Virus record (IMG/VR): IMGVR_UViG_3300023240_001391
Span: 16,554 to 80,553 of that record
DNA: 64,000 nt
From: a virus
Reading direction: 5' to 3' (one strand)
Part shown: piece after piece, positions 1 to 64,000 of the stretch
How the letters are laid out: each line of letters opens with the position of its first letter
Numbering within the stretch: the stretch's first letter is position 1
Made by a program: the position numbers and the translations under genes
The notes under the pieces: model-generated
Told to the model about the DNA's origin: nothing
The model's input: the letters and a program-made list of their open reading frames with translations, nothing else
Database searches by the model: none

Positions 1-318
1 CGGTCAGTTGATACATTCTTAGGTTTACCATTTAATATAGCATCTTATGGGTTGTTATTAGAGATTTTGGCTAAAATGGTGAATATGGTACCCGAAGAAT
101 TAATTGGTAACTTAGGTGACACGCATCTCTATTCAAATCACATAGATGCTGCAACAGAATTACTTTCTAGAAAGAATAAATATAAATTACCTAAGTTAGA
201 TATTAAACTTCATATGCTAAATGTTCCCTCATTCAAACCTGAGTGGTGGGTGTATGATGATTTTGAAATCCAAGGTTATGAATCATATCCGTCTATTAAA
301 GCAAAGTTATCTAACTGA
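1..318 (+). CDS. thyA: Thymidylate synthase, C-terminal part
   Basis: The frame is open from base 1, so the 5' end lies outside the window. It reads SVDTFLGLPFNIASYGLLL, then GDTHLYSNHID and finally IQGYESYPSIKA. These are the dUMP-binding and C-terminal blocks of classical thymidylate synthase, which makes dTMP from dUMP with methylene-tetrahydrofolate. Phages use it to feed their own DNA synthesis. About 105 residues are present of a family length near 265. The next gene starts 5 bases after the stop. Confidence 0.95.
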   Translation, partial: RSVDTFLGLPFNIASYGLLLEILAKMVNMVPEELIGNLGDTHLYSNHIDAATELLSRKNKYKLPKLDIKLHMLNVPSFKPEWWVYDDFEIQGYESYPSIKAKLSN

Positions 319-322
319 TATA

Positions 323-775
323 ATGAGAAATATATTATTAGTTATTTTAATGGCATTTAATGTGACATTAGTTCAATCACAGAACACAAGTGTAATACAT
401 CTTCCACAAATTGGAACAGTGTATAGTGAAACCAATGGGGAACTTACTAAAATTCTCACATCAGATATATTGAAGTTAGAATACCAATGGTGGGTATTGA
501 ATGAATTTGATTTGACTTTATTTGTCGCCTACGATTCAAGTAAATATCAATTATTGAGGTTAAAATCAGATTACAACCTCAATAATTATGAGGGATATCC
601 TGATAGCATATCCATTGAACCAATCGATACCATATACCTTGCTAAAACATATCCATACATCTCATTAACATATAATACATTTTATGAAGTTTGGTTATTT
701 ACGAGAGAAACTAAAGTTGATTCAATTAAGAGATGGTGGTTTATTACCGAATCAAATAAAAATAAATTAAGATGA
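323..775 (+). CDS. Hypothetical exported protein
   Basis: The protein has about 150 residues. The ATG at 323 opens directly on a signal peptide (MRNILLVILMAFNVTLVQSQ), whereas an upstream in-frame start would put a polar 34-residue stretch before it and overlap thyA. No lipobox cysteine is visible. The mature part is rich in aromatic residues and probably beta-rich. Its stop overlaps the next ATG (ATGA). I do not recognise the family. Confidence 0.8.
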   Translation: MRNILLVILMAFNVTLVQSQNTSVIHLPQIGTVYSETNGELTKILTSDILKLEYQWWVLNEFDLTLFVAYDSSKYQLLRLKSDYNLNNYEGYPDSISIEPIDTIYLAKTYPYISLTYNTFYEVWLFTRETKVDSIKRWWFITESNKNKLR

Positions 776-1014
776 AAATAGAAACACTTAGATTACAAAT
801 AGAGAAAATAAAGATTACATCAATAGACCAAAAGCGAATTCAATCTGAAGTCTTAGGTCTATTGGATATGTATGAACTTGATAATAGAGAGGCCATTGGG
901 CCAGAAAAAGTAAATCCATTTAATTTTATAGATACCACCGATGATGGGAATCGTGATTGTACTATGGATAATTACTTAGTTTTAGAATATAAATTAGAAG
1001 ATTATAAAAAATAA
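772..1014 (+). CDS. Hypothetical protein
   Basis: An 80-residue charged protein whose start overlaps the previous stop by 4 bases, which suggests translational coupling. The N-terminal half (IETLRLQIEKIKITSIDQK) looks helical. No family recognised. It lies in a run of small accessory genes. Confidence 0.7.
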   Translation: MKIETLRLQIEKIKITSIDQKRIQSEVLGLLDMYELDNREAIGPEKVNPFNFIDTTDDGNRDCTMDNYLVLEYKLEDYKK

Positions 1015-1018
1015 TAAT

Positions 1019-1309
1019 ATGAGATCAGAAATAGAAGTTCACAATATATTCGGGAAGAGTATAACACATCAATTAGTTGATAATGCAGCTTGGTTGGTTG
1101 TAAGTGAGGGTAGGTCTACATGGGCTTACACTAATGATAAGAGAAAATGTCTAGGTATTATGAAAAATGGAATGCCTGATATTGCCACTTCGGTGAACGT
1201 AGAATCCGTATCAAACCATGATATGATAACATTACTCAATCACTTTCATTGCTCTGTTAATAACACTAAAAAATTCAAAGAGAATGTTTTTCGATTACAC
1301 AATATTTGA
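1019..1309 (+). CDS. Hypothetical protein
   Basis: A 96-residue soluble protein of mixed composition, with no signal peptide or membrane segment. The gene starts 4 bases after the previous stop and overlaps a short ORF in another frame at its 3' end. No family recognised. Confidence 0.7.
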   Translation: MRSEIEVHNIFGKSITHQLVDNAAWLVVSEGRSTWAYTNDKRKCLGIMKNGMPDIATSVNVESVSNHDMITLLNHFHCSVNNTKKFKENVFRLHNI

Positions 1310-1430
1310 TAACCGATATGTAGCAAGGCCGCATGATTTCTTTGAGTATATAACTATCATAGGTGCATTGACATTTTACACCGATGTGACTGTTGAATCA
1401 TGGGCGAATTTAATTGAATCTGTATCTTAA
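1284..1430 (+). CDS. Small hypothetical protein
   Basis: A 48-codon ATG ORF (MFFDYTIFDNRYVARPHDFF...) fills the gap between its neighbours, overlapping the previous gene by 26 bases and ending 6 bases before the next start. The tight packing is the main support. The sequence is rich in aromatic residues, and no family is recognised. Confidence 0.5.
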   Translation: MFFDYTIFDNRYVARPHDFFEYITIIGALTFYTDVTVESWANLIESVS

Positions 1431-1436
1431 TTTGAT

Positions 1437-1814
1437 ATGAATGCTACTTGTGGTATTTTAATAAACGGAGATCGAATATTGATAGTTAAATTATCGGAGC
1501 AAACTGATTGGTTATTACCATGTGGTGAAATCACCAATGGTGTTGATGATTCTATAAAAAAGTTAATGTTAGATAAATTAAACATATCAGTCCGACCACT
1601 TCATGCCATTAGACCACATGAGAAAAATAATCTAATAACTCACCCGATGGTATTGGAGTATATTGAGGGGGCTCCTGAGTTTAAGGGGTACACTCATTTG
1701 AAATTTGTGAATAAATCAGAATCAAAGAAAGTGCGAATTGATATCCTACACAGGAGTATTGTTGCAACTTTCTTTGATTCATATAGTATCTTTCTAAGAA
1801 AGGATAGAAACTAA
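1437..1814 (+). CDS. Nudix-like protein with degenerate Nudix box
   Basis: The 125-residue protein begins like a Nudix domain (CGILINGDRILIVKL, then DWLLPCGEI). The expected box G-x5-E-x7-REUxEExGU is reduced to CGEITNGVDDSIKKLMLDKL and lacks the REUxEE metal-binding glutamates. I infer a Nudix fold that has probably lost pyrophosphatase activity, perhaps kept for nucleotide binding. Chance resemblance is possible because only the first third of the fold is clear. Confidence 0.5.
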   Translation: MNATCGILINGDRILIVKLSEQTDWLLPCGEITNGVDDSIKKLMLDKLNISVRPLHAIRPHEKNNLITHPMVLEYIEGAPEFKGYTHLKFVNKSESKKVRIDILHRSIVATFFDSYSIFLRKDRN

Positions 1815-1822
1815 TAATTTTA

Positions 1823-1837
1823 ATATTTATATAAAAG
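1823..1837 (+). promoter_or_regulatory. Candidate late promoter motif
   Basis: ATATTTATATAAAAG lies immediately upstream of the gene at 1849. The same 15 bases occur at 52909-52923 before a structural gene, and ATATTTATA recurs at other late genes. It resembles the AT-only -10 box of T4 late promoters. Assignment to the gp55-like sigma factor is inference. Confidence 0.4.
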
Positions 1838-1848
1838 GACATATCATT

Positions 1849-2172
1849 ATGGCAGAAATAACATTAACAATATATCAAGCACAAATATTCAATATGGTTG
1901 AAGGGTACTTTTCTTCAAAGGGGTATCTTGGTGAAGATTTGTTTGAGGATACCTATGTATTACAAAAACGACTTGCCGATTATATAACAAATAACGTATC
2001 GCTAAATAGTGGTAATGATGATTCTGAGATTGTAGCTAATAGAGTATACAATGCGGTATTAAACATTCAGTTTGATAGGCCAAATGCAGGTGGTGGTGTG
2101 GATGATCGTATAAATCCAAATCCAACGGGTAATGATAATCCAACCGAAGAATCATCAACGAATCGAAACTAA
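1849..2172 (+). CDS. Hypothetical protein with disordered C-terminus
   Basis: A 107-residue protein. Residues 1-75 look helical and folded, and the last ~30 are Asn/Gly/Pro/Asp-rich and probably disordered. A motif ATATTTATATAAAAG ends 11 bases upstream of the ATG, identical to the one before the structural gene at 52932. The gene may therefore be transcribed late and could encode a virion component. No family recognised. Confidence 0.7.
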   Translation: MAEITLTIYQAQIFNMVEGYFSSKGYLGEDLFEDTYVLQKRLADYITNNVSLNSGNDDSEIVANRVYNAVLNIQFDRPNAGGGVDDRINPNPTGNDNPTEESSTNRN

Positions 2173-2190
2173 CTTAAAAAGAAACTTGCA

Positions 2191-2781
2191 ATGTCAACTC
2201 ACCATATTGCTACACCGCAGGTTAAATACACCTATGGGTGTATAATGTTATATGTAAAGTATTATAACCTACAGTTCACTCACACATGGATACCTGAAAA
2301 GCACATATTTAATGATACTTCTAATATGTATGGGCTTGAATCATACCCACACATTACACTTCTAAGTAATGTTTTGGCTGGGGTTAGTAGAAGTACAGTA
2401 GAGAATGTCTTAAATAAGATTAACCTACCACCGAATCTCAAACTTGAAACAAAATTGAGCAGGTTCGATGCAAACTCAAAGGGGGCAGTTCCGCTGAAAT
2501 TTGATGTAATCGAATCAGATACCACTAATCAGTTGAATGATATTCATAAACTCTTAAAAGAGGAAATTCCAAATGAGTGTGAATATGATGAGTATCACCC
2601 ACATATGACAATTGGATATGTAAAGGATAGGCATAGTAATCATTATGGTAATAATTCAGATGGTAAAAATATCATATCCCATACACTCAAAGCAAAGAAC
2701 AAAAAGTATCAAATATTAGATACCATATACCCAGTCTATTCGACACCCAATGGTGATGTTTGGATAATTAATAACAATTAA
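2191..2781 (+). CDS. 2H phosphoesterase (LigT/CPDase-like)
   Basis: A 196-residue protein with the two H-x-T/S signatures of the 2H phosphoesterase superfamily: YPHITLL (His54, Thr56) and HPHMTIGYV (His138, Thr140), at the usual ~85-residue spacing. Family members open 2',3'-cyclic phosphates or hydrolyse 2'-5' or 3'-5' linked oligonucleotides. Phage members include RNA-repair enzymes and Acb1, which destroys CBASS cyclic nucleotides. Which substrate applies here cannot be read from the sequence. It lies in an accessory block with a (p)ppGpp-hydrolase-like gene and a cREC protein, consistent with RNA repair or anti-defence. Confidence 0.8.
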   Translation: MSTHHIATPQVKYTYGCIMLYVKYYNLQFTHTWIPEKHIFNDTSNMYGLESYPHITLLSNVLAGVSRSTVENVLNKINLPPNLKLETKLSRFDANSKGAVPLKFDVIESDTTNQLNDIHKLLKEEIPNECEYDEYHPHMTIGYVKDRHSNHYGNNSDGKNIISHTLKAKNKKYQILDTIYPVYSTPNGDVWIINNN

Positions 2782-2795
2782 TTAACATTAGACAC

Positions 2796-2825
2796 TTGGA
2801 AATTTCATTCTTTTTTCGTATATTG
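2796..2825 (+). promoter_or_regulatory. Host-type promoter
   Basis: The -33 TTGG is at 2796 and the -7 TATATTG at 2819-2825, with a 19-20 nt gap. It lies in the gap before the HD hydrolase gene, preceded by the TTAACATTA element seen at many other promoters in this window. Confidence 0.75.
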
Positions 2826-2875
2826 TTACTGTAATAAAAGATAGGATATAAAGAAACAACGAGAATAATAAAGTG

Positions 2876-3379
2876 ATGACAAACAAAGAAAGAGCATTAA
2901 TGGTGGCAGAAGTAGCACACCGCAATCAAACCTATGATATATACCCATACACATATCATGTTAAACGAGTTGCAAATCGAGCTGAATCTTTAGGGTATGA
3001 TGAGGCTATTGTGATTTCATGTATATTACATGACACATTAGAAGATACTGATCTTTCGTATAAAGATCTTAGAAAGGCATTTGGTGTGGAAGTGGCGGAG
3101 ATTGTATATTGTGTTACTGATGAACTAGGCCGTAATCGTATTGAAAAGAAACAAAAGACATTTCCGAAAATAAAATCTAATTGGAAGGCCACAGTTGTTA
3201 AGATATGTGATCGAATTGAAAATGTAACTCAATCACTGCAATATAATGAAGCAAAGCTTAAAATGTATAAAAGTGAGCATAAATATTTTGTTGAGGCAAT
3301 ATCCAATCCACATCACCCACAAGATGAGGTGGGTAAGGCTTGGGGAGTGTTAAATGATTTAATGAATACAAATAAATAA
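2876..3379 (+). CDS. MESH1/SpoT-like HD phosphohydrolase
   Basis: The protein has 167 residues from the ATG at 2876 (an in-frame GTG lies just before it). Motifs in order are HRNQ (15-18), YTYHV (His28), LHDTLEDTD (HD 52-53, ED 56-57) and KICDRIENV (Asp112). This is the layout of SpoT-type and MESH1 hydrolases, which remove the 3' pyrophosphate of (p)ppGpp; MESH1 can also dephosphorylate NADPH. The length fits a stand-alone small alarmone hydrolase. It has its own host-type promoter. A role in blunting the host stringent response or toxic synthetases is inference. Confidence 0.85.
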   Translation: MTNKERALMVAEVAHRNQTYDIYPYTYHVKRVANRAESLGYDEAIVISCILHDTLEDTDLSYKDLRKAFGVEVAEIVYCVTDELGRNRIEKKQKTFPKIKSNWKATVVKICDRIENVTQSLQYNEAKLKMYKSEHKYFVEAISNPHHPQDEVGKAWGVLNDLMNTNK

Positions 3380-3395
3380 TAAAAATAATAAAAAT

Positions 3396-3668
3396 ATGAA
3401 AAAGGTAGTATTGTTTGCAATGGTCGTAGCAATGACCGTATTGGGATCATCTTGTACGGAGAATACAAGAGCACGTTCATTTGGTGGAACTCAGGAAATT
3501 GAACTAAAAGAAAATGAACGATTTGTGAATATAACTTGGAAAGATTCTGATTTGTGGGTGGTGACCGAAGACACTTTAACTGGTATTGGATATGCTAGAG
3601 AGAGATCAAGGTATGGTGTGTTAGAAGGCACGGTTATTATAAAAAGAAAAGGTACTACAGGCCTATAA
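3396..3668 (+). CDS. Putative lipoprotein
   Basis: A 90-residue protein. The N-terminus MKKVVLFAMVVAMTVLGSSC carries a signal peptide with a lipobox (GSSC, lipidated Cys20). The mature part is mostly polar and beta-like (RFVNITWKDSDLWVVTEDT). It is probably anchored in a host membrane during infection. Phage lipoproteins of this size are often superinfection-exclusion or surface proteins, but nothing here shows the function. Confidence 0.75.
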   Translation: MKKVVLFAMVVAMTVLGSSCTENTRARSFGGTQEIELKENERFVNITWKDSDLWVVTEDTLTGIGYARERSRYGVLEGTVIIKRKGTTGL

Positions 3669-3686
3669 CTAAAATGATTGAAACTG

Positions 3687-3863
3687 ATGTTTAACGAAAA
3701 CCCGTGGCACGAGCACCCCACTACGATACCATACCTAATAGATAGACAGTATGAAGTGATGTTAAAGGGTGGGGAAATTGAAGAAGACACCTTTACAGGA
3801 TTTAATTGGTACAATTATGATTGGACTGATATAATCGCATGGCGATACTTAACAAATTCTTAA
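3687..3863 (+). CDS. Small hypothetical protein
   Basis: A 58-residue protein rich in Trp and Tyr (FNWYNYDWTDIIAW). I chose the ATG at 3687 over an upstream TTG. It is soluble, and its end overlaps no signal. No family recognised. Confidence 0.55.
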   Translation: MFNENPWHEHPTTIPYLIDRQYEVMLKGGEIEEDTFTGFNWYNYDWTDIIAWRYLTNS

Positions 3864-3865
3864 TA

Positions 3866-4108
3866 ATGATAATAATGAGAGGACTTATAATGGCATTTAT
3901 CATCACATTTTTTGAAATCATAATTGTAATTATGATCACCTTAATTATATTAATGATTATCTGTTTTGTGGAATGGAATACTGATTCAGTCGATTGGGTT
4001 ATTAATTGGTTAACCGAACCGTGGGGTAGGGGTGCTAGAATTAGTATCTGTATTCTATTTGCATTTAATTGGTTTATCGGATTTGTCAGTGCAGCATTTG
4101 TGGATTAA
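3866..4108 (+). CDS. Small membrane protein
   Basis: About 80 residues, with a long N-terminal hydrophobic stretch (IITFFEIIIVIMITLIILM) and a second one near the C-terminus (ISICILFAFNWFIGFVSAAF), so two membrane helices are likely. ATGs at 3866, 3875 and 3890 are all possible starts. Its function is unknown; small phage inner-membrane proteins can act in lysis or exclusion. Confidence 0.65.
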   Translation: MIIMRGLIMAFIITFFEIIIVIMITLIILMIICFVEWNTDSVDWVINWLTEPWGRGARISICILFAFNWFIGFVSAAFVD

Positions 4109-4133
4109 AATAATATTAACATAAATAAAAAAT

Positions 4134-4673
4134 ATGAATAAGTATAAGAAGTTTGTTAAGGAGTTATTTAATAGCTCAACTGAGTTGAGAAATAGTATTA
4201 ATGATAAATTTCCAGGGGAATTTTCATCTAATGGTTTGATATCAAATAAGTGGCATGAAATACTACACTCTGGTGGTGCATTGTTTTATTATAATGGTGA
4301 TTCAACCAATTACGGTTTCAGATCTAATGGTGCTTGGACATCATACGTTGTTGATCTTGGTGATCGGGTAGAGGCTAATGTAGTTTCAACTGATATAGTA
4401 TTACCCAAACTAATAAAATTGGCAACTCGATTGGGGTATGTAGAGGGGGCTAACGTAGATCTATTTGAACTTACTGGTGATACACTGTTAAGAAATTGTC
4501 GCATCACATCAAATGAAGTAAACTATGATGAAGATAAGGATATACTTGTGATTGGTGGTTCGACGGTTTACCGACAAGGTAGATGGATGCCAAAAATAAT
4601 GACAGATATTAGAATGTCAGAAATATCAGAGAAGTTTAAGGTTCCCGTTTTATCTATAAACATCATACCTTAG
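4134..4673 (+). CDS. Hypothetical protein
   Basis: A 179-residue soluble protein with a charged, helical N-terminus (MNKYKKFVKELFNSS) and a later beta-rich part. No catalytic motif is recognised. It is followed 5 bases later by the next gene, so the two are probably co-transcribed. Confidence 0.75.
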   Translation: MNKYKKFVKELFNSSTELRNSINDKFPGEFSSNGLISNKWHEILHSGGALFYYNGDSTNYGFRSNGAWTSYVVDLGDRVEANVVSTDIVLPKLIKLATRLGYVEGANVDLFELTGDTLLRNCRITSNEVNYDEDKDILVIGGSTVYRQGRWMPKIMTDIRMSEISEKFKVPVLSINIIP

Positions 4674-4678
4674 TAACA

Positions 4679-5065
4679 ATGAGAATATTAGCAAATTTAA
4701 TTATGTGCCCCGATGGAACCATACTCCAGTCACACCATCGGCATGATTTTAAATCACATATAGATGAAAATGGTCGATATAGTATGGTCGATGGTGGAAT
4801 TGATTATCTTAAACGTGGTGGTGAGTTTATTGAGATGTCGATACATGAAGGTGACCCTTTCATATTAATACGTAGGTATATTTGTAGAATAAATAAAGAC
4901 AAAGACGGTCTAGGTATACCAGTACATACCCCACTTTTCCAAATGGATATTGAGTGGTTAAAAACCCTAGTCGATTGGTTAGAGAGAAATCAACCCGACA
5001 ATCCTTATAGAGAATATTACATAAAGGAGATTGAATGGCGGGAAAATGAACCTACATCTAAATAA
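4679..5065 (+). CDS. HRHDF...DGGxDYLxR family protein
   Basis: A 128-residue protein. The N-terminal third (MRILAN, SHHRHDFKSH, VDGGIDYLKRGG) matches, from memory, a small phage and bacterial family with an N-terminal zinc ribbon and the signature HRHDF...VDGGxDYLRR. Here only one of the ribbon cysteines (MCPDG) remains, so metal binding is probably lost. The C-terminal half is Trp/Glu-rich. Function unknown. Confidence 0.6.
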   Translation: MRILANLIMCPDGTILQSHHRHDFKSHIDENGRYSMVDGGIDYLKRGGEFIEMSIHEGDPFILIRRYICRINKDKDGLGIPVHTPLFQMDIEWLKTLVDWLERNQPDNPYREYYIKEIEWRENEPTSK

Positions 5066-5087
5066 AAATAACGAGCAATTTTAAATA

Positions 5088-5408
5088 ATGAAACGATTCA
5101 ATAACCTATTTGCCAACACATCTATTGTTAGGGAATACAAAGCTGAACCAAAGAGTTCATTATACACATCTATGTTAGAAAACTTTGTATACGGATTACT
5201 AGGTTCTATATTGGTGGTGTTTATATCACAGAAGCAAGATATGATGGTTCTGATTGGATATATGATGTATTATTTCTACGTTGGTAAGGTCATCAATCGA
5301 CCGAAGTACGTAACATCACTTGGTAAGTTCATAGTATTTCCAATACCAACTACATTAGGAGCCTTCATAGGGTATAAATTAGCTTATTTACTAACAGATT
5401 TTATATAA
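5088..5408 (+). CDS. Membrane protein
   Basis: A 106-residue protein with three predicted membrane segments (about residues 34-48, 52-66 and 82-100) after a polar N-terminus of 30 residues. The stop overlaps the next ATG (TAATG). Holin-like size, but not assignable. Confidence 0.7.
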   Translation: MKRFNNLFANTSIVREYKAEPKSSLYTSMLENFVYGLLGSILVVFISQKQDMMVLIGYMMYYFYVGKVINRPKYVTSLGKFIVFPIPTTLGAFIGYKLAYLLTDFI

Positions 5409-5575
5409 TGAAAAAGATAATAATTTACGAATATCAGTTAAAACTAATTGAACATGCATTAAGAATGACATCTAATATTCATAAGAGTTCGGATGGGATT
5501 ACATCATTTGATAGGGTAGTACGAAACGCATGGGGATTTTCCCAAAATGCATTGGCAGAATCGGATACGGAATAA
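5408..5575 (+). CDS. Small hypothetical protein
   Basis: A 55-codon ORF whose ATG overlaps the previous stop. The product (MKKIIIYEYQLKLIEHALRM...) is probably mainly helical. It ends just upstream of a terminator/promoter element, as expected for the last gene of an operon. No family recognised. Confidence 0.55.
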   Translation: MKKIIIYEYQLKLIEHALRMTSNIHKSSDGITSFDRVVRNAWGFSQNALAESDTE

Positions 5576-5610
5576 GTAAGATTCATCTAAATTTAACAAT
5601 TCCTTAACAT

Positions 5611-5636
5611 TAAAAGATTGATATATCAGTCTTTTT
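5611..5636 (+). terminator. Rho-independent terminator overlapping a promoter
   Basis: AAAAGATTGAT pairs with ATCAGTCTTTT around a 2-base loop and is followed by a T run. It ends the 5088-5575 operon. Its stem also contains the -33 TTG of the next promoter, so termination and initiation signals share bases. Confidence 0.7.
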
Positions 5637-5646
5637 TCTTATATTG
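5618..5646 (+). promoter_or_regulatory. Host-type promoter
   Basis: The -33 TTG is at 5618-5620 and the -7 TATATTG at 5640-5646, with a 19-nt gap. The start codon is only 4 bases further on, at 5651, so the mRNA would be leaderless or nearly so. Confidence 0.7.
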
Positions 5647-5650
5647 TAGT

Positions 5651-5983
5651 ATGGATTTAATAACAAAAACTCAGTATGATTACTTATATAAACTAGCAAC
5701 AAAAGGCAAACGTAGGCGGAATCGGTATTATTTGAATGTGCTTTCAAAAGTTAATCCTCAATCCATTATGTTTGAAATAACGGATGTAGATGCTCATATA
5801 ACGGATGCAGATGCTCATATACGTGATACTGGAATCAATGTAGTATTCGAATCGGATGTGTGTATTAATTCAAGGTGGCTTTTCAGATTAACTGACGTTG
5901 GAAAACGAACTTTGCCATTAGAATGTCGAAATGCACTTCGTGAAGTATTTGATAGTGAAGAACATAACAGATGTGGATTTTAA
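5651..5983 (+). CDS. QWDF paralogue family protein, copy 1
   Basis: A 110-residue member of the eight-copy local family. The N-terminal signature is LITKTQYDYLYKL and the C-terminal one LPLECRNALREVF, equivalent to LTKRQWDFI and ...LRxMW in later copies. It is the most divergent copy and contains a short internal duplication (DVDAHITDADAHI). The ATG at 5651 lies almost at the transcription start. Function unknown. Confidence 0.8.
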   Translation: MDLITKTQYDYLYKLATKGKRRRNRYYLNVLSKVNPQSIMFEITDVDAHITDADAHIRDTGINVVFESDVCINSRWLFRLTDVGKRTLPLECRNALREVFDSEEHNRCGF

Positions 5984-6007
5984 ATTTACTTTAAATAAGG
6001 AAATATA

Positions 6008-6409
6008 ATGACATTACTTTGGCTTGATGATATGAGAAACCCATTCATTGATAACTGGTTGCGAGATTACGCACCACGATTTATTGATGAAGAAGTGATT
6101 TGGGTTAGGAGTTACTTAGAATTCACCGATTGGATCAATACTAATGGATTGCCTGATATGATATGTTTTGATCACGATTTAGGTGAGGACGTTGCTAGAG
6201 ATAAAGTATCCAATGGACTGAGTAAACGACAAGCTAGGATTCAAAAACGTGAAACAATTAGTGGATTTGAGTGTGCCAAATGGTTAGTTGATTATTGTAT
6301 TGATAATAATGATGAATTACCACAATGGTCTGTGCAAAGTGCAAACCCCGTAGGAAGGGATAATATAAATGGGTTGCTTAACAATTACCGTAACCATTGT
6401 AGTGAATGA
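6008..6409 (+). CDS. Cyclic-phosphate-processing receiver (cREC) protein
   Basis: The 133-residue protein opens with LLWLDDMRNP (acidic pair Asp7-Asp8), has ICFDHDLGED (Asp55, Asp57), GFECAKWLVDYC, and ends with SANPVGRDNI. This matches the receiver-like domain described in RNA-repair gene neighbourhoods as the cyclic-phosphate-processing receiver domain. It is not a phosphorelay response regulator, as no output domain or kinase is present. It sits inside the QWDF paralogue cluster. Taken with the 2H phosphoesterase and the HAD protein at 40836, it suggests RNA-end repair. Confidence 0.75.
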   Translation: MTLLWLDDMRNPFIDNWLRDYAPRFIDEEVIWVRSYLEFTDWINTNGLPDMICFDHDLGEDVARDKVSNGLSKRQARIQKRETISGFECAKWLVDYCIDNNDELPQWSVQSANPVGRDNINGLLNNYRNHCSE

Positions 6410-6415
6410 TACGAT

Positions 6416-6727
6416 ATGATAAACCATAGCAAAAATATACTCTTAGATAATACACAGTGGGAATTTCTATATGGTCTAGTAGAACATAGCGGGCCCACTT
6501 ATGTAAAAGATCTCACAGGTAATTCTTCAATTAAATTTAATTATCACGGTTTTGGTGTAGATAGTATCATAAAACCTTATATATGGATGTATGTGTACAA
6601 GCACGGTCAGTCATATCAGTATAAAATTAAACAAAACCATGCCCAACGCCATATAAATGGATCTCAAATCCCACTTTTACTTAAATACACATTAAGAAGT
6701 CTATGGAACAAAAAACATTTAAATTAA
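6416..6727 (+). CDS. QWDF paralogue family protein, copy 2
   Basis: 103 residues. The N-terminal signature is LLDNTQWEFLYGLV and the C-terminal one LLLKYTLRSLWNKK. It starts 6 bases after the cREC gene and is probably in the same transcript. The middle third is not conserved between copies, a pattern that suggests diversification of one surface. Confidence 0.8.
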   Translation: MINHSKNILLDNTQWEFLYGLVEHSGPTYVKDLTGNSSIKFNYHGFGVDSIIKPYIWMYVYKHGQSYQYKIKQNHAQRHINGSQIPLLLKYTLRSLWNKKHLN

Positions 6728-6767
6728 CTGAGGAACAATTTCTAAATAAGGTATAATAATTACAGAT

Positions 6768-7034
6768 ATGCTCACACAAATCCAATGGGATTATATGGAA
6801 AGTTTAAGTAAATCAGATGGTCGAAGTCATGCTTATATATTATCAAATAATAAACGTGTCTATTTAATACAATCCACTAATGAACCCCATCGATTAACGT
6901 TTTATATTGATCAAGGAGCCGTAACTGGACCATCATACTCAGTTGTAAGTAGATCGGTGAATCACCACGCCCTCACACGGGAAGTTAGAGAAATAATGCA
7001 TGAAATTTGGGAACTTAACAATAAAGATGAATAA
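6768..7034 (+). CDS. QWDF paralogue family protein, copy 3
   Basis: 88 residues, the shortest copy: MLTQIQWDYMESL at the N-terminus and LTREVREIMHEIWEL at the C-terminus. Its 3' end overlaps the start of copy 4 by 8 bases. Function unknown. Confidence 0.8.
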   Translation: MLTQIQWDYMESLSKSDGRSHAYILSNNKRVYLIQSTNEPHRLTFYIDQGAVTGPSYSVVSRSVNHHALTREVREIMHEIWELNNKDE

Positions 7035-7320
7035 TTCAACATTATTAACAAAAAAACAATATGATTGGATGTCTCAGATGTCTAAAGTGTATAATGTAGA
7101 ACCACCACTTATCCAATTCAGCTCTTTCAAATTGGGTATATTTACTGGATTATCGGGTCGTATTTACGTTAGAATCGAAAAAGCTGATCATCAGATGTTG
7201 TTATATTCATTCGAAGAAGATCAAATTGGAGACCGTAGAATGCCACCAATCGTGAAATCGTGTTTAAATGAATATTGGACTCGTTGGAAATTTAAATTAA
7301 AATTAAAACAAATATTATGA
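7027..7320 (+). CDS. QWDF paralogue family protein, copy 4
   Basis: 97 residues from the ATG at 7027, chosen because it overlaps the previous stop and directly precedes LLTKKQYDWMSQM. The C-terminal signature is PPIVKSCLNEYWTRW. An in-frame ATG at 7000 would only add residues read from the end of copy 3. Its stop overlaps the next ATG. Confidence 0.8.
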   Translation: MNNSTLLTKKQYDWMSQMSKVYNVEPPLIQFSSFKLGIFTGLSGRIYVRIEKADHQMLLYSFEEDQIGDRRMPPIVKSCLNEYWTRWKFKLKLKQIL

Positions 7321-7658
7321 AAATTGTAACAACAGATTACCCCTGTGGAATCAACACAGATGGTCAGAATTTTTATGTAGAGACTGAAATGGTTCGGGAT
7401 TTAGATGGTGGCTTTAATGCATGGAAGATGAGGAAAGAACGATTTATAGATGCAAATGAAACTGTAGACGGAATTATATTGTATGATATTACACCTATTA
7501 CGATAGATCATTACAATTACAATACGGGTCTTCAAATTAGATATGCGTACAGTGTAGTTGATGTTAAAGATAAAGTGGTAACGGAAACAATTACAGAAAC
7601 AACGACCGTGACTGAAATCACATATGAATCTAAACCTTCAATAGTGAGCCTCAGATAA
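7317..7658 (+). CDS. Hypothetical protein
   Basis: A 113-residue, probably beta-rich protein without the QWDF signature, although it sits inside the paralogue cluster. It is Thr/Glu-rich near the C-terminus (TETITETTTVTEITYE). The start overlaps the previous stop (ATGA). No family recognised. Confidence 0.7.
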   Translation: MKIVTTDYPCGINTDGQNFYVETEMVRDLDGGFNAWKMRKERFIDANETVDGIILYDITPITIDHYNYNTGLQIRYAYSVVDVKDKVVTETITETTTVTEITYESKPSIVSLR

Positions 7659-7687
7659 AAACTAAGGTAAATAATCCAATCAAACCT

Positions 7688-7828
7688 GTGTGGGATGAAG
7701 ATGAAGTATATACATTATGCTTAAAGTCATATCTACGGGGTCTTTCAGATGCATCATCACATTTCTTTAAAGAAACATTTAGTAAACTTATAGAAGTTCT
7801 TATGTCGAAGAAGTTAACAAAATCTTAA
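7688..7828 (+). CDS. Possible small protein with GTG start
   Basis: The frame is open from about 7637 to 7828 without an ATG near its beginning. A GTG at 7688 gives 46 residues (VWDEDEVYTLCLKSYLRGL...). The composition looks protein-like and it fills an otherwise empty 240-base gap. A ribosomal frameshift product of the previous gene is an alternative. Confidence 0.35.
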   Translation: MWDEDEVYTLCLKSYLRGLSDASSHFFKETFSKLIEVLMSKKLTKS

Positions 7829-7838
7829 CATAGGAGAT

Positions 7839-7868
7839 TTGGATACCTCATTTAAGTTCCGTACATTG
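7839..7868 (+). promoter_or_regulatory. Host-type promoter
   Basis: The -33 TTTGG is centred at 7840 and the -7 TACATTG at 7862-7868, 20-nt gap, preceded by TTAACAAAATCTTAACAT. It drives QWDF copies 5 to 8. The leader CTCTGTAATGATTAATAA recurs at the promoters near 22190 and 30920. Confidence 0.75.
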
Positions 7869-7905
7869 CCTCTGTAATGATTAATAATCATCTAATAATA
7901 AAGAT

Positions 7906-8211
7906 ATGGTATTAAATGATATGGTGAATACGATTTTAACAAAACGACAATGGGATTTTATAAAATGGGCCGCTGATAACGATCACAATCAATTCTATAG
8001 TGGTGATTTCAGAGTAGAACTGAAAAACACACCCATCTTTCTACCAACCGAAGTCATAGAAATTAGATTAATATCTGGTTCTGGAGAAAAAGAACGTAGT
8101 TATACCTTTTACGCTCGTGATACAGAGTATATCGATTCTCTCATTAGATCTGACATGATATTCGCACTAAAAAGAATGTGGAATTATCATCGAAGAAATG
8201 GAAACATATAA
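7906..8211 (+). CDS. QWDF paralogue family protein, copy 5
   Basis: 101 residues. ILTKRQWDFIKWA at residues 10-22 and MIFALKRMWNYH near the C-terminus. First gene behind its own promoter. Copies 5, 6 and 7 share the identical block LTKRQWDFI, so they are the most recently duplicated set. Confidence 0.85.
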   Translation: MVLNDMVNTILTKRQWDFIKWAADNDHNQFYSGDFRVELKNTPIFLPTEVIEIRLISGSGEKERSYTFYARDTEYIDSLIRSDMIFALKRMWNYHRRNGNI

Positions 8212-8222
8212 TTAATTATATA

Positions 8223-8519
8223 ATGACGGTAATGCCTGATTTAACAAAACGACAGTGGGATTTTATAAATAGCAACCACCCAATGTGCTTGCCACCTTAC
8301 TTTGGCCGTGATTTCGATTTGATCTCCAAGATTAAATATTTATCACCCTTAAACATAAGGGTTATAGAACTTGAATTAAGAATTGGCACGGGGGAATATG
8401 AATCTAGTAGAACACTCATTACTGCCGATCCAGTAGATGGAACCACTCATATTCCAGATAATTTCAAAACAGCACTAAGAGAAATGTGGGATTTTCACAA
8501 CCTATATGGTAACATATAA
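8223..8519 (+). CDS. QWDF paralogue family protein, copy 6
   Basis: 98 residues from the ATG at 8223; an upstream in-frame ATG overlaps copy 5 and adds unrelated residues. DLTKRQWDFINSN is at the N-terminus, and GTTHIPDNFKTALREMWDF at the C-terminus is nearly the same as in copy 7. Confidence 0.85.
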   Translation: MTVMPDLTKRQWDFINSNHPMCLPPYFGRDFDLISKIKYLSPLNIRVIELELRIGTGEYESSRTLITADPVDGTTHIPDNFKTALREMWDFHNLYGNI

Positions 8520-8526
8520 TAATTTT

Positions 8527-8835
8527 ATGAGCATGGTAATGAGTACTCCTTTAACAAAACGACAGTGGGATTTTATAAAGAACTATCATAAAGCGACACA
8601 TAATAGTGGTGTTTACTATGGTGTTGAGTTCACTCTAATCTTTAGGATTTCACATACACCAACCAATTATAGCTATATGGTGGAAGTTGAATTAATAACT
8701 GATGGTAATGGTAGTAAATTCAGTAAAAGACTGAGTTTTTGCGATCCCACTCAAGGAACCACTCATATTCCAGATGATATGAAATCCGCCCTAAGAAAAA
8801 TGTGGGATTATCTTAACCCAATTTTCGATAAATAA
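8527..8835 (+). CDS. QWDF paralogue family protein, copy 7
   Basis: 102 residues from the ATG at 8527. PLTKRQWDFIKNY at the N-terminus and GTTHIPDDMKSALRKMWDY at the C-terminus. It is clearly a recent duplicate of copy 6 at both ends with a divergent middle. Confidence 0.85.
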   Translation: MSMVMSTPLTKRQWDFIKNYHKATHNSGVYYGVEFTLIFRISHTPTNYSYMVEVELITDGNGSKFSKRLSFCDPTQGTTHIPDDMKSALRKMWDYLNPIFDK

Positions 8836-8845
8836 TAGTTTTCTT

Positions 8846-9139
8846 ATGAATGATAGAGCAACAGCTGAATATTTAACCTCAACACAGTGGGATTTCTTAG
8901 AGATGTTGATGAAGAGTGGTTGGAATTTCCTTCCTCTAAATGGTAATGAATATATTAAAATAGAATGGGTCGATTTCCCCCCAACTGAAATGATGTTAGA
9001 TATTATTTTATTAATTGATGGTGTAGTTAAATATCAATGGAGAATAGGCCGATATTTGGCCAATTCTAATCAATATCTGGAGCATAATTTGAGAATGACA
9101 CTTAGAGACTTATGGGATGAAGTTAATGGTAATAAATAA
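8846..9139 (+). CDS. QWDF paralogue family protein, copy 8
   Basis: 97 residues. YLTSTQWDFLEML at the N-terminus and LRMTLRDLWDEV at the C-terminus. Last copy of the tandem series, starting 10 bases after copy 7. Confidence 0.85.
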   Translation: MNDRATAEYLTSTQWDFLEMLMKSGWNFLPLNGNEYIKIEWVDFPPTEMMLDIILLIDGVVKYQWRIGRYLANSNQYLEHNLRMTLRDLWDEVNGNK

Positions 9140-9156
9140 ATGAAAACAAAGTTAAA

Positions 9157-9399
9157 ATGGAAATAATAGCAGAATTAATGGGAATTGGTATTGGGGCAAT
9201 TTTAGTTGGGGTGGTATTTCTAATATTCATCCCATATCGAGTGGGTGAATTTTTAGTATATAATTATATTGGTAAACCGCATGGTGCAAGCGATAATATG
9301 AAGTGGATATATAAATACTTAATAGGATTGGTCGCGGTTGTGATTTTAACATCAGTTTGTTTGGGTGTTGGGTATGGATTAATAGAATTAATAAAATGA
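9157..9399 (+). CDS. Small membrane protein
   Basis: An 80-residue protein with two clear membrane helices (about residues 5-26 and 52-75) joined by a polar loop (YIGKPHGASDNMKWIY). The stop overlaps the next ATG (ATGA). Function unknown. Confidence 0.7.
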   Translation: MEIIAELMGIGIGAILVGVVFLIFIPYRVGEFLVYNYIGKPHGASDNMKWIYKYLIGLVAVVILTSVCLGVGYGLIELIK

Positions 9400-9689
9400 G
9401 CGGATTAAAAGAAAAAATAGAAAGGCACCTTGAGTGGGCAAATAAAAGGCTTAAACTTCAAGGAAAAGAGTTAGATGAAACTCAGATTGAGATATTGCAG
9501 TTTGCTATAGTAAGTGGGTTCACATGCTTAACAGATAAGCAATTCAGTGAGGATATTGAAGAAGCAATTCGAGATGGTGAGATGGTTTCTTACGGGCCCG
9601 AAGGGGCCTACGACTATTTTAGTCAAGAAATTGCATTGGATAATGTTATGGGAGCGATCAATGATCGGTTAAGTGGTACAAATGAATAA
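9396..9689 (+). CDS. Hypothetical protein
   Basis: 97 residues from the ATG at 9396, which overlaps the previous stop; an earlier in-frame ATG lies inside the membrane-protein gene. Mostly helical and charged, no recognised motif. Confidence 0.7.
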   Translation: MSGLKEKIERHLEWANKRLKLQGKELDETQIEILQFAIVSGFTCLTDKQFSEDIEEAIRDGEMVSYGPEGAYDYFSQEIALDNVMGAINDRLSGTNE

Positions 9690-9707
9690 ATTTAAAAAGA
9701 GTCAGAA

Positions 9708-9917
9708 ATGAAAAAGTATTATTTCATAAATTATGCAATTGATATACCAGGTCAACGTATTTACTATGGTAGGGATTTGGTAGATCAAACCCCATTCCAA
9801 TATGCGATGCATTATACAGAGCTCAATGGTCTTTCTAAAAAAAGAATCATCCTATCCTCTTATGAGATAGAACCTAGTGAATATAGAATGTATAAAGAAT
9901 TAATAAACGATGAGTAA
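9708..9917 (+). CDS. Small hypothetical protein
   Basis: A 69-residue soluble protein rich in Tyr (MKKYYFINYAID...). It overlaps the next ORF by 8 bases. No family recognised. Confidence 0.65.
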   Translation: MKKYYFINYAIDIPGQRIYYGRDLVDQTPFQYAMHYTELNGLSKKRIILSSYEIEPSEYRMYKELINDE

Positions 9918-10089
9918 AATGGAGAAAGTAATAGAACTTAAAGAGACCCATCTAAGACGAATTAGAACAGTTAACAAAATGATAGATAACCCATTGACTC
10001 CAAAAGAACGTAGAGATAGATTGGAAGCAAAACTACACACTTACAAATGCTTTATAGTAGAACTAGAGGATATATGTGGGGATCAATAA
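9910..10089 (+). CDS. Small coiled-coil-like protein
   Basis: A 59-codon ATG ORF overlapping the previous stop. The product is highly charged and helical, with Leu spacing of a coiled coil (MEKVIELKETHLRRIRTVNK). It ends just before a promoter, consistent with being last in its operon. Confidence 0.6.
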   Translation: MSKMEKVIELKETHLRRIRTVNKMIDNPLTPKERRDRLEAKLHTYKCFIVELEDICGDQ

Positions 10090-10122
10090 GAAGATTCCTT
10101 AACATAACCTTAACATTGAAAA

Positions 10123-10154
10123 TTAGGCTTAGTGTACTCAATTTCGTATTTTTG
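10123..10154 (+). promoter_or_regulatory. Host-type promoter with shared leader
   Basis: The -33 TTAGG is at 10123 and a perfect -7 TATTTTTG at 10147-10154, 19-nt gap. Downstream comes TGTTGGGTTG, the start of the conserved leader seen at seven other promoters in the window. Confidence 0.8.
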
Positions 10155-10198
10155 TCTTGTTGGGTTGATAACGAAGTCAGCTCGTTAATTTAAGAATT

Positions 10199-10405
10199 AT
10201 GATAGTAGATCAAAAGCAAAGTGCCATTAAAGAAATTAGAAGTAAATCAATTCAGACGGAGGCGGTTGTAGAATCTATACATCCTGAACGTTATACTCAT
10301 GAAGATGAGGAACTAAACGAAATATACGATGATGTCATCATATACGATGACTTTCCTGAACTCTACGAAGATGATGGGTATCTAGGATTGGATACCGATT
10401 ACTAA
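10199..10405 (+). CDS. Small very acidic protein
   Basis: A 68-residue protein whose second half is almost entirely acidic or aromatic (EDEELNEIYDDVIIYDDF). First gene behind a strong promoter. Acidity of this kind is common in phage DNA-mimic inhibitors, but no homology supports that here. Confidence 0.7.
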   Translation: MIVDQKQSAIKEIRSKSIQTEAVVESIHPERYTHEDEELNEIYDDVIIYDDFPELYEDDGYLGLDTDY

Positions 10406-10431
10406 TATTAGTAACCCAATAAAAAGAAATT

Positions 10432-10944
10432 ATGAAAGCTAATAAAATAAAAAAAGACGTAAACTCATTTCGATTGAAAGCAATCAATGTGGCTTGTGCT
10501 ACTTCGGGATATCAACCATCGTGTGTTGAATATGTATCACTCGATGAAGATGGTATTCGTGTGGTTTTCGACAACCCATTTGGTTTTGGTGATGATGACT
10601 ACGATACAGATACTATCGGTGTTTTATATGAAGATTTAGATAGAGATATCTTCGAACTTATTATAGAACGTATCAAAAATGAGGAAGAAACAAAAGAGCT
10701 TGCTAAAGAAGCAGAAGTGAGTACAAAGATGAATACTAAAGAGAATGAAATAATGCTTCTTAAAGAAGATTTAGAATGTGTTCATATGTACTTAGATGAT
10801 ATGGACACACCGAGGAAGGATGTTAATGGTAATGTGTATAGTATCGTTGGTAGAATTGAATGTAATAGGAGTGAGCAAATATCAAAAGATAATTTTATAA
10901 AGGCGGTACATACCCTAGGTTTATTTTCATATAAAACGAAATGA
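10432..10944 (+). CDS. Acidic hypothetical protein
   Basis: A 170-residue acidic protein (runs such as GFGDDDYDTDTIG and DDMDTPRKD). The C-terminal third (YSIVGRIECNRSEQISKD) may be a small separate domain. Second gene of the 10.2 kb operon. No family recognised. Confidence 0.75.
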   Translation: MKANKIKKDVNSFRLKAINVACATSGYQPSCVEYVSLDEDGIRVVFDNPFGFGDDDYDTDTIGVLYEDLDRDIFELIIERIKNEEETKELAKEAEVSTKMNTKENEIMLLKEDLECVHMYLDDMDTPRKDVNGNVYSIVGRIECNRSEQISKDNFIKAVHTLGLFSYKTK

Positions 10945-10945
10945 T

Positions 10946-11206
10946 ATGACACCATTAGAAAAAGCAAAAGAGCTAATAGAGCACTATAAGCAGATACATG
11001 ATACTGATTATGAAATGGAAGCTTATGGAATGATCCCTTTAATGAAGAAACATGAACTTAGTGAATGTGCTAATATATGTGTGGATATGATAATAAAGAC
11101 ATTAAATGGGCCACAGTTCCAATATAAAGTGAAATCCGAGATAGATTATTGGAATGAGGTGAAGGTGGAGATATCAACTTTTGAAGACCGTTTTACATCA
11201 TTGTGA
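10946..11206 (+). CDS. Hypothetical helical protein
   Basis: An 86-residue protein starting MTPLEKAKELIEHYKQI, a start seen in many small phage helical proteins that often pair helices around a conserved ALxxCxxxID core. Here the corresponding part is ECANICVDMIIKTL. Starts one base after the previous stop. Function unknown. Confidence 0.7.
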   Translation: MTPLEKAKELIEHYKQIHDTDYEMEAYGMIPLMKKHELSECANICVDMIIKTLNGPQFQYKVKSEIDYWNEVKVEISTFEDRFTSL

Positions 11207-11217
11207 AATTGCAGGGA

Positions 11218-11412
11218 ATGATAAAAAGAATAAATTGTAAACACAATGACAATGGGGCTTGGTGTACTAACATCAATGTTAAACGATCATTATTTGGTAT
11301 TGGAGCAAGATGTTGTTCAGAGTATAATGATAAAGAATGTAATCTAAAGGAGTTAAGAGCAAAGAAAGGAAACCCACCACCAAGACCGACATCAATTAAA
11401 ATAGATAAATAA
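11218..11412 (+). CDS. Cysteine-rich small protein
   Basis: 64 residues from the ATG at 11218 (a GTG at 11203 overlapping the previous stop is an alternative start). Four or five cysteines are arranged as INCKHND, WCTNINVKRSLFG, ARCCSEY and KECN, which suggests a small metal-binding knuckle. From memory this resembles a small phage family with WCTNxxVKRSLxGxGARxC. Function unknown. Confidence 0.65.
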   Translation: MIKRINCKHNDNGAWCTNINVKRSLFGIGARCCSEYNDKECNLKELRAKKGNPPPRPTSIKIDK

Positions 11413-11444
11413 AAGAATAAAAACTAACATAAAAACAAAGACAA

Positions 11445-11675
11445 ATGGGAAAAGTTATTTTTATAGGTGAAGGGCCTACAGGTGAAAAGCCAGTTGAGTT
11501 TACGCATCGTTCAAATGGAACGACGGGTTGGGTTAAATTGAGTACCACACCAATAATTCGTGGGCAAGTAATATACCTTGGCGCGTGTGATTATGATGGT
11601 GATATGTTTGCGGTGAAATGGGATTCAGGGTCTATTGACATTTATAAAGGACACCTCAATTCAGGAAATTTCTAA
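11445..11675 (+). CDS. Small hypothetical protein
   Basis: A 76-residue beta-rich protein (GKVIFIGEGPTGEKPVEF...). Residues around GQVIYLGACDYDGDMFAVKW look like an SH3-like or OB-like small barrel. No family recognised. Confidence 0.65.
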   Translation: MGKVIFIGEGPTGEKPVEFTHRSNGTTGWVKLSTTPIIRGQVIYLGACDYDGDMFAVKWDSGSIDIYKGHLNSGNF

Positions 11676-11687
11676 GCAAAAGATAAA

Positions 11688-12095
11688 ATGAAAGATACAC
11701 TTATAGAATTTGAAACCGCAAGGTTAGCTAAAGAAAAAGGGTTTAAAAATAAAAGTAATTATTACAATGGTGCTGGAGAGTTAATAATTCCTAATCATAA
11801 CCATTCTAATAATATGATGCAAAGATTTAGATTTGAAGCACCAACTCAATCATTATTACAGAAATGGTTAAGAAAAAAATATGATATTTATGTTGAAGTA
11901 GCTCTAGATTATGGATACTATAACGATGCCGATGTAAAAGAAACCTATGGCATTCATGGATTTGTGTTTGAAATAGTAAATAAAGGCAAGGAAAAAACCG
12001 AGGATTCTCAGCTTTATAAAACATACGAAGAAGCATTAGAGAAAGGATTAATGGAAGCATTAAAAATAATAGATATTCAAACAAATAACAACTAA
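11688..12095 (+). CDS. Conserved-looking hypothetical protein
   Basis: A 135-residue protein with the pattern ETARLAKEKGF ... TQSLLQKWLRKKYDIYVEV ... YEEALEKGLMEAL, familiar from small Bacteroidetes phage proteins of unknown function in which a short helix, a Q-x-x-LxxWLRE segment and a C-terminal helix recur. No catalytic residues can be named. Confidence 0.7.
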   Translation: MKDTLIEFETARLAKEKGFKNKSNYYNGAGELIIPNHNHSNNMMQRFRFEAPTQSLLQKWLRKKYDIYVEVALDYGYYNDADVKETYGIHGFVFEIVNKGKEKTEDSQLYKTYEEALEKGLMEALKIIDIQTNNN

Positions 12096-12106
12096 CAACT
12101 AACAGT

Positions 12107-12319
12107 ATGGACAAGTTCAATCAGTTAACAGATGAATGTATATCAAGATCCCTTAATTGTTCAATAACTTATCAAAGGATAAACGACTTCTCAGTTGAAA
12201 TATACAAGGGTTATGGATCTAACTATGGAATAGTATTTTACACCGATGGTCATATTAATCCAAAAAAGGCTATTAAAAAAGCATTACAATTTCTTTCGAA
12301 GCGAACAGGAGTAGAGTAG
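12107..12319 (+). CDS. Small hypothetical protein
   Basis: A 70-residue soluble protein. It starts 11 bases after the previous gene and is the last gene before the repeat-rich gap. No family recognised. Confidence 0.6.
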   Translation: MDKFNQLTDECISRSLNCSITYQRINDFSVEIYKGYGSNYGIVFYTDGHINPKKAIKKALQFLSKRTGVE

Positions 12320-12616
12320 AGAGTGCATCGGAATTAGCAGATGGGGACATAGTTGTAGCATAAATCAACGATATCTATCAGAATACATACATATACCACT
12401 CATAAAGAGATATTACGAAAACGAGTCATATATGTGTGTTTACGTTATTCATAATTTTAGGGGATTGTTATTATCAGACTAATAATATATCAGTACATTC
12501 ATTGCGGATATGACAATCTCCATTAAAAAACAACAAAGGGTATGGTAAGGGTGGGAACACTAAACCATTCAGGAATAGGGTAGCATACTACACATTCTTT
12601 TCGATTTGGCAAAAAA

Positions 12617-13632
12617 AATCCAATAGAAAAACTCTATTAGCTGATAGACACCCTCTATCACGTCAATTTACATAGATATTATCTATCACATAGACAGCCT
12701 CTATGGATATTCCCGTGCCGCAAATCCTGTATTGATAGTATGTAACTGCTGATTATCAGTGAGTTAGACTACTTTGATGGCTTATAGGGATAGAATCAAA
12801 ATCGCAATTAGGGCCATCCAGTGGGGTTTCGGTGCATAATTCACTATTTTGGGGTGATTCATATAGATAAATAGTATGAGAATCTGAGCCATCAAAAGAA
12901 AATGGCTTAATAATTTGGCTATTTCAATTATTATTCGTACCTTTGTAGGGAATTTGGTGTTAATTTTCGAAAATCGGTAGGAATCCAATAATGACTAAAG
13001 ATTAATTTGGCCATTTCAACTATTATTCGTATCTTTAGAGGGGGGCTTGATGCTAAATTTATTATAAAACAACCAATACAGGCGATCTATTGGGGTGGAG
13101 ACTACTTTGATGGCTTATAGAGACGAGGAAATTGTTTAGAAATCCAAAATGGCTATATATCACCCTCTGACTATGCTGCGACATCAATAAAATCTATTAG
13201 AAATCCAATAGAGTGGTGTGATTATCAGTATATTACAGTAATCAGAATGGCATAAGAATCCAATAGTATCTCAGTGCGCCGTAGGAATCCAATAATGACT
13301 AATTATTGATTTGGATATCTCAATTATTTTTCGTAACTTAGGATGGGATGGTCATGCGACTGAATTATTAATATGGCATGGGAATCCAATAATGACTAAA
13401 GATTAATTTGGCCATTTCAATTATTTTTCGTAACTTAGGATGGGATGGTCATGCGACTTAATTTGTGATCTGCCGTAGGAATCCAATAATGGCTAAAGAT
13501 TGATAGGAATCCAATAGTGGTTATCTATTAATAGGAATCCAATAATGGCTAAAAATTGATTTGGCCATCTCGATTATTTTTCGTAACTTTGGATGGGACG
13601 GTCACCTCACGTGTCCAGTTGGGAATCCAATA
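12617..13632 (+). repeat. GGAATCCAATA direct repeats
   Basis: AATCCAATA occurs at 12617, 12982, 13202, 13257, 13286, 13383, 13480, 13508, 13536 and 13624. Seven of these are GGAATCCAATA, six followed by ATG(A/G)CTAA. All are on the same strand with irregular spacing of 28-365 bases. They resemble iterons in number and orientation, but several also sit just upstream of the promoter units. Confidence 0.85.
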
Positions 13633-13679
13633 ATGGCTAAAAATTGATTTGGTTAATTCAATTATTTTTCGTAACTTTG
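12913..13679 (+). promoter_or_regulatory. Array of six repeated host-type promoters
   Basis: The six TTTGG/-7 pairs are 12913/TACCTTTG 12938, 13006/TATCTTTA 13030, 13310/TAACTTAG 13334, 13407/TAACTTAG 13431, 13560/TAACTTTG 13584 and 13648/TAACTTTG 13672. All have a 19-20 nt gap. Four are followed by GGATGGGAYGGTCA, the likely transcript start. None precedes a gene closely, so they should make short non-coding transcripts. Confidence 0.75.
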
Positions 13680-13778
13680 GATGGGACGGTCACTACCCGT
13701 ATCCCGACCGATCGATACATAACAAATTATAATATTATATAACATGAATATATCGATATCATCTATTCGCATTATAAA

Positions 13779-13809
13779 TTAGGTAATTATTGATATTATC
13801 CGTATATTG
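13779..13809 (+). promoter_or_regulatory. Host-type promoter
   Basis: The -33 TTAGG is at 13779 and the -7 TATATTG at 13803-13809, 19-nt gap. It serves the genes starting at 13896, giving a leader of about 80 bases. Confidence 0.75.
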
Positions 13810-13895
13810 CAATGTAAGATTGAGAAATCGTTAAGAGAGAAAGTTAAGAGAGTGTTATTAAGTTTATAAACCACACTAACTAAATTGATTAAACT

Positions 13896-14072
13896 ATGAG
13901 AGTAACAATATCAATCGGAGATCGAATTTATGAGCAAGGAACTCATCGATCAGCACTCATATATGAAGTGATTAGTCCAACTCATAGTGTGCCAGTCTTT
14001 GATCCTACAGTGGAGCAACGAAGATTATTAAGAATTGAAGTATTGAATTTAGAAACTAATCCAAAACGATAA
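13896..14072 (+). CDS. Small hypothetical protein
   Basis: A 58-codon ATG ORF behind a good promoter. The product (MRVTISIGDRIYEQGTHRSA...) reads as a small beta-rich soluble protein. The stop overlaps the next start (TAATG). No family recognised. Confidence 0.65.
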   Translation: MRVTISIGDRIYEQGTHRSALIYEVISPTHSVPVFDPTVEQRRLLRIEVLNLETNPKR

Positions 14073-14254
14073 TGAACACTCCAAAACTTTCATTAAACCA
14101 ACTCAAGTCTAATTACCTTTTGTTACGAGGTCAATACCTTTCCACTGCACCAATGAATGAAATCGAAATTGACACTCTATGGTCAACATGGGCAGAACTT
14201 CAAAAGTTAGGTTGGAATTGGGCTAAGATCGAAGATAGCCAACTAAGAGATTAA
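14072..14254 (+). CDS. Small hypothetical protein
   Basis: 60 residues, start overlapping the previous stop. A helical Leu/Trp-rich sequence (LWSTWAELQKLGWNWAKI). Last gene before the next promoter. Confidence 0.65.
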   Translation: MNTPKLSLNQLKSNYLLLRGQYLSTAPMNEIEIDTLWSTWAELQKLGWNWAKIEDSQLRD

Positions 14255-14278
14255 TTAACAATTTGGTAACATACTAAA

Positions 14279-14310
14279 TTAGGATATCATATCATCTATT
14301 ATTACCTTAG
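14279..14310 (+). promoter_or_regulatory. Host-type promoter with shared leader
   Basis: The upstream element AACAATTTGGTAACATACTA precedes a -33 TTAGG (14279) and a -7 TACCTTAG (14303-14310), 19-nt gap. The leader TGTTGGGTTGAGAGAGTAAT is the repeated 5' leader of this phage. Confidence 0.8.
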
Positions 14311-14360
14311 TGGTGTTGGGTTGAGAGAGTAATCCTTCCCAATTAAAAATCATCAGAATT

Positions 14361-14681
14361 ATGGAAAAGCTAATGAGATCATCAAATGGAGATTACAACT
14401 ATCACTTTCGATGGTGTAACGAAGAAGGTTTCTACGTTGGATTTAATGATGTATGGGCACCTAATAAAAAAGTGGCTGTGAAATTAGCGAGGGCTATGGA
14501 AACCAAAGCACATTGGGCAGCATGGGATGGGATGAAATACATTACAGTTCCAAATGAAATTGTGAATGGTGAGCATTGCTTCCGTATGAAAGGGATGTAT
14601 GTAGTGACTAGCTCGATGAAGCGAGCAACACACAAACATTCAAAATTGATGACTCGAATAGGTAATATGTTAACTTATTAA
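14361..14681 (+). CDS. Hypothetical basic protein
   Basis: A 106-residue Trp- and Lys-rich protein (FRWCNEEGFYVGFNDVW, AMETKAHWAAWDGMKY). Nucleic-acid binding is possible from composition only. First gene behind the 14.3 kb promoter. Confidence 0.7.
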   Translation: MEKLMRSSNGDYNYHFRWCNEEGFYVGFNDVWAPNKKVAVKLARAMETKAHWAAWDGMKYITVPNEIVNGEHCFRMKGMYVVTSSMKRATHKHSKLMTRIGNMLTY

Positions 14682-14688
14682 AACAACT

Positions 14689-14877
14689 ATGATAAGATAT
14701 ATAGTAAAGGACGTTGAAAAAAACAAGTATTACGCTGGGGATAGTTACGGCTGTGGTTGGTGTGATAGGCAGAGAATGGCTGACACATTTGAAACTAAAG
14801 AACTTGCAATGATTTTTTTAGATGGAGAGCCTTACTCATGGTATGCAATTGAAGAAATTTACATAGTATGTCGTTAG
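14689..14877 (+). CDS. Small hypothetical protein
   Basis: A 62-residue protein (MIRYIVKDVEKNKYYAGD) with CGWC, a possible redox or metal-binding pair, in the middle. Starts 7 bases after the previous stop. Confidence 0.65.
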   Translation: MIRYIVKDVEKNKYYAGDSYGCGWCDRQRMADTFETKELAMIFLDGEPYSWYAIEEIYIVCR

Positions 14878-14909
14878 TATTAAACTTAACAATTTGGTAA
14901 CATACTAAA

Positions 14910-14941
14910 TTAGGATATGATAACAGCTACCCGTACCTTAG
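14910..14941 (+). promoter_or_regulatory. Host-type promoter with shared leader
   Basis: The -33 TTAGG is at 14910 and the -7 TACCTTAG at 14934-14941, 19-nt gap, with the same AACAATTTGGTAACATACTA upstream element. Leader TGTTGGGTTGGGGAAGTAAC. Confidence 0.8.
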
Positions 14942-14988
14942 TGGTGTTGGGTTGGGGAAGTAACCCCCTCATTTAAAAACTATCAGAT

Positions 14989-15228
14989 ATGAATTTTAAA
15001 CCACTATATCAATTTTGCGACAAGTACGATATTCCACTATCCGAAGCGACTTCTATTACCAACTTGACACTTATCGTAAATAACCGAGTGATGTCAAATC
15101 TAAGTGATATGCACGGTCTTATACCAACACACAGTAAGCTAAATGCAATGAAGGATTTTATTTCAGCATTTAACACAGCAATCAAAGTAGCAACGTGTAC
15201 CAACATATACCAACGTTCACATAATTAA
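14989..15228 (+). CDS. Hypothetical helical protein
   Basis: A 79-residue, probably all-helical protein (MNFKPLYQFCDKYDIPLSEA). First gene behind the 14.9 kb promoter. No family recognised. Confidence 0.65.
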   Translation: MNFKPLYQFCDKYDIPLSEATSITNLTLIVNNRVMSNLSDMHGLIPTHSKLNAMKDFISAFNTAIKVATCTNIYQRSHN

Positions 15229-15240
15229 AAATTCAAAAAT

Positions 15241-15513
15241 ATGACATTTAAAGACTTTTTAAAAAAGCATGATTTTACTCCAATGGATTTAGTAAATCCT
15301 GAGTTGATGGATATCATAGTAAACAGTTACGGTGCTGAGTGTAAAAATGAAGGCATGGTGGCGATATTAGATATTGTAGAGGAAAAGCAAACAGAAGTAG
15401 AGGCGGTATTAGATATTGTAGAGGGAAAGCAAAACGACCTAAAGGAAATCGAGGATACTGAGATATTCGATGATGATGCGGATTCAGCAATGTATAATCA
15501 CTACGTCAGTTAA
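15241..15513 (+). CDS. Acidic protein with internal repeat
   Basis: A 90-residue protein. Residues about 41-70 contain an imperfect duplication (ILDIVEEKQTEVEA then VLDIVEGKQNDLKE), followed by an acidic tail. Probably helical. No family recognised. Confidence 0.65.
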   Translation: MTFKDFLKKHDFTPMDLVNPELMDIIVNSYGAECKNEGMVAILDIVEEKQTEVEAVLDIVEGKQNDLKEIEDTEIFDDDADSAMYNHYVS

Positions 15514-15533
15514 CAATTTGGTAACATACTAAA

Positions 15534-15565
15534 TTAGGATATATCGAATATATTCATTATCTTTA
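15534..15565 (+). promoter_or_regulatory. Host-type promoter with shared leader
   Basis: The -33 TTAGG is at 15534 and the -7 TATCTTTA at 15558-15565, 19-nt gap. The upstream element AACAATTTGGTAACATACTA and the leader TGTTGGGTTGAGAGAGTAAT match the 14.3 kb promoter. Confidence 0.8.
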
Positions 15566-15612
15566 TTTTGTTGGGTTGAGAGAGTAATCCTTCCCATTTA
15601 AAAACCCCCATT

Positions 15613-15783
15613 ATGAAAGAAGTTATCAATAACATTGAAGTTGAGTTAAGTGGTTCGATAGTTTACATCAACAATCTCAATGGTGATTTGCTCAGAGCAA
15701 TCGATGTTAATCCCAATTCAGCGGTCACTGATTATAAGAACTTGGTAATTCGATTAAAGAAAGCTAACAAGCATTACATTTAA
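15613..15783 (+). CDS. Small hypothetical protein
   Basis: A 56-codon ATG ORF between two leader-type promoters. The product MKEVINNIEVELSGSIVYIN... looks like a small beta-alpha protein. It is the only gene of its transcription unit. Confidence 0.65.
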   Translation: MKEVINNIEVELSGSIVYINNLNGDLLRAIDVNPNSAVTDYKNLVIRLKKANKHYI

Positions 15784-15803
15784 CAATCTATTAACATTGG
15801 AAA

Positions 15804-15835
15804 TTAGGATATGATAGTAATTATGCGTATCTTAG
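15804..15835 (+). promoter_or_regulatory. Host-type promoter with shared leader
   Basis: The -33 TTAGG is at 15804 and the -7 TATCTTAG at 15828-15835, 19-nt gap. The leader is a shorter variant (TGTTGAGTGAGTGACTAACC). It drives the AAA+ ATPase operon. Confidence 0.8.
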
Positions 15836-15875
15836 TGGTGTTGAGTGAGTGACTAACCCTTTAAAGATATTAATT

Positions 15876-16001
15876 ATGATAGACTATAATTTACTAAATG
15901 ATGAAGATGATGATTTAACAATCAGTAAGTTTGAAGCGGCCACCGCAATTGGATTGGTGGTATTTTTTGTAGTAACGACAATATTAAATAACATAACATA
16001 A
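15876..16001 (+). CDS. Small membrane protein
   Basis: A 41-codon ATG ORF with a single C-terminal membrane helix (ATAIGLVVFFVVTTIL) after an acidic N-terminus. It is located between a promoter and the AAA+ ATPase gene, so probably co-transcribed with it. Confidence 0.5.
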   Translation: MIDYNLLNDEDDDLTISKFEAATAIGLVVFFVVTTILNNIT

Positions 16002-16020
16002 CCCAATTAAAAATTTAATT

Positions 16021-17346
16021 ATGAAATCACAAAGATTTGTTTATTTAAAAGCAGTACGTGAAAATGATATCATCTATTTGGTAGATGAGGTCGGTCACCA
16101 ATACAACGTTCCTATTATCAATGAATTTGGTAGTAAGGAATATAAACGTGCAGTAGCAGCTGTTAATTCTCCTGATCGGTTCTGTATTAAGGCCCGATGT
16201 AAAGGTACACTATCCAGCGGCGAATTGACATTTGGTAAATTTCCAGCAGCCAAGTATACTGAGTGTAATGTAGTTTCCAATTTTGATTTACCAGCAGGTG
16301 GACTTGATCAATATTTGGTTGGTGAAAAGGTAGTTGAAACCGATGAAGTGGAAACACCAACAGAACCAATAGTAACTACAGCAGTAGGTGTTGGTGAAGA
16401 TGTATTAGGATTCATTCATAATGAAGCTAGCAAATTGAAACCCGAAATGCTTTTCATCGATGAACTGAAATGGAAATACCTGATAAGAAATATTATCAGA
16501 GGTAAGAACATTATGATGACTGGCCCCGCAGGTAGTGGTAAGACAATGGCAGCAAAGGCAGCGGCATCAGCAATCGAGGGGTATAACACTGAAATCTTTA
16601 ACTTAGGTTCGACACAAGACCCACGAGCGACTCTAATTGGTAATACCCAATTTGAAGCTAAGACAGGAACCGTCTTTAACCAATCACCATTTGTTAAAGC
16701 AATTCAACGACCTAATACAGTAATCGTATTGGATGAGTTGAGTAGAGCACATCCAGAAGCTCACAATATTCTGATGACAGTATTGGATCAAGAACAAAGA
16801 TACCTTCGATTGGATGAGGCACCTGATGCACCAATCATCAATGTAGCAGATGGTGTATCATTCATCGCATCAGCAAACATTGGTAATGAGTATACTGCCA
16901 CTCGACAAATCGATGCAGCACTACGAGATCGTTTCACAGTAATCGAAATGGAAACGTTGACCGCAGCAGAGGAAACGGCACTACTCAAAATGATCTACCC
17001 TGATGTTAGAGTTAAGACATTAGAATCGATTGGTGAGATAACCAGTATGACTAGAGCAGAGGTTAAAAAAGAATCAGCTAAGTTATCATCAGGTCTATCA
17101 ACTAGAACAGCAGTAGAGATAGGTAGTCTAATCTCAGATGGGTTTACTTTAGAAGAAGCAGCAACCATCACAATATATCCAGAGTACGAAGATGTAGGTG
17201 GGGCAGAGATGAGTGAGCGAGTATACATTAAGCAATATGTTCAAAAGTTTATTGAGGCAGATGAAGAAGATCTATTCGCAATAGGTGAGGGGTATGCAGT
17301 TAAATCACCATCAGTAGATGCGGGTAATCTTAATAATCCTTTTTAA
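16021..17346 (+). CDS. MoxR-like AAA+ ATPase
   Basis: A 441-residue protein. An N-terminal domain of about 120 residues with no recognised fold precedes an AAA+ core: Walker A GPAGSGKT (168-175), Walker B VIVLDEL (234-240), sensor 1 ASANIG (284-289) and arginine finger LRDRF (301-305). The core is closest to the MoxR/CbbQ/NorQ clade, which remodels partner proteins and normally works with a VWA-domain protein. No VWA gene is visible nearby, so the partner is elsewhere in the phage or in the host. It has the highest GC and strongest expression signals of this region. Confidence 0.85.
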   Translation: MKSQRFVYLKAVRENDIIYLVDEVGHQYNVPIINEFGSKEYKRAVAAVNSPDRFCIKARCKGTLSSGELTFGKFPAAKYTECNVVSNFDLPAGGLDQYLVGEKVVETDEVETPTEPIVTTAVGVGEDVLGFIHNEASKLKPEMLFIDELKWKYLIRNIIRGKNIMMTGPAGSGKTMAAKAAASAIEGYNTEIFNLGSTQDPRATLIGNTQFEAKTGTVFNQSPFVKAIQRPNTVIVLDELSRAHPEAHNILMTVLDQEQRYLRLDEAPDAPIINVADGVSFIASANIGNEYTATRQIDAALRDRFTVIEMETLTAAEETALLKMIYPDVRVKTLESIGEITSMTRAEVKKESAKLSSGLSTRTAVEIGSLISDGFTLEEAATITIYPEYEDVGGAEMSERVYIKQYVQKFIEADEEDLFAIGEGYAVKSPSVDAGNLNNPF

Positions 17347-17600
17347 TTATTATAATATTACAATTGGGTTGTGATAAATAACGTAGGTGCCACTCCCCCC
17401 AGTAAGTAAGGGGGGGGCGGCATTAACGTGTAACCAAAGAAAAAAAGACGCGAACCAAATCGGGCATTATCGACCCCCGTTGTGAGGCTACTTTTTCTCC
17501 CTAGGTAAAACCCTTCTGTAAAGCTTGTGTATCACACAAGCAGTATTTAATTAACAAGCAGAAGCCTTAAAAATAGCCTAAACTAGCTTTTGTTTTTATA
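17347..17600. other. Intergenic region with strong hairpins
   Basis: No ORF. CCCCCC at 17394-17399 faces a run of eight G at 17410-17417, extended outwards by GTGCC/GGCAT. A second perfect hairpin GCTTGTGT-atc-ACACAAGC lies at about 17523-17541. The first may terminate the AAA+ operon, although it lacks a T run. The region marks the border between phage-style spacers to the left and the cassette-like block to the right. Confidence 0.5.
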
Positions 17601-17604
17601 TTTT

Positions 17605-17785
17605 GTTAGGCACAGTTTATTATGGACTACGAAGAAAGAGCAGAACACGAAATTGAACTGATAGAACAAGACGAAACATTAAGTGAAAAGAAAAAGTCTC
17701 AAGCAATAGAAGATGTTATACAAGAACTCCGAGAAGAACTCGAAGACCATAAAAACGGTAGGTAATAATTTTTATTGTGCCTAAC
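17605..17785 (+). mobile_element. Integron-like gene cassette 1
   Basis: GTTAGGCACA at 17605-17614 is the exact reverse complement of TGTGCCTAAC at 17776-17785. The two flank one small ORF. Matching ends of one unit with a GTT core are the signature of a free integron cassette (own R' half at the start, own R'' half at the end). GTTAGGC fits the GTTRRRY consensus. Confidence 0.55.
17622..17765 (+). CDS. Small acidic helical protein
   Basis: A 47-codon ATG ORF inside cassette 1. The product MDYEERAEHEIELIEQDETL... is almost entirely charged and helical, and ends in a coiled-coil-like segment (IEDVIQELREELED). Similar short proteins occur in many phages (from memory); function unknown. Confidence 0.65.
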   Translation: MDYEERAEHEIELIEQDETLSEKKKSQAIEDVIQELREELEDHKNGR

Positions 17786-17799
17786 ATAAAATAACAGAT

Positions 17800-18084
17800 A
17801 TGAAAAATAGTAATTTAGCATTATACGGAATACAGTCAAATATGGTAGGAGCAGAAACCTACGCACAAGCTGGCGACTTTGAGTTGTCTACGAAAATACA
17901 TATCGTTGATGTCTTATTAGCCAACGGAAGTCATTTACATATAGAATGTAATACTGAGGCACAAGCTAGAAGTATCTTGTCGACTTTATACTACTACTCT
18001 GTTAACGGTAATGATAACAACGTTGTAGAATTTGACTTTGACTTTACATTAAACTACTTGCCGATTGAACTTGCACTCAAATAA
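17800..18084 (+). CDS. Hypothetical protein
   Basis: A 94-residue soluble protein of mixed alpha/beta character. It begins 14 bases after the end of cassette 1. No family recognised. Confidence 0.7.
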   Translation: MKNSNLALYGIQSNMVGAETYAQAGDFELSTKIHIVDVLLANGSHLHIECNTEAQARSILSTLYYYSVNGNDNNVVEFDFDFTLNYLPIELALK

Positions 18085-18112
18085 ACAAATAAACACAATA
18101 AATTTTTAAGAT

Positions 18113-18250
18113 ATGGAAGAATTGCTATTAAAGAATCAATTAGTTATAATGGAAGCTATGGTTAAGAATAGATTCAATCAAGACAAAGATGGATTGATAA
18201 AACAGATTAAAATAATAAAAGAATTCTTAATTAATATTGAACAAATTTGA
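18113..18250 (+). CDS. Small helical protein
   Basis: A 45-codon ATG ORF, product MEELLLKNQLVIMEAMVKNR..., a single amphipathic helix pattern. It is separated from its neighbours by short spacers, which supports it as a real gene. Confidence 0.5.
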   Translation: MEELLLKNQLVIMEAMVKNRFNQDKDGLIKQIKIIKEFLINIEQI

Positions 18251-18253
18251 ATT

Positions 18254-18421
18254 ATGGGTAAAATGACAAAAATGACAAAAATTGATGCGGCAATAAGAGA
18301 TACCACATTATATTTTAGGAGAGCAGAAGAGAGTATAATGTTGCTAATGAGAGAGAAGAAAGTTTTACAAGAAAGGCTTAGTGCTCTTGAAGAGATAAAA
18401 GATAGCGACCAATATGAATAA
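18254..18421 (+). CDS. Small coiled-coil protein
   Basis: A 55-codon ATG ORF starting 3 bases after the previous stop. The product is helical with heptad-like Leu/Met positions (ESIMLLMREKKVLQERLSAL). No family recognised. Confidence 0.5.
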   Translation: MGKMTKMTKIDAAIRDTTLYFRRAEESIMLLMREKKVLQERLSALEEIKDSDQYE

Positions 18422-18465
18422 TTTTTTTGTAACTTTAACGGATTGAATAATAACAAAACTTAATT

Positions 18466-18873
18466 ATGAAATTACACGAAATTATTGAAGTACACGACAA
18501 ACCTTATTTTAGAAAAATGAGAGTAGAGAGTGGATTTATGTACAATTTTTGGGATGTAGAAAAGGATGACTACCAACAAGAATGGACTTTTGTGCCATAC
18601 TCAAGCGAACTGGTTAAAAATTTCGAACACCGCATAGATACAACGGTAGGACTTTGGGCAACCGATGGGCCTGATTTAATCACAACTAAAAATACGAGAG
18701 AAGAATCAATAAAATGGTGGGATAGTTTAGGTTCAAACCCATTACTAGGGTTAATTGAAAAAGGTGAATTAACTACTAAGTATTTTGGCCCTGATAGAAT
18801 CCCTGAATTATTAACTGGAAGAGAAATTGAAAAAATGTACGTATCTGAAAATGAAGATGACGTATATGTGTAG
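18466..18873 (+). CDS. Hypothetical protein
   Basis: A 135-residue protein rich in Trp and acidic residues. No membrane segment or known motif. It is followed by TTTTTACCCGACTAAATAAA, a 20-base sequence that recurs exactly before the gene at 19397. Confidence 0.7.
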   Translation: MKLHEIIEVHDKPYFRKMRVESGFMYNFWDVEKDDYQQEWTFVPYSSELVKNFEHRIDTTVGLWATDGPDLITTKNTREESIKWWDSLGSNPLLGLIEKGELTTKYFGPDRIPELLTGREIEKMYVSENEDDVYV

Positions 18874-18893
18874 TTTTTACCCGACTAAATAAA
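18874..18893 (+). repeat. 20-base direct repeat, copy 1
   Basis: TTTTTACCCGACTAAATAAA lies directly after one gene and before the next. An identical copy is at 19366-19385. It may be a leftover of gene duplication or a boundary element of the small-gene block. Confidence 0.8.
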
Positions 18894-18901
18894 ACCGAAT
18901 T

Positions 18902-19210
18902 ATGGAAGAATTATTAAAAAAAATAGGGCAGTTGCAGTATGAAATCAGTATATTAGATATTGATGAAGAGACATTAACAGGTGTTGATATTAGAACAGAA
19001 GAATTAAAAGAGATGATAATCCAAGGGCAAGCATTACCTATAGATAGTGTTAACGTTTCGTTTGAATACGAAATGTTTATAAATGATAAAGGAACACCAT
19101 TTGAAATGAACACTTGGATACCAATATCCAACGATAGAATTAAGGATGTTAGCAGGATAGATGAATACATTGAAAACGGTTTATTAAGAAAAATAGTTAA
19201 TAAACGCTAA
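18902..19210 (+). CDS. Hypothetical protein
   Basis: A 102-residue acidic protein with a helical N-terminus (MEELLKKIGQLQYEISIL). Ends CGCTAACGATTGGGCTATG, one of the recurring junction sequences of this block. No family recognised. Confidence 0.7.
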   Translation: MEELLKKIGQLQYEISILDIDEETLTGVDIRTEELKEMIIQGQALPIDSVNVSFEYEMFINDKGTPFEMNTWIPISNDRIKDVSRIDEYIENGLLRKIVNKR

Positions 19211-19242
19211 CGATTGGGCTATGAATTTTAAAAAATACGGTT

Positions 19243-19365
19243 ATGGAAACTAAATATTATATAGCGATTGGACTTTTATTAATATCGATGGTGCTAACTT
19301 TTTTTGTACCGCTTTGGTTTGAATTAAGAGAGCACAAAAAGTGGATGAAAAGGAACGATTTTTAA
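19243..19365 (+). CDS. Small membrane protein
   Basis: A 40-codon ATG ORF. One membrane helix (YYIAIGLLLISMVLTFFVPL) with a basic cytoplasmic tail (REHKKWMKRNDF). It lies between a junction motif and the second copy of the 20-base repeat. Confidence 0.55.
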   Translation: METKYYIAIGLLLISMVLTFFVPLWFELREHKKWMKRNDF

Positions 19366-19385
19366 TTTTTACCCGACTAAATAAA
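19366..19385 (+). repeat. 20-base direct repeat, copy 2
   Basis: Identical to 18874-18893, again placed between a stop codon and the next start. Confidence 0.8.
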
Positions 19386-19396
19386 TAACTAAACAA

Positions 19397-19669
19397 ATGG
19401 TAGCAATAGAGTATTTTGATAGATATAGTAGCACAGCAAATGAGCCCGATATAATGGGTAGATGGGCAAGAACGGCCATCTATAAAAACATCAGAATAGC
19501 TTGGATAAGTAGAATAGAAAATAAAGATGAAATTATTTTTAGTGTTTCTTGCCATTTCCCAACAATGCAGAACGATACAGCAAACGAACATAAACTATGT
19601 TTTAGTTTGGATGAAGCAAAAGAGTTTGTACAAGATCGCTGGGAATGGTTCTTAAATGAGGTTTCTTAA
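19397..19669 (+). CDS. Hypothetical protein
   Basis: A 90-residue protein ending in a Trp-rich helix (EAKEFVQDRWEWFLNEV). It looks like a compact alpha/beta protein. It is followed by AAACGTTAAGGCTATG, a recurring junction motif. Confidence 0.7.
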   Translation: MVAIEYFDRYSSTANEPDIMGRWARTAIYKNIRIAWISRIENKDEIIFSVSCHFPTMQNDTANEHKLCFSLDEAKEFVQDRWEWFLNEVS

Positions 19670-19709
19670 ACGTTAAGGCTATGTGTAGTGCCAAAATTTT
19701 AAAATAAAA

Positions 19710-19741
19710 TTAGGTAGTTCAACATATTATTCGTATATTTA
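19710..19741 (+). promoter_or_regulatory. Host-type promoter of a non-coding RNA
   Basis: The -33 TTAGG is at 19710 and the -7 TATATTTA at 19734-19741, 19-nt gap. No ORF of more than a few codons follows for about 600 bases; the structured RNA at 19746 begins right behind it. Confidence 0.75.
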
Positions 19742-19745
19742 CAAG

Positions 19746-20112
19746 ATGTATAGAAGTCGGCAGCGAATCGACTAATACATTACAGACATTCTTGTACGTC
19801 CAATAGCCTTTGTGCTGTATCGCTCGGAATGTTTAATTGAAAGCCGCTAGAGAGGGTTCTTAGAAAGCGGCACGGGTTTGCGAAAGGAACGCCCACTAAG
19901 AAGGTTTATTACACAACCTATAGAGTTCTGAGCATCGGATTGTAATTAAACGAAGCACCTAATAACGAAGGCTCAATGAAGGTTAAGCATATCGTTTAAA
20001 GGTATCGCCCTACGTAGTTTCGCAACGAACTTCTTAGGGATTGCTATACCTTTAACTCAGGTCTAAATCAGGTATAGCATAGTATTTAAAGTGTACACTA
20101 ACTAGTTTTTCT
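19746..20112 (+). ncRNA. Large structured RNA with pseudoknot and alternative stems
   Basis: About 370 nt without an ORF, behind its own promoter. Stems seen: ATGTAT 19746/ATACAT 19775 enclosing GTCG/CGAC; ACATTC 19786/GAATGT 19827; GTTTAATT 19831/AATTAAAC 19944; and GCCGCT 19843/AGCGGC 19866. The loop of the last holds TTCTTAG 19857, which pairs with CTAAGAA 19896 (pseudoknot). Near the 3' end AAAGGTAT 19998 pairs with ATACCTTT 20046. GCTATACC 20043 can instead pair with GGTATAGC 20071, so two exclusive folds exist. I do not recognise a known family; it is neither tmRNA nor RNase P. Confidence 0.7.
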
Positions 20113-20344
20113 TTAGATTGGGTGGTAATTGTAAAAAATTACAACAATAAACTTGTGTAGTATAATTTAATTGATTACATTGGTCAAAGATAAGGGGGAA
20201 ACTTAACCCAATAGTGAATTAAATTAAATAAAACGGTTTGGCTATGATGTCGGTTTTTATTTTTCTTAAAAACTGCATTATAGGTGGTGTTATACCCTGT
20301 TTTTGAGCGTTGGATAAAATAATTTACAGAAAAGTGTATTTTTA
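20113..20344. other. Intergenic region
   Basis: No ORF. It contains a weak hairpin (GTAATT-gtaaaa-AATTAC near 20125), a junction motif AAACGGTTTGGCTATG, and GTTATACCCT (20289), which is the left end of cassette 2. Confidence 0.5.
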
Positions 20345-20376
20345 TTTGGTGGTTAATACAGAATGCTGTATATTTG
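20345..20376 (+). promoter_or_regulatory. Host-type promoter
   Basis: The -33 TTTGG is at 20345 and a perfect -7 TATATTTG at 20369-20376, 19-nt gap. Lies within cassette 2 and drives its two genes. Confidence 0.8.
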
Positions 20377-20404
20377 TAGTATAATAATTAAAACAAAAGA
20401 AATT

Positions 20405-20602
20405 ATGACAACCCAAGAAATGAACAACAAGGTAATAGTAAGAGCAAAAGAACTTTTAACAATACCACAAGTGCAAAAAGAATACCAATCAAAAGAAAAT
20501 GAAGCAGAAGCAAAAGATTGGATTTTACACCAAGCACTAATAACTCTTATGTATTCTCACGAAGAAAGAATGGAGATGCTAAAGAAAAAACAAGCAGCAT
20601 AA
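20405..20602 (+). CDS. Hypothetical helical protein
   Basis: 65 residues from the ATG at 20405, which follows a promoter; an upstream start would overlap the -7 box. Helical and charged (MNNKVIVRAKELLTIPQVQK). The stop shares a base with the next ATG, so the two genes are translationally coupled, possibly as a two-component pair. Confidence 0.65.
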   Translation: MTTQEMNNKVIVRAKELLTIPQVQKEYQSKENEAEAKDWILHQALITLMYSHEERMEMLKKKQAA

Positions 20603-20760
20603 TGAGCAAAGACCTAATAAAATGGAGTGAACTGAGCCGCAAATTAAGCGGTTCAGACAACTCTATACGACATAATAAAATACCTAAAAAGTATGAACGC
20701 AAAGTAAATCGTTTACTGTGGATTCTCGATTTGTGGGAGCGTTGGGCAAATAGGGTATAA
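20602..20760 (+). CDS. Small basic protein, possibly DNA-binding
   Basis: A 52-residue product: KWSELSRKLSGSDNSIRHNK, then IPKKYERKV and LLWILDLWERW. The first part reads like a small helix-turn-helix (W-SELSRxLSGS-xxIRxNxIPKKY) seen in Bacteroidetes mobile DNA (from memory). Coupled to the preceding gene; an autoregulator of the cassette promoter is possible. Confidence 0.6.
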   Translation: MSKDLIKWSELSRKLSGSDNSIRHNKIPKKYERKVNRLLWILDLWERWANRV

Positions 20761-20761
20761 C

Positions 20762-20879
20762 GTTTAGTATATGGTTTTGTAAGCCATAGCAGAAATTTAC
20801 AATTGAAAAAGAATATTAATTGGCTTATAAACTATATACAGTGTTATAGTGAGTTTTTAAGTCATAAAATAACACAATA
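20762..20879. other. Cassette junction sequence
   Basis: A 118-base spacer reading CGTTTAGTATATGG ... AACTATATACAGTGTTATAG. Its two halves are partly complementary (GTATATGGTTT with AACTATATAC), giving the imperfect palindrome expected of an attC-like site between two cassettes. Confidence 0.45.
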
Positions 20880-21039
20880 ATGAAAACACATAAAGTAATT
20901 GACGTAACAACAATAAATGAAAACTCCTTATTTTACGGAACGATAGGGGAGTGTTATGAATGGAAAGTTGAGCAAGGATTTGGGTACAAAGTATTGCCAT
21001 TATCAAAAGAGGAGAAATCTTTAGCTAATTCACTATAAC
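20843..21039 (+). mobile_element. Integron-like gene cassette 3
   Basis: GTTATAGTG at 20843-20851 is the exact reverse complement of CACTATAAC at 21031-21039. The unit contains a single 52-codon gene whose stop lies in the right end. Confidence 0.5.
20880..21038 (+). CDS. Small hypothetical protein
   Basis: A 52-codon ATG ORF, the only gene of cassette 3 (MKTHKVIDVTTINENSLFYG...). Probably a small beta-rich protein. No family recognised. Confidence 0.6.
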   Translation: MKTHKVIDVTTINENSLFYGTIGECYEWKVEQGFGYKVLPLSKEEKSLANSL

Positions 21040-21104
21040 GTTTGGCTATGTGTGGAAACTATATCTTAATTATTGCTAATGCTAAGTATAAAACCAGTAA
21101 CGAC

Positions 21105-21380
21105 ATGAAGGAAAAAATTGATGAATTAATGGATAGGTTTGATGAAGGGAATATGTGTATAGATGACTTACACGGTGAGTTATTGGATTTATACAATGTT
21201 ACCCCTCGTTTTTTTGTGGCTTTGGTGTACCAAAATGTAGGGGCTACAATGTTAAGAACCTTAGTTACAAAATGTGACAACAAAGATGAGGCGTTAGGCA
21301 AAGCCATAAAATACTTTGCAGAAGAAACAAAAGGTTATGGCTTAGTAATGAAAACAGTTACTTCTCCAAATGGGGGGTAA
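21105..21380 (+). CDS. Hypothetical protein
   Basis: 91 residues from the ATG at 21105. An earlier in-frame ATG at 21048 lies in the recurring junction motif GGCTATGTGTGG and would add 19 residues, so the start is uncertain. Helical N-terminal part (MKEKIDELMDRFDEGN). No family recognised. Confidence 0.6.
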   Translation: MKEKIDELMDRFDEGNMCIDDLHGELLDLYNVTPRFFVALVYQNVGATMLRTLVTKCDNKDEALGKAIKYFAEETKGYGLVMKTVTSPNGG

Positions 21381-21459
21381 TGGTTTGGCTATGAATTGAA
21401 GCCAAGTAAAAATGTTCAATTCAATTACAAATCTTCATAGGCTTTTATTTATAGTCTGT

Positions 21460-21700
21460 GTTATAAAACGTTTTATTATGATTGCAAAAATTAAAAAGGA
21501 CTTAAAAAATAAAGGGTACAAGACACCTAAAGTAAAGTACAATAGATTGAATACTCATTCAATTTCTTATGAAGTTGCACTGAATGAAGCAGACAAATCA
21601 AGTGCTTGGGACGGACATTATTTTGTAGGAGAAGAGGGAACAGGAAATTCCAAAGAAGCAATGATTGAGGATTGGAACTCTTTTGTAAATGATTTATAAC
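21460..21700 (+). mobile_element. Integron-like gene cassette 4
   Basis: GTTATAAA at 21460-21467 is the exact reverse complement of TTTATAAC at 21693-21700, flanking one gene. The match is only 8 bases and AT-rich, so this is the weakest of the cassette calls. Confidence 0.4.
21478..21699 (+). CDS. Small hypothetical protein
   Basis: 73 residues from the ATG at 21478; the longer in-frame ORF would read through the junction sequence. Basic N-terminus (MIAKIKKDLKNKGYKTPKVK) and acidic C-terminus. Its stop lies in the right cassette end. Confidence 0.6.
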   Translation: MIAKIKKDLKNKGYKTPKVKYNRLNTHSISYEVALNEADKSSAWDGHYFVGEEGTGNSKEAMIEDWNSFVNDL

Positions 21701-21722
21701 GTTTAGGCTAAAAACAGTAAAG

Positions 21723-22043
21723 ATGAAGAACGAAATAAAAAACTTGATATATAAACACTTTGAACCTAAAGATGTGGGAATGGGAATTATAAATTGTATA
21801 CACGAAGATAAAGACGTTGATAAATTAGCAGAAAGCTTAGTTGATTTATTTTCTATACCCGTTGTTAGTAATTGGGTTGCGATCGAAAGTGATGAAAAAC
21901 CCAAAAGATTTACAGAAGTTATGGTTAAGTACACAAACGGAATAACGGCAATTGCCGTGTTTGATGGTGATGGGCGGTTTTATATCGAAAAAGATGACAG
22001 GGATATAACAGATATAGTTTTTGAATGGCATAATCTACCATAA
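21723..22043 (+). CDS. DUF551-like protein
   Basis: 106 residues. The C-terminal half (WVAIESDEKPKRFTEVMVKY ... FEWHNLP) matches the plan of DUF551 phage proteins, which begin W-I-P-x-x-E-x-P and end W-x-P-L-P after a short barrel. Their function is unknown. The N-terminal 50 residues form an added helical part. Confidence 0.6.
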   Translation: MKNEIKNLIYKHFEPKDVGMGIINCIHEDKDVDKLAESLVDLFSIPVVSNWVAIESDEKPKRFTEVMVKYTNGITAIAVFDGDGRFYIEKDDRDITDIVFEWHNLP

Positions 22044-22102
22044 TTACGGGTAATGGTTAAACTATGTTATAGGAATAATTTTACGGATTAAAAACTAAAA
22101 CA

Positions 22103-22171
22103 ATGGAAAGACTAATGATGATAATAGCAACACTTTGGCAGGAATTAAAAAAAGATTGGAAACGTTGGTAG
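22103..22171 (+). CDS. Possible micro-protein
   Basis: A 22-codon ATG ORF (MERLMMIIATLWQELKKDWK...), an amphipathic helix. Support is weak: only its position between a junction motif and a promoter. Confidence 0.25.
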   Translation: MERLMMIIATLWQELKKDWKRW

Positions 22172-22195
22172 CGTATGGGTTTATCCGTATATTAC
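22165..22195 (+). promoter_or_regulatory. Host-type promoter
   Basis: The -33 TTGG is at 22165 and the -7 TATATTAC at 22188-22195, 19-nt gap. The leader CTCTATAATGATTGATAACC is nearly the same as that of the 7.85 kb promoter. Confidence 0.65.
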
Positions 22196-22233
22196 CTCTA
22201 TAATGATTGATAACCACCTAACAATAAAAATAT

Positions 22234-22377
22234 ATGGATTTTAGAGTAGAATATAGACATAGAGGAATACTTGAATATGTACATTTATCTAGCTGTGAAA
22301 ATATAATGGATGCACTGCATAAATTCTATGAAGCACATGGAATAAGCACAGAGATTAATAAAATAGAACGTTGGTAA
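22234..22377 (+). CDS. Small hypothetical protein
   Basis: A 47-codon ATG ORF behind the 22.2 kb promoter (MDFRVEYRHRGILEYVHLSS...), probably a small alpha/beta protein. It is followed by a terminator/promoter element. Confidence 0.55.
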   Translation: MDFRVEYRHRGILEYVHLSSCENIMDALHKFYEAHGISTEINKIERW

Positions 22378-22394
22378 AAATTTATTAACAGTGA

Positions 22395-22419
22395 AGGTTG
22401 GTTTATCCAACTTTTTTTT
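22395..22419 (+). terminator. Terminator overlapping a promoter
   Basis: GTTGG at 22397 pairs with CCAAC at 22407 around a short loop and is followed by a run of T. The left stem arm is also the -33 box of the next promoter. Confidence 0.7.
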
Positions 22420-22428
22420 GTATATTAC
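22398..22428 (+). promoter_or_regulatory. Host-type promoter
   Basis: The -33 TTGG is at 22398 and the -7 TATATTAC at 22421-22428, 19-nt gap. It serves the genes from 22454 on with a ~20-base leader. Confidence 0.7.
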
Positions 22429-22453
22429 AACATAGAAAAAACACAATATCGAT

Positions 22454-22792
22454 ATGAAAGCAGAAATGTACCAAATACTATTTGATGTAGAAAATAAAAA
22501 CCTCACATCTGAACAAGCTCAAGTTCAGTTATGTGAGTTATTAAGTTTACTTAATACCGCCCATCTAAATTCCTATGACACTTATTCAGGCGATGCTTTA
22601 CATAAAATCCCGTTTGGACTTTATGAGATATTTTGGAAATCAGGGGGGTCATCCCTTGCAAGTGTTGGTAATATGCACGATGGTGTGAGGTGGATCGCAC
22701 CTAGTAACTGGACATCAGCGACTTCACCAACGGGTAGAATGGATAAACACGCAGATTCAATCGAGCGAATGGTTCTTTTGTATGGTACGTAA
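22454..22792 (+). CDS. Hypothetical protein
   Basis: A 112-residue protein with a helical first third (MKAEMYQILFDVENKNLT) and a Gly/Ser/Trp-rich remainder. The stop overlaps the next ATG. No family recognised. Confidence 0.7.
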   Translation: MKAEMYQILFDVENKNLTSEQAQVQLCELLSLLNTAHLNSYDTYSGDALHKIPFGLYEIFWKSGGSSLASVGNMHDGVRWIAPSNWTSATSPTGRMDKHADSIERMVLLYGT

Positions 22793-22926
22793 TGGTAATA
22801 GATAAAAACAAAGTAATAATAACACAACCAAGAATGTTATGTACGTGTTGCTATACAGAAAACTGCAAAGGTGAGTGCTGGATAACAATTAGATTTTATA
22901 GATGGATAATGCGGGTATTAAATTAA
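22792..22926 (+). CDS. Small cysteine-rich protein
   Basis: A 44-codon ORF overlapping the previous stop. Cysteines in MLCTCCYTENCKGECW suggest a small metal-binding knuckle, followed by a basic tail. No family recognised. Confidence 0.55.
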   Translation: MVIDKNKVIITQPRMLCTCCYTENCKGECWITIRFYRWIMRVLN

Positions 22927-22936
22927 AATATATAAA

Positions 22937-23101
22937 ATGGAATTAGAAGAACAACTTCAAATAGTAAAGGAATTACTTGAAGCAACACAAGAACTTCAGG
23001 GAGAGTACCAAGATGGTTGGGATAACAGTATTGAAGGGGGTGAAAGGCTTTTGGAGTACCTACAACACAAATTTGATTATGAAAACAATTGTTTAACATG
23101 A
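22937..23101 (+). CDS. Small helical protein
   Basis: A 54-codon ATG ORF, acidic coiled-coil-like N-terminus (LEEQLQIVKELLEATQEL). The stop overlaps the next ATG (ATGA). Confidence 0.6.
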   Translation: MELEEQLQIVKELLEATQELQGEYQDGWDNSIEGGERLLEYLQHKFDYENNCLT

Positions 23102-23292
23102 GACACCAAATAGAATTACAAAGATTAGAAGTGTGGGCAAATAAACAAGAGATACTATATGCTTCATGTACTAAATCTAAAAAGAAACTGTACGTTTTAA
23201 TGAGTAATAAATTTAAAGTGTATAGTAAAGGTAAATTAGTATATGAAACAATAATCGCATCAGCAGCAGTAGAGGCTTACAACGAACTTTAA
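23098..23292 (+). CDS. Small basic protein
   Basis: 64 residues from the ATG at 23098 that overlaps the previous stop; an upstream TTG is not needed. Basic and helical then beta (SKKKLYVLMSNKFKVYSKGK). No family recognised. Confidence 0.65.
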   Translation: MRHQIELQRLEVWANKQEILYASCTKSKKKLYVLMSNKFKVYSKGKLVYETIIASAAVEAYNEL

Positions 23293-23321
23293 TTATACCC
23301 AACCCCGCAAAAACCCAAACA

Positions 23322-23510
23322 ATGATAGACATCGACTTAATATCAAACATAGTAATAGGTGGCATAGACCAAGAAGACTTTCCTGACTTCTGCGATTCCT
23401 ACATAGAATCAGGAACCTACAAAAGCAGAGATCTAACAGATATCGAGTTAGATGAGATAAACGAAGACTCGGCTTTTGTTTACGAGAAAACTATTGAATC
23501 TATGTATTAG
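23322..23510 (+). CDS. Small acidic protein
   Basis: 62 residues, strongly acidic (DQEDFPDFCDSYIESG). Last gene before a junction motif (CTAATGACTAAACTATG). No family recognised. Confidence 0.65.
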   Translation: MIDIDLISNIVIGGIDQEDFPDFCDSYIESGTYKSRDLTDIELDEINEDSAFVYEKTIESMY

Positions 23511-23561
23511 CTAATGACTAAACTATGTTTTGGTTGTTTTTACAACTTAAATATAGATTTT

Positions 23562-23867
23562 GTTAGCATTAGTACGGATTATTAACTAAAAAAATAAATA
23601 GAATGAAAAAATTCAACATTAATGATTATATCTATATCCAGATAACAGAATTAGGATGGAAACACTTAGAGAAAACAGTAGGTAGTGAATACATAAAACA
23701 TTGTATTAACGCTGACGGGTATAAAAAAGAGATAGATAACGAAACGTGGCATAGACTACAAGCGCATGACGTGTTTAGTTTATTACCTATGGGAACAGGA
23801 TTTAATTTATTATACAATCCAAACGTAATGTTTGATGGGGATGCGTTAAAGTAGTATTAATGCTAAC
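23562..23867 (+). mobile_element. Integron-like gene cassette 5
   Basis: GTTAGCATTAGTAC at 23562-23575 and GTATTAATGCTAAC at 23854-23867 are reverse complements with one mismatch in 14. They flank one gene. The right end is followed directly by GTTAAGGGTATGG, the start of the junction to the methyltransferase cassette. Confidence 0.6.
23603..23854 (+). CDS. Small hypothetical protein
   Basis: 83 residues, the only gene of cassette 5. MKKFNINDYIYIQITELGWK, then a helical part and LLPMGTGFNLLYNP. Proteins beginning with this ITELGWxHL pattern occur in small Bacteroidetes accessory loci (from memory); function unknown. Confidence 0.65.
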   Translation: MKKFNINDYIYIQITELGWKHLEKTVGSEYIKHCINADGYKKEIDNETWHRLQAHDVFSLLPMGTGFNLLYNPNVMFDGDALK

Positions 23868-23913
23868 GTTAAGGGTATGGTGTCGTTTGCTTTTCGCAAA
23901 TGCACTATAACCA
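23868..23913. other. Cassette junction palindrome
   Basis: GTTTGC-ttttc-GCAAATGC sits between GGGTATGG and CACTATAACC. The imperfect palindrome lies exactly between the right end of cassette 5 and the left end of cassette 6, as an attC-like site would. Confidence 0.5.
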
Positions 23914-24716
23914 GTGTTGTGCATAGTACGGATTATTAAAAACTAAAATTAAATAGAATGGAAATAAACAAAATATATAATGAAAATTGCCTTGATACAA
24001 TGGCGAAAATGGAAGATAACTTTATTGACTTAATAGTTACATCACCACCTTATTTTAATGCTAAAGAATATTCACAATATGATAGCGTTTCAGAATATAT
24101 GAGACAAATGAAAGATATTTTCTTAGAAACTGAAAGGGTGATTAAAGAGGGTAGGATGTGTGTTATAAATATTAGCCCTGTACTTGTTGCTAGGGAAAAA
24201 AGAAGTAAACAAAGCTATAGAATACCATTACCTTATTATTTTGTGCCTATGATGGAGGAAATAGGCTTTGAGTTTTTAGAGGACATTATATGGGAAAAGC
24301 CAGAAGGTGCTGCTGCAAATAGAAACGGTGGTTTTTTTAGGAGTAGAAAACCATTAGCATACAAGCCTAATATAGTTACAGAATATATATTAGTATTTAA
24401 GAAAAAGTCAAATTTATTAATAGATAAGTATTTAAAAAACAATAGCCTTGTTAGTGATGGTTATGAAAGGAGTAATATTTGGAAAATACAACCACAAACG
24501 AAAAGTAAGCGCCCAGCACCTTTCCCTGATGAAATTGCTGACAAATTAATAAAATACTATTCGTATGAAAATGATTTAGTTTATGACCCGTTTATGGGAA
24601 GTGGAACAACTGCAAAGATGGCTAAACTAAATAATAGAGATTTCATAGGTAGTGAAATGGTTGAGGATTACTGTGTAATTGCAAATGAACGATTAAAATA
24701 GTATTATGCACAACAC
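23914..24716 (+). mobile_element. Integron-like gene cassette 6 (methyltransferase)
   Basis: GTGTTGTGCATAGTAC at 23914-23929 and GTATTATGCACAACAC at 24701-24716 are reverse complements with one mismatch in 16. They flank only the DNA methyltransferase gene. This is the longest and clearest pair of matching ends in the block. Confidence 0.65.
23958..24701 (+). CDS. DNA methyltransferase, beta class (N4-C or N6-A)
   Basis: A 247-residue protein. Catalytic motif IV TSPPY (28-32) precedes the AdoMet-binding motif I DPFMGSGTT (210-218), the order of beta-class amino-methyltransferases. SPPY is most common in N4-cytosine enzymes but also occurs in N6-adenine ones. No restriction endonuclease or recognition-protein gene is next to it, so it is an orphan that probably protects phage DNA from host restriction. 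Carried as a single-gene cassette, so probably recently acquired. Confidence 0.9.
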   Translation: MEINKIYNENCLDTMAKMEDNFIDLIVTSPPYFNAKEYSQYDSVSEYMRQMKDIFLETERVIKEGRMCVINISPVLVAREKRSKQSYRIPLPYYFVPMMEEIGFEFLEDIIWEKPEGAAANRNGGFFRSRKPLAYKPNIVTEYILVFKKKSNLLIDKYLKNNSLVSDGYERSNIWKIQPQTKSKRPAPFPDEIADKLIKYYSYENDLVYDPFMGSGTTAKMAKLNNRDFIGSEMVEDYCVIANERLK

Positions 24717-24785
24717 AAGGCTAAACTGTCGTTTTCAATACAGTTTAGTTAATGTTATCTTTTGTTAATAAGTAAACTAAAAATT

Positions 24786-25142
24786 ATGAAAACAATTAAT
24801 TTATTTGGCAAAGAAATGCCAATTGAGAAAGAATACGAAGCAGCAGTTTGTGTATGGGAAACGATTGGTTCAAGTATTGATGATTATGAAGATGTTAAAA
24901 TAAAACTAGGACAGAAAATATATAATATTAAAATATTGGAAACTGGTAGTATTATTTTTACAACATCACCAGATAGTAAAATTAATATGGTGACAATGTT
25001 TCCTCAAATGTTTGGATTTCCAAGCGATGAGCAACTAATTGAAGTTAAAAATTTAGAAGATATTATAAGCAAATCACATGATAAAATAAATGATATTTAT
25101 AATAGTATTGAACGAACTGGTTATACTGATATACCGTTTTAA
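24786..25142 (+). CDS. Hypothetical protein
   Basis: 118 residues from the ATG at 24786 (an upstream TTG lies in the junction). Mixed alpha/beta protein with two long acidic helices near the C-terminus (NLEDIISKSHDKINDIYNSI). No family recognised. Confidence 0.7.
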   Translation: MKTINLFGKEMPIEKEYEAAVCVWETIGSSIDDYEDVKIKLGQKIYNIKILETGSIIFTTSPDSKINMVTMFPQMFGFPSDEQLIEVKNLEDIISKSHDKINDIYNSIERTGYTDIPF

Positions 25143-25153
25143 AACTAAATATT

Positions 25154-25354
25154 ATGAATGAAGATATTATAAAATTAAAAAACTTGATTGAAGAGTATGA
25201 AGAACTTTGTGAAGAATCTGAACAAATGAGCAAAGATTGGGAAAGTGGTTCTGAATGTGAATCGGCAATGGCAGACCCTAGCGACAAATATATGAAGGGT
25301 ATGCAGATTGAAGAAAAGCGCAATGAAATTAAGAGTGTCTTAAATACACTCTAA
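25154..25354 (+). CDS. Small acidic coiled-coil protein
   Basis: 66 residues, almost all Glu/Lys/Ser (LKNLIEEYEELCEESEQMSK). Its stop lies in CTCTAACGTTGAGTATAAC, the last junction motif of the block. Confidence 0.6.
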   Translation: MNEDIIKLKNLIEEYEELCEESEQMSKDWESGSECESAMADPSDKYMKGMQIEEKRNEIKSVLNTL

Positions 25355-25386
25355 CGTTGAGTATAACAATTAAAAATAGATAAATT

Positions 25387-26328
25387 ATGAGTGTAAATTT
25401 TTTAAGTAAGGCTAACAGACAATTAATAATCGACCAATACTCAAGTAATAAACCACGTAAACAAGTTCAAGATGAACTAAGTGTATTTCTTAAAGTAACT
25501 CGTAGAACTATTAGGAGATACGCTAAAGAATTAAACTTAGGAATTAAAGCATCTCAATTAGTAGATGATAAAATTATGGTTTACGATATTGAGACAAGTC
25601 GAACAGAGGCAACCGTTTGGTGGACTGGTAAACAGTACATAAACCATAAGCAATTAAGAACAGAACCTAAAATGATTAGTGTTGCTTGGAAGTGGCTAGG
25701 TCAAGACGAAGTGCATTATCTAACTTGGGATAAAAACCATTGCGACAAGAAAATGTTAGAATCGTTTTTAAAGCATTATAATAAGGCATCTATGGTAATA
25801 GGTCAGAACAATAATTCATTTGATAATAAGTGGGTTAATACACGTGCAGCAAAGCATAAGTTACGAGTTGATAGATATGTAAAGTCCTTTGATATTTACA
25901 GAATGGCAAAACGATATTTTAGATTACCAAGTTTCTCAATGGCTTATATGGCTAAGTACTTTGGATTAACATTAAAGCAATCTCACGAAGGTACACATAT
26001 GTGGGATATGATTGAGTACGGTAGTAAAGCCGAACAAGCTGAGTACTTAGGTAAAATGGTGGATTATAACAAAGGGGATATTGTAACTACTGAGGAATTG
26101 TATATGACTTTAAAACCTTATTTTGGTAGTGTAACTAATAATGCAGTTAAGCGAGGTTTACCTAAATGGGCGTGTCCTGTGAGTGGTTGTGTAGAAGTTA
26201 GGTTATTAAAAACTATTTTTACAGAGCAAGGAACAGTACAAAGGATTTTGTTTTGTGATGAGAGCCAACACCAATATAAGGTAAGTAATAAGTCTTATAT
26301 GGATTTCTTACAACGTAAAATGATATAA
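25387..26328 (+). CDS. DnaQ/RNase H-like 3'-5' exonuclease with HTH
   Basis: A 313-residue protein. Residues 11-50 look like a resolvase-type helix-turn-helix (VTRRTIRRYAKELNL). The rest has exonuclease motifs: Exo I VYDIETS (Asp67, Glu69), Exo II GQNNNSFDNKWV (Asp146) and Exo III VDYNKGDIVTTEELY (Asp231). A C-terminal Cys/His pair region may bind zinc. Ribonuclease H-like proteins of this layout are frequent in Bacteroidetes phages; a role in DNA processing or host DNA degradation is inferred. Confidence 0.75.
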   Translation: MSVNFLSKANRQLIIDQYSSNKPRKQVQDELSVFLKVTRRTIRRYAKELNLGIKASQLVDDKIMVYDIETSRTEATVWWTGKQYINHKQLRTEPKMISVAWKWLGQDEVHYLTWDKNHCDKKMLESFLKHYNKASMVIGQNNNSFDNKWVNTRAAKHKLRVDRYVKSFDIYRMAKRYFRLPSFSMAYMAKYFGLTLKQSHEGTHMWDMIEYGSKAEQAEYLGKMVDYNKGDIVTTEELYMTLKPYFGSVTNNAVKRGLPKWACPVSGCVEVRLLKTIFTEQGTVQRILFCDESQHQYKVSNKSYMDFLQRKMI

Positions 26329-26342
26329 AATAATATAGTATT

Positions 26343-26373
26343 AAAACCCGATAATTAACAATATCGGGTTTTT
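26343..26373 (+). terminator. Strong Rho-independent terminator
   Basis: AAAACCCGATA pairs perfectly with TATCGGGTTTT around an 8-base loop and is followed by T. It closes the small-gene block just after the exonuclease gene. Confidence 0.9.
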
Positions 26374-26383
26374 AAATGTTAAA

Positions 26384-26415
26384 TTTGTTTATATGGTTTA
26401 TTTGTTGTAAATTTG
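26384..26415 (+). promoter_or_regulatory. Host-type promoter
   Basis: TTTG at 26384 and a perfect -7 TAAATTTG at 26408-26415, 20-nt gap. It restarts transcription right after the terminator. Confidence 0.75.
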
Positions 26416-26450
26416 AGATAAAGAACACAGAACGAATGTGAATAATCAAA

Positions 26451-26741
26451 ATGATGAAGTGGATAAAAATAAATAAAGACACTAAGATAAAACCATATGT
26501 TAAGATAGCATTTTTAACAAACCACATTATGTTTCCAGATAATGCTTATTTTGGAATATATAGTGATGTAACAAAAGAATATCATACTGATGGCAAAACC
26601 TTCGAAAGAGATGAAGTTACTCACTTCTTCTATGTGGAGAAGGTTGGTGTGTTGGACTTGAGTATTATGCAAAAGCAGTTTAATGAAATACTAGATAATC
26701 TTAGCCAAAAAGACATTAAAGATGGGGCTGATGGGGGTTAA
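26451..26741 (+). CDS. Hypothetical protein
   Basis: A 96-residue protein (ATG codons at 26451 and 26454 are both possible). WIKINKDTKIKPYVKIAFL at the N-terminus recalls the start of DUF551-like barrels, followed by an acidic helical C-terminus. Function unknown. Confidence 0.65.
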   Translation: MMKWIKINKDTKIKPYVKIAFLTNHIMFPDNAYFGIYSDVTKEYHTDGKTFERDEVTHFFYVEKVGVLDLSIMQKQFNEILDNLSQKDIKDGADGG

Positions 26742-26756
26742 TAAAACTAATTAATT

Positions 26757-26900
26757 ATGGGAATGGATATAGACTTTATAGCAGCCGACCAAGCAATAGA
26801 TAAGTTGAAAAAGAAACTTAGTAGTATTGACCACGGAGAAAGAGAAAAGATAGCAGACGAGATAATACTTGCAGTAGATAAAATATGTAAAGAAAACTAA
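26757..26900 (+). CDS. Small helical protein
   Basis: A 47-codon ATG ORF, charged helices (AIDKLKKKLSSIDHGEREKI). Short spacing to the previous gene suggests one transcript. Confidence 0.55.
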   Translation: MGMDIDFIAADQAIDKLKKKLSSIDHGEREKIADEIILAVDKICKEN

Positions 26901-26970
26901 TGAATAATTAATAAATATGTATTTATAGGTAGATGTTAATAAACAATCTGATAACCTAAAACCCTATACT

Positions 26971-27924
26971 ATGATAACTCAACTACCTGATGAATCAAAA
27001 ATTCCCAACATTCCAAACAAATATCAAAAAGCAGTAGACTTTTATATGGATGTAATCTATGATGATCGTGGGGATGGGAGAGGAAAGCTCGACCTATATC
27101 GACCCGCTAATGTAACAGGTGTAACCCCCTGTCTTATTTATATTCACGGTGGTGGTTTTGTTAGTGGTGATAAAAGTGCAATTATCCGATCAGCATTCAA
27201 TGACTTACTTAAAAAATGCATTATGAGTGGTATCTCCATTATCTCAATAAACTACACCCTCACTAACAAATTATCAGATTCTCAGGGAATTGGTAGAGCT
27301 ATAGACTCGATTGGTGAGGCATTAAAAGAAATTAAACTTAGTACTGATATATTACAGATTGACCCAGACAATATAGGATATTGGGGATCGAGTGCTGGTG
27401 GATATGCCGCAATGTGGTATTCTATGAAAGAATTTGGAACCATTGAAAACCCAATCAAAGGTAAGTTCGCCATTTCGTTCAAACCAAATGCTACAATGAA
27501 TTTATTCAAAATTGAAGAATTGGGATTACTGGGGCCTGATGTGACATTAAATAGTGTATTACAAGATGCTGAATTAGCAGAGGCGTGTGTTCCTTGGTTT
27601 GGATTAAACGCAATTCCACAATCGGTAACGGATTTACAACCAGGTTTGGGGATTATGGAAAAGTACGATCCATATTTTCAAGAAATGTTCACATCAACGG
27701 CAAGTCCATTCTATTGTGTTATTGATGCTCCTGATGAGTTACCTGCTGAAAAAGTAGAGTACGTTCATAACCCAGCTAATGGTGCTGCATTAGAAAAAGC
27801 ATATCGTGAAGCTGGAGCCACTGCATATGTATGGGGTACTAATAATATAAATCCAGTAGATTCATTACCACCAACAGGAAGACCTGGATTAGTAGAATGG
27901 ATGTTGGGGCAGTTTAACATATAA
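26971..27924 (+). CDS. Alpha/beta-hydrolase esterase (BD-FAE/HSL type)
   Basis: A 317-residue protein. Oxyanion-hole motif IYIHGGGF (HGGG 59-62) and nucleophile elbow GSSAGG (Ser141) are those of the hormone-sensitive-lipase and carbohydrate-esterase-like branch. Acid and histidine residues are less certain; the last 60 residues are atypical. No signal peptide. It is directly followed by a glycosidase gene, so I infer that the pair deacylates and cuts a surface polysaccharide, perhaps as tail-associated enzymes. GTATTTATAG, a late-promoter-like motif, lies about 50 bases upstream. Confidence 0.8.
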   Translation: MITQLPDESKIPNIPNKYQKAVDFYMDVIYDDRGDGRGKLDLYRPANVTGVTPCLIYIHGGGFVSGDKSAIIRSAFNDLLKKCIMSGISIISINYTLTNKLSDSQGIGRAIDSIGEALKEIKLSTDILQIDPDNIGYWGSSAGGYAAMWYSMKEFGTIENPIKGKFAISFKPNATMNLFKIEELGLLGPDVTLNSVLQDAELAEACVPWFGLNAIPQSVTDLQPGLGIMEKYDPYFQEMFTSTASPFYCVIDAPDELPAEKVEYVHNPANGAALEKAYREAGATAYVWGTNNINPVDSLPPTGRPGLVEWMLGQFNI

Positions 27925-27943
27925 TATAAAACACAAAAATAAA

Positions 27944-29044
27944 ATGGCAAAATTCGGTTGGAATACAAAGGGAACTCTAGGAGTTCCAAAATTGAAATCT
28001 TTTAGTGATTTTCTTAAAGATAATGATATAAAAGATATATGGTTACGAATACAAGGTGGTACTATATCTCAAAAAGAATATAACGTAGATTGGAAAGATT
28101 CAGATATTCAAGCATGGGGGGATTTATATAAAGCAAATCCAACAGTTAATCTAGTGTTTGTTATTAATATGAATGAACTTCCTGAGAACATAAAATTACT
28201 TTTTAATAGATTTTTAGCAGTAGGATGTAAGTTTGCTTTTATTGAATTTGGAAATGAGCAGTATCAACATAAATATAGACTTTCTAAAGACAAACCCGAA
28301 GTGACACCCCGTACAAAAGCAATGACTCCTGAAAAGTATTTAAATTTATGCGATCAATACCTTGCACAATTCATTGGATATGATTTAGCGTTTCAACTCG
28401 CACCAAACAAAGGTACAAACATAGATCAGTTTTACAATAACTGGAATGATGTAGTTCTTAATTACACAAAGAATATGCCTACAGTAAATTATACGATGCA
28501 CGTGTATGCAAATGCTGGCTTTCGTTGGGAATTAATTTCTGAAATACAAGAAAAAATTAAAAATAAGTTCTTAGCTATTACTGAATTTGGTGCAGCCGAT
28601 GCTGCTGATGGTGAGCAAAATGATCTATCAGAAGAAGAAGTTTTTAAAATGATTCAAGATGTTGCTAATATTCTAAGCGAAGAATTAAGAATTCAAGACA
28701 TTGCATTTGATCAAGTACTATGGGTTCCTTGGGAAACTACTGCAATTGCTTTTAAAGATGGACAACTTACACCTAAAGGACAATTAGTTTTAGATGCATT
28801 TACACCAGAAGTTGTTGATGTAGAGGAACCAGTAGAACCAACTATTATTGTATTAACTTCATATTGGTCAACTTATCAAAGAACTTTTTGGGGTAGATTA
28901 AAAGTATATCAAGAATTAAGCTTTTCAGATGATTCCGTTATCCATAACGTTGTTAAATTTAATAGAAGAAAGGGTAACGGTAAAGTAATAACTAATAAGC
29001 ATTTAGGGAAAACATTTGAAGAAATAGAAAAATTAATATCGTAA
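27944..29044 (+). CDS. TIM-barrel glycoside hydrolase (clan GH-A type)
   Basis: A 366-residue protein. FIEFGNEQY (about residues 98-106) carries the N-E acid/base pair and LAITEFGAA (about 210-218) the nucleophile Glu, the two landmarks of clan GH-A (GH5, GH39, GH51). Around residue 290 a short acidic Pro/Val linker leads to an ~70-residue C-terminal domain. No signal peptide, as expected for a virion-borne depolymerase. Coupled in position with the esterase 19 bases upstream. The substrate cannot be deduced. Confidence 0.75.
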   Translation: MAKFGWNTKGTLGVPKLKSFSDFLKDNDIKDIWLRIQGGTISQKEYNVDWKDSDIQAWGDLYKANPTVNLVFVINMNELPENIKLLFNRFLAVGCKFAFIEFGNEQYQHKYRLSKDKPEVTPRTKAMTPEKYLNLCDQYLAQFIGYDLAFQLAPNKGTNIDQFYNNWNDVVLNYTKNMPTVNYTMHVYANAGFRWELISEIQEKIKNKFLAITEFGAADAADGEQNDLSEEEVFKMIQDVANILSEELRIQDIAFDQVLWVPWETTAIAFKDGQLTPKGQLVLDAFTPEVVDVEEPVEPTIIVLTSYWSTYQRTFWGRLKVYQELSFSDDSVIHNVVKFNRRKGNGKVITNKHLGKTFEEIEKLIS

Positions 29045-29070
29045 ATAAACCTTAACAATTCCTTAACATT

Positions 29071-29098
29071 AAAAGCTTGGACATCCCAAGCTTTTTTC
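29071..29098 (+). terminator. Terminator overlapping a promoter
   Basis: AAAAGCTTGG pairs with CCAAGCTTTT around acatc, followed by T. It ends the esterase-glycosidase operon; its left arm contains the -33 box of the next promoter. Confidence 0.85.
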
Positions 29099-29107
29099 GT
29101 ATCTTTA
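29077..29107 (+). promoter_or_regulatory. Host-type promoter with shared leader
   Basis: The -33 TTGG is at 29077 and the -7 TATCTTTA at 29100-29107, 19-nt gap. The leader TGTTGGGTTGGGGAAGTAAC is identical to those at 14.94 and 33.5 kb. Confidence 0.8.
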
Positions 29108-29154
29108 TTTTGTTGGGTTGGGGAAGTAACCTCACCAATTTAAAATTCAAAGAT

Positions 29155-29322
29155 ATGACATTTTATTTAGCTAATTATGATGGTAAATCGTACTTGAAGC
29201 GTGGTAAACGTGGGGTTATAACTGAGGTAACTACTGGAAAAGAGTTCACCAGTTTAGGTGAAAATCCAATTTCATATGGAATGGCAATGGCATTTGAAAC
29301 AGCAGTAAAACTTAAAATATAA
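29155..29322 (+). CDS. Small basic protein
   Basis: 55 residues from the ATG at 29155, placed after promoter and leader; the longer frame would begin inside the terminator. Sequence MTFYLANYDGKSYLKRGKRG..., probably a small beta protein. Confidence 0.65.
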   Translation: MTFYLANYDGKSYLKRGKRGVITEVTTGKEFTSLGENPISYGMAMAFETAVKLKI

Positions 29323-29326
29323 TATT

Positions 29327-29722
29327 ATGAGAACGATAGTAACTAACAAAATTCAATCAGTGGATACCAGACCACCAAGATTAATTTATTCTTTATTGGA
29401 GTGTGAAACTGTTTTTCGTGAGTATAAGAAAACCGCATGGTATCGATCTGACATCAAAGAGGGGTTTTACAAAGTAGAGATATTTCACAGTGGGCAATCT
29501 TATTTAGGAATCGAAAATCCGCTCGGGGAAAACGAATCTGTTTATTTTGATAAAATCAAAAGAAAAGTTATGAGAAAACCAACTACTATTGTTACTATGG
29601 TATCAGGCAAATCTTATACTTTTTCGTTTTTGACGGAAACCGATGCAAAGGATTACTCAGATTTTGTAAAAAAATCCATCTCCAATGGAGATATTACGTT
29701 TTTGGAATTACCTAAAAGATAA
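29327..29722 (+). CDS. Hypothetical protein
   Basis: A 131-residue soluble, mostly beta protein (TIVTMVSGKSYTFSFLTET). Four bases after the previous stop. No family recognised. Confidence 0.7.
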   Translation: MRTIVTNKIQSVDTRPPRLIYSLLECETVFREYKKTAWYRSDIKEGFYKVEIFHSGQSYLGIENPLGENESVYFDKIKRKVMRKPTTIVTMVSGKSYTFSFLTETDAKDYSDFVKKSISNGDITFLELPKR

Positions 29723-29728
29723 TGTGTT

Positions 29729-30010
29729 ATGAAAAATCAAACAAATAAAATAGATTTAAGAAACTGTGAGACTGGGGATTTGTTATTTAGCTCATTAGGT
29801 GCTAGATTGGTGTATATTCGACCTACTAATGATGATGAGTACTTAGATCACTTAGTTAAGTATATCAATATTCCAAATGTGAAATGTGGTTATAACTGTT
29901 TTGGAACTAGAACACATGATGGATTCACTTTCGCAAAGAATAGAAAGCCCGAAACTGATCACGATATTATTGAAGTAATTAAAGTAAAGGACTTATTTGG
30001 TAAAAATTAA
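29729..30010 (+). CDS. Conserved phage-type protein (GTRTHDG family)
   Basis: A 93-residue protein. KIDLRNCETGDLLFSSLGAR, then FGTRTHDGFTFAKNRKPETD and DHDIIEV, is a pattern I remember from Bacteroidetes phage and plasmid proteins of unknown function. It reads as a small beta barrel with a conserved T-R-x-H-D-G loop. Confidence 0.65.
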   Translation: MKNQTNKIDLRNCETGDLLFSSLGARLVYIRPTNDDEYLDHLVKYINIPNVKCGYNCFGTRTHDGFTFAKNRKPETDHDIIEVIKVKDLFGKN

Positions 30011-30015
30011 AATAT

Positions 30016-30543
30016 ATGAAAAAATTAAGAAAATTAAAAGTGGGTATGTTAGTAGCATCAACTAGACCACTTAGGGAATGTGGGGATCGGTATTGCATTG
30101 GAACTGTTTTTAGTATAACATCCAATTTTATTATGATAGATGATGTTTCATCTGGAGAATCAATATGCCGTAGATTGCCCATAGTTTATACGCGTGTATT
30201 GAAGAAACTCAGTACTAAGAAATTCGCACGACGATTGTGTGATTCTTTGGTTGATAATCAACCGATTGGGGTAGATTTGGGTGAACTTACTGTAATTGAA
30301 GATGAAATTCCTAAATTACAATCAACTTTAGCGGATTCATTTCAAAAGTATACTGATCGGAATATTGGAGTCTCTATGGACTCAGATAGACTTGGTGATG
30401 GTAGTGGTGGGTGGATTGAGATTAAAAAAGATGATATTACATTTGTCATCAGTTTTGATGGTGATGGTAAAGAAGTGGATGGAATGGCAGTTTTTAAGGA
30501 TACTGTCGAAAGTGTTAGTACTGATGTAGTTTATAAAATGTAA
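30016..30543 (+). CDS. Hypothetical protein
   Basis: A 175-residue protein. A basic N-terminal barrel-like part (KLRKLKVGMLVASTRPL) resembles the preceding gene's fold; the C-terminal half is acidic. Six bases after the previous gene. No family recognised. Confidence 0.7.
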   Translation: MKKLRKLKVGMLVASTRPLRECGDRYCIGTVFSITSNFIMIDDVSSGESICRRLPIVYTRVLKKLSTKKFARRLCDSLVDNQPIGVDLGELTVIEDEIPKLQSTLADSFQKYTDRNIGVSMDSDRLGDGSGGWIEIKKDDITFVISFDGDGKEVDGMAVFKDTVESVSTDVVYKM

Positions 30544-30553
30544 AAATAGCAAA

Positions 30554-30868
30554 ATGAAAAAACGTAAATTAATTGAAGTAGATCAAGAATGTGGTGTTGT
30601 TTGTGATAATCCTGTTTGTGATTTTGAAATCAAAAACGAAACTGGAGACCCGAATGTCGATATAGATATGTATCTAAATGTACCTTGCCCTCGATGTGGT
30701 GATAACTTACTAACAGAGGGTGATCTATACCGATACAAGAAATTTTTGAGAGTTATTAATTTTATAAACAAATGGTTCAGTTGGTTGGTAATATTCTCAA
30801 GTGGTAAAAATTATAAAGAAGTTAAGGTGTCGGTGCATAATGAAATAAAATTAGAAATCGAGAAGTAA
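30554..30868 (+). CDS. Zinc-ribbon-like protein
   Basis: A 104-residue protein. Cysteines 13, 17 and 22 and the knuckle CPRCG (45-49) suggest a zinc ribbon. A Trp-rich hydrophobic stretch (INKWFSWLVIFSSG) follows. Similar N-terminal CxNPxCxF ... CPxCG proteins occur in many phages. Last gene of the 29.1 kb operon. Confidence 0.65.
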   Translation: MKKRKLIEVDQECGVVCDNPVCDFEIKNETGDPNVDIDMYLNVPCPRCGDNLLTEGDLYRYKKFLRVINFINKWFSWLVIFSSGKNYKEVKVSVHNEIKLEIEK

Positions 30869-30893
30869 TTTAACAATTTATTAACATATCATA

Positions 30894-30924
30894 TTTGGAT
30901 ATTACAACTATTGTTCTTATATTG
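30894..30924 (+). promoter_or_regulatory. Host-type promoter
   Basis: The -33 TTTGG is at 30894 and the -7 TATATTG at 30918-30924, 19-nt gap. Leader TGTAATGATTAATAACC matches the 7.85 kb promoter. Confidence 0.8.
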
Positions 30925-30961
30925 TTTATGTAATGATTAATAACCCTCTAAAGATAAATAA

Positions 30962-31219
30962 ATGACCACAGTAAAAGAAATGAGTAAATGGTTAAAACAA
31001 TTCCCTGATGAAACTGAGGTTAAAGTTGGGATTCAAACCAATGGTGGGAATTGGGAACCCTTCGGCCCCGTTAGTTTTGAGGATATAAATATCACATCTG
31101 AGGAAAATAACTCAGATGGTACTGGTTGGGAATTTTTTGATTCGACTCAAAATAGGTTCATAAAAAACGACCATCCATTATTTGGTAAAAAAATACTATT
31201 CATTGGTGAATCTTGTTAA
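30962..31219 (+). CDS. Hypothetical protein
   Basis: An 85-residue protein starting TVKEMSKWLKQFPDETEVKV. This start is common in phage and plasmid proteins that form a small alpha-beta-beta domain of unknown function. First gene of its transcript. Confidence 0.65.
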   Translation: MTTVKEMSKWLKQFPDETEVKVGIQTNGGNWEPFGPVSFEDINITSEENNSDGTGWEFFDSTQNRFIKNDHPLFGKKILFIGESC

Positions 31220-31236
31220 ATAAAAAATAAATTAAT

Positions 31237-31389
31237 ATGGTAGATCAAAAAGATTTTGAAGCATTAATAATTGTGGTATCATTTGTATGTACAATTATGT
31301 ATGTTATAGCGTCGGCATACTTACTAGGACTTGCTATTAAGTACATTCCACAGTTGGGTGATATTAAGAAAAAAGAAGATGATATTTAA
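31237..31389 (+). CDS. Small membrane protein
   Basis: A 50-codon ATG ORF with one long hydrophobic segment (IIVVSFVCTIMYVIASAYLL) and a charged tail. Function unknown. Confidence 0.55.
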   Translation: MVDQKDFEALIIVVSFVCTIMYVIASAYLLGLAIKYIPQLGDIKKKEDDI

Positions 31390-31403
31390 AATATAAATAT
31401 ATT

Positions 31404-31544
31404 ATGAAGGGATTAAATTTAATTGATGTAATTGGAACGTGTGGTTTAATCGCAATCACAATGGCATTGATTTATTTCGATAAATCAGGGGCTTGGTTCC
31501 CTATTGCAATATTAGGAATCGTAACAATTTTTAATAAAGAATAA
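31404..31544 (+). CDS. Small membrane protein
   Basis: A 46-codon ATG ORF with two short hydrophobic segments (GTCGLIAITMALIYF and WFPIAILGIVTIF). It is adjacent to another micro-membrane protein, so the two may act together. Confidence 0.55.
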   Translation: MKGLNLIDVIGTCGLIAITMALIYFDKSGAWFPIAILGIVTIFNKE

Positions 31545-31546
31545 AT

Positions 31547-31798
31547 ATGAGTCCAATTGCTGTATTTGTATATCGAATGAAGCGAGTTGGTATTGATGTT
31601 AAACTTATAGGGAATCTCCCTTGGATCTACATCAACGAAATTAATGGAAAGATTGTAACTGAAAAGTATCAAGGTGATCATGGATTTACTTTAGCCCTTG
31701 GATCAATCAGAGAAGCGGGGAAAACTAAATTCACAAATATATCCAAAATTTTCAATCTAATTAGAAAATATCGTAAGTATGAAAAATGTAAGAGTTAA
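31547..31798 (+). CDS. Hypothetical protein
   Basis: An 83-residue basic protein (MSPIAVFVYRMKRVGIDVKL; GNLPWIYINEINGKIVTEKY). The pattern of a short helix, LxGNxPWIYI and EKYQGxHG reads like a small phage family of unknown function. It overlaps the next gene by 20 bases. Confidence 0.7.
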   Translation: MSPIAVFVYRMKRVGIDVKLIGNLPWIYINEINGKIVTEKYQGDHGFTLALGSIREAGKTKFTNISKIFNLIRKYRKYEKCKS

Positions 31799-32120
31799 TG
31801 TGGTAACACAAGCCTATGAAAATTACAATCCAGATCACTCAGATGAATTTCCGAATGATGTGTGGAAACCTAAAGGTTTTCAAACATTCCAAGTTGATTT
31901 AGATAATGATGATGTGTTATTCACTGGCATTAATGTACTTATAAGTGCAATTAAAGATTCTATCAAAGATAAATCTGATGAGCATTGGAGATATACGTAT
32001 ATCAAACATGAAGTTCAGTGGACATCTGCTATAGAACTATCATCTGAGGTAATTACTGAAAAATTACGTGAACATTATGAATTAGAGCGATCCATTGCGA
32101 ATTCATCAGAAAATAATTAA
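31779..32120 (+). CDS. Hypothetical protein
   Basis: A 113-residue acidic protein. MKNVRVNVVTQAYENYNPDH opens with a beta strand; no motif recognised. The 20-base overlap with the previous gene suggests coupling. Confidence 0.65.
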   Translation: MKNVRVNVVTQAYENYNPDHSDEFPNDVWKPKGFQTFQVDLDNDDVLFTGINVLISAIKDSIKDKSDEHWRYTYIKHEVQWTSAIELSSEVITEKLREHYELERSIANSSENN

Positions 32121-32138
32121 AATAAACTATACATAATA

Positions 32139-32513
32139 ATGAAAAATTTAATATTAATTGCAAGTATTTTACTAATAAGTACCATCTCACCTGCCCAATC
32201 ATTTCAAAATTTATGTGAGAAGAATAAGACCAAGTACACTTTAATTATTCCAGATTCAACATTTCAATTATCCCTTTTGAGGGATACGATAGATAGCCCT
32301 AGTGGGTTTTTCAAAGAAAAAGGTAAAATTGAAGTAAGTTATTGTAGAAACTCTATGGATTTGATTATTGCATTTGAGTTTAATAGAATGTACATAACAT
32401 TACCATATAAATACCAATCAAAGAAATTGAAGTTGATATTGTTAAATGGTGATATAGTTCAAAAAAATGACACTACAATATCATATAGAACCCCACCAAA
32501 GGGAAAATTTTAA
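32139..32513 (+). CDS. Hypothetical exported protein
   Basis: A 124-residue protein with a signal peptide (MKNLILIASILLISTISPAQ, cleavage likely after about residue 19). Mature domain is small and beta-rich. Comparable exported proteins are at 323 and 46402. Function unknown. Confidence 0.75.
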   Translation: MKNLILIASILLISTISPAQSFQNLCEKNKTKYTLIIPDSTFQLSLLRDTIDSPSGFFKEKGKIEVSYCRNSMDLIIAFEFNRMYITLPYKYQSKKLKLILLNGDIVQKNDTTISYRTPPKGKF

Positions 32514-32518
32514 ATTAA

Positions 32519-33112
32519 ATGGAAATAAATAATATCGAAGTTGCGAATCACTTTCTAAAATTCAGATCGGATGATGATTTTTATTATCTACAGATTCTAC
32601 AGAGGAAAAAAGAAAACCCTGAATTGGGATCTAATAGTAGAGTGATTAAAAACTACTATATCAATAGTTTAGATTATCTTAACCGAAGGTATGATAGTGA
32701 GATTATCCCACTATGTAAGCATTTTAATGCTAGAGCAATGCTACGTCTAAACGTTCGTAGTTATCGCAAAGTTGCATATAAATCTATGCAAAATATTGCT
32801 AACTCAATGGCTAATGGTGAATATGAGTTTATTAAAAAATCATATGATCGGGCGGTTGGAAACGGCCACAATGATGATGTGAAGAAATGGATTTTGGATA
32901 TTGATGGTAATATTGATTCTGATTACATAAACCAACTACGTAAATATCTCATAGATCAAAAGCCGTGGGATGATGATAAGGTTTTGTATCAAATGCCTAC
33001 AAAAAATGGCATTCATTTAATTACAACACCATTTGATTTACGAAACTTTGGTGTGATTTATCCAGATATCGAAATCCATAAAGATAACCCAATTAATTTG
33101 TATATTCCTTAG
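32519..33112 (+). CDS. Conserved phage protein, possibly AEP primase-like
   Basis: A 197-residue protein. WILDIDGN (an h-h-D-h-D pattern) followed about 40 residues later by NGIHLITTPFD recalls motifs I and II of archaeo-eukaryotic primases. The N-terminal half (LQILQRKKENPELGSNSRVI, CKHFNARAMLRLNVRSYRKV) is a pattern common in large phages. The AEP link is tentative because the third catalytic motif is not clear. Confidence 0.55.
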   Translation: MEINNIEVANHFLKFRSDDDFYYLQILQRKKENPELGSNSRVIKNYYINSLDYLNRRYDSEIIPLCKHFNARAMLRLNVRSYRKVAYKSMQNIANSMANGEYEFIKKSYDRAVGNGHNDDVKKWILDIDGNIDSDYINQLRKYLIDQKPWDDDKVLYQMPTKNGIHLITTPFDLRNFGVIYPDIEIHKDNPINLYIP

Positions 33113-33168
33113 ATATAAAGATCATACAGTTAAATTACGAATACAATACACATTAAAGAAAATAAAAT

Positions 33169-33453
33169 ATGAACGTACATGAATACCTGCTAACGACAGT
33201 TGGTGAAGAATGCTCAGAAACACACCACAGATGTAGTAAAGCTCTAAAATTCGGTTGGGATGAAGTTCAGATAGGTCAAACTAAGGCAAATAAGGATCGA
33301 ATCCTTTATGAGTTTAATGATCTATTAGCTTCGATGGAAATGTTATACGAAACTGATATTGAAGAATTGATAAACCGTGATCAGATGGATAAGAAGGCGA
33401 AAAAGATAAAACAATATATGAGATATTCAAGAAAACAAGGAACCTTAACATAA
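33169..33453 (+). CDS. MazG-like nucleotide pyrophosphohydrolase
   Basis: A 94-residue protein. GEECSETHHRCSKALKFGWD, GQTKANKDRILYEFNDLL and a Leu-rich final helix fit the compact all-alpha NTP-PPase fold of phage MazG-like enzymes, with EExxE and ExND metal sites. They hydrolyse dNTPs or damaged nucleotides; some phage MazG proteins were linked to alarmone control. A cellular target is not evident. Confidence 0.75.
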   Translation: MNVHEYLLTTVGEECSETHHRCSKALKFGWDEVQIGQTKANKDRILYEFNDLLASMEMLYETDIEELINRDQMDKKAKKIKQYMRYSRKQGTLT

Positions 33454-33468
33454 GGTTAACGTTGAAAA

Positions 33469-33500
33469 TTAGGGTTAACCAAACTAAATTAGTATCTTTA
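33469..33500 (+). promoter_or_regulatory. Host-type promoter with shared leader
   Basis: The -33 TTAGG is at 33469 and the -7 TATCTTTA at 33493-33500, 19-nt gap. Leader TGTTGGGTTGGGGAAGTAAC continues CTCACCAATTTAAAATTCAA, identical to the 29.1 kb copy for more than 40 bases. Confidence 0.8.
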
Positions 33501-33549
33501 TTTTGTTGGGTTGGGGAAGTAACCTCACCAATTTAAAATTCAAGGTGAT

Positions 33550-33810
33550 ATGATTAGTTTTCAAGAATACCAAACATTGTTTCCAATTATCAATAATATC
33601 GAAACCCAATTAGTAGATGCAGAGGTAAGGTTTGATAGAAACCCATGTAAGAGAACCGCAACTAAGTTTTCTAACTTAAAACATACCTTAAAGATCGAAG
33701 TAGTTAAAGCTCTTAAAGAATATAGGGCAACTGATGAGTATGTGGTTGATGTGATTGAAAATGAGAAACAACTGATGATAGAGTTGAATAACATTGTAAA
33801 GGGTATCTAG
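33550..33810 (+). CDS. Hypothetical helical protein
   Basis: An 86-residue all-helical, charged protein (MISFQEYQTLFPIINNIETQ). First gene behind the promoter. No family recognised. Confidence 0.65.
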   Translation: MISFQEYQTLFPIINNIETQLVDAEVRFDRNPCKRTATKFSNLKHTLKIEVVKALKEYRATDEYVVDVIENEKQLMIELNNIVKGI

Positions 33811-33841
33811 AATTGAACGAACATAAATAAAATATACAACT

Positions 33842-34111
33842 ATGAATTTTTTCAATAATCTTTTTCATATCAACCGTAAATACCATTGGTATTCTGTTAA
33901 ATTCATCTATGAAACAAAAAATACCAATCATGTTGTTCTTGATTACCATAATCAGGTTGGATTTAAAGATCAATCTTCTATTCTAGATTTTAGAAAGGTA
34001 AAGAAAGCAATGGGCCCGATTTATGGGATAGATTCAACTAGATCTCACCTTTGTAATAGAAACCTTAACGTTGAACTAGTATGTTACTTAGGATATTTTT
34101 CAAAAAAATAA
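33842..34111 (+). CDS. Hypothetical protein
   Basis: An 89-residue protein. KYHWYSVKFIYETKN with VGFKDQSS recalls small phage proteins beginning HWYxVSFxY that carry a beta sheet and a helix. Function unknown. Confidence 0.65.
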   Translation: MNFFNNLFHINRKYHWYSVKFIYETKNTNHVVLDYHNQVGFKDQSSILDFRKVKKAMGPIYGIDSTRSHLCNRNLNVELVCYLGYFSKK

Positions 34112-34116
34112 TTTAA

Positions 34117-34344
34117 ATGGATGAAACCGAAATTTTGTTACTGATACTATGTATAATTTCTATTATAGTATCAGTTATTTCCTTAATATGGAATTTTGTA
34201 CTAAATAAGTGGATAACGGTTGTTAAATCAACTCAAATTGAATTTGCTAATAAATTAAATTCAGTGCATGGTAATACTGTGAATCTCGCTGCATTAGCTA
34301 GGGCTAATAAAATGAAAGTGAATAGATTAAAATCTAAAAAGTGA
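34117..34344 (+). CDS. Small membrane protein
   Basis: 75 residues, an N-terminal membrane helix (ILLLILCIISIIVSVISLIW) and a helical cytoplasmic tail with a basic end. The stop overlaps the next ATG (TGATG). Confidence 0.65.
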   Translation: MDETEILLLILCIISIIVSVISLIWNFVLNKWITVVKSTQIEFANKLNSVHGNTVNLAALARANKMKVNRLKSKK

Positions 34345-34727
34345 TGGCAGCAGATATCCCATTTAGGGTAATAATAGCAGGTGGTCGTGATTACACTGAT
34401 TATCTAAAAGTATGGAATTGTTGTGATTTTTACTTATCAAATAAAGTCAATGGTGTTGAAGTATTAACAGGTGGTGCGGGTGGTGCAGATGCATTAGGTA
34501 AGCAATATGCAGATTTACGTAATTATTCAAATACAATATACTTAGCAAATTGGAAATCGTATGGTAAAACAGCAGGGCCTATTAGAAATGAAAGAATGGT
34601 AAAAAATGCCGATGCATTAATAGCATTTTGGGATGGTCTAAGTAAAGGAACTGGTAATATTATTAAATTAGCGAAAAGAGCTGGTTTATTAATTAGAGTG
34701 ATATCATATGATCCAATAAAAAAATAA
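34344..34727 (+). CDS. SLOG-family (YspA/DUF2493-like) protein
   Basis: 127 residues from the ATG at 34344. VIIAGGRDYTDY (10-20), LTGGAGGADALG (41-52), WKSYGKTAGPIRNERMV and LIAFWDGLSKGTGNII are the conserved blocks of the YspA/DUF2493 Rossmann-like SLOG family, which binds nucleotides or nucleotide-derived ligands. SLOG proteins sense or process nucleotide signals in defence systems; the phage role is unknown. Last protein gene before the RNA-gene region. Confidence 0.8.
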   Translation: MAADIPFRVIIAGGRDYTDYLKVWNCCDFYLSNKVNGVEVLTGGAGGADALGKQYADLRNYSNTIYLANWKSYGKTAGPIRNERMVKNADALIAFWDGLSKGTGNIIKLAKRAGLLIRVISYDPIKK

Positions 34728-34807
34728 AACTCAAATTTCGATGGTTATTTAAATAACTATCATACTTATAGATAATAATGAAACACATTAACCTACATAT
34801 AAATTAT

Positions 34808-34940
34808 TCGTCGCCGGCCTTAAAAAGCCTGAATGATATTATTGCGTTCGGCCAGGAAACGGTCGTTAGGGCATTTCAACTATGTAGACGAGTTTCGAAC
34901 AGTTGGGATGCCAGATAACCCAATTACCTAGTTCGGAATT
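34808..34940 (+). ncRNA. Possible small structured RNA
   Basis: No ORF. GGCAT 34870/ATGCC 34908 and CAACT 34877/AGTTG 34901 stack into one long hairpin; GCCG/CGGC lies just upstream. It precedes the tRNA promoter. Unknown family. Confidence 0.35.
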
Positions 34941-34967
34941 AACTTCAACAAATTTTAACATTTTATA

Positions 34968-34999
34968 TTAGATTTAATCAATAACTTTGATTATATTTG
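34968..34999 (+). promoter_or_regulatory. Host-type promoter of tRNA cluster
   Basis: TTAGA at 34968 and a perfect -7 TATATTTG at 34992-34999, 19-nt gap. Located 40 bases before the first tRNA. Confidence 0.75.
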
Positions 35000-35038
35000 C
35001 AATGTAAGTTACGAATCTCAAACGTGGGATTTATAATC

Positions 35039-35125
35039 GGAAGGTTGACAGAATGGTATTGTAGCGGATTGCTAATCCGTGGTCGTTAGTTCGGCTTGTG
35101 AGTTCGAATCTCACATCTTCCACCA
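35039..35125 (+). tRNA. tRNA-Ser(GCU)
   Basis: Acceptor GGAAGGT pairs with ATCTTCC. The anticodon arm GGATT-GCT-AATCC reads AGC/AGU codons, with a long variable arm and T-loop TTCGAAT. The gene-encoded CCA end is present, unlike in most tRNAs of this array. Confidence 0.95.
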
Positions 35126-35157
35126 AAAATTAATTAACAATTCCTTAACATACTAAA

Positions 35158-35189
35158 TTAGGATTAATCAAATCAAATTCGTATCTTTG
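35158..35189 (+). promoter_or_regulatory. Host-type promoter with shared leader, in tRNA array
   Basis: The -33 TTAGG is at 35158 and a perfect -7 TATCTTTG at 35182-35189, 19-nt gap. Leader variant TGTTGGGTTAGGGAAGAAAC. It drives the main tRNA transcript. Confidence 0.85.
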
Positions 35190-35286
35190 TTTTGTTGGGT
35201 TAGGGAAGAAACGTTTTCTTTAATCATTAGAGTTTGAAATATTAATATCGTTACTGTGGATCGATAGTAACGATTATAAAATAAAT

Positions 35287-35360
35287 GGTACTGCATCATA
35301 TCGGTGTATGCTGCTTCCCTGTCACGGAAGAGATTGTGGGTTCGAATCCCATCAGTACCG
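35287..35360 (+). tRNA. tRNA-Asp(GUC)
   Basis: Acceptor GGTACTG/CAGTACC, anticodon loop CTGTCAC between CTTCC and GGAAG, T-loop TTCGAAT. No encoded CCA. Confidence 0.95.
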
Positions 35361-35405
35361 CTTTAGAGTTTTTATAAGTTTCTCTTTTAAAGAACTTTGT
35401 TTTTC

Positions 35406-35477
35406 CGCCCATTCGTCTAACGGCTAGGACTTTAGGTTTTCGACCTGAGAATGAGAGTTCGATTCTCTCATGGGTGA
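35406..35477 (+). tRNA. tRNA-Glu(UUC)
   Basis: Acceptor CGCCCAT/ATGGGTG, D stem GTCT/GGAC, anticodon loop TTTTCGA, T arm GAGAG-TTCGATT-CTCTC. It abuts the next structured segment with no spacer. Confidence 0.93.
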
Positions 35478-35631
35478 CAAATTGGTATAGTTTAGCACAT
35501 CCCCATAAGGATGTTAAAACGACTTTCAAGGATAAGGTAAGAAAGATGAATTAACATCTACCGTGCATATTAATAGTTTAGTTCATTGACGTATTGGGAA
35601 TTATGAAGTGGTTTAAATTCCACTTCAATTT
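35478..35631 (+). ncRNA. Closed-stem RNA between tRNA-Glu and tRNA-Ser
   Basis: A 154-nt stretch that exactly fills the space between two tRNAs. Its ends pair (CAAATTG 35478 with CAATTTG 35626). Inside are ACATCC/GGATGT, whose loop CCATAA has the shape of an anticodon arm, and an 8-bp hairpin TGAAGTGG 35604/CCACTTCA 35620. No T-loop sequence. It may be a tRNA relic with insertion or a separate small RNA. Confidence 0.45.
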
Positions 35632-35720
35632 GGAAGGGCGTATGGCTGGCGTACTTATCAGTCTTGAAAACTGTGATGTCGGGTAAAACTGGCGTGTGGG
35701 TTCGATCCCCACTCTTTCCA
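35632..35720 (+). tRNA. tRNA-Ser(UGA)
   Basis: Acceptor GGAAGGG/TCTTTCC, anticodon loop CTTGAAA, long variable arm, T arm GTGGG-TTCGATC-CCCAC. Second serine acceptor in the array. Confidence 0.93.
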
Positions 35721-35840
35721 CAACAGCATAGGAACGTGAATACTCATCATTGAAACAAGTACTATACTCTAAGTGAAATTAATATTTAGTAAGTGTTGGT
35801 GATGCTTCAACGAACGATTGATAAAGTAACTTAAAAAATT

Positions 35841-35902
35841 ATCATTTATGGTAGTGATTGGGAATAGCCAATTAATGCATGAAAACAGCTACCATAAATG
35901 AT
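35841..35902 (+). ncRNA. Long perfect hairpin in tRNA spacer
   Basis: ATCATTTATGGTAG pairs perfectly with CTACCATAAATGAT over 14 bp. The 34-base loop holds an inner hairpin (ATTGG-gaatag-CCAAT). It ends 7 bases before tRNA-Lys, so it could be a processing signal or a small RNA. The remaining spacer 35721-35840 shows no ORF. Confidence 0.5.
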
Positions 35903-35909
35903 TTTACAA

Positions 35910-35983
35910 TGGCTCGTAACTCAGCTGGTTAGAGTACTCGACTTTTAATCGAGGTGTCGTGAGTTCGATCCTCACCGGGCCAA
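35910..35983 (+). tRNA. tRNA-Lys(UUU)
   Basis: Acceptor TGGCTCG/CGGGCCA, D stem ACTC/GAGT, anticodon arm CTCGA-CTTTTAA-TCGAG, T arm GTGAG-TTCGATC-CTCAC. Confidence 0.96.
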
Positions 35984-35998
35984 CAAATTTCGTTAGTT

Positions 35999-36073
35999 TA
36001 ATCTTCGTGTTTAACAACACTGAAAAACGCCCTACGTGTGGGTACTGATAGTATGAAATCTATCACGAGATTA
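35999..36073 (+). ncRNA. Cloverleaf-like closed-stem RNA
   Basis: A 75-nt segment whose ends pair over 10 bp with one bulge (TAATCTTCGTG with CACGAGATTA). Inside are hairpins GTGTT-taac-AACAC, CCC-tacgtgt-GGG and TGATAG-tatgaaat-CTATCA. The size and four-helix layout recall a tRNA, but no T-loop or anticodon is evident. Confidence 0.45.
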
Positions 36074-36087
36074 CTTTATTAAAAAAT

Positions 36088-36174
36088 AACCCAAATGATG
36101 TATTAGTTCCCATGCACAATGGATCTGATGTGATCATAACGGTATCATATTTCTAGAGTGTGGTATTTAGGGTT
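36088..36174 (+). ncRNA. Closed-stem RNA abutting tRNA-Leu
   Basis: Ends pair (AACCCAAAT 36088 with ATTTAGGGTT 36165, one bulge). Inner hairpins CCAT-gcaca-ATGG and TGAT...ATCA. Ends 3 bases before the next tRNA. Confidence 0.4.
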
Positions 36175-36177
36175 TAT

Positions 36178-36262
36178 ACCTTTGTGGCGAAATGGTTAAT
36201 ACGCGCTAGCCTTAGAAGCTAGTATCAGAAATGGTGTATGGGTTCGACTCCCATCAGGGGTA
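36178..36262 (+). tRNA. tRNA-Leu(UAG)
   Basis: Acceptor ACCTTTG/CAGGGGT, anticodon arm CTAGC-CTTAGAA-GCTAG, class II variable arm, T arm ATGGG-TTCGACT-CCCAT. Confidence 0.95.
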
Positions 36263-36267
36263 CACAT

Positions 36268-36350
36268 GCTGGAATGGCGGAATGGTAGACGCGCAGGTTT
36301 CAAAAACCTGTATCCGAAAGGGTGTGTGGGTTCAACTCCCACTTTCAGTA
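36268..36350 (+). tRNA. tRNA-Leu(CAA)
   Basis: Acceptor GCTGGAA/TTTCAGT, anticodon arm CAGGT-TTCAAAA-ACCTG, class II variable arm, T-loop TTCAACT. Confidence 0.95.
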
Positions 36351-36375
36351 CAAACAACTTCTAACGTGGAAGTTG

Positions 36376-36527
36376 GGTAACGTGGTGAAACTGGAAAACA
36401 CGCTGTTTGTCTGCATCTGCCTTTGGAATTGGCAATAGTTAAAAGAGGGAAAAGTCATAATCCCGAAACTAGAAACAACTAGGCGAGGCGGGTGACTTAA
36501 GTATGGGTTCGAATCCCATCGTTACTA
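36376..36527 (+). ncRNA. tRNA-like RNA with oversized arms
   Basis: 152 nt. Acceptor GGTAACG/CGTTACT, a leucine-type D arm (GTGAAACTGGAAAACAC) and a perfect T arm ATGGG-TTCGAAT-CCCAT are all intact. The anticodon arm is replaced by a long irregular stem ending in TGCC-tttggaatt-GGCA. The variable arm is a nested 46-nt helix (AAGTCA/TGACTT, CCCG/CGGG, CTAG/CTAG). It is too short for a group I intron or a normal tmRNA. It could be a degenerated tRNA or a tRNA mimic. Confidence 0.6.
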
Positions 36528-36532
36528 CTAAG

Positions 36533-36625
36533 AGAGAAGGAAGCGGCGCATCACTAATCGATGAAAATACGCTGTTGAGGGGGCTGATTAGATGCCATGC
36601 GGATGTGACGTGAAATTCTCTTTTT
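36533..36625 (+). ncRNA. Closed-stem RNA with terminator-like end
   Basis: Ends pair (AGAGAA with TTCTCT) and are followed by T5. Inside, GCATC-a-CTAATC 36548 pairs with GATTAG-ATGC 36586. Lies between the tRNA-like RNA and tRNA-Leu(UAA). Confidence 0.45.
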
Positions 36626-36629
36626 AAAT

Positions 36630-36715
36630 GCTCCTGTGGCGAAATGGTTATACGCGCTGGGTTTAAATTCCAGTATCTGAAACATGGTGTGTGGGTTCGA
36701 ATCTCTCTAGAGGTA
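36630..36715 (+). tRNA. tRNA-Leu(UAA), degenerate copy
   Basis: Anticodon arm CTGGG-TTTAAAT-TCCAG and class II layout are clear. The acceptor (GCTCCTG with TAGAGGT) has one mismatch and three wobbles, and the T stem GTGGG/CTCTC is imperfect. A better Leu(UAA) gene is at 40422, so this one may be decaying. Confidence 0.75.
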
Positions 36716-36729
36716 CTATTAAAATATAT

Positions 36730-36853
36730 GGGGGTGTGTAAGTAGCACTTACAGGTAGGTAGCATGAGAAGCTTGAAGAATCGGATAGAATTACGTAATA
36801 TATCTGGGAGATAGTTGATAGCTAGAATAAAACCTACTGGCCCACCCTCACCA
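36730..36853 (+). ncRNA. tRNA-like closed-stem RNA ending in ACCA
   Basis: 124 nt. GGGGGTG at the 5' end pairs with CACCCTC, which is followed by ACCA, exactly like an acceptor stem with encoded CCA. The arms are GTAAGT-agc-ACTTAC and GTAGGT/ACCTAC enclosing further helices. There is no T-loop and no anticodon arm, so it is not an ordinary tRNA. Confidence 0.5.
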
Positions 36854-36857
36854 ATTA

Positions 36858-36881
36858 AATGTTCCTTAATTAAGGAACATT
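36858..36881. other. 24-bp perfect palindrome
   Basis: AATGTTCCTTAA followed at once by its exact reverse complement. It could be a loop-less hairpin for RNA processing or termination, or a dimeric protein-binding site. It starts 5 bases after the ACCA-ended RNA. Confidence 0.7.
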
Positions 36882-37168
36882 ATTAAAATACGGGCCAACT
36901 AAGATTGTAAATTTAGTTAACTACTAGGCTAGTGTGTCACACATGATGAGAAATAGGGTAGTTCCTTATAGTGAAAAGTGGTTGGATGAATTGCCACCAG
37001 ATTGATCATCTGTCTAAGAATTAAGAGATAAATTATAGGCTTCTCACTGATCTATTCCTAACTTTTTACAAATAGGCTGAGTCGGCTCCTTTTTGGATAG
37101 ACACGATAGTAATTTGTATTGAGGACAACAATGAACATCTCAGCTGGATAATACATGGTGTTCAACTT
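36882..37168. other. tRNA-array spacer without gene
   Basis: About 290 bases with no ORF and no complete tRNA. AACTAAGATTGTAAATTTAGTT resembles a tyrosine anticodon arm but has no matching acceptor or T arm. A GC-rich hairpin near 37076 (GGCTGAGTCGGCTCC with T5) may terminate. Confidence 0.4.
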
Positions 37169-37242
37169 ACTTCTATAGCTCAGTTGGTTAGAGCAATTCT
37201 TTTACATGGAATAGGCCATTGGTTCGAATCCAGTTAGGAGTA
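37169..37242 (+). tRNA. tRNA-Val(UAC)
   Basis: Acceptor ACTTCTA/TAGGAGT, D stem GCTC/GAGC, anticodon arm ATTCT-TTTACAT-GGAAT, T-loop TTCGAAT. Confidence 0.93.
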
Positions 37243-37258
37243 CAATTATTAAAAATAT

Positions 37259-37341
37259 GGGCATCGAAAGTTGATTGGATTCAGCAGCCAGACTGTAAAT
37301 CTGGTCCTTTACGGGGAGTGGTTCGAATCCACCGAGGCCCA
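37259..37341 (+). tRNA. tRNA-Tyr(GUA)
   Basis: Acceptor GGGCATC/GAGGCCC (one mismatch), anticodon arm CCAGA-CTGTAAA-TCTGG, class II variable arm, T-loop TTCGAAT. Confidence 0.93.
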
Positions 37342-37543
37342 CAATAAAACAAAATCCCACTTGAAGATAAACAACACTTACGTTTGAGACCTTAACATTA
37401 AGTTGGTAGGAGAGGGGTATAAACTGTATCAGCAGTTGTGTTTATTGTAGAGGTAGGCGTAAGATGTTTTGTGGTATAAGTACCCGCCAATCCCTTACAA
37501 GTATTCCACTGAAATTTGGATGGGGGTTTGTTTTATTTTGATA
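37342..37543. other. Structured tRNA spacer
   Basis: No ORF. CTTACG 37377 pairs with CGTAAG 37458, AACTG-tatcag-CAGTT lies inside, and AAAACA/TGTTTT extends the outer helix. This suggests a closed-stem RNA of about 130 nt like the others in the array. Confidence 0.4.
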
Positions 37544-37616
37544 TCGGGTTGACGAATGGGGTATCGGCTATGATTTGGAGTCATGGCGTAGTGAGTTCGA
37601 CTCTCACCAACCCGAC
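37544..37616 (+). tRNA. tRNA-Pro(UGG)
   Basis: Acceptor TCGGGTT/AACCCGA, anticodon arm TATGA-TTTGGAG-TCATG, T arm GTGAG-TTCGACT-CTCAC. Confidence 0.93.
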
Positions 37617-37629
37617 GATATTAGTAAAC

Positions 37630-37703
37630 GCATCTGTAACTCAATTGGATAGAGTGTCTGCCTTCGAAGCAGAGAGTTGGGAGTTCGAGTCTCTCCAGGT
37701 GTG
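37630..37703 (+). tRNA. tRNA-Arg(UCG)
   Basis: Acceptor GCATCTG/CAGGTGT, anticodon arm TCTGC-CTTCGAA-GCAGA, T arm GGGAG-TTCGAGT-CTCTC. Confidence 0.93.
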
Positions 37704-37734
37704 CAATTGTAATATAATATTACTTCATAAAAAC

Positions 37735-37914
37735 TTGAAATAGATGTGGTAAAACACTACGTATCGGGTAGAATGGATAGGCAAAATAGGTTGGGGTTAT
37801 ACACAAGTCATGTAAATAGGAAGCTACCCATCACTATCCAATAAGATTGATGAAAATATTAACGATTATCCTTTAGAGTGGTGACTAACATCAATTATAA
37901 TTTATCTATTTCAA
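37735..37914 (+). ncRNA. Closed-stem RNA with H-type pseudoknot
   Basis: 180 nt. TTGAAATAGAT 37735 pairs perfectly with ATCTATTTCAA 37904 (11 bp). Inside, GGGTAG 37766 pairs with CTACCC 37824 while GGATAG 37775 pairs with CTATCC 37834. The interleaved order makes a pseudoknot. It exactly fills the gap between tRNA-Arg and tRNA-Gln. No ORF. Confidence 0.6.
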
Positions 37915-37917
37915 TAT

Positions 37918-37989
37918 TGCCCCCTCATCTAATTGGCAGGATGCCTGGTTTTGAGCCAGAGAATTGAGGTTCGAATCCTTGGGGGGCAA
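37918..37989 (+). tRNA. tRNA-Gln(UUG)
   Basis: Acceptor TGCCCCC/GGGGGCA, D stem ATCT/GGAT, anticodon loop TTTTGAG in CTGG/CCAG, T-loop TTCGAAT. Confidence 0.93.
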
Positions 37990-38003
37990 CTATATTTAAA
38001 ATC

Positions 38004-38077
38004 GGTTCCATAGTTTAGAAGGCATAAAATAAATCTCTTGTAAAGATTAGAAATCAGTTCGATCCTGATTGGAACCT
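38004..38077 (+). tRNA. tRNA-Thr(UGU)
   Basis: Acceptor GGTTCCA/TGGAACC, anticodon arm AATCT-CTTGTAA-AGATT, T arm ATCAG-TTCGATC-CTGAT. Confidence 0.94.
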
Positions 38078-38081
38078 CTAA

Positions 38082-38153
38082 GGTGTTGTAACTCAGCGGT
38101 AGAGTGCTAGATTGAAGATCTAGTGGTCGGTGGTTCGATCCCACCCAGCACCA
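38082..38153 (+). tRNA. tRNA-Phe(GAA)
   Basis: Acceptor GGTGTTG/CAGCACC, anticodon arm CTAGA-TTGAAGA-TCTAG, T-loop TTCGATC. Confidence 0.95.
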
Positions 38154-38166
38154 CAATATAAAATAC

Positions 38167-38238
38167 ACAAGTGTCGTCTAATGGCTAAGATTACGGATTC
38201 CAAACCCGTAGATGGGGGTTCGATACCTTTCACTTGTG
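38167..38238 (+). tRNA. tRNA-Trp(CCA)
   Basis: Acceptor ACAAGTG/CACTTGT, anticodon loop TTCCAAA (ACGG/CCGT stem with one mismatch), T-loop TTCGATA with a wobble-rich T stem. Confidence 0.85.
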
Positions 38239-38268
38239 CAATTATTAACAATTTGGTAACATAGAAAA

Positions 38269-38300
38269 TTAGGATATGATATCAAATAACCGTATCTTTA
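38269..38300 (+). promoter_or_regulatory. Host-type promoter in tRNA array
   Basis: The -33 TTAGG is at 38269 and the -7 TATCTTTA at 38293-38300, 19-nt gap, with upstream AACAATTTGGTAACAT. It restarts transcription before tRNA-Asn. Confidence 0.8.
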
Positions 38301-38330
38301 TTTCATTCTGTTGATTCAGAACTATAACAT

Positions 38331-38404
38331 TCCCCCGTAGCTCAGTTGGTTAGAGCGGCACCCTGTTAAGGTGAGGGTCATAGGTTCGAATCCTATTGGG
38401 GGAG
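38331..38404 (+). tRNA. tRNA-Asn(GUU)
   Basis: Acceptor TCCCCCG/TGGGGGA, anticodon arm CACC-CTGTTAA-GGTG, T arm ATAGG-TTCGAAT-CCTAT. Confidence 0.95.
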
Positions 38405-38451
38405 CAACATAAATTAAATAACATATAAAATCTTAGAAGTTTGATAAGTAT

Positions 38452-38525
38452 GGGTATATAGCTCAATTGGTTAGAGCATCACCCTGATACGGTGAAGGTT
38501 ATGAGTTCGAGTCTCATTATACCCA
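38452..38525 (+). tRNA. tRNA-Ile(GAU)
   Basis: Acceptor GGGTATA/TATACCC, anticodon arm TCACC-CTGATAC-GGTGA, T arm ATGAG-TTCGAGT-CTCAT. Confidence 0.95.
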
Positions 38526-38548
38526 CTTAATTTTAATACGGAGATGTA

Positions 38549-38641
38549 ATGAAGAAATTAATAAAAGAGAACTTAGATACTATAGGTATACTTGTATTTT
38601 TAACAATTTATACGTTAATTGTAATAAGTTATATGTACTAA
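38549..38641 (+). CDS. Possible micro membrane protein
   Basis: A 30-codon ATG ORF between two tRNAs, preceded by GGAG 6 bases upstream, a rare Shine-Dalgarno-like site here. One hydrophobic helix (TIGILVFLTIYTLIVISYMY). Could be a toxin-like peptide; support is limited to its composition. Confidence 0.4.
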   Translation: MKKLIKENLDTIGILVFLTIYTLIVISYMY

Positions 38642-38649
38642 GTAATTAT

Positions 38650-38724
38650 GGTGATTATAGCTCAGTTGGTTAGAGTGCTTGACTGTGAATCAAGAGGTCG
38701 TCAGTTCGAGTCTGACTTTTCACC
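38650..38724 (+). tRNA. tRNA-His(GUG)
   Basis: Anticodon arm CTTGA-CTGTGAA-TCAAG, extra 5' G opposite C73 as in histidine tRNAs, T arm GTCAG-TTCGAGT-CTGAC. The acceptor (GTGATTA with TTTTCAC) has two T-T mismatches. Confidence 0.9.
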
Positions 38725-38730
38725 CAAAAT

Positions 38731-38802
38731 GCCGTAACTTTTGGAAGGGTAAGGTGTAAGCGCTTATGCTAGTTGCTTGGGGTTCGAATCCCCGTTACGG
38801 CT
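38731..38802 (+). tRNA. tRNA-like gene, isotype unclear
   Basis: Acceptor GCCGTAA/TTACGGC is perfect and the T arm GGGG-TTCGAAT-CCCC is standard. The D and anticodon arms cannot be folded normally: TAAGCGCTTA is a palindrome and the only loop with a usable U33 (CTTATGC, anticodon UAU) has two mismatches beneath it. It is either a degenerate tRNA or a tRNA mimic. Confidence 0.6.
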
Positions 38803-38808
38803 CAAATA

Positions 38809-38870
38809 TTTAAATCAAAGCGGAAGATTGTACATTAAATTGTCCGAAGTACTTAACAGATTGATTTAAA
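38809..38870 (+). ncRNA. Small closed-stem RNA with pseudoknot
   Basis: 62 nt. TTTAAATCAA pairs perfectly with TTGATTTAAA (10 bp). Inside, CGGA 38821/TCCG 38843 and GTAC 38830/GTAC 38849 interleave as a pseudoknot, the same plan as the RNA at 37735 on a smaller scale. It fills the gap before tRNA-Cys. Confidence 0.5.
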
Positions 38871-38875
38871 ATTAT

Positions 38876-38949
38876 GGTATAGTACCCAAGTGGTCTAAAG
38901 GGGCGGGTTGCAACCCCGTTATTCATTGGTTCGAATCCAATCTATACCT
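38876..38949 (+). tRNA. tRNA-Cys(GCA)
   Basis: Acceptor GGTATAG/CTATACC, anticodon arm GCGGG-TTGCAAC-CCCGT, T arm ATTGG-TTCGAAT-CCAAT. Confidence 0.94.
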
Positions 38950-38977
38950 CTAATATAAACAAGTAATATATGTAATA

Positions 38978-39430
38978 ATGAAAGTTTTCAAAAAAGTAAA
39001 CGGTGAAAAAGTAGATGTAATTAAACACACTTTGGATGTAATCAAAAAAAACCCTGATGTAGAAATACATATCGGTACAGATTCACAAAGCAGTGGACAT
39101 CTAACCACATACGTTACTGTGATTGCTTACAGATATTCCACACGTGGAGTTCATTACATATTTTGGAAAGAAAAAGTACCTAGAATTAAAGATAAGTTTA
39201 CTAAATTATACAAAGAAACTGTATTGACTATTGAAGTAGCTGAATGGTTTACTTCTCAAATCAAAAGTGTAAAGGTTGAATTGGATTTCGATTACAATGG
39301 TGATAAAAAGCACTTCTCTCAAAGATTAGTTCCAGCAACGAAAGGTTGGGCAGAAGGTTTGGGATATAAGGTGAATATTAAACCAGTAAAGCAAATCGCT
39401 ACTCATGCAGCGGATTACCACTGTAGATAA
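38978..39430 (+). CDS. DUF458/YkuK-like RNase H-fold protein
   Basis: A 150-residue protein. IHIGTDSQSSGHLTTYVTVI carries the first RNase H-fold strand with its Asp, followed by an amphipathic helix with Glu and a later ATHAADYHCR with Asp near the C-terminus. This corresponds to the DUF458/YkuK family of predicted RNase H-like nucleases. Its place in the middle of the tRNA array suggests an RNA substrate, but this is inference. Confidence 0.75.
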   Translation: MKVFKKVNGEKVDVIKHTLDVIKKNPDVEIHIGTDSQSSGHLTTYVTVIAYRYSTRGVHYIFWKEKVPRIKDKFTKLYKETVLTIEVAEWFTSQIKSVKVELDFDYNGDKKHFSQRLVPATKGWAEGLGYKVNIKPVKQIATHAADYHCR

Positions 39431-39553
39431 CTTCACAATTTAATATTGTAGAAATTCCAGCTGGGAAGTGGAAGTTAACACATAAATATGGTATATCAGA
39501 AAAAGGATATCACGAGAATTTACCATACGCTACGATGGAATTATTGAAATAAA

Positions 39554-39584
39554 TTAGGATTATCGAAATATTATCCGTATATTG
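39554..39584 (+). promoter_or_regulatory. Host-type promoter of a small RNA
   Basis: The -33 TTAGG is at 39554 and the -7 TATATTG at 39578-39584, 19-nt gap. The 120 bases before it (39431-39550) contain an open frame without ATG and nothing else I can support. Confidence 0.75.
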
Positions 39585-39589
39585 TAAGA

Positions 39590-39732
39590 GCAGATTAAGA
39601 GTGAGAGCAAAAGAAACACATCATGCGAAAACCCTTCGTTTGAAAATGAGCTGTTGAGTTTGGGAATCGGGAGATAAAACGATGAATATACAGCATTGAG
39701 ATAGGGCCCAAAAGCCTCTGATGTGTTTTTTT
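39590..39732 (+). ncRNA. Small RNA with terminator-type closing stem
   Basis: About 140 nt behind a promoter. ACACATCA 39616 pairs with TGATGTGT 39719, which runs into T7, so the closing stem is itself a terminator. It is independent of the tRNA that follows. No ORF; unknown family. Confidence 0.65.
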
Positions 39733-39750
39733 ATATTAATGATTACATAT

Positions 39751-39824
39751 GCGCCCATAGTTCAACTGGATAGAGCATTGTTTTTCTAAAGCAATAGTTG
39801 TGAGTTCGAGTCTCGCTGGGCGTA
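39751..39824 (+). tRNA. tRNA-Arg(UCU)
   Basis: Acceptor GCGCCCA/TGGGCGT, anticodon arm TTGTT-TTTCTAA-AGCAA, T-loop TTCGAGT. Confidence 0.92.
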
Positions 39825-39841
39825 CTAAAATACAATAAAAT

Positions 39842-39915
39842 TGCGGGGTGGACTGGAGAGGCTCCAGCTCGGTCTCATAAGCCGAATGACGTAGGTTCGA
39901 ATCCTATCCCCGCAA
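39842..39915 (+). tRNA. tRNA-Met(CAU), first
   Basis: Acceptor TGCGGGG/CCCCGCA, anticodon arm TCGGT-CTCATAA-GCCGA, T arm GTAGG-TTCGAAT-CCTAT. The anticodon region resembles an initiator (GTCGGGCTCATAACCCGA) but the first base pair is a normal T-A. The CAU anticodon could also serve Ile if lysidinylated. Confidence 0.92.
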
Positions 39916-39926
39916 CTAAACTTATA

Positions 39927-40028
39927 ATGACTATAAGTGAAGCTAAAAGAAGTTGGAATTTGATAAGGGTTTATCACCAACACCAGTTATTTTTAGAAAC
40001 CCCGAAAGACCCGAAGTGGTCGTTGTAA
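39927..40028 (+). CDS. Possible small protein
   Basis: A 33-codon ATG ORF between tRNAs (MTISEAKRSWNLIRVYHQHQ...). Composition is protein-like; no further support. Confidence 0.35.
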   Translation: MTISEAKRSWNLIRVYHQHQLFLETPKDPKWSL

Positions 40029-40264
40029 GTTTTTTATAAAAATTAATTCAACAATTATGATATTTAATTAAAGGTTAAACCTATGACCTTGTGGAGTATT
40101 AAGCACGTTCGAGTAATGTAAGAGCTTAATAACACTAAATAAAGATAGAATATAAATTGTTAGTATTAGGCTTCCTACCATAGTATAAGATTCCTAATAG
40201 ACATATTATATCTATTATACTACACTCAATAGGTTGAAAAATGAGTGTATACTTTTATAAAACT
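40029..40264. other. Spacer with hairpins
   Basis: No ORF. TATTAAGC and GCTTAATA (8 bp, near 40099-40133) form a hairpin; TTAGG...CCTAA follows. It may be another small RNA of the array. Confidence 0.35.
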
Positions 40265-40410
40265 ATGGAAGAATGGAGAATAATTAGAGATTACGTGGAT
40301 TATAGTGTTTCTAATAAATCAACGATTACTATACTATGATACCGATGGTAGTTTAGATGAAATAATGCATGAGAATGGTAAATTTATAAGATTTGCACCA
40401 TTCCGTTAAG
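40265..40410 (+). pseudogene. Remnant of a NUMOD4/HNH homing endonuclease
   Basis: MEEWRIIRDYVDYSVSNKS reads like the NUMOD4 start of phage HNH homing endonucleases (E-W-K-x-I-x-G-Y-E-x-x-Y-x-V-S-N). It stops after 24 codons. A second frame then continues YYDTDGSLDEIMHENGKFIR to a stop at 40410. Internal parts are deleted and the frame is broken. Homing endonucleases often sit between phage tRNAs. Confidence 0.5.
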
Positions 40411-40421
40411 TATGATTAAAT

Positions 40422-40507
40422 GCCTCGATGGTGAAATTGGTAGACACGCTGGACTTAAAATTCAGTCCTCAGTGATGGGGGTACGGGTTCGAATCCCGTT
40501 CGGGGCA
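40422..40507 (+). tRNA. tRNA-Leu(UAA)
   Basis: Acceptor GCCTCGA/TCGGGGC, anticodon arm CTGGA-CTTAAAA-TTCAG, class II variable arm, T arm ACGGG-TTCGAAT-CCCGT. Well-formed second Leu(UAA) gene. Confidence 0.96.
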
Positions 40508-40742
40508 CTACAAAAATAATGATAAGGTTTTTAACGGTGTTAAGAATCAACTATAATTAACAACATAGATAACCTATATAATATATAATCTTATATAGTT
40601 AATAATATGATGGGTATACATATGAAAGGAATAATCCACATATATGCAATCTGAATAAGTAGTTATAGAAGATTCACCTGATTCAGATTCATTTTACCGA
40701 TTCGCTGGTATTATGATATAACGCGAAATGAAACCGTTTAAT
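40508..40742. other. tRNA spacer without gene
   Basis: About 235 bases, no ORF I can support. TATATAATATATAATCTTATATA and GATTCACCTGATTCAGATTC give weak hairpins only. Confidence 0.4.
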
Positions 40743-40816
40743 GGGGTCTTAGCTCAGTTGGCCAGAGCACTGGATTTGCAATTCAGATGTCAGGGGTTCG
40801 AATCCCCTAGGCTCCA
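40743..40816 (+). tRNA. tRNA-Ala(UGC)
   Basis: Acceptor GGGGTCT/AGGCTCC, anticodon arm CTGGA-TTTGCAA-TTCAG, T arm CAGGG-TTCGAAT-CCCCT. Confidence 0.95.
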
Positions 40817-40835
40817 CTTTTTTAAATTAATAGAT

Positions 40836-41324
40836 ATGAAGATAATATTTTTAGATATTGATGGTGTTATGGTTCCCGATTACCAAAAGGTAAATGATCA
40901 AGCATTTCCTAAAGATAATGATTGGGATGCAAAACCATTTTCTCAAAAAGGAATGATAACGTTAAATAATGCAATTTTATCAACTGATGCTAGAGTAGTT
41001 ATTAGTTCAGATTGGAGAAAGCATTATTCGTTACAGGTTATGAGAGATATTTTTGTAGCAGCTGGAATTCTTTATGGTGAAGATACTATTATTGGATATA
41101 CTAAAATAATAGGATATGGTGATTATAAATCTAATAGAGCACAAGAAATTCTAGAATGGGTTAGTCTACATAGACCAGATCAATGGGTTGCTATTGATGA
41201 TTTAGATTTATCACCATACTTATCAGAGGATAACTTTGTCCACTGTAAATACCCAATTGAGGGTATTAAACAACTCGGCAAACGAGCAGAGATTGAAATA
41301 AAATTAGGAAGAATTAAACAATAA
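40836..41324 (+). CDS. HAD phosphatase of RNA-repair (SAK) type
   Basis: 162 residues from the ATG at 40836; the longer open frame upstream is the tRNA-Ala gene. Motif I FLDIDGVM (Asp7, Asp9), motif II VISSDWR (55-61), a Lys-containing helix (GDYKSNRAQEI) and motif IV WVAIDDLDL (Asp121, Asp122). The ISSDWR block is typical of the HAD family found in Swiss-army-knife RNA-repair proteins, where it removes terminal phosphates from RNA. It is placed between tRNA-Ala and tmRNA, consistent with tRNA-end healing. Confidence 0.8.
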   Translation: MKIIFLDIDGVMVPDYQKVNDQAFPKDNDWDAKPFSQKGMITLNNAILSTDARVVISSDWRKHYSLQVMRDIFVAAGILYGEDTIIGYTKIIGYGDYKSNRAQEILEWVSLHRPDQWVAIDDLDLSPYLSEDNFVHCKYPIEGIKQLGKRAEIEIKLGRIKQ

Positions 41325-41342
41325 CGATTGTTTATAATAATT

Positions 41343-41737
41343 GGGGCTGACTTGGAATTGATTAGCAGATCTAGTTTATGTGAGTGCAATCAGAGAAATG
41401 TCATCTATCTCTATAATCTATGGTGATAATAGTTAAACGACGAAAAGTCAGATTTTACCTTCGAAGATGCAATGTCTTTCGTAGGTGGTGAGTTCGCTCT
41501 AGCAGCGTAGCCGATGGGTGATAACTACCTAGAAACAGAAAGTTATAAGTGGGTGCTAACTACCTTAAAGTGTAGTAGGATAGTGGAAATCCGTTATGAG
41601 AATGTTTTTACAAAGTTGACATTATAAACCACATCAATAATTTTGGTATTTTGTTTATTTAGAAAAATGAACTATGATTGTGAATGAATTTGTATGACGT
41701 GCTGAATAAGACGAGGGTTCGAATCCCTCCAGCTCCA
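41343..41737 (+). ncRNA. ssrA: tmRNA
   Basis: 395 nt. 5' GGGGCTG pairs with 3' CAGCTCC followed by A; T arm GAGGG-TTCGAAT-CCCTC. The start GGGGCTGACTTGGAATTGAT and the end match the tRNA-like domain of bacterial tmRNAs. The tag reading frame ends at 41510 with the codons for FALAA and TAG. It is preceded by AATAGTTAAACGACGAA, like the E. coli resume site, giving a 24-residue tag after the resume codon. The remaining 230 nt hold the pseudoknot region. Confidence 0.92.
41433..41510 (+). CDS. tmRNA tag peptide reading frame
   Basis: AAC GAC GAA at 41436 aligns with the NDE of the E. coli tag, and the frame ends GCT CTA GCA GCG TAG (ALAA). The coded tag is NDEKSDFTFEDAMSFVGGEF followed by ALAA, 24 residues, much longer than the 8-12 usual in bacteria. 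The resume codon itself is probably the TTA at 41433 or the triplet before. Confidence 0.7.
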   Translation, partial: LNDEKSDFTFEDAMSFVGGEFALAA

Positions 41738-41775
41738 GATAACCGAAATTAACACACCTGCACGTGGTGGTTATC
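41738..41775 (+). ncRNA. Hairpin behind tmRNA
   Basis: GATAACC pairs with GGTTATC over 7 bp with CAC-ctgca-GTG inside, directly adjoining the tmRNA 3' end. May be a 3' processing or termination signal. Confidence 0.5.
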
Positions 41776-41816
41776 GCATATTCCGATTTGGAATAACTAA
41801 GATGTTAATAATATAA

Positions 41817-41890
41817 GCGTGAGTAGCTCAGTTGGTCAGAGCGTTTGGTTTCCAACCAAAGGGTCGTGGGTTCGAATCCCACCTTGCGCT
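41817..41890 (+). tRNA. tRNA-Gly(UCC)
   Basis: Acceptor GCGTGAG/CTTGCGC, anticodon arm TTTGG-TTTCCAA-CCAAA, T arm GTGGG-TTCGAAT-CCCAC. Confidence 0.95.
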
Positions 41891-41910
41891 CAAATAAACA
41901 TTAAATTAAA

Positions 41911-41941
41911 TTAGGATATATAAAATAGAATTCGTATATTG
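41911..41941 (+). promoter_or_regulatory. Host-type promoter in tRNA array
   Basis: The -33 TTAGG is at 41911 and the -7 TATATTG at 41935-41941, 19-nt gap, directly before the second tRNA-Met. Confidence 0.8.
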
Positions 41942-41963
41942 TATTTATATAATATATATTATC

Positions 41964-42038
41964 GGGCCTTTAGCTCAGTTGGTTAGTAGCAGTACGCTCA
42001 TAACGTAAAGGTCGGGGGTTCGAGTCCCTCAAGGCCCA
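41964..42038 (+). tRNA. tRNA-Met(CAU), second
   Basis: Acceptor GGGCCTT/AAGGCCC, anticodon loop CTCATAA in TACG/CGTA, T-loop TTCGAGT. Could be elongator Met or lysidine-type Ile; the sequence alone does not decide. Confidence 0.92.
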
Positions 42039-42064
42039 CTCAAATTAAATAATAAGGATGATAA

Positions 42065-42661
42065 ATGAAAGTAGTAACATTAGAGAACCTAGCATACGCT
42101 ATTAAATACGGTAACAAATCATCAGTTAATGAGGCCTCATTAAATAGGGTATATCAACATACTCAAAAAGAAGCATCTGATAGCTTTTCTATAATCACCG
42201 CATATCGTGGTGGTAATAGTAAATCAGATAACACAAAAAGAAATAAACGATTGGAATCTGATGTTAGATCATTAGGATTGGGTTTCTTTAAAGTTAAAGG
42301 TTATTGGATGGAATGTAAGAGTGCTGATATTGATTACTCTAAATGTCCTGATGATATGAAGATACCAGTAGTTGAAGAATCGTTATTCATTCCCAATATA
42401 ACTAAATCAAATGCAGTTAGGTTAGCAAAGAAATACGATCAAGATGCTATCATCTATCAAGGTAAAGAAACCAACGATACTGTTGAATTGATTTCAAAAT
42501 CAGGTGGTTCTATTGATAAAATTGGTAAGTTTTCAGCTGGGAAAATAGCAAGAGCATATACTAAGGTTAAAGGTAAATCATTTACGTTTGAAGGATTTGA
42601 GTATAAACCAAATGGGATGTTAACTAGAATGGCATTTGAATCGATAATGAAGAAAGTATGA
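42065..42661 (+). CDS. DUF3293-like protein
   Basis: A 198-residue protein. FSIITAYRGGNSKSDNTKRN, LGLGFFKVKGYWME, an EESLFI segment and AVRLAKKYDQDAIIYQGK follow the order of blocks in DUF3293-type proteins (ITAxNP, N-x-x-R, G-xW-E, EES, A-x-QxA-I-Y). Function unknown, although phage versions are common in large genomes. The stop overlaps the next ATG. Confidence 0.65.
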   Translation: MKVVTLENLAYAIKYGNKSSVNEASLNRVYQHTQKEASDSFSIITAYRGGNSKSDNTKRNKRLESDVRSLGLGFFKVKGYWMECKSADIDYSKCPDDMKIPVVEESLFIPNITKSNAVRLAKKYDQDAIIYQGKETNDTVELISKSGGSIDKIGKFSAGKIARAYTKVKGKSFTFEGFEYKPNGMLTRMAFESIMKKV

Positions 42662-42921
42662 GGTGGGAGAATGTAAGTTTACCTAATAAGATACAATATC
42701 TTAAACAATTAATGAATAATTCTACAGTAGATGTAAGTAGAGATGTCGATGTCATAGATGCATTAATCACAGGTTCAACGACACCATTTTATATGGATGA
42801 TGAACTTCAATTTAAAATGCAAGATTCACATATTACATACATGAAAAATTTATGGAATGTAGTTGTAGGTTTACAAAAAAATCAATCAATAATTGATTTA
42901 ATTAAAAGTGAAGTAAAATAA
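42658..42921 (+). CDS. Hypothetical protein
   Basis: An 87-residue helical protein whose start overlaps the previous stop (ATGA). No family recognised. Confidence 0.65.
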   Translation: MRWENVSLPNKIQYLKQLMNNSTVDVSRDVDVIDALITGSTTPFYMDDELQFKMQDSHITYMKNLWNVVVGLQKNQSIIDLIKSEVK

Positions 42922-42948
42922 TATTTAACATTAATTTAACATCAAAAG

Positions 42949-42980
42949 TTTTGTTAAGTTAATTTTAATACTTATATTAG
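42949..42980 (+). promoter_or_regulatory. Host-type promoter
   Basis: TTTTG at 42949 and the -7 TATATTAG at 42973-42980, 19-nt gap, preceded by TTAACATTAATTTAACAT. It lies before the second glycine tRNA. Confidence 0.65.
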
Positions 42981-43017
42981 CACGGTTGAAACGATAATGA
43001 TTGTGGAAACTATAAAT

Positions 43018-43090
43018 GCGGGTGAGGGGTTAAGGGAATACCCGTTTAACTTCCAGTTAGAAGAAGGTGGGTCAGTTCCATCCACCCGCT
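43018..43090 (+). tRNA. tRNA-Gly(UCC)-like, divergent
   Basis: Acceptor GCGGGTG/CACCCGC is perfect, D arm GGGT...ACCC, anticodon arm TTTAA-CTTCCAG-TTAGA. The T stem GGTGG/CCATC is good, but its loop is GTCAGTT instead of TTCRANT. A second Gly(UCC) copy that has lost the standard T-loop, so it may not work in elongation. Confidence 0.6.
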
Positions 43091-43123
43091 CAAAAAGATT
43101 TAACATTAATTTAACATATTAAA

Positions 43124-43154
43124 TTTGGATATCTTATTTAAGTTTCGTATATTG
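43124..43154 (+). promoter_or_regulatory. Host-type promoter of a long RNA
   Basis: The -33 TTTGG is at 43124 and the -7 TATATTG at 43148-43154, 19-nt gap. No protein gene of convincing size follows for 1.1 kb. Confidence 0.8.
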
Positions 43155-43159
43155 TGGGT

Positions 43160-44250
43160 GTTAAATAAGTAAAGAAATCGTTCTTTGAAAGTATTGAAAG
43201 TATTAAACTAAATACATGATTAATCCTACTTCGGTAGTAGGCACCGATTTGGCATCGGGGTTGAAGATAATCTACGTATTACCACTGTCCAATGGGAGTT
43301 TAATAATATTGGGTAGTTTGATATCCAATTAAAGTATCATCGATGTGTAACAGCCAGGCTGACAATAAGTTGATAGTTTAATAAAGAATAGAAATCCGTA
43401 AGGATTTTGAAAGGTGATATATCACATCTCATCGCTAATTCGTTAGTTCATTTAAACAAGCAACATCTTACCTGATACTCAAATCAGGCCATCATTACCA
43501 AATGGTGGATATAGCAGTAAGTTGATGTAATCGGGCCCTTGAGAAAGGATACGTTCAGAGCCATTCGGTGAGAACTAATAAGTGTAGTAACTTACCCCAT
43601 TACAAACTAAATCAATGTAGTTAGAATAGGATAAGTTGTAGAGTGTGAGTTTGATTCCTTGCTAGGGATAAGGCGAACATTCAGTATGAAAGGTAAAAGG
43701 ATTCGTATAGAATTCGTAGTAATCTTAAAATACCGCACAGTAGGATTTGCAATCCGAAACGTATGAGGTGTGTTGTATTTTGTATCTCAAAAGGGTATGA
43801 AGCAACTGTTGAAGCACACCTTCGTGAATTTAAACTTTGTAAGTTAGCTCAGTTGGTAGAGCATTTGCCTCAGAAGCAGATTGTCGGTGGTTCAAATCCA
43901 TCACTTACTATCATATAGATAGAAAAAAGCAAAGACTTCAACAGTTATGGAAAACAAATCACCTAATCCTACACTCTTAGGAGAATGTAGGTTCGTAGAA
44001 GCTCGCAAGGCAGAAATGAATTGATTGAATTCTGCACTTAATCACTTCGCGGTGATGAATGGCTCGCAAGGTCAGAGGAAAGATGAAAGTTGAGTAGTTC
44101 CATAATGATATGAGTATAGCCACTCATTAAAAAAGGCGGTGATGTTGTCATACATTCGTGTTGAATGTGGATACGTTATTAACAATAGAGGTCGCACTTT
44201 ATTGGCACGGTAACAAAAGTGATAACATAAGAGGTTTAATCTCAACCTAC
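43160..44250 (+). ncRNA. Possible large ornate RNA enclosing a tRNA
   Basis: About 1.1 kb of highly structured sequence behind one promoter. Hairpins: CCTACT-tcggt-AGTAGG (43225), CCGAT/ATCGG (43244), and AAATCC-gtaa-GGATTT (43392). A three-way unit closed by CTTAC/GTAAG holds CCTGAT/ATCAGG and CCATCATT-acca-AATGGTGG (43467-43521). AGGTGTG/CACACCT spans 43766-43821. After the tRNA come CCTACA/TGTAGG, ATCAC/GTGAT and ACATT/AATGT. CTCGCAAGG occurs twice (44002, 44063). Size, phage context and the embedded tRNA recall GOLLD and ROOL RNAs, but I cannot confirm homology. Confidence 0.5.
43838..43910 (+). tRNA. tRNA with CAG anticodon on a class I body
   Basis: D stem GCTC/GAGC, anticodon arm TTTGC-CTCAGAA-GCAGA, T arm GGTGG-TTCAAAT-CCATC. 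CAG would read CUG (Leu), but leucine tRNAs have a long variable arm and this one has the short class I arm. The first acceptor pair is T-T. It lies inside a structured RNA and may be a recoded or mimic tRNA. Confidence 0.8.
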
Positions 44251-44303
44251 CAATTAAATTCTCAATACATACGTTATTAACGTTCTGTTAATAATTCACA
44301 AAT

Positions 44304-44327
44304 GGCTTGTTTATTCAAGTATTTTTT
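44304..44327 (+). terminator. Terminator overlapping a promoter
   Basis: GCTTG at 44305 pairs with CAAGT at 44315 around a 5-base loop, then TATTTTTT. The left arm holds the -33 TTG of the next promoter. Confidence 0.6.
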
Positions 44328-44337
44328 CATATATTAC
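44307..44337 (+). promoter_or_regulatory. Host-type promoter
   Basis: The -33 TTG is at 44307 and the -7 TATATTAC at 44330-44337, 20-nt gap. The start codon is at 44341, so the mRNA is leaderless or nearly so. Confidence 0.65.
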
Positions 44338-44340
44338 ATC

Positions 44341-44610
44341 ATGTCGAACTTAAAAGATCATTGGAAACATAAGATAGGAAATAAACCTGTCCATCACTTT
44401 ACCTCAGAACATTTTCCAGTAGAATTGATTATATTATCTGCTGGAATGATGTGTGATTCCCGTGGTGAATACGTAGAACATTATCATGTAATTGATTGTT
44501 CATCTGATTCTCCACCAAATATCACACCACCATCATTGGGATTATCAACCGAAAAAGAATTAGAATTCAGATTTAATATAAATTTTAAACAAATAACAAA
44601 TAACAAATAA
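44341..44610 (+). CDS. Hypothetical protein
   Basis: 89 residues from the ATG at 44341; the longer frame would start within the terminator/promoter. A His/Ser-rich soluble protein (SNLKDHWKHKIGNKPVHHF). First gene after the RNA region. Confidence 0.65.
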   Translation: MSNLKDHWKHKIGNKPVHHFTSEHFPVELIILSAGMMCDSRGEYVEHYHVIDCSSDSPPNITPPSLGLSTEKELEFRFNINFKQITNNK

Positions 44611-44611
44611 T

Positions 44612-44809
44612 ATGAATTGGTATTCAGTAAAAGTAAAAGTAATTACCGATAACGGTAAGACAACAAAAAAAGTAACAGAGCAATATTTAGTTAATGCGGT
44701 ATCAGTATCAGATGGAGAAGTTAAGATACATGAGTTGTTCAAAAGTTCAGGGTTGGAATATGAAGTTTCCTCAGTGACTGCAACTAAAATTCTTGAGGTA
44801 ATTAATTAA
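44612..44809 (+). CDS. Small beta-rich protein
   Basis: A 65-residue protein beginning MNWYSVKVKVITDNGKTTKK, then VSDGEVKIHELFKSS and VSSVTATKILEVI. From memory this matches a phage family that adopts a small beta-alpha-beta fold (VxVxxxxxDGKxKKxxExYLVxAxSxTEAE). Function unknown. Confidence 0.7.
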   Translation: MNWYSVKVKVITDNGKTTKKVTEQYLVNAVSVSDGEVKIHELFKSSGLEYEVSSVTATKILEVIN

Positions 44810-44810
44810 T

Positions 44811-45107
44811 ATGAAAAGCCCAACATTTGATAAAATAAAGAAATTTGTTAAGTCGGAATATCCTACAGCTAAAACTGCTGCTGATAATAACGGCAAATAC
44901 TTTGTATCTGATGATAACGGTAAACTAATGAAAGCATATTTCATACCCAATCAGACCAAAGTATTTGCCGCTTGGCATGCTGTGTATGATATTATTAAAA
45001 TCGATCAGAACATACAACGAACTCACCCAAATAAAATGGATTTAGCATCCGATGCGAAAAAAGCAATGAAAATAGAAAAAAGATTATTGAAAAGAAGATT
45101 TAGATAG
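44811..45107 (+). CDS. Basic hypothetical protein
   Basis: A 98-residue protein with a Lys/Arg-rich C-terminus (KKAMKIEKRLLKRRFR), so nucleic-acid binding is possible. One base after the previous stop. Confidence 0.65.
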   Translation: MKSPTFDKIKKFVKSEYPTAKTAADNNGKYFVSDDNGKLMKAYFIPNQTKVFAAWHAVYDIIKIDQNIQRTHPNKMDLASDAKKAMKIEKRLLKRRFR

Positions 45108-45113
45108 TTTCAC

Positions 45114-45123
45114 ATATTTATAG
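45114..45123 (+). promoter_or_regulatory. Candidate late promoter motif
   Basis: ATATTTATAG lies 8 bases upstream of the ATG at 45131, comparable with the motifs at 1823, 52909 and 63271. Confidence 0.35.
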
Positions 45124-45130
45124 ATGAGGT

Positions 45131-45769
45131 ATGGAAGATGAAGAAACACAAAAAAATAAAGAAACTTATTTTAAATCAGCAGTGGATGAATTGCCCCGAA
45201 ACTGGTACAGTGATCGGAGTTGGCAGGATGAATATGAGGTCGATATGGGGGAGATAGATAAAACGAACCCACTATTTCAATCCATATATAATACAGATGC
45301 AGACTTTAACTCAGTTATAGATGAAATAAAATCAAATAATAAAGATCATCTAACAACTTTATCTCTACTGCCAGAACCAAAGTCTTTCGATTGGGATTTA
45401 GTAACCAAGAGTAACAGCATTATTACTTATGTAAATGAAGTTTGTGATACCACCGTACATAATGTAGTTGAAGAACCATTATTAGATGATTACTTTAACA
45501 TAACATCTAATGACATATTATCTAATATTCTTTTCAGTAGAGGGGATAATGGGTATATTATCACTGGTACATCAAATACATGGAAGTTATTAGAGAAATT
45601 ATCCATTAGAATGCATTCAAAAGTATTTGATATGCCGATGAAAGTAGGGATGTCTGAAACGGAAATAGCATTTGTGGGCAATTTAATGCGATATTATATT
45701 GTTCATCATTATCAATTAAATAATGATGTGATGTTATACCTAAACGAGTTATATAAAAAATATAGATAG
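45131..45769 (+). CDS. Hypothetical protein
   Basis: A 212-residue acidic soluble protein of mixed alpha/beta character. Its length and position behind a late-type motif would fit a virion-associated protein. No family recognised. Confidence 0.7.
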   Translation: MEDEETQKNKETYFKSAVDELPRNWYSDRSWQDEYEVDMGEIDKTNPLFQSIYNTDADFNSVIDEIKSNNKDHLTTLSLLPEPKSFDWDLVTKSNSIITYVNEVCDTTVHNVVEEPLLDDYFNITSNDILSNILFSRGDNGYIITGTSNTWKLLEKLSIRMHSKVFDMPMKVGMSETEIAFVGNLMRYYIVHHYQLNNDVMLYLNELYKKYR

Positions 45770-45776
45770 GAGAGAT

Positions 45777-46151
45777 ATGAATGATGTAAGTGATTGGTGG
45801 GATGATGATGAAATCGATATATTTTCGACATTATCTAATGAAGATAAAATATCGTATATGTATGATTTATATTGTGATCCTGATGGTAATAAAATCATGT
45901 ATGATGATAAGTTTGATGATGAAGTTGATGATGATAGTGAATTTTTAGATAGTGAAGAATCAATCGGTGTTACTGAAAATAAAAATGAAATAGTAATATT
46001 TGGCACTAATAAAAGTTCAATCGATGTTGTCGCGAGTAGAATATTTATGAATGGTATTATATTAAAATTACAATCCATTGATACCGCTAACTCTAAATGT
46101 AAAGTAACCTATAAAATAATTGGTGTAGTAAATTCAATATCTGTAAACTAA
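45777..46151 (+). CDS. Very acidic hypothetical protein
   Basis: A 124-residue protein with long Asp/Glu runs (DDKFDDEVDDDSEFLDSEES) and a beta-rich C-terminal part. 7 bases after the previous gene. Confidence 0.65.
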   Translation: MNDVSDWWDDDEIDIFSTLSNEDKISYMYDLYCDPDGNKIMYDDKFDDEVDDDSEFLDSEESIGVTENKNEIVIFGTNKSSIDVVASRIFMNGIILKLQSIDTANSKCKVTYKIIGVVNSISVN

Positions 46152-46152
46152 T

Positions 46153-46386
46153 ATGAATAATATAAATCAAATGATAAGTATAAACGACAACTTATATAGT
46201 ATCATCAGACGAATTAAAATTAATAATAAACCAATACTTGCATACTGGAAGGTTGCAAATAAATGCGATAGTGTGTTTAAGAAGGATGGGTATTATTATT
46301 TATGTAGGAAAATTGAAGAGATTGAGTTTAAAGAAATATCTTATGTAAATAAGTATCTACCTGTTGTAATAAAACAGGGGGAATAA
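46153..46386 (+). CDS. Small hypothetical protein
   Basis: 77 residues (MNNINQMISINDNLYSIIRR; KKDGYYYLCRKIEEIEF), beta-rich. One base after the previous stop. Faces the only minus-strand gene, so its transcript must end within the following few bases. Confidence 0.6.
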   Translation: MNNINQMISINDNLYSIIRRIKINNKPILAYWKVANKCDSVFKKDGYYYLCRKIEEIEFKEISYVNKYLPVVIKQGE

Positions 46387-46401
46387 TCCCACTGTTATTC
46401 G

Positions 46402-46908
46402 TTAAAAGCTAGCTTTATGTAATACATTAACTAACTTTCGTTTTTCATCATCCCATACAAGTTTAGTATCCCTATATGTGAACTTATAAACGATACGCCT
46501 AGTTACACTTTCTTCTGGTTTCGAAATTTCTAATATAAAGCATTCTTTTTGAGTGCATATTAAAAACCGTTCATTGTTTAGATTAATTTCAATCTTACAA
46601 TAACCATGTCTATGAATATTACCAGTCCACCAAAATTCACCAAATAACTCACATTCCATTTCAGGGGGCAATGGTAAATAATGCGATCCATCTGATTCAA
46701 TAAGTGCAAAAAGAACTACAGTCTGTGGGAATATAATATCCACTTTAAGACCACTTTTTTGATCGTAGGTATCTAATCCCGTTTTAAATACCTGATGATC
46801 ACCTATTCGACCACGTCGTTCTTTATAGGGATCAATCACTTTATTTTGAGCATTTACGTTAAATCCCATCAAAACTAATATTACTAAACTCATTATTATT
46901 CTTAGCAT
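46402..46908 (-). CDS. Exported hypothetical protein, only minus-strand gene
   Basis: 168 residues from the ATG at 46908 (an in-frame ATG 18 bases upstream is possible). A signal peptide is clear (MLRIIMSLVILVLMGFNVNA). The mature part is beta-rich with W-W and Cys residues. It is the only gene on this strand in the window. It resembles in plan the exported proteins at 323 and 32139. Independent expression suggests a morphon-like insertion. Confidence 0.8.
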   Translation of the reverse strand: MLRIIMSLVILVLMGFNVNAQNKVIDPYKERRGRIGDHQVFKTGLDTYDQKSGLKVDIIFPQTVVLFALIESDGSHYLPLPPEMECELFGEFWWTGNIHRHGYCKIEINLNNERFLICTQKECFILEISKPEESVTRRIVYKFTYRDTKLVWDDEKRKLVNVLHKASF

Positions 46909-46930
46909 ATATCCCCCTGCCCACATAGAT

Positions 46931-46976
46931 GGTAACTTGTTCTGCTCACTATATATATATTCAATAATCTAAGTTA
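46931..46976. other. Inverted repeat between divergent genes
   Basis: GGTAACTT at about 46931 and AAGTTACC at about 46969 are perfect 8-bp inverted repeats around a 30-base AT-rich loop. They lie between the minus-strand gene and the next plus-strand promoter. They could be an operator or a bidirectional terminator. Confidence 0.5.
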
Positions 46977-47010
46977 CCGAATAAACTTAACATAAATTTA
47001 ATGTAGAAAG

Positions 47011-47042
47011 TTTGGTGTCTCCAAATTAAATGATTACTTTTG
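47011..47042 (+). promoter_or_regulatory. Host-type promoter
   Basis: The -33 TTTGG is at 47011 and a perfect -7 TACTTTTG at 47035-47042, 19-nt gap. TTTGG also pairs with CCAAA seven bases on, a weak hairpin. Confidence 0.75.
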
Positions 47043-47057
47043 ATTAAAATAAAAAAT

Positions 47058-47372
47058 ATGGGATTTACTATAAACGAGAAGTTTGAAACTGAACTTCATT
47101 ACCAAGATGTGGCATTAATTTCGGTTGCATTTTCTGAGAAAATTGAGAGACACGAACATACAATGAATCAAGATCAACTAAAACGGATGAATCGATTAGT
47201 TGATAGATTGGGGGTTGAAATGTATGATCATCCAGATAATGATATTGATATATCATCTGAGTTTGAAAGGAAGTTGTTTAAATTAATAAACAAATATACC
47301 TCAGCGGGCCTTAAAAAACCTGAATTAGTTAAAAAAATGGAATGGGTAACTGATAGTTGTAAAACGAGTTAA
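47058..47372 (+). CDS. Hypothetical protein
   Basis: 104 residues from the ATG at 47058; an upstream TTG lies in the -7 box. Helical and charged. No family recognised. Confidence 0.65.
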   Translation: MGFTINEKFETELHYQDVALISVAFSEKIERHEHTMNQDQLKRMNRLVDRLGVEMYDHPDNDIDISSEFERKLFKLINKYTSAGLKKPELVKKMEWVTDSCKTS

Positions 47373-47385
47373 ATGAAAAATAAAT

Positions 47386-47613
47386 ATGAATGAGTTGAAT
47401 GAGTTCAGTAAATCTACGATCAGTGATATGGATGAGTTGATTGGGTGTAAATTCAAAAGAAACGTATATGGAGTTTCCAAATGGACTGATGTTATCAAAT
47501 ATGTATCTATTGTTAGAGAATGCAGTTTCAAGGTGCCTGGTTGGAAACCTGTGATTATGGTTAGGGGTAATCTTCATTCATACCCAATTGATGAAATTTT
47601 AATATTTGATTAA
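47386..47613 (+). CDS. Hypothetical protein
   Basis: 75 residues (MNELNEFSKSTISDMDELIG; KVPGWKPVIMVRGNLHSYPI). A helical N-terminus and a small beta C-terminus. Last gene before a strong terminator. Confidence 0.65.
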   Translation: MNELNEFSKSTISDMDELIGCKFKRNVYGVSKWTDVIKYVSIVRECSFKVPGWKPVIMVRGNLHSYPIDEILIFD

Positions 47614-47616
47614 TTT

Positions 47617-47641
47617 AAACACCCAGTTTGGGTGTTTTTTT
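47617..47641 (+). terminator. Strong Rho-independent terminator
   Basis: AAACACCC pairs perfectly with GGGTGTTT around a short loop, followed by a T run. It separates the early/accessory side from the late structural side. Confidence 0.92.
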
Positions 47642-47873
47642 ATATCTACTAATTAGATATAGTATTCCCGAAACCTCTTATGATGATACTTATTTTTTTC
47701 TTATCCCTTAATTAATAGGATTTTAATTATTGTCAATCTGATATTAAAGAATAACTTATTAGTTTGTACTTATATATACATGGTTAATCTAAAGATCAAA
47801 CATGAATAAGTAAAAAAGAATTGAATCAAGCTCATAAGTATTTATTATAACTACAATTTAAAAAGTTAATTAC
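47642..47873. other. Intergenic region before the late block
   Basis: About 230 bases without ORF. TATATCTACTAATTAGATATAG is an imperfect palindrome. ACTTATATATAC near 47768 is the only candidate for a late-type promoter; no TTAGG/TAnnTTTG pair is visible. Confidence 0.5.
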
Positions 47874-48788
47874 ATGGTGTTTTGGAAAACTATTTTTAAA
47901 AAAAGTACACTTTTTATAATTCTGATGGTATTATCTACATTTGGATTATCATTCACAGCTGCATATTATTCTGTTTACGGTCTTAGTTCATTGTTCGCTG
48001 GATCTCAGATTGAAGTTATTATTATGGCATCAACCTTAGAATTCTCAAAGTTGGTAATTGCAAGTTACCTACATAATCATTGGAAACGGATAGGGGTATT
48101 TTTAAAGACTTATTTGACATTAGGGGTTGTTATATTAATGTTAATAACATCAGCTGGAGTTTATGGATTTTTGACATCAGCTTATCAGTCGACTGCATTT
48201 GAAATGGATATATTCAATAATAAGGTTGAGTTGTTAGAAACTAAGAAAGATCGGTTCATCACTGAATCAAACAGATATACAATTGATCGGAACAATATAT
48301 CCAATTCGATAAATGAGTTGACAAAAGGACTGTCTAACAACGTTATTCAATATAAAGATGATGACACTGGTAAAATAATAACAACTACATCAAGTGCAAC
48401 CCGCTCGGTGTTGAATACACAACTTAATGTTTCTCAAATAAATTACGATAAGTTATCAGATAAGATCAATACATTAAATGATTCTATTACAAAATATGAG
48501 CTACGGATTATGTCTGTAAAATCAGAAAGTACTATCTCATCTGAGTTAGGACCATTATTATACTTAACAGAACTAACAGGAAAACCTATGAATGAGGTTG
48601 TGAATTGGTTTACATTATTAATTGTAATTGTATTTGACCCATTAGCAATTGCTATGGTTATAGCACTAAACAAATATGTATCCTATGTTAGTAATAATGA
48701 GGATAATACTAAGGTCGATATTGTTCCACAGAAAACGAAACTTATCAATTCTGATAAAACTTCAATAAGAAAAAGAAAAAGAAAGTAG
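47874..48788 (+). CDS. Membrane protein with periplasmic coiled coil
   Basis: A 304-residue protein. Hydrophobic segments at about 13-33, 45-62 and 77-98 are followed by a long coiled-coil region (about 110-215) and a last membrane helix (about 243-265). The C-terminus is very basic (SIRKRKRK). Such proteins open the late block of several large phages. Function is unknown; a role in membrane anchoring or in lysis control is possible. Confidence 0.75.
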   Translation: MVFWKTIFKKSTLFIILMVLSTFGLSFTAAYYSVYGLSSLFAGSQIEVIIMASTLEFSKLVIASYLHNHWKRIGVFLKTYLTLGVVILMLITSAGVYGFLTSAYQSTAFEMDIFNNKVELLETKKDRFITESNRYTIDRNNISNSINELTKGLSNNVIQYKDDDTGKIITTTSSATRSVLNTQLNVSQINYDKLSDKINTLNDSITKYELRIMSVKSESTISSELGPLLYLTELTGKPMNEVVNWFTLLIVIVFDPLAIAMVIALNKYVSYVSNNEDNTKVDIVPQKTKLINSDKTSIRKRKRK

Positions 48789-48795
48789 CTTATAA

Positions 48796-48826
48796 TTTGT
48801 TTAATCGTAAAATATTTCGTATATTG
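48796..48826 (+). promoter_or_regulatory. Host-type promoter
   Basis: TTTG at 48796 and the -7 TATATTG at 48820-48826, 20-nt gap, 24 bases before the co-chaperonin ATG. It allows early expression of that gene independent of late sigma. Confidence 0.7.
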
Positions 48827-48849
48827 CATAAAATAATAATAAAAAAACT

Positions 48850-49164
48850 ATGGAATACAGATACGAAAAACCATTAGGTGATAGGGTTGTTGTCGATATA
48901 ATCAAAAACAAAGAAGAGAAAACAGCAGGTGGATTATTAAAACCAGCGGGCCTTGATGATACTATGATGGGTATTGTTTTAATAACAGGAGATGGATTAT
49001 TTACTCAAACTGGTGATAGAATACAAATGACTGTAAAAGCGGGTGATACGGTACTGCTACAAGGTACAGGCGTTAAGCATAAAAACGGTGATAAATCATA
49101 TCAGATATACCGTGAAGGTGATATTTTATCAATAGTAACCCCAATATATAATATAGAAATATGA
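48850..49164 (+). CDS. GroES/gp31-like co-chaperonin
   Basis: A 104-residue protein. PLGDRVVVDIIKNKEEKTAG, then a roof-loop region, VKAGDTVLLQGTGVK and a final IYREGDILSIV follow the GroES blocks (PLGDRVxV, xTAGGI, VKxGDxVL, xxEDIL). T4 gp31 replaces GroES so that GroEL can fold the major capsid protein; the same is likely here. The segment after EEKTAGG corresponds to the GroEL-binding mobile loop, but is short. The stop overlaps the next ATG. Confidence 0.85.
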   Translation: MEYRYEKPLGDRVVVDIIKNKEEKTAGGLLKPAGLDDTMMGIVLITGDGLFTQTGDRIQMTVKAGDTVLLQGTGVKHKNGDKSYQIYREGDILSIVTPIYNIEI

Positions 49165-49922
49165 TTCATATCTTAGATGAAAATGAAATTACAAGTAATT
49201 ATAAACTTTTAAGAGAGATTATATCCAATACTTTTAAAGGTGATCGGTTAATTGCTTTGAATAATATGTATGATGTACTGGAAGAGAGAATCTTACTAAC
49301 ACCTGCATCTTCAACTGATTTTTTTCATAATGCCTTCGCTGGTGGTTATATAGATCATGTATTACGTGTTACACGTAATGCAGTAAACGTAATGAAACTT
49401 TATGAAGATTCCGAAATGGAGATTGGTGATTTTGATACTGAAACATTAATCTTTACAGCACTTCACCATGATTTAGGTAAGATTGGTAATGAAACTGAAA
49501 ATTGGTACATACCTAATGATTCCCAATGGCATGTTGAGAATCAAGGTAAAATATATACCACAAATCCTAGTATGCATTACATGAATTTAAATGATCGTAC
49601 TTTTTGGATGTTGAATCATTTTGGTATTAAGATTTCAGAGGTAGAGTATCTTGGGATCAAACTAACAGATGGGTTGTATGATGAATCTAATAAGCAATAC
49701 TTTATATCATATAATAAAAACAATTATTTAAAGACATCATTACCGTTTATAATGCATCAGGCTGACATTATGGCGGCAAGATATGAAAATGACCGATGGA
49801 GACGTGGGAGTGGGGTAGCATTACCTAAATCAACAGGTGGTCGTCCATCTAAAAAAGAAAAGCTAAGTTCGATCAAAATGGAATCGAAATTAGATTTTGA
49901 TAGTATATTTAAAACGGATTAA
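49161..49922 (+). CDS. HD-domain phosphohydrolase
   Basis: A 253-residue protein. AGGYIDHVLRV (His66 region), TALHHDLGKIGNE (HD about 102-103) and HQADIMAAR (Asp) are the three metal-binding blocks of an HD domain. A basic C-terminal tail (GGRPSKKEK) follows. The closest comparison is with HD proteins such as YfbR-like nucleotidases and TraI-type HD domains. The substrate is unknown, with nucleotides most likely. Overlaps the co-chaperonin gene by 4 bases. Confidence 0.75.
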   Translation: MIHILDENEITSNYKLLREIISNTFKGDRLIALNNMYDVLEERILLTPASSTDFFHNAFAGGYIDHVLRVTRNAVNVMKLYEDSEMEIGDFDTETLIFTALHHDLGKIGNETENWYIPNDSQWHVENQGKIYTTNPSMHYMNLNDRTFWMLNHFGIKISEVEYLGIKLTDGLYDESNKQYFISYNKNNYLKTSLPFIMHQADIMAARYENDRWRRGSGVALPKSTGGRPSKKEKLSSIKMESKLDFDSIFKTD

Positions 49923-49931
49923 AAATATAAT

Positions 49932-50234
49932 ATGGTAGCAACGATAGTAATTTTAGGAATTGTATTAAGTGTGTGTGTTTTTATAATATACAATCTTTTC
50001 AAAAAATTAGAAAAATTAGAAGATGAAAATGAAACAAATTATGGATTTTTTATAGCAAGTTTTAATTCAATGAAATCAGCATATATGAAAATGAAGGATA
50101 TTGATACATTGGGTTCATTTGAATCTGATGATGAATCTGGATCGATATTCGCTGAAATTAAATCCGCAATGAATTCACTTAATGATGAATTTAATTTAGA
50201 TAATAATGTAGAAGAAACTGAGGGGAGAAATTAG
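49932..50234 (+). CDS. Membrane-anchored coiled-coil protein
   Basis: A 100-residue protein. One N-terminal membrane helix (IVILGIVLSVCVFIIYNLF), then a charged coiled-coil (KKLEKLEDENETNYG) and an acidic tail. Function unknown. Confidence 0.65.
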   Translation: MVATIVILGIVLSVCVFIIYNLFKKLEKLEDENETNYGFFIASFNSMKSAYMKMKDIDTLGSFESDDESGSIFAEIKSAMNSLNDEFNLDNNVEETEGRN

Positions 50235-50237
50235 AGA

Positions 50238-50963
50238 ATGGGGGAAGTTAAGAAAATAAAGAAAAGAAGAAGAAAAAAATCAAAACGGTATTTTACACAT
50301 ATAACACAAGTAGCAATATGTGCATACAATGGAACTGATGATCAACGGCTTAGAAATAAGATTTATAAACGATTTATACAATATCCATTTGATAAGTTAG
50401 CAGAAAATGCGATAAACACATTTAAAACAAAATATTTTAATGATTCATTCGATGATGTAAAAGCTAATGTGGTGGCATTCCTTAATGAAAAGATACATAT
50501 GTATATTCCTGAAAACGGTAAAGCATTTTCATACTTTACAGTTATATCTAGGCATTATCTATGGAATGAGAATAACAAAAATTATGATATTCTTAAGTCA
50601 CGTGATACGTTAGAGGCTGTTGATTTATCTAGAGATATTGTAAATGAAGTTTATTCAGAAAGTAGTAGAGAATATAAATCAGAATTTATTGATTTATTTT
50701 CAGAATACATTGATGTTAATTTGAATACGTTATTTTCTAAACAACGTGATAGATCGATTGCTGATAGTGTAAATGAGTTATTTAAACGTAGGCATAATTT
50801 ATATTCTTATAACAAAAAAGCACTGTATATACTTATTAGAGAACGAACTAATGTCAATACTCAATACATAACTCGCGTTGTTAACATATTAAAAACCTTA
50901 TATCTAAAGTTATACACTGAGTACAATGCAAATGGACATATAAAAATAAAAATAGATGGATAA
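50238..50963 (+). CDS. Late sigma factor, T4 gp55-like
   Basis: A 241-residue protein. A basic start (KKIKKRRRKKSKRYF) precedes ICAYNGTDDQRLRNKIYKRF and FLNEKIHMYIPENGKAFSYF, then TVISRHYLWNENNK. These correspond to sigma region 2-like helices of the gp55-type late sigma factors annotated in large Bacteroidetes and T4-like phages. It would direct host RNA polymerase to late promoters; the recurring ATATTTATA motif before structural genes is a candidate target. No sliding-clamp-binding tail can be confirmed. Overlaps the next gene by 8 bases. Confidence 0.75.
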   Translation: MGEVKKIKKRRRKKSKRYFTHITQVAICAYNGTDDQRLRNKIYKRFIQYPFDKLAENAINTFKTKYFNDSFDDVKANVVAFLNEKIHMYIPENGKAFSYFTVISRHYLWNENNKNYDILKSRDTLEAVDLSRDIVNEVYSESSREYKSEFIDLFSEYIDVNLNTLFSKQRDRSIADSVNELFKRRHNLYSYNKKALYILIRERTNVNTQYITRVVNILKTLYLKLYTEYNANGHIKIKIDG

Positions 50964-51321
50964 GGATACAGAATTATTTAAAGGTAAATCATTTTCTGAT
51001 TTAATGTCTCATATATATGACAATTCTAAAAAGAAAGATAGGCAGCTTAAACTATTAATAGCAACGTTAGAACCATTAGTTAAAGATCTTAATGATGCGA
51101 CAGTGGTGGTTCCACTTATAAAAGAATATATGGAAATCGCTGTAAAGAATGATGAGCAGATTGTTAAGTTGGCAGCTATTGTGCAACGTATGTTAAAGGA
51201 TTCTAGTTCTGGTAATGATGATTCATTTGGATTGTCAGATGAAGAAAAGAAACAACTTCTGAGTAACGCAAGAGAAATTGATAATAAAATTGATTTACTT
51301 AAAAAGAGTGAGGGTGATTAA
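50956..51321 (+). CDS. Hypothetical coiled-coil protein
   Basis: A 121-residue all-helical protein (DRQLKLLIATLEPLVKDL). Overlaps late sigma upstream and the hub gene downstream by one base, so it is probably a co-activator of late transcription or a baseplate assembly factor. No homology recognised. Confidence 0.65.
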   Translation: MDKDTELFKGKSFSDLMSHIYDNSKKKDRQLKLLIATLEPLVKDLNDATVVVPLIKEYMEIAVKNDEQIVKLAAIVQRMLKDSSSGNDDSFGLSDEEKKQLLSNAREIDNKIDLLKKSEGD

Positions 51322-52322
51322 TGTCTAATTTTTCATTAAATACTGGAATAGTTAAAAGTATAATTTTAAAAGATGATAATAGCAATTCGGTAAATTCTAT
51401 TGGGGTTCATGTAGAGAATATCCCTAATAAATTAATCACAGCATACCCTTATGATTCTAATATAAAAAAAGTACCTTTAATGGGTGAGGCTGTATTATTA
51501 GTAAAATCGCATGATGGTAGTTCAAAACCAACCAACAAAACTTCCAATACTAGATATTATTACTTAAACCCGATTTCATTACAAAACAGTATTCATAATA
51601 ATGCGCTTCCTGGATCTAAAACAATCAAAGTTGTAGATCGAAATTTAGAATACCAATCAACTCAAACTGGAAATCCAAATACATCAAGGTTAAAATCAAA
51701 TAAATATAATTTAGGAAATGGTTTTGTGGAAGTGAGTGGGATAAACCAATTGCAACCATTTATAGGTGATGTTATTATAGAAGGTAGATTTGGACATTCC
51801 CTTCGATTTGGATACACACCAAAGAATAGTGATACTACTCTCAGACCTTCTTGGAAATCGGCTAAAGTTGAAGAACCAATAATCATATTATCAAATGGTA
51901 GAAAATCATCTAAAGGTTCTAATAAATATACCATAGAGGATGTAAATGATGATTTATCATCAATCTGGCTAACATCTTCTCAAAATCTACCAATATCAAC
52001 AGCTCAATCATTAGCATTGGGAGTGATACCGCAGAAAAGTTTTAATAAACCAACTATACTTATCAACTCTGATAGGATAATTTTAAATTCTAAATCAGAT
52101 TATATAATATTATCAGCTAAAAAATCAGTCAATATATCAACACCAAATTGGGCAGCTGATATGGATAAGATGTTCACTATATTAGAAAGTGTTATACAAC
52201 AATTAGCAGATTTAGTATCAGCTAAAGCAACCTTTGCAACAGGCGCAGGCCCAACTGGTGTAGCAACTAATCTACCACAAGTTCAAAAATTGTTAGCGGA
52301 TCTCAAATTAATGGCACAATAA
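51321..52322 (+). CDS. Baseplate hub protein, gp5-like
   Basis: A 333-residue protein. The N-terminal part contains PLMGEAVLLV and GDVIIEGRFGHSLRFG, typical of the OB-fold hub domain of T4-like and Bacteroidetes phage gp5-type proteins. The C-terminal part (ILNSKSDYIILSAKKSVNIS) is a short beta-helical spike-like repeat. No lysozyme domain is present, unlike T4 gp5. It forms the central spike platform of the baseplate. Confidence 0.75.
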   Translation: MSNFSLNTGIVKSIILKDDNSNSVNSIGVHVENIPNKLITAYPYDSNIKKVPLMGEAVLLVKSHDGSSKPTNKTSNTRYYYLNPISLQNSIHNNALPGSKTIKVVDRNLEYQSTQTGNPNTSRLKSNKYNLGNGFVEVSGINQLQPFIGDVIIEGRFGHSLRFGYTPKNSDTTLRPSWKSAKVEEPIIILSNGRKSSKGSNKYTIEDVNDDLSSIWLTSSQNLPISTAQSLALGVIPQKSFNKPTILINSDRIILNSKSDYIILSAKKSVNISTPNWAADMDKMFTILESVIQQLADLVSAKATFATGAGPTGVATNLPQVQKLLADLKLMAQ

Positions 52323-52324
52323 AT

Positions 52325-52894
52325 ATGCCAGCAAATTGGAGTACATTCGTAAATACAGTAGCACCTTTTTTAGATAGTGCCGTTCCCAAAACCGAAAGAG
52401 ACACTGCCCGTGTCATATCAAATTCTTATAAAGCATCAACATCAATGGTGTCTATTTCTAATATAATTGGATCAATTCCAATATTAACACCACCTACTAT
52501 ATTGATGGAAAATGCAATACTTGATGTATTTAATAAAACAAAACAATCAGGCCGTAAATCAATTCCACCGTATTATATTAAGTGGGCAAACGAACTATCA
52601 TCGTATTGGTTACAAACTAAATGGAATCCACTTCCACCACCAATTGGATATGTGGGCCCGATTACAGGGGTAAATACTCAATTCGGTGGAATCGTAACAA
52701 CTCTTAGTGTTAACCTGTTCAATGCATTTAATAACCCACCTTCACCCGTACCATTGGGAAATATTATATGCGCAAAATTAGTCACTGCATTTCAAATACA
52801 TCTACTAACTATTACAGGATTATACATTGGAACTATACCATCACCAAATGGCCCTATACCAGGCCCACCATTTCCTTGGATTGGTATAGTGTAA
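52325..52894 (+). CDS. Structural protein, probably baseplate
   Basis: A 189-residue Pro-rich protein (SIPILTPPTILM; PSPNGPIPGPPFPWIG). It starts 2 bases after the hub gene and lies in the baseplate block. The family is not recognised, though similar genes sit between hub and gp25 in related phages (from memory). Confidence 0.65.
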   Translation: MPANWSTFVNTVAPFLDSAVPKTERDTARVISNSYKASTSMVSISNIIGSIPILTPPTILMENAILDVFNKTKQSGRKSIPPYYIKWANELSSYWLQTKWNPLPPPIGYVGPITGVNTQFGGIVTTLSVNLFNAFNNPPSPVPLGNIICAKLVTAFQIHLLTITGLYIGTIPSPNGPIPGPPFPWIGIV

Positions 52895-52908
52895 AACAAA
52901 TGAATTAT

Positions 52909-52923
52909 ATATTTATATAAAAG
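52909..52923 (+). promoter_or_regulatory. Candidate late promoter motif
   Basis: ATATTTATATAAAAG, identical to 1823-1837, 8 bases before the ATG at 52932. Confidence 0.4.
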
Positions 52924-52931
52924 AACGTATT

Positions 52932-53372
52932 ATGAAAGTATCGAAATTTAAGCAAATAATTGAAAACGCAGTAAAAAAGGCAGTGAAAGAGGAAATGAAA
53001 TCTTTTTTAAATGAAATTGCCAAACCATCTGATGATGACATCATAGATGGTATAACTGATCAATCGGGTAATCAATTAATTGAAAACGAAAATATAAAAG
53101 AACAGAAGTTTGCTGCAAACTCGACTTTAAATCGAATGCTAAACGAAACTTATATTCAAAATGAATGGAAAGATGTAAATGGCGAAGGTGGTCTTACATC
53201 AAAAAATGCAATGTCTTTTGATAAGAATGGTGTAACACAATCAATACCAACTAACGACATAGATGGTCGGCCTGTGGATGTAGAATCTTTACCAGATGGT
53301 GTTAAAAATATGTTCACTAAGGATTATTCAAAAATATTGAAAAAATCTAAAGAAAGAAGTTTAAGTAAATAA
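52932..53372 (+). CDS. Hypothetical virion-associated protein
   Basis: A 146-residue charged protein with an N-terminal helix of alternating Lys and Glu (KQIIENAVKKAVKEEMKSFL). Proteins of this start are common in large phages next to baseplate genes. Function unknown. Confidence 0.65.
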   Translation: MKVSKFKQIIENAVKKAVKEEMKSFLNEIAKPSDDDIIDGITDQSGNQLIENENIKEQKFAANSTLNRMLNETYIQNEWKDVNGEGGLTSKNAMSFDKNGVTQSIPTNDIDGRPVDVESLPDGVKNMFTKDYSKILKKSKERSLSK

Positions 53373-53382
53373 AGGATAACTA

Positions 53383-53820
53383 ATGGCTAGACGTAAGGAA
53401 TATTTTTATGATCCTATTGATTTAAAGAAAGACACAGCAGTTGGTATTACTTTGCCATTTGGTAAAAAATCTGGACTTTTTAAACTAAGTTATACTACTG
53501 AGGAACAAGCTGTGTCAAATCTTAAAAACTTACTTCTTACCAAAAAAGGTGAGAGACCCTTTCAGCCTGAATTTGGTAGTAGGATTTATGAATTGTTATT
53601 TGAGCAATTAACACCAGATATTGAAAATGACTTAAATGAAAACATTAGAGAGGATATTGAATTTTGGCTACCATATATTATAGTAAGTGAATTACAAGCC
53701 ACAATTATTGAAGATAAAAATTACGTTAAAGTAAAATTAAGATTTCGAGTTACAGAACAGGGAGCTAATCAGCAGATAATTATATTAGTAGATTCATCTG
53801 GGTTTGTAAATATAGAGTAA
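53383..53820 (+). CDS. Baseplate wedge protein, gp25-like
   Basis: A 145-residue protein. DTAVGITLPFGKKSGLFKLS, TKKGERPFQPEFGSRIYELL (the conserved E-R-P/EPR block) and the C-terminal IIVSELQATIIEDKN follow T4 gp25 and its type VI secretion homologue TssE. It joins the sheath to the wedge. Confidence 0.9.
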   Translation: MARRKEYFYDPIDLKKDTAVGITLPFGKKSGLFKLSYTTEEQAVSNLKNLLLTKKGERPFQPEFGSRIYELLFEQLTPDIENDLNENIREDIEFWLPYIIVSELQATIIEDKNYVKVKLRFRVTEQGANQQIIILVDSSGFVNIE

Positions 53821-53832
53821 TGGAGATTATAA

Positions 53833-55764
53833 ATGGTAAATGATAATAAATTAGTAAATAAAGATGTACGGTTAATAGGTAGAGATTTCGGTCAATTTAG
53901 AAAATTGCTAATCGAGTTTTCTAAAAACTATTTTCCAAATACGTATAATGATTTTAATGAATCATCCCCTGGTATGATGTTTATTGAAATGGCATCGTAC
54001 ATCGGTGATGTCCTATCATTTTATACAGATACGCAGTTAAGAGAATCGTTAATTACCAATGCGGAAGAACGATCAAATGTATTTAATTTAGCCTCTGCAT
54101 ATGGGTATAAACCCAAAAATGTGGTACAATCTACAGTTGAATTAGAAATATATCAATTAGTTCCTGCAATCGGAACTGGGGATGATGTTAAGCCTGATTT
54201 TAGATACGCACTAACAGTTAACCCTAAAATGGCAGTGGGGTCTACTCAATTTAGGAATACTGAATTTAGAACTATAAAATCAGTCGATTTCTCAAAATCA
54301 TCCTCATTTGACCCTACTGAGATATCAGTTTATCAAATAGATGATTCGACAAATGAACCAATATATTATTTACTTAAAAAGAAAGTAAATGCTGTCAGTG
54401 GTCGTGAAGTTGAATTACAATACACATTCGATAATCCACGAATATATGATAAGATTCGTATCAATGAAGAGAATATTATAGGTATAAAATCCATCATCGA
54501 TTCAGATGGTGATAGTTGGACTGAGGTTCCATACTTAGCACAAGATACTGTATTTGAGCAAGTAACTAATGATGATGAAAATTCTACAAACTTACATCAG
54601 TATAATGATCAGACTCCATATTTATTGAGGTTAAACCGAGTTCCAAAACGATTTATTACAAGGTTTGATGATTCTGATGAATTAGTCATACAATTTGGAG
54701 CGGGTGTATCAGCAAATGCCGATGAAGAAATTCTACCAAATCCTGACAATGTTGGGTCGGCTCTATATAATGCCACATCAAATATAGACCAAGGCATAGA
54801 TCCATCTAACTTCTTATATACAAAAACGTATGGAGCAGCACCATCAAACACCACATTAACAGTGACATATCTAATAGGTAATGGGGTTCAGGACAATGTA
54901 CCTCAGAAAGATTTAACTACTATTATAGGTAGAACGTTTGGAAATGATAATACTTCTCAGTTAGATTCTAACCTATTAAGGTTTTCTCAAAAATCATTAG
55001 CAGTATCAAATCCTAAACCAGCACGTGGTGCTAGGAGTGAGGAAACTCTTGATGAGATAAGAAATAATGCTATGGCATATTTCGGAGCACAGAATAGAAG
55101 TGTTACTAAAGAAGATTATGTTATGAGGTGTTATTCACTACCACCCCAATTTGGTTCAATTTCTAAAGCACATCTGATTCAAGATTATAAACTACGTACT
55201 GATTTAAGTAATAGTTCGATTGGTGATGAAATATTAAACCCATTAGCACTTAATCTATATACATTGGGATTTGATAGTAACAAAAAGTTAACTCAATTAA
55301 ATTTAGCGACTAAAACTAATTTAAAAAATTACATATCACACTATAGATTATTAACTGATGCGGTTAATATTAAAGATGCCTACATAGTTAACATAGCAAT
55401 TGATTTTGAGATAATAGTGTTACCTAATCATAATTCAAATGAAGTTTTATTGAAATGTATTGATAAATTAAAAAAATACTTTAATATTGATAATTGGTCT
55501 GTAGGTCAGCCTATTAATATATCTAAATTATATGTTTTGTTGGATGGTGTTTCTGGTGTACAAACTGTAGTTAGACCTAATAACAACGAACAGGGTGGTT
55601 TACGTATTACTAATAAGTATAATGGTAATTATTCACCCAATAAATATAGTATATCCAATGCTACTAAGAATGGGATAGTATATCCACCAAAAGATCCATC
55701 AATATTTGAAATTAAATTCCCAGATACCGACATTAGAGGAAGAGTGGTATCTTTATCATTTTAA
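53833..55764 (+). CDS. Baseplate wedge protein, gp6/J-like
   Basis: A 643-residue protein. FNESSPGMMFIEMASYIGDV, YTDTQLRESLITNAEERSNV, ASAYGYKPKN and a C-terminal TVVRPNN segment are those of gp6-like wedge proteins, equal to T4 gp6 (660 residues). Forms the inner wedge ring that triggers sheath contraction. Follows gp25 by 12 bases. Confidence 0.9.
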   Translation: MVNDNKLVNKDVRLIGRDFGQFRKLLIEFSKNYFPNTYNDFNESSPGMMFIEMASYIGDVLSFYTDTQLRESLITNAEERSNVFNLASAYGYKPKNVVQSTVELEIYQLVPAIGTGDDVKPDFRYALTVNPKMAVGSTQFRNTEFRTIKSVDFSKSSSFDPTEISVYQIDDSTNEPIYYLLKKKVNAVSGREVELQYTFDNPRIYDKIRINEENIIGIKSIIDSDGDSWTEVPYLAQDTVFEQVTNDDENSTNLHQYNDQTPYLLRLNRVPKRFITRFDDSDELVIQFGAGVSANADEEILPNPDNVGSALYNATSNIDQGIDPSNFLYTKTYGAAPSNTTLTVTYLIGNGVQDNVPQKDLTTIIGRTFGNDNTSQLDSNLLRFSQKSLAVSNPKPARGARSEETLDEIRNNAMAYFGAQNRSVTKEDYVMRCYSLPPQFGSISKAHLIQDYKLRTDLSNSSIGDEILNPLALNLYTLGFDSNKKLTQLNLATKTNLKNYISHYRLLTDAVNIKDAYIVNIAIDFEIIVLPNHNSNEVLLKCIDKLKKYFNIDNWSVGQPINISKLYVLLDGVSGVQTVVRPNNNEQGGLRITNKYNGNYSPNKYSISNATKNGIVYPPKDPSIFEIKFPDTDIRGRVVSLSF

Positions 55765-55774
55765 AGGTTAAACT

Positions 55775-56878
55775 ATGATTTACAGAACACATGCACAAAA
55801 AGATTCTACAATCTACGAACAATCAGAACGTATGGATCAAAACACTGGTAATGATGAAATTTTAGAAGTAACTAAGTTCTTCGAATCTGAAATAGATTCA
55901 AATAACTTCATTGGTAATAGTCGAATTTTGATTAAATTCAACTTAACTGATATGTCATCATCTTTATCTAATAATGAAATATCTGGAAGTTCTATAAAGT
56001 ATTATTTAAATTTAACATCAACTGAGCAAAGTGAAGTTCAATCTGAATATCAATTAGATATATTCCCTTTAGTTGAAAGTTGGGATAATGGTATTGGTCA
56101 ATTCCACTATACACCGCAAGTCACAAATGGTGTGTCTTGGCGATATCGAAATGATTCTACATTATGGGATACTGGAAGTACATTATTAGATACCACATCA
56201 TCTTATTACAAATCAAATGGTGGTGGTGTTTGGTACACATCTTCAACGGTAAATACTACATCATCGCAGACATTTAATAGTTATACTAATAATTTAAGAG
56301 TTGATGTTACTGATTATGTAAATGATTGGATTAGTGGTGTTAGGGATAATAATGGATTTATTATTAAACGGCCTAATATATCTGAGACTGGTTCACTTAG
56401 ATTTGGATCATCAAAATTCTTTTCAAATGAAACCCATACAATATATGTACCGACTTTAGAAATAAATTGGGACAATACTATATTCGATACAGGCTCGTTA
56501 AATGAAGTGAATGATGTTGATCTAATACTATACCCCAAAAACTTAAATAGGTATTATAAAGAGGGATCTAAGGCAAGAATACGAGTAGTTGGGAGAGAAC
56601 GATTTAGAGAAAGAACGTTTGCTACCTCATCATTATACAATACTTTAAAGTATTTACCTGAAAGTACATACTATCAATTACGGGATGTTGAAACAAATCT
56701 AGCAATAATTCCATTCGATGATATTTATACTAAAGTGGGATGTGATTCAGATGGTAATTATTTCGACTTTTGGTTTAATACATTACAATCGGAAAGATTT
56801 TATCAGTTTGAATTTAAAGTAGTTCGTGGTAGTAAGGAAGAATATTTTGATGGGTACGTTTTTAAAGTAATACGATAG
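55775..56878 (+). CDS. DNRLRE-like baseplate or tail protein
   Basis: A 367-residue protein. NSRILIKFNLTDMSSSL, DIFPLVESWDNGIGQF and DVTDYVNDWISGVRDNNGFI are the strands and turns of the DNRLRE beta-sandwich (disaggregatase-related) found in phage tail and adhesin proteins. The C-terminal 130 residues form another beta domain. Located between gp6 and the gp7-sized gene. Confidence 0.75.
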   Translation: MIYRTHAQKDSTIYEQSERMDQNTGNDEILEVTKFFESEIDSNNFIGNSRILIKFNLTDMSSSLSNNEISGSSIKYYLNLTSTEQSEVQSEYQLDIFPLVESWDNGIGQFHYTPQVTNGVSWRYRNDSTLWDTGSTLLDTTSSYYKSNGGGVWYTSSTVNTTSSQTFNSYTNNLRVDVTDYVNDWISGVRDNNGFIIKRPNISETGSLRFGSSKFFSNETHTIYVPTLEINWDNTIFDTGSLNEVNDVDLILYPKNLNRYYKEGSKARIRVVGRERFRERTFATSSLYNTLKYLPESTYYQLRDVETNLAIIPFDDIYTKVGCDSDGNYFDFWFNTLQSERFYQFEFKVVRGSKEEYFDGYVFKVIR

Positions 56879-57874
56879 ATGGCAGATACAGTAAGAAGAA
56901 ATTCATTTAACCAAATAATATCATATACTAAATTGGATGGTGATATATCACCATACCCAAAAATGGAATTACCTGCTCAAAAATCAACGTATAGTGTAGA
57001 TTCGTTTAATAAATTTATAGATACGGATATTGATGAAATGTTAATTCCAGTTGAGGAATCTAATTTAACAGTAATAAATTTAAATATAATATCCATCTCT
57101 AACTTAGTTGATACTGATGAAACTTTAGTAAATGATTTCAATTGGAGTGGGGAGATCGTTCAGCTCGGATTTTCTTATGATGTAGGTAGTCCATCTTATT
57201 ATTATATAGAAAATGAAATTTACCATAAATTACCATCAAGTCTCATAATAAACCTTGTCGCTGAAAAGTTAGGTAAACCATTTTTCTTCAAAGTTGGAGA
57301 GGATTATGAATATAGTGATGATCCTGATAATCAATATCGATATTTAGATTATGGTCAGAATCAATATATCATATATGATGATATTGGTAGATCTCCAAAT
57401 AGGATGTACGAACGAAAAAGTTCTGGATATTTAGATAGTTTTCGACGTGGGTTAGATGTCATTCTAACTGATATAATAGTTGGTAATAATAAGGTAATGG
57501 ATCTTGATTTTATTTACGATGATAGTATTATAGTAGATTTTCAAGGTGAATCTGCTGAGTATTTTTATGGTATAGAGTTTGGAAACGATGTCTCTACCCG
57601 TGTTGAGTTTAAAAAGAGAATTGACAATAAGTTAAGGCAAACTATATTGAGACCTGAATCTGATTTAAATTATAAATTTACAAGATTAGTTGAAAATATG
57701 AACCCTAATATTGAGTTTTCATTACAATTATTATATCAAAATGGTGAAACTACTAACTTACCTTTAGATGAATTTGATAGTTCGGCATCAATTGGTACGG
57801 TTGCGTTAGGTGCTATTAATGGTAATCTAATAACGGATACATTAAAACAAATTAAAATCATAGTGAGTATATAA
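56879..57874 (+). CDS. Hypothetical tail/baseplate protein
   Basis: A 331-residue, probably beta-rich protein. The start is directly on the previous stop and the last base is shared with the next ATG. Structural by context; no family recognised. Confidence 0.7.
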   Translation: MADTVRRNSFNQIISYTKLDGDISPYPKMELPAQKSTYSVDSFNKFIDTDIDEMLIPVEESNLTVINLNIISISNLVDTDETLVNDFNWSGEIVQLGFSYDVGSPSYYYIENEIYHKLPSSLIINLVAEKLGKPFFFKVGEDYEYSDDPDNQYRYLDYGQNQYIIYDDIGRSPNRMYERKSSGYLDSFRRGLDVILTDIIVGNNKVMDLDFIYDDSIIVDFQGESAEYFYGIEFGNDVSTRVEFKKRIDNKLRQTILRPESDLNYKFTRLVENMNPNIEFSLQLLYQNGETTNLPLDEFDSSASIGTVALGAINGNLITDTLKQIKIIVSI

Positions 57875-60800
57875 TGGCAATTAATAGGTTTAGTAATAAA
57901 AATATACTGATTGATTCTAAACAACCAATAGATCATGCTCAAATTTATGATGATTCTATTTTAAATAAATTAGATATTAGTAATGTATCATTGACTGATT
58001 CGCACTTTCCACCTCAATCAAAAATTGAGTATCACATATATTCTGAAAATAACCATTTGGGTGGTTCTGAATATCCAATAAATACTAATATTAATGATGG
58101 TGCTGAGTTTGATTATACAATTGATATCAACCCAGAAAATGATGTAAGATCGAATGGTGTTGGTAATGGTAATTATACTTTAGTATATAATTTCTTAAAT
58201 ACTATGATTTCCGATATGGATATGGATAGTATTTCAGCAGATGGAACTGAGATTCAATTATCAATATCAAATCCAATCGATTCATCTAAGTTAAAATCAA
58301 TTTATGATTTTTTAAATAAACCAACTGATTTTAAACATGAATTTGCATTAAATTTTGGCAACAACGAAATAGAACCAATTGTTGGTATTTATTTTGATAA
58401 CAACAAACGTGTTGGTGAGAGTGTAAGGGATATACAATTCCCTAGAACGCGTTTTAATCAAAAGGATACTAGATTTTATCCAACTGATTCTGGTGATTGG
58501 GTAGAGGTTATTTTACCTATTCAAAAATCCGAAAGCGAATCTGAACAATCGTTATCAGAGACAGAACTACCTATTGAATTTATAACAACTGGAAGAACTG
58601 CGAGATTTGAATTAATTGTTAATGAAAATAATAATATAATCTTTCAACAGGAACTAGATGGTAATTTTAATCCTATATTTTATACAGATGATGCAGATGT
58701 TGAGGATAGAGTATCTTCAATTAGTGCAAATTTAAACTTAACAGATGATCTAAAGGGGCAACCTACTTATGCTACAGTTAGATATTTCGATAATTCATTA
58801 TTAAATCTAAATGGATTAACTAATATAATAGTTAAATTATACAGAGGAATTTCATCTGGATTAGAAAATGAACAACCATCTATTGATTTAGTACTAAGAG
58901 ATTCTTATATAGACCGTGTTTTGGTTTACCCTACAACAACTGTAGAAAAACAAACAGATTTTTCTGCACCCGATTTCGCAATTGATTCGGGGAATTATGG
59001 AAAATCACAAGGAACTTCATTAAAAAGTTGGAATGATTTATTAGATACTAACCAAATAACATCTAATCAAATAGTTAATAATAACTTTTCTAGCTCATTT
59101 GGTAATACAAAATTAAACATCGATTATACTGATTTTAAAAACTTTGTAAAATACTCATCAGCAGTAGAGCGTGTTCATAACTTTAAATATAAATTACAAT
59201 TAATTGAAAACTACGATCTTAGAATATCAACATTGGAATCTATATCGGGCTCAAATGCGATAACCAATATATCACAATCTATGAATAGGCGTGATATTCT
59301 GATCGGTGATTTAGATGGTTGGGAAAATTGGATGTATTATGAATCGACTGGATCATTATATACACATTATAGTTCATCTGCATTTACATTTGAACCGTGG
59401 CCTAAAAAATCATCATCACCTACATCATTTCCACTAAAGTTGTATACAACAACATCTTCAATAGCTGAAACTTATTTTAATGGGTTGTTATCCACTGCTA
59501 GTTACTATGATTCTACAAATGATTCAATGTTAACAAAAGTTACACCATCATCTATTGCAGAGGATGATTTAAATCAAGATTACTTACTTTTCTTAAATAT
59601 GATTGGTCAGTATTTTGATGTTGTTTGGAATTATGTTAACTCATTAACTAATATAAATTCAAGAGAAGAACATCCACTTGATGGTATGTCTGATGAATTA
59701 CTTTATAATGTTGCATCATCAATGGGGTGGCAGTTAACACACTCAAAGCAGAGAAGTGAACTTTGGAGATATTTCATAGGAACTGATAAATCAGGAAATC
59801 CCATGCAGAGTGGATCGTTGGCATCTAAATCTGAAAAGCAGATGAATAGTGAGGTGTGGCGACGAATTGTTAATAACATACCACATTTACTTAAAACAAA
59901 AGGTACCCGTAGAAGTGTAAAAGCACTTATGTCAATGTATGGTATACCACAATCATTCTTATCAATTAGAGAATATGGTGGGCCTGTAATTGATGAATCT
60001 GAAACTCAATTATATTGGGAGCATGATAAATTTGTGTATCATCTTAATTTTGATGGTGATAATTATTTAAAGACTGTTTGGGACAAGACTTCAACTTTTA
60101 ATGGATCTGATTATAGTTTTAATGAATATAAAATTCCAGATGCTATTGAATTACAATTTCAACAAAATACAAAAGATACTGTAAGTTTAATAAGTAAGGG
60201 ATCTGATTTCGCAATTATACTTGAAGAAACTGGATCATCAACTAATCGTGGTAATATTCACTTTCATTTAAGTGGTTCATCGGGATATAAATCATCATCT
60301 ATTATAGATGTTCCTTTGTTTGATAGTAAAATGTCAACTATAGTAATACAAAGAAATGTTAGTACATCCTCAATAACCACAGATAATTCATACAGCCTTA
60401 TATACAAACGTGGATTTAGAGATCAATTAACTGTAAGTACTTCATCTAAGTTAATAATAGATGGTTCGACTGAATCATCTTATAATGCGGCTTGGACATC
60501 TAGTGGTGATTTAATTATTGGTAGTGGTAGTTTACCCACCGATGGTACTACACCATCATTATGGGATAATGTCGGTTCACTATCAGGTAAGATTCAAGAA
60601 TTAAGAATTTGGGAAAATGCACTTATAGATTCAGTTATTACAGATCATACATTGGCAAGAAATATGTATAATGGTAATACACATACTTCATCATATTTTG
60701 ATTTGAAGATGCGATTTATACCAGATTCTCAATTAAAATCTATAGTGGGTACAACTGGTGTGGTATCACGGCACCCTAATCAGCAAATCTCAACTACTGA

Positions 60801-62226
60801 AAATGGTAGTATTATATCAGCATCATTATATAACTTTGAATCTGATGATTTATTAGGTGTAACTGAGGAATACTATACAAGAATCCCATCAATAGGTGCA
60901 AATAATATAATGACTAACAAAGTCAGAATTGATGACAATAATCTTTTAAAACCATTGGATTATGAAACGAGTAGTGAAATATCATTATATGATAAATCAC
61001 CAGTAGATACAAACCAAGTTGGGGTTTATCTATCAGCGACGCAGGCATATGAGGAAGATATATATAACCATACTGGTTTTTTCAAAATCGATGATTATAT
61101 TGGTAACCCTGATAACCGTGCTGGTTTCTCAGAAACATATAGAGAGTTAGATCATTTAAGACGTCGGGTATTTAAAAAATACAGTACAAAGAATTTGATT
61201 AATTCAATTATAGATATACTATCACGATATGATCTATCTGTATTTGAGCAGATTAGACAAACTATGCCAGCTAGAGTGGATTATAATTCAGGTATATTAA
61301 TAGAACCGCACATATTAGAAAGACCTAAGTTTAAATCAACATCTAATATATCATATACTGATTTAGTACGTAACGTTACATTGAATCCGATTAATAGAGA
61401 AATTAATACTGAGTTCATTAATTTAGAAACTGAAATCAATGTAAATACAACACTAACATCTGATTATAATTTATTTGAAACTGAAATAGAATCGACTGTT
61501 GATGTTGTATCTGAAAGAAATGACCTATTAGAATTTGGTGTAATTGAAGTAGTGACTCCATATAATATGGCAACTTATAAATTCACCAACCTAGTTTGGT
61601 CTCCTGGACCTGATATTGGGTATGGGATTAATTGGGTATCAAACTCTAATGGGTATTGGAATTACAAACCAATGGGGGTTGCAATTACATCAAGTCGAGT
61701 TTCGAAATACGCTCTATCGCGGATATTTCATTTTAACACAGATGAATCGGCATCCTTAAATATACCATATTCATCATCATTAGTACCATCTCAGGTATCC
61801 ACTGATTTCCTATCACTGGCTACTGCTAATCATAAATTTAATGGATGTAAAATTACATCCGACTCAATTACTACAAACTCACCAGATACTCCAGATGGTA
61901 AGCCTGTTATTGAGATATTTGAGGCTGATCCAAATGTTCTTATATATACATCACAAAAATCAAATATTGGTAATATTGATGTAGTTGCGGGAAATACTTT
62001 AACAACATTACGTATCGATGAATTGCACATAAATAAAGAAATACAATTTCAGAATCATCAAAAGTATCAAAACGAACTTAATTCATTTAATACAAACATT
62101 TCTATTTTAGAAAATATAGAATTGGCAAGAATCGCTGAATTTGATTTAATGGCGGATATTCAACTGAATAGAGATGTTGATGATAGTAAAATAAGAATCT
62201 CCGTTGATTATTTTATTAACGACTAA
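57874..62226 (+). CDS. Large baseplate wedge protein with LamG domain
   Basis: A 1450-residue protein. The middle part (about 715-935) has the strands of a LamG/concanavalin-type jellyroll ending in LSGKIQELRIWENALID. About 570-690 contains PLDGMSDELLYNVASSMGWQ and KTKGTRRSVKALMSMYGIP, a pattern of phage tail-assembly proteins of the gp7 type. The N-terminal 300 residues are beta-rich and highly acidic. T4 gp7 is 1032 residues, so the LamG insertion explains the extra length. It may contact the host surface or glycans. Confidence 0.75.
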   Translation: MAINRFSNKNILIDSKQPIDHAQIYDDSILNKLDISNVSLTDSHFPPQSKIEYHIYSENNHLGGSEYPINTNINDGAEFDYTIDINPENDVRSNGVGNGNYTLVYNFLNTMISDMDMDSISADGTEIQLSISNPIDSSKLKSIYDFLNKPTDFKHEFALNFGNNEIEPIVGIYFDNNKRVGESVRDIQFPRTRFNQKDTRFYPTDSGDWVEVILPIQKSESESEQSLSETELPIEFITTGRTARFELIVNENNNIIFQQELDGNFNPIFYTDDADVEDRVSSISANLNLTDDLKGQPTYATVRYFDNSLLNLNGLTNIIVKLYRGISSGLENEQPSIDLVLRDSYIDRVLVYPTTTVEKQTDFSAPDFAIDSGNYGKSQGTSLKSWNDLLDTNQITSNQIVNNNFSSSFGNTKLNIDYTDFKNFVKYSSAVERVHNFKYKLQLIENYDLRISTLESISGSNAITNISQSMNRRDILIGDLDGWENWMYYESTGSLYTHYSSSAFTFEPWPKKSSSPTSFPLKLYTTTSSIAETYFNGLLSTASYYDSTNDSMLTKVTPSSIAEDDLNQDYLLFLNMIGQYFDVVWNYVNSLTNINSREEHPLDGMSDELLYNVASSMGWQLTHSKQRSELWRYFIGTDKSGNPMQSGSLASKSEKQMNSEVWRRIVNNIPHLLKTKGTRRSVKALMSMYGIPQSFLSIREYGGPVIDESETQLYWEHDKFVYHLNFDGDNYLKTVWDKTSTFNGSDYSFNEYKIPDAIELQFQQNTKDTVSLISKGSDFAIILEETGSSTNRGNIHFHLSGSSGYKSSSIIDVPLFDSKMSTIVIQRNVSTSSITTDNSYSLIYKRGFRDQLTVSTSSKLIIDGSTESSYNAAWTSSGDLIIGSGSLPTDGTTPSLWDNVGSLSGKIQELRIWENALIDSVITDHTLARNMYNGNTHTSSYFDLKMRFIPDSQLKSIVGTTGVVSRHPNQQISTTENGSIISASLYNFESDDLLGVTEEYYTRIPSIGANNIMTNKVRIDDNNLLKPLDYETSSEISLYDKSPVDTNQVGVYLSATQAYEEDIYNHTGFFKIDDYIGNPDNRAGFSETYRELDHLRRRVFKKYSTKNLINSIIDILSRYDLSVFEQIRQTMPARVDYNSGILIEPHILERPKFKSTSNISYTDLVRNVTLNPINREINTEFINLETEINVNTTLTSDYNLFETEIESTVDVVSERNDLLEFGVIEVVTPYNMATYKFTNLVWSPGPDIGYGINWVSNSNGYWNYKPMGVAITSSRVSKYALSRIFHFNTDESASLNIPYSSSLVPSQVSTDFLSLATANHKFNGCKITSDSITTNSPDTPDGKPVIEIFEADPNVLIYTSQKSNIGNIDVVAGNTLTTLRIDELHINKEIQFQNHQKYQNELNSFNTNISILENIELARIAEFDLMADIQLNRDVDDSKIRISVDYFIND

Positions 62227-62237
62227 TATTTATTAAT

Positions 62238-63239
62238 ATGAGTAATGAATTACGTAAGAATTTATTTGTAAAATCTAATAACCAAATCACAATCACACCA
62301 TCTGATGAGATTAGTGATTCAGATTCTATAATTAAAATAATACAACCGATCCAAACAGAAGTTGGAAATGGTGGTATCGGTAATGTAACTAAAATAATAA
62401 AAAATATTGATCAAATCTCTAATAAAGATTTCATAAATAATTATCTAACAACACCCATTAAAAATGCTAAAGATGTAGTTGAGTTGTTAAATTCTTTAAG
62501 TGAGGGTCAATTAAAACAAATAAAAGTACAAGAGAATCGAATTAGAGATATTGAAAATAAAAGAAAAGTAGATTTTAATAATTCTAAATCGGATGAAGAA
62601 GAACGTCGTTCTTTATTTAAAAGAGAAATTGAAGTTAAGAAATTAGAAAAGAACCTTTTTATGAAACGAAATTACAAATCAATAGTTGGTGATCGATTTA
62701 TAAAAGATGGTGATGAATCTAATGTACAATCTCAAATAGTAGTTGAAATTGATCGTATCATAGATAAAAAGCAATCATTACTGAAAAAAAAAGTAGATAG
62801 ATTGCAGAGAGAAAAACTTAGAAAGGAGTTGGAATCTTCTATAAATTCAAATCCAATTATAAAGAGAATACCTTCTATGTTTTTTGAAAACGATGTACTC
62901 ACAGATCGCCGACAGAAGCTACAAATTAATCCTGAAATTTATGAAATAAGTCAGATCACTCAATTGATAAATGATGTGGAGCAATTTCAAATTCAAAACA
63001 ACAAAAGAATTATATCACATAGAGATGTTTTTGAAAATCAAGAATCTGATTTTGACACAAACCCAATATCATCACCATCTGATATATTAATTACGAAACG
63101 AAACTCAGATGATGTCAGAGTGGAGCTAGAAAAGTATAAAAAGTTAATTGAATTGAAATTAAGTTTAGATAATACAAATGAAGAACCCAGCCACATTAGT
63201 TTAAATAAACCATCACGTGGGACTGCGTTGGTAAATTAA
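62238..63239 (+). CDS. Coiled-coil structural protein
   Basis: A 333-residue protein, very charged, with coiled-coil segments over most of its length (IEVKKLEKNLFMKRNYKS; SLLKKKVDRLQREKLRKELE). Context suggests a baseplate or tail-assembly factor. No family recognised. Confidence 0.7.
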   Translation: MSNELRKNLFVKSNNQITITPSDEISDSDSIIKIIQPIQTEVGNGGIGNVTKIIKNIDQISNKDFINNYLTTPIKNAKDVVELLNSLSEGQLKQIKVQENRIRDIENKRKVDFNNSKSDEEERRSLFKREIEVKKLEKNLFMKRNYKSIVGDRFIKDGDESNVQSQIVVEIDRIIDKKQSLLKKKVDRLQREKLRKELESSINSNPIIKRIPSMFFENDVLTDRRQKLQINPEIYEISQITQLINDVEQFQIQNNKRIISHRDVFENQESDFDTNPISSPSDILITKRNSDDVRVELEKYKKLIELKLSLDNTNEEPSHISLNKPSRGTALVN

Positions 63240-63270
63240 ATCATAATCTAACGTAAAAATTATTATTTTT

Positions 63271-63280
63271 ATATTTATAG
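63271..63280 (+). promoter_or_regulatory. Candidate late promoter motif
   Basis: ATATTTATAG about 30 bases before the ATG at 63310, in the only gap of the structural block that is longer than 45 bases. Confidence 0.35.
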
Positions 63281-63309
63281 TTGTAAAACAATATATTAGG
63301 TAAAAACAT

Positions 63310-64000
63310 ATGGGATATTTGGATAACAGTTCTATTACTGTAGATGCAGTACTTACAAAAAAAGGTAGAGAACTTCTATCAAAAGGTAGAGACTTTTTTG
63401 TTATAAGTCAATTCGCTCTTGGTGATGATGAAGTCGATTATGAAAATTGGAATCCATCACATCCAAATGGAAGTGATTTCTATGGTATTATTATTGAAAA
63501 TATGCCAATTGTTGAGGCGGTAACTGATGAAAACTTTTCAATGAAGTATAAGTTACTGACATTGCCAAAAAATACAATTCGAATTCCAATAATTGAAGCT
63601 AACCCAAATTCAATAGAAATAAACGAAGGTGGGGCTCAATCCGTAATTACTTTGAATACAATCAATGGTGGGAATGATACGTTGGGGTATACCGTAACAT
63701 TACTTAACTCAAACGCAGCTTCAATCACTGGTGATGGGCAGGGGATAGCAGAGAATTCTGATCCAGTAGCACCCACAGAGGATAGACGTAGTGTTACTAT
63801 TAGTACTAAATCATCATTTACAGTTACTACTAAAATATTATCCGATAACATTGATATATCAACTAAAATTATTGTAACTGGTAATGAAACTGGCGGACGG
63901 GAAGAAATTATATTAACTGTAGCAAACGTTGCTGATATTTCAGTAGGTTCTACGACCGATACTTCATTTGATACAAACGCTTCTCAAGGATTCGTAAGAA
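63310..64000 (+). CDS. Structural protein, 5' part
   Basis: An open frame from the ATG at 63310 to the right edge without stop (230 codons). MGYLDNSSITVDAVLTKKGR, then FFVISQFALGDDEVDYENW, is a start I know from tail or virion proteins of Bacteroidetes and other T4-like phages. It continues as a Thr/Ser-rich beta protein with Ig-like features (residues about 105-225). Continues beyond the window. Confidence 0.8.
   Translation, partial: MGYLDNSSITVDAVLTKKGRELLSKGRDFFVISQFALGDDEVDYENWNPSHPNGSDFYGIIIENMPIVEAVTDENFSMKYKLLTLPKNTIRIPIIEANPNSIEINEGGAQSVITLNTINGGNDTLGYTVTLLNSNAASITGDGQGIAENSDPVAPTEDRRSVTISTKSSFTVTTKILSDNIDISTKIIVTGNETGGREEIILTVANVADISVGSTTDTSFDTNASQGFVR

Follow-up and report, generated by a model that had tools for sequence, protein, structure and literature searches.

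The window analysed here is a 64,000-nucleotide stretch of a phage genome (positions 16,554 to 80,553 of IMG/VR record IMGVR_UViG_3300023240_001391), in which a block at 17.3-25.4 kb carries, all on the plus strand, a series of small gene-bearing units whose first and last bases (R' and R'') are reverse complements of each other. Unit a (17605-17785) consists of an R' at 17605-17614, a small open reading frame at 17622-17765 and an R'' at 17776-17785, and its ends pair at 10/10 positions. It is preceded at 17545-17604 by what resembles, by eye, the right-hand portion of a long hairpin like those found in viral contig loci L260 (10013-10153) and L264; the left part is absent, and this stretch gave no match with either covariance model. 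Of these two models, R1 was built from 6 window sites and 4 sites of Polaribacter phage P12002L, and R2 from 123 sites located in further viral contigs; R2 is free of window letters yet not wholly independent, as its training sites were collected with R1.

Unit b (20289-20761) follows a hairpin at 20235-20288 (attC-like site 20223-20302; R2 53.8 bits, E 2.1e-9) and holds an R', a promoter-like leader, open reading frames at 20405-20602 and 20602-20760 and an R''; its ends pair at 10/10 positions, after which position 11 is G.T and three further pairs follow. The next hairpin (20762-20842; site 20750-20856, R2 46.3 bits) leads into unit c (20843-21039), with an R' from 20843, an open reading frame at 20880-21038 and an R'' ending at 21039. 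Its ends (20843-20852/21030-21039) pair at 10/10 positions, one more than the 9/9 given when the sequence alone was read. A further unit, missed in that sequence-only reading, has a long hairpin at 21081-21197 (site 21069-21211; R2 46.2 bits, E 1.2e-7) and extends over 21198-21381, with an R' from 21198, an open reading frame to 21380 and an R'' that ends in AAT at 21381 (9/11 paired). This long hairpin contains an in-frame ATG at 21104. Unit d (21460-21700; hairpin 21382-21459, site 21370-21473, R2 39.8 bits), in which an open reading frame ends at 21699, has the weaker pair already recognised as such, with 8/10 positions.

The remaining units lie further downstream. Unit e (23562-23867) follows a hairpin at 23516-23561 (site 23506-23575; R2 34.7 bits, E 5.8e-5) and carries an open reading frame at 23603-23854 between an R' and an R'' that pair at 13/14 positions, the remaining one being G.T. 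The hairpin of unit f (23868-23915; site 23856-23929, R2 58.0 bits, E 2.2e-10), an identical copy of which is present in viral contig locus L261, precedes an R', an N6/N4 DNA methyltransferase gene at 23958-24701 (PF01555, E 9.5e-44) and an R'' (unit 23916-24714). Here too the ends pair at 13/14 positions plus one G.T, or 15/16 if the two extra bases of the sequence-only reading are counted. The last hairpin of the array (24715-24753; site 24703-24767, R2 42.6 bits, E 8.4e-7) is followed by GTT at 24754 and an open reading frame ending at 25142, for which no matching R'' was recognised. Incomplete sites occur after 17785, 21039 and 21700, and in the intervals 17.8-20.2 kb and 21.7-23.5 kb no site was detected by either covariance model; the block is only partly built of cassette units.

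All five strong terminal pairs that had been proposed are present, and they exceed what shuffled sequence yields. Between 17301 and 25400 there are five GTT...AAC pairs with a score of at least 10, a number reached in 0/200 dinucleotide shuffles (mean 0.485, maximum 3), and other 8.1-kb pieces of the window contain 0-2 such pairs each. The contrast is weaker at a score of at least 9 (6 pairs against a shuffle mean of 1.855, with 2/200 shuffles reaching 6), and a cut-off of 12 is uninformative, no pair in the block reaching it. When R2 was applied to the 174,750-base record of this phage, seven sites were found, all on one strand and all within the block, and the rest of the record gave no further site at E<=1. 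The 14-mer AACGTTTGGCTATG was rejected as an array marker, as it occurs in at least 120 stretches of the viral collection, a number reachable by chance. A search of the block against Rfam gave one match, below threshold.

The sites have the R''-L''-L'-R' hairpin form of attC sites. Among 190 unique sites, the limits are AAC in 175 (AAT in the other 15) and GTT in 188, counts that are partly by construction, since sites of this kind served to train the model and only those with AAC/AAT were retained in the list. Two-sided changes occur in 10/14 stem pairs among 10 sites, and the four P12002L sites align with those of the window with covarying stems, so that a conserved structure is combined with variable sequence and compensatory changes, as in attC sites. 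Pairing of the outer arms extends across 14 positions, and at position 11 it is almost never Watson-Crick. Most ends had been described as lying outside the GTTRRRY consensus, which is correct, and the 7-base R-box consensus does not capture arms that extend to about 14 positions and in which position 11 is near-invariantly non-Watson-Crick. The pairing of R' and R'' of one unit, a trait of integron cassettes, is found in the window and in other arrays, where 46 pairs of unit ends match at a mean of 7.37/11 positions against 4.39 for random pairs (0/5000 permutations). A larger set of 101 pairs has a mean of 6.57 against a permutation mean of 4.14 (maximum 4.76; 0/5000 permutations), with 44/101 neighbouring pairs poorly paired. 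The arm sequence differs from unit to unit, which led us to reject a single transposon family with common terminal repeats.

Relative to their genes these sites are flipped, as several observations show. Among 379 pairs of near-identical hairpins, 48 agree in at least 9/10 R' positions (base rate 243/17955) and 8 in R'' (base rate 327/17955); hairpin similarity thus tracks R' and not R'', and the hairpin belongs with the downstream gene. AAC is followed by G in 171/190 unique sites and GTT is preceded by T in 187/190, the reverse complement of the canonical AACA..CGTT flanks seen at four Shewanella-phage sites. The coding strand is the more stable one in 103/120 short hairpins, 62/182 unique hairpins having been excluded as too long, whereas the canonical sites show the opposite (4/4), and sense-strand G.U-type pairs prevail (142 vs 18). 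No excess of extrahelical bases was present on the R''-L'' arm of the 120 short hairpins (bulge excess left in 31 and right in 32, counted on minimum-energy folds only). The canonical yardstick consists of four sites of Shewanella phage M16-3, read by eye from intergenic stretches; Tetrasphaera phage TJE1 was not used for it. R2 found no site in either of these canonical records, so our models describe only the flipped site type, and an automatic RYYYAAC..GTTRRRY finder returned nothing in M16-3 and only one in-gene stretch in TJE1.

Comparison of related phages revealed natural gain, loss and reordering of whole units, which bears out the earlier proposal of an integron-like cassette array and places the changes at the predicted boundaries. 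Sequence identity between L260 and L264 is 100% over stretches of 8538 and 609 nt, and the two are distinguished by a single 953-bp unit whose joints lie within TAAC. A single slot between ..TTTAAC and TACCATATATAA.. holds 1 unit in isolate phi18:1, 2 in isolate phi12:1 and 3 in isolate phi17:1, all three being phages of Cellulophaga baltica, and L304 and L319 have two units in common in reversed order. Tallied in equal windows, the ends of common or differing units fall at AAC in 15 cases and at GTT in 5 (17 and 4 with unequal windows), a count that covers stretches of at least 150 nt, with 13 near-duplicate or unsuited records omitted or merged by position, and in which 128/155 ends lie at no detected site. 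GTT rather than AAC is the 5' joint in the unit shared by P12002L and L294 (98%) and in unit b, the first 125 and last 164 nt of which match L304 at 88-89% identity, from the GTT start to the AAC end, and the first 124 nt of which match L319 at 90%. The R'/R'' logic of the sequence-only reading therefore stands as regards terminal pairing and fails as regards canonical orientation, since each hairpin is associated with the gene that follows it and the AAC to its left is the principal joint; the canonical arrangement of an attC hairpin 3' of the gene and a G^TT joint is not what we found. A fixed, vertically inherited block was rejected because the block itself shows no similarity at the DNA level in relatives found through its flanking genes, though all of these are only distantly related (56-71% amino-acid identity for the ATPase; about 80% nucleotide identity for the exonuclease, a single gene).

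Dozens of viral contigs share this site type, as do Polaribacter phage P12002L and cultured Cellulophaga phages, which speaks against an isolated capture by one phage; loci L268-L325 were fetched with a 19-base attC-like pattern, and the hairpin types are a non-random sample. A conserved attC-like pattern had 0 matches in a bacterial and archaeal collection of 84,980 species and 12 in viruses, so a bacterial source of that subtype is not favoured. An attC-like probe gave no match in a plasmid collection. One methyltransferase relative was found (66%), on a 4,057-base MAG contig in which no attC-like site was detected.

P12002L is a reported carrier of attC sites (Qi et al. 2023, PMC9892861), and IntI1 was reported to recombine 5/6 tested attC sites of virulent phages, including one of two from P12002L; the identity of our P12002L sites with the published attC1/attC2 is our own assignment. 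Like those virulent-phage CALINs, the present block has integrase-less attC-like sites and DNA methyltransferase cassettes in a flavobacterial phage. Divergent attC directions in P12002L were noted in that paper, and the part of it drawn on here makes no mention of sites flipped relative to genes or of cassette exchange among related phages. Canonical cassettes (PMC2727003) share the AAC/GTT limits, the R''-L''-L'-R' symmetry and a conserved fold with variable sequence, and their pairing also extends beyond 7 bases (9-11 stated). The phage sites differ in having the hairpin 5' of the gene, the coding strand in the bottom-strand role, the main joint at the left AAC, a 14-position arm with position 11 near-invariantly non-Watson-Crick, no clear extrahelical bases and no intI seen. 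Treponema reverse integrons, as outlined in PMC7691350 and PMC3607928, likewise combine an integron layout with an unusual orientation, but in those it is the integrase gene whose orientation to the array is changed, whereas the present array has no integrase and it is the sites that are reversed with respect to their genes. Complete integrons are reported to be rare in Bacteroidetes (PMC9024848).

The earlier remark that no integrase is visible holds for the whole 174,750-base record of the phage (PF00589, 0 matches). TIGR02249 had no match in the 80,553-base record, the IntI family had none in 60 site-bearing records, of which many are fragments, and 15/16 other records gave no tyrosine recombinase at all. 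An enzyme of the integron type is accordingly a guess. With seven sites detected by our own models and no PF00589 match, the block has the composition of a CALIN (at least two attC sites, no intI) and, lacking an intI match, not that of a complete integron with intI and attI beside the array.

We consider that the block is probably an integrase-less, attC-type mobile cassette array, flipped relative to its genes and exchanged by an integron-type recombinase in trans. Each cassette would have the layout hairpin (L''-L'), R' beginning with GTT, gene, and R'' ending with AAC, and in a circular cassette R'', hairpin and R' would come together as one folded site. The folded coding strand would be the counterpart of the canonical attC bottom strand, on which an integron-type tyrosine recombinase, supplied by the host or a co-infecting element, may exchange strands at AA^C to the left of the hairpin, with the junction then resolved by replication. 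Rarer exchange at the right-hand GTT, on the other strand, could reassort hairpins among genes, and the phage may benefit from the exchange of small accessory genes, DNA methyltransferases among them. A more specific version, in which Bacteroidota phages possess an exchange system of their own that circulates mainly among phages and uses 5' flipped sites, the coding strand and a non-IntI recombinase in trans, is possible and is put forward tentatively.

An ordinary CALIN, made of canonical cassettes from a host chromosomal integron that are decaying and immobile in the phage, would fit the published phage CALINs (PMC9892861), the missing integrase, the three incomplete sites and the canonical GTT joint of two shared units. 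We regard it as unlikely, since units move within and between phages, a point on which the isolate comparison already weakens it, since canonical sites have the opposite polarity, hairpin linkage and main joint, and since one conserved subtype has viral matches and no bacterial ones. Replication slippage or template switching at palindromes, by which segments would be deleted or swapped between short direct repeats (TAAC) without any recombinase, accounts for the TAAC common to the L260/L264 joints, for a lost unit made of a hairpin plus a stem-loop and for the lack of an enzyme gene in the records searched. This is very unlikely to be the whole process, as insertion is also needed for units common at 92-98% to otherwise dissimilar contigs and shuffled in order, the joints fall repeatedly at AAC or GTT, and the sites of different phages are recognisably of one class, with stems that covary. 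That the hairpins act as RNA, as 5'-leader structures of small phage genes with arms that reflect mRNA folding and with only incidental mobility, would agree with their position upstream of genes, the prevalence of sense-strand G.U-type pairs and the greater stability of the sense strand. Such a role leaves the unit boundaries, the shuffling, the AAC/GTT joints and end-to-end pairing across a whole gene unexplained, and we consider it highly improbable as an account of the array.

The exchange of accessory genes among phages is attributed mainly to homologous or illegitimate recombination. Here, phages cultured on a single host species are distinguished by entire cassettes at defined positions, and site-specific gene shuffling in lytic phages thereby becomes open to direct testing. 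How integron cassettes are formed is regarded as an open question, and it is one to which the occurrence of the same hairpin next to many different genes and R' sequences is relevant. The flipped polarity raises the question of how the strand is selected at sites of this kind, and the lack of an integrase suggests that an enzyme awaits discovery.

The block lies in an 80,553-base virus record that includes the window, and a 174,750-base viral contig matches this region with 99.99% identity across 10.5 kb. As 27 tRNAs, a tmRNA, a GOLLD RNA and a baseplate wedge protein were found in the window, its source is a large tailed phage. The 27 tRNAs and the tmRNA are clustered at 35-44 kb together with the GOLLD RNA (43765-44248, 184.7 bits), within which a tRNA-Leu(cag) resides. 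TAnnTTTG-like promoters, which are of the Bacteroidota type, were seen by eye in the window, and together with the related phages they point to a host that is probably a member of the Bacteroidota.

The sequence-only reading had described five units with reverse-complementary ends, and all five pairs were recovered where it had placed them, in addition to an extra unit at 21198-21381 beyond its list. Five pairs scoring at least 10 were observed in the block against 0.485 per dinucleotide shuffle of 17301-25400, a count reached in 0 of 200 shuffles; at a score of at least 9, six pairs were observed against 1.855 per shuffle and six were reached in 2 of 200, a weaker contrast from which it follows that the paired-end signal depends on the longer pairs. 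The odd position was position 11 in three of the five window pairs, with G.T every time. Across 101 neighbouring R'/R'' arm pairs, a mean of 6.57 of 11 positions were paired, a value reached in none of 5000 permutations (mean 4.14, maximum 4.76). Within the 57 well-paired arm pairs, a subset of the 101 selected for pairing, positions 4-9 and 12-14 match in most, and position 11 matches in 2 (G.T in 35, T opposite T in 18, other in 2). To our knowledge, this position-11 mismatch has no counterpart in canonical attCs.

Imperfect hairpins separate the window units. Alignment of six of these with four hairpins of Polaribacter phage P12002L, chosen by eye between methyltransferase genes, gave two-sided changes in 10 of 14 stem pairs. 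The covariance model built from this alignment, R1, yielded seven matches on the whole 174,750-base record, all within the block and on a single strand; six of these had been used to train it, and the remaining one has an E-value of 0.175. A second model, R2, trained on 123 sites from other contigs and none from the window, recovered the same seven sites (E 2.9e-10 to 7.7e-5) and no further site at E ≤ 1 in that record; its training sites contain no window letters, yet they were gathered with R1, which leaves R2 only partly independent.

Cassette content in related phages had been proposed as a check, and the comparison revealed whole units gained, lost and reordered. Two viral contigs, L260 and L264, share 100% identity over 609 and 8538 nt and differ by one 953-bp unit that encodes a methyltransferase, both joints falling within TAAC. 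In phi12:1, phi17:1 and phi18:1, all isolated on Cellulophaga baltica and with 92-96% identity around one slot, the interval between ..TTTAAC and TACCATATATAA.. holds two, three and one units, respectively, each starting after AAC and finishing in AAC (phi12:3 and phi18:2 are near copies that add no information on the slot). Two units are common to loci L304 and L319 in reversed order, one is common to L280 and L299 (92% identity), and a methyltransferase unit is common to P12002L and L294 (98% identity). Two stretches of the window's unit b (20289-20761), the first 125 nt beginning at its GTT and the last 164 nt finishing at its AAC, recur in an L304 unit, with differing middles and hairpins, and the first 124 nt are also present in L319.

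In a canonical array, the gene comes first and is followed by its hairpin, with the joint at G^TT. Among the near-identical hairpins detected here (379 of 17,955 pairs), the downstream arm R' was alike at ≥9/10 in 48 (base 243/17,955) and the upstream arm R'' in 8 (base 327/17,955). Ends of common stretches of at least 150 nt fell at AAC in 15 cases and GTT in 5 using equal windows, or 17 and 4 using looser ones. Of the 155 ends counted with equal windows, 128 coincide with none of the detected sites, and 7 lie within a hairpin or next to one. G directly follows AAC in 171 of 190 sites and T directly precedes GTT in 187 of 190; these AACG..TGTT-type flanks are the reverse complement of AACA..CGTT, as read by eye at four sites in Shewanella phage M16-3, which carries an integron. 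Canonical attCs mostly have G immediately after AAC in the bottom-strand box that is cleaved (PMC2727003). The coding-strand hairpin is more stable in 103 of 120 cases (equal in 3, less stable in 14); at the four M16-3 sites, the opposite strand forms the more stable hairpin. In 103 of 110 cassette bodies, the longer open reading frame and the site share a strand, and some long hairpins contain a start codon (window 21104; L260 near 18,690), which would hardly be allowed in a canonical cassette. Hairpin-R' linkage, AAC ends, flanking bases, strand stability, reading-frame strand and in-hairpin starts together indicate that the sites are flipped relative to the genes, the coding strand taking the canonical bottom-strand part.

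A pattern from the window and P12002L sites had 12 matches in the viral collection, this phage being one, and R1 matched in all 11 other records. Relatives of the flanking ATPase gave 1 site match in 1.43 Mb (79 loci), and relatives of the exonuclease directly downstream gave 20 in 335 kb (7 of 30 loci). A second pattern found 59 matching stretches, and of 64 further loci, 55 contain sites detected by R1 (123 in total), with at least two in 28 loci. A 58-base probe against named phages matched seven records, every one a Cellulophaga phage (phi13:2, phi12:1, phi12:3, phi17:1 and their RefSeq copies); P12002L was matched by a different probe. The plasmids probed for the attC-like site gave no match, and one exact conserved pattern had 0 matches in the bacterial and archaeal collection. 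In a 388,594-base viral contig, attC-like sites number fourteen at E ≤ 0.01; they form three clusters, one of which is on the opposite strand to the other two.

Directly before the array, intergenic positions 17350-17560 fold far better than shuffles (z -3.76, 0/200) and match no Rfam family; this predicted fold is possibly a structured RNA. Inside the array, about 370 bases at 19740-20115 have no obvious gene, appear richer in G+C by eye and fold ordinarily (z -1.21). Genes with about 78-80% DNA identity to the RNase H-like exonuclease gene at 25387-26328 occur in 10 other viral loci, where the DNA on both sides is dissimilar; the gene hence seems to travel singly, adjoining the array.

IntI-type integrases (TIGR02249) were not matched in 60 records (the window's record, 12 and 47), many of which are fragments. 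The sequence-only reading had seen no integrase, in agreement with the lack of a tyrosine recombinase (PF00589) match in the window's phage; the published genomes of P12002L, phi12:1, phi17:1 and phi18:1 likewise had no PF00589 match. Because no integrase was found in these array-bearing phages, we infer that the enzyme acting on the array either is provided in trans or belongs to a different kind. One of 16 other records, phi13:2, matched PF00589 through an annotated site-specific recombinase, making this a putative candidate enzyme. In phi13:2 this tyrosine recombinase gene is close to both a DNA methylase and an attC-like site (L338, 10545-12948). For the Bacteroidetes, a passage of PMC9024848 gives In0 alone as previously known, followed by a single complete integron in Salinibacter ruber M1, and none of the attC classes in a passage of PMC8352920 is from Bacteroidota.

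CALINs, attC sites without intI, were established in phages, P12002L among them, by Qi et al. 2023, who also reported IntI1 to be active on 5 of 6 phage sites tested (PMC9892861). Among the matches listed from the open-access literature, none dealt with attC sites of Cellulophaga phages, and none described attC sites turned round with respect to their genes, which is weak evidence of absence. The defining features of paired ends, conserved fold and gain and loss of units are present, whereas the canonical placement of the hairpin, a joint at G^TT and bases protruding from the helix (extrahelical bases) are absent. The earlier interpretation as an array of the integron cassette kind is retained, with its canonical geometry corrected to flipped sites, and the sequence comparisons support a block that would work like an integron cassette array.

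Canonical cassettes are promoterless. The leader of unit b (20289-20404) contains promoter-like sequence that is also found in the L304 and L319 units, and cassettes of this type may, in contrast to canonical ones, bring their own promoter.
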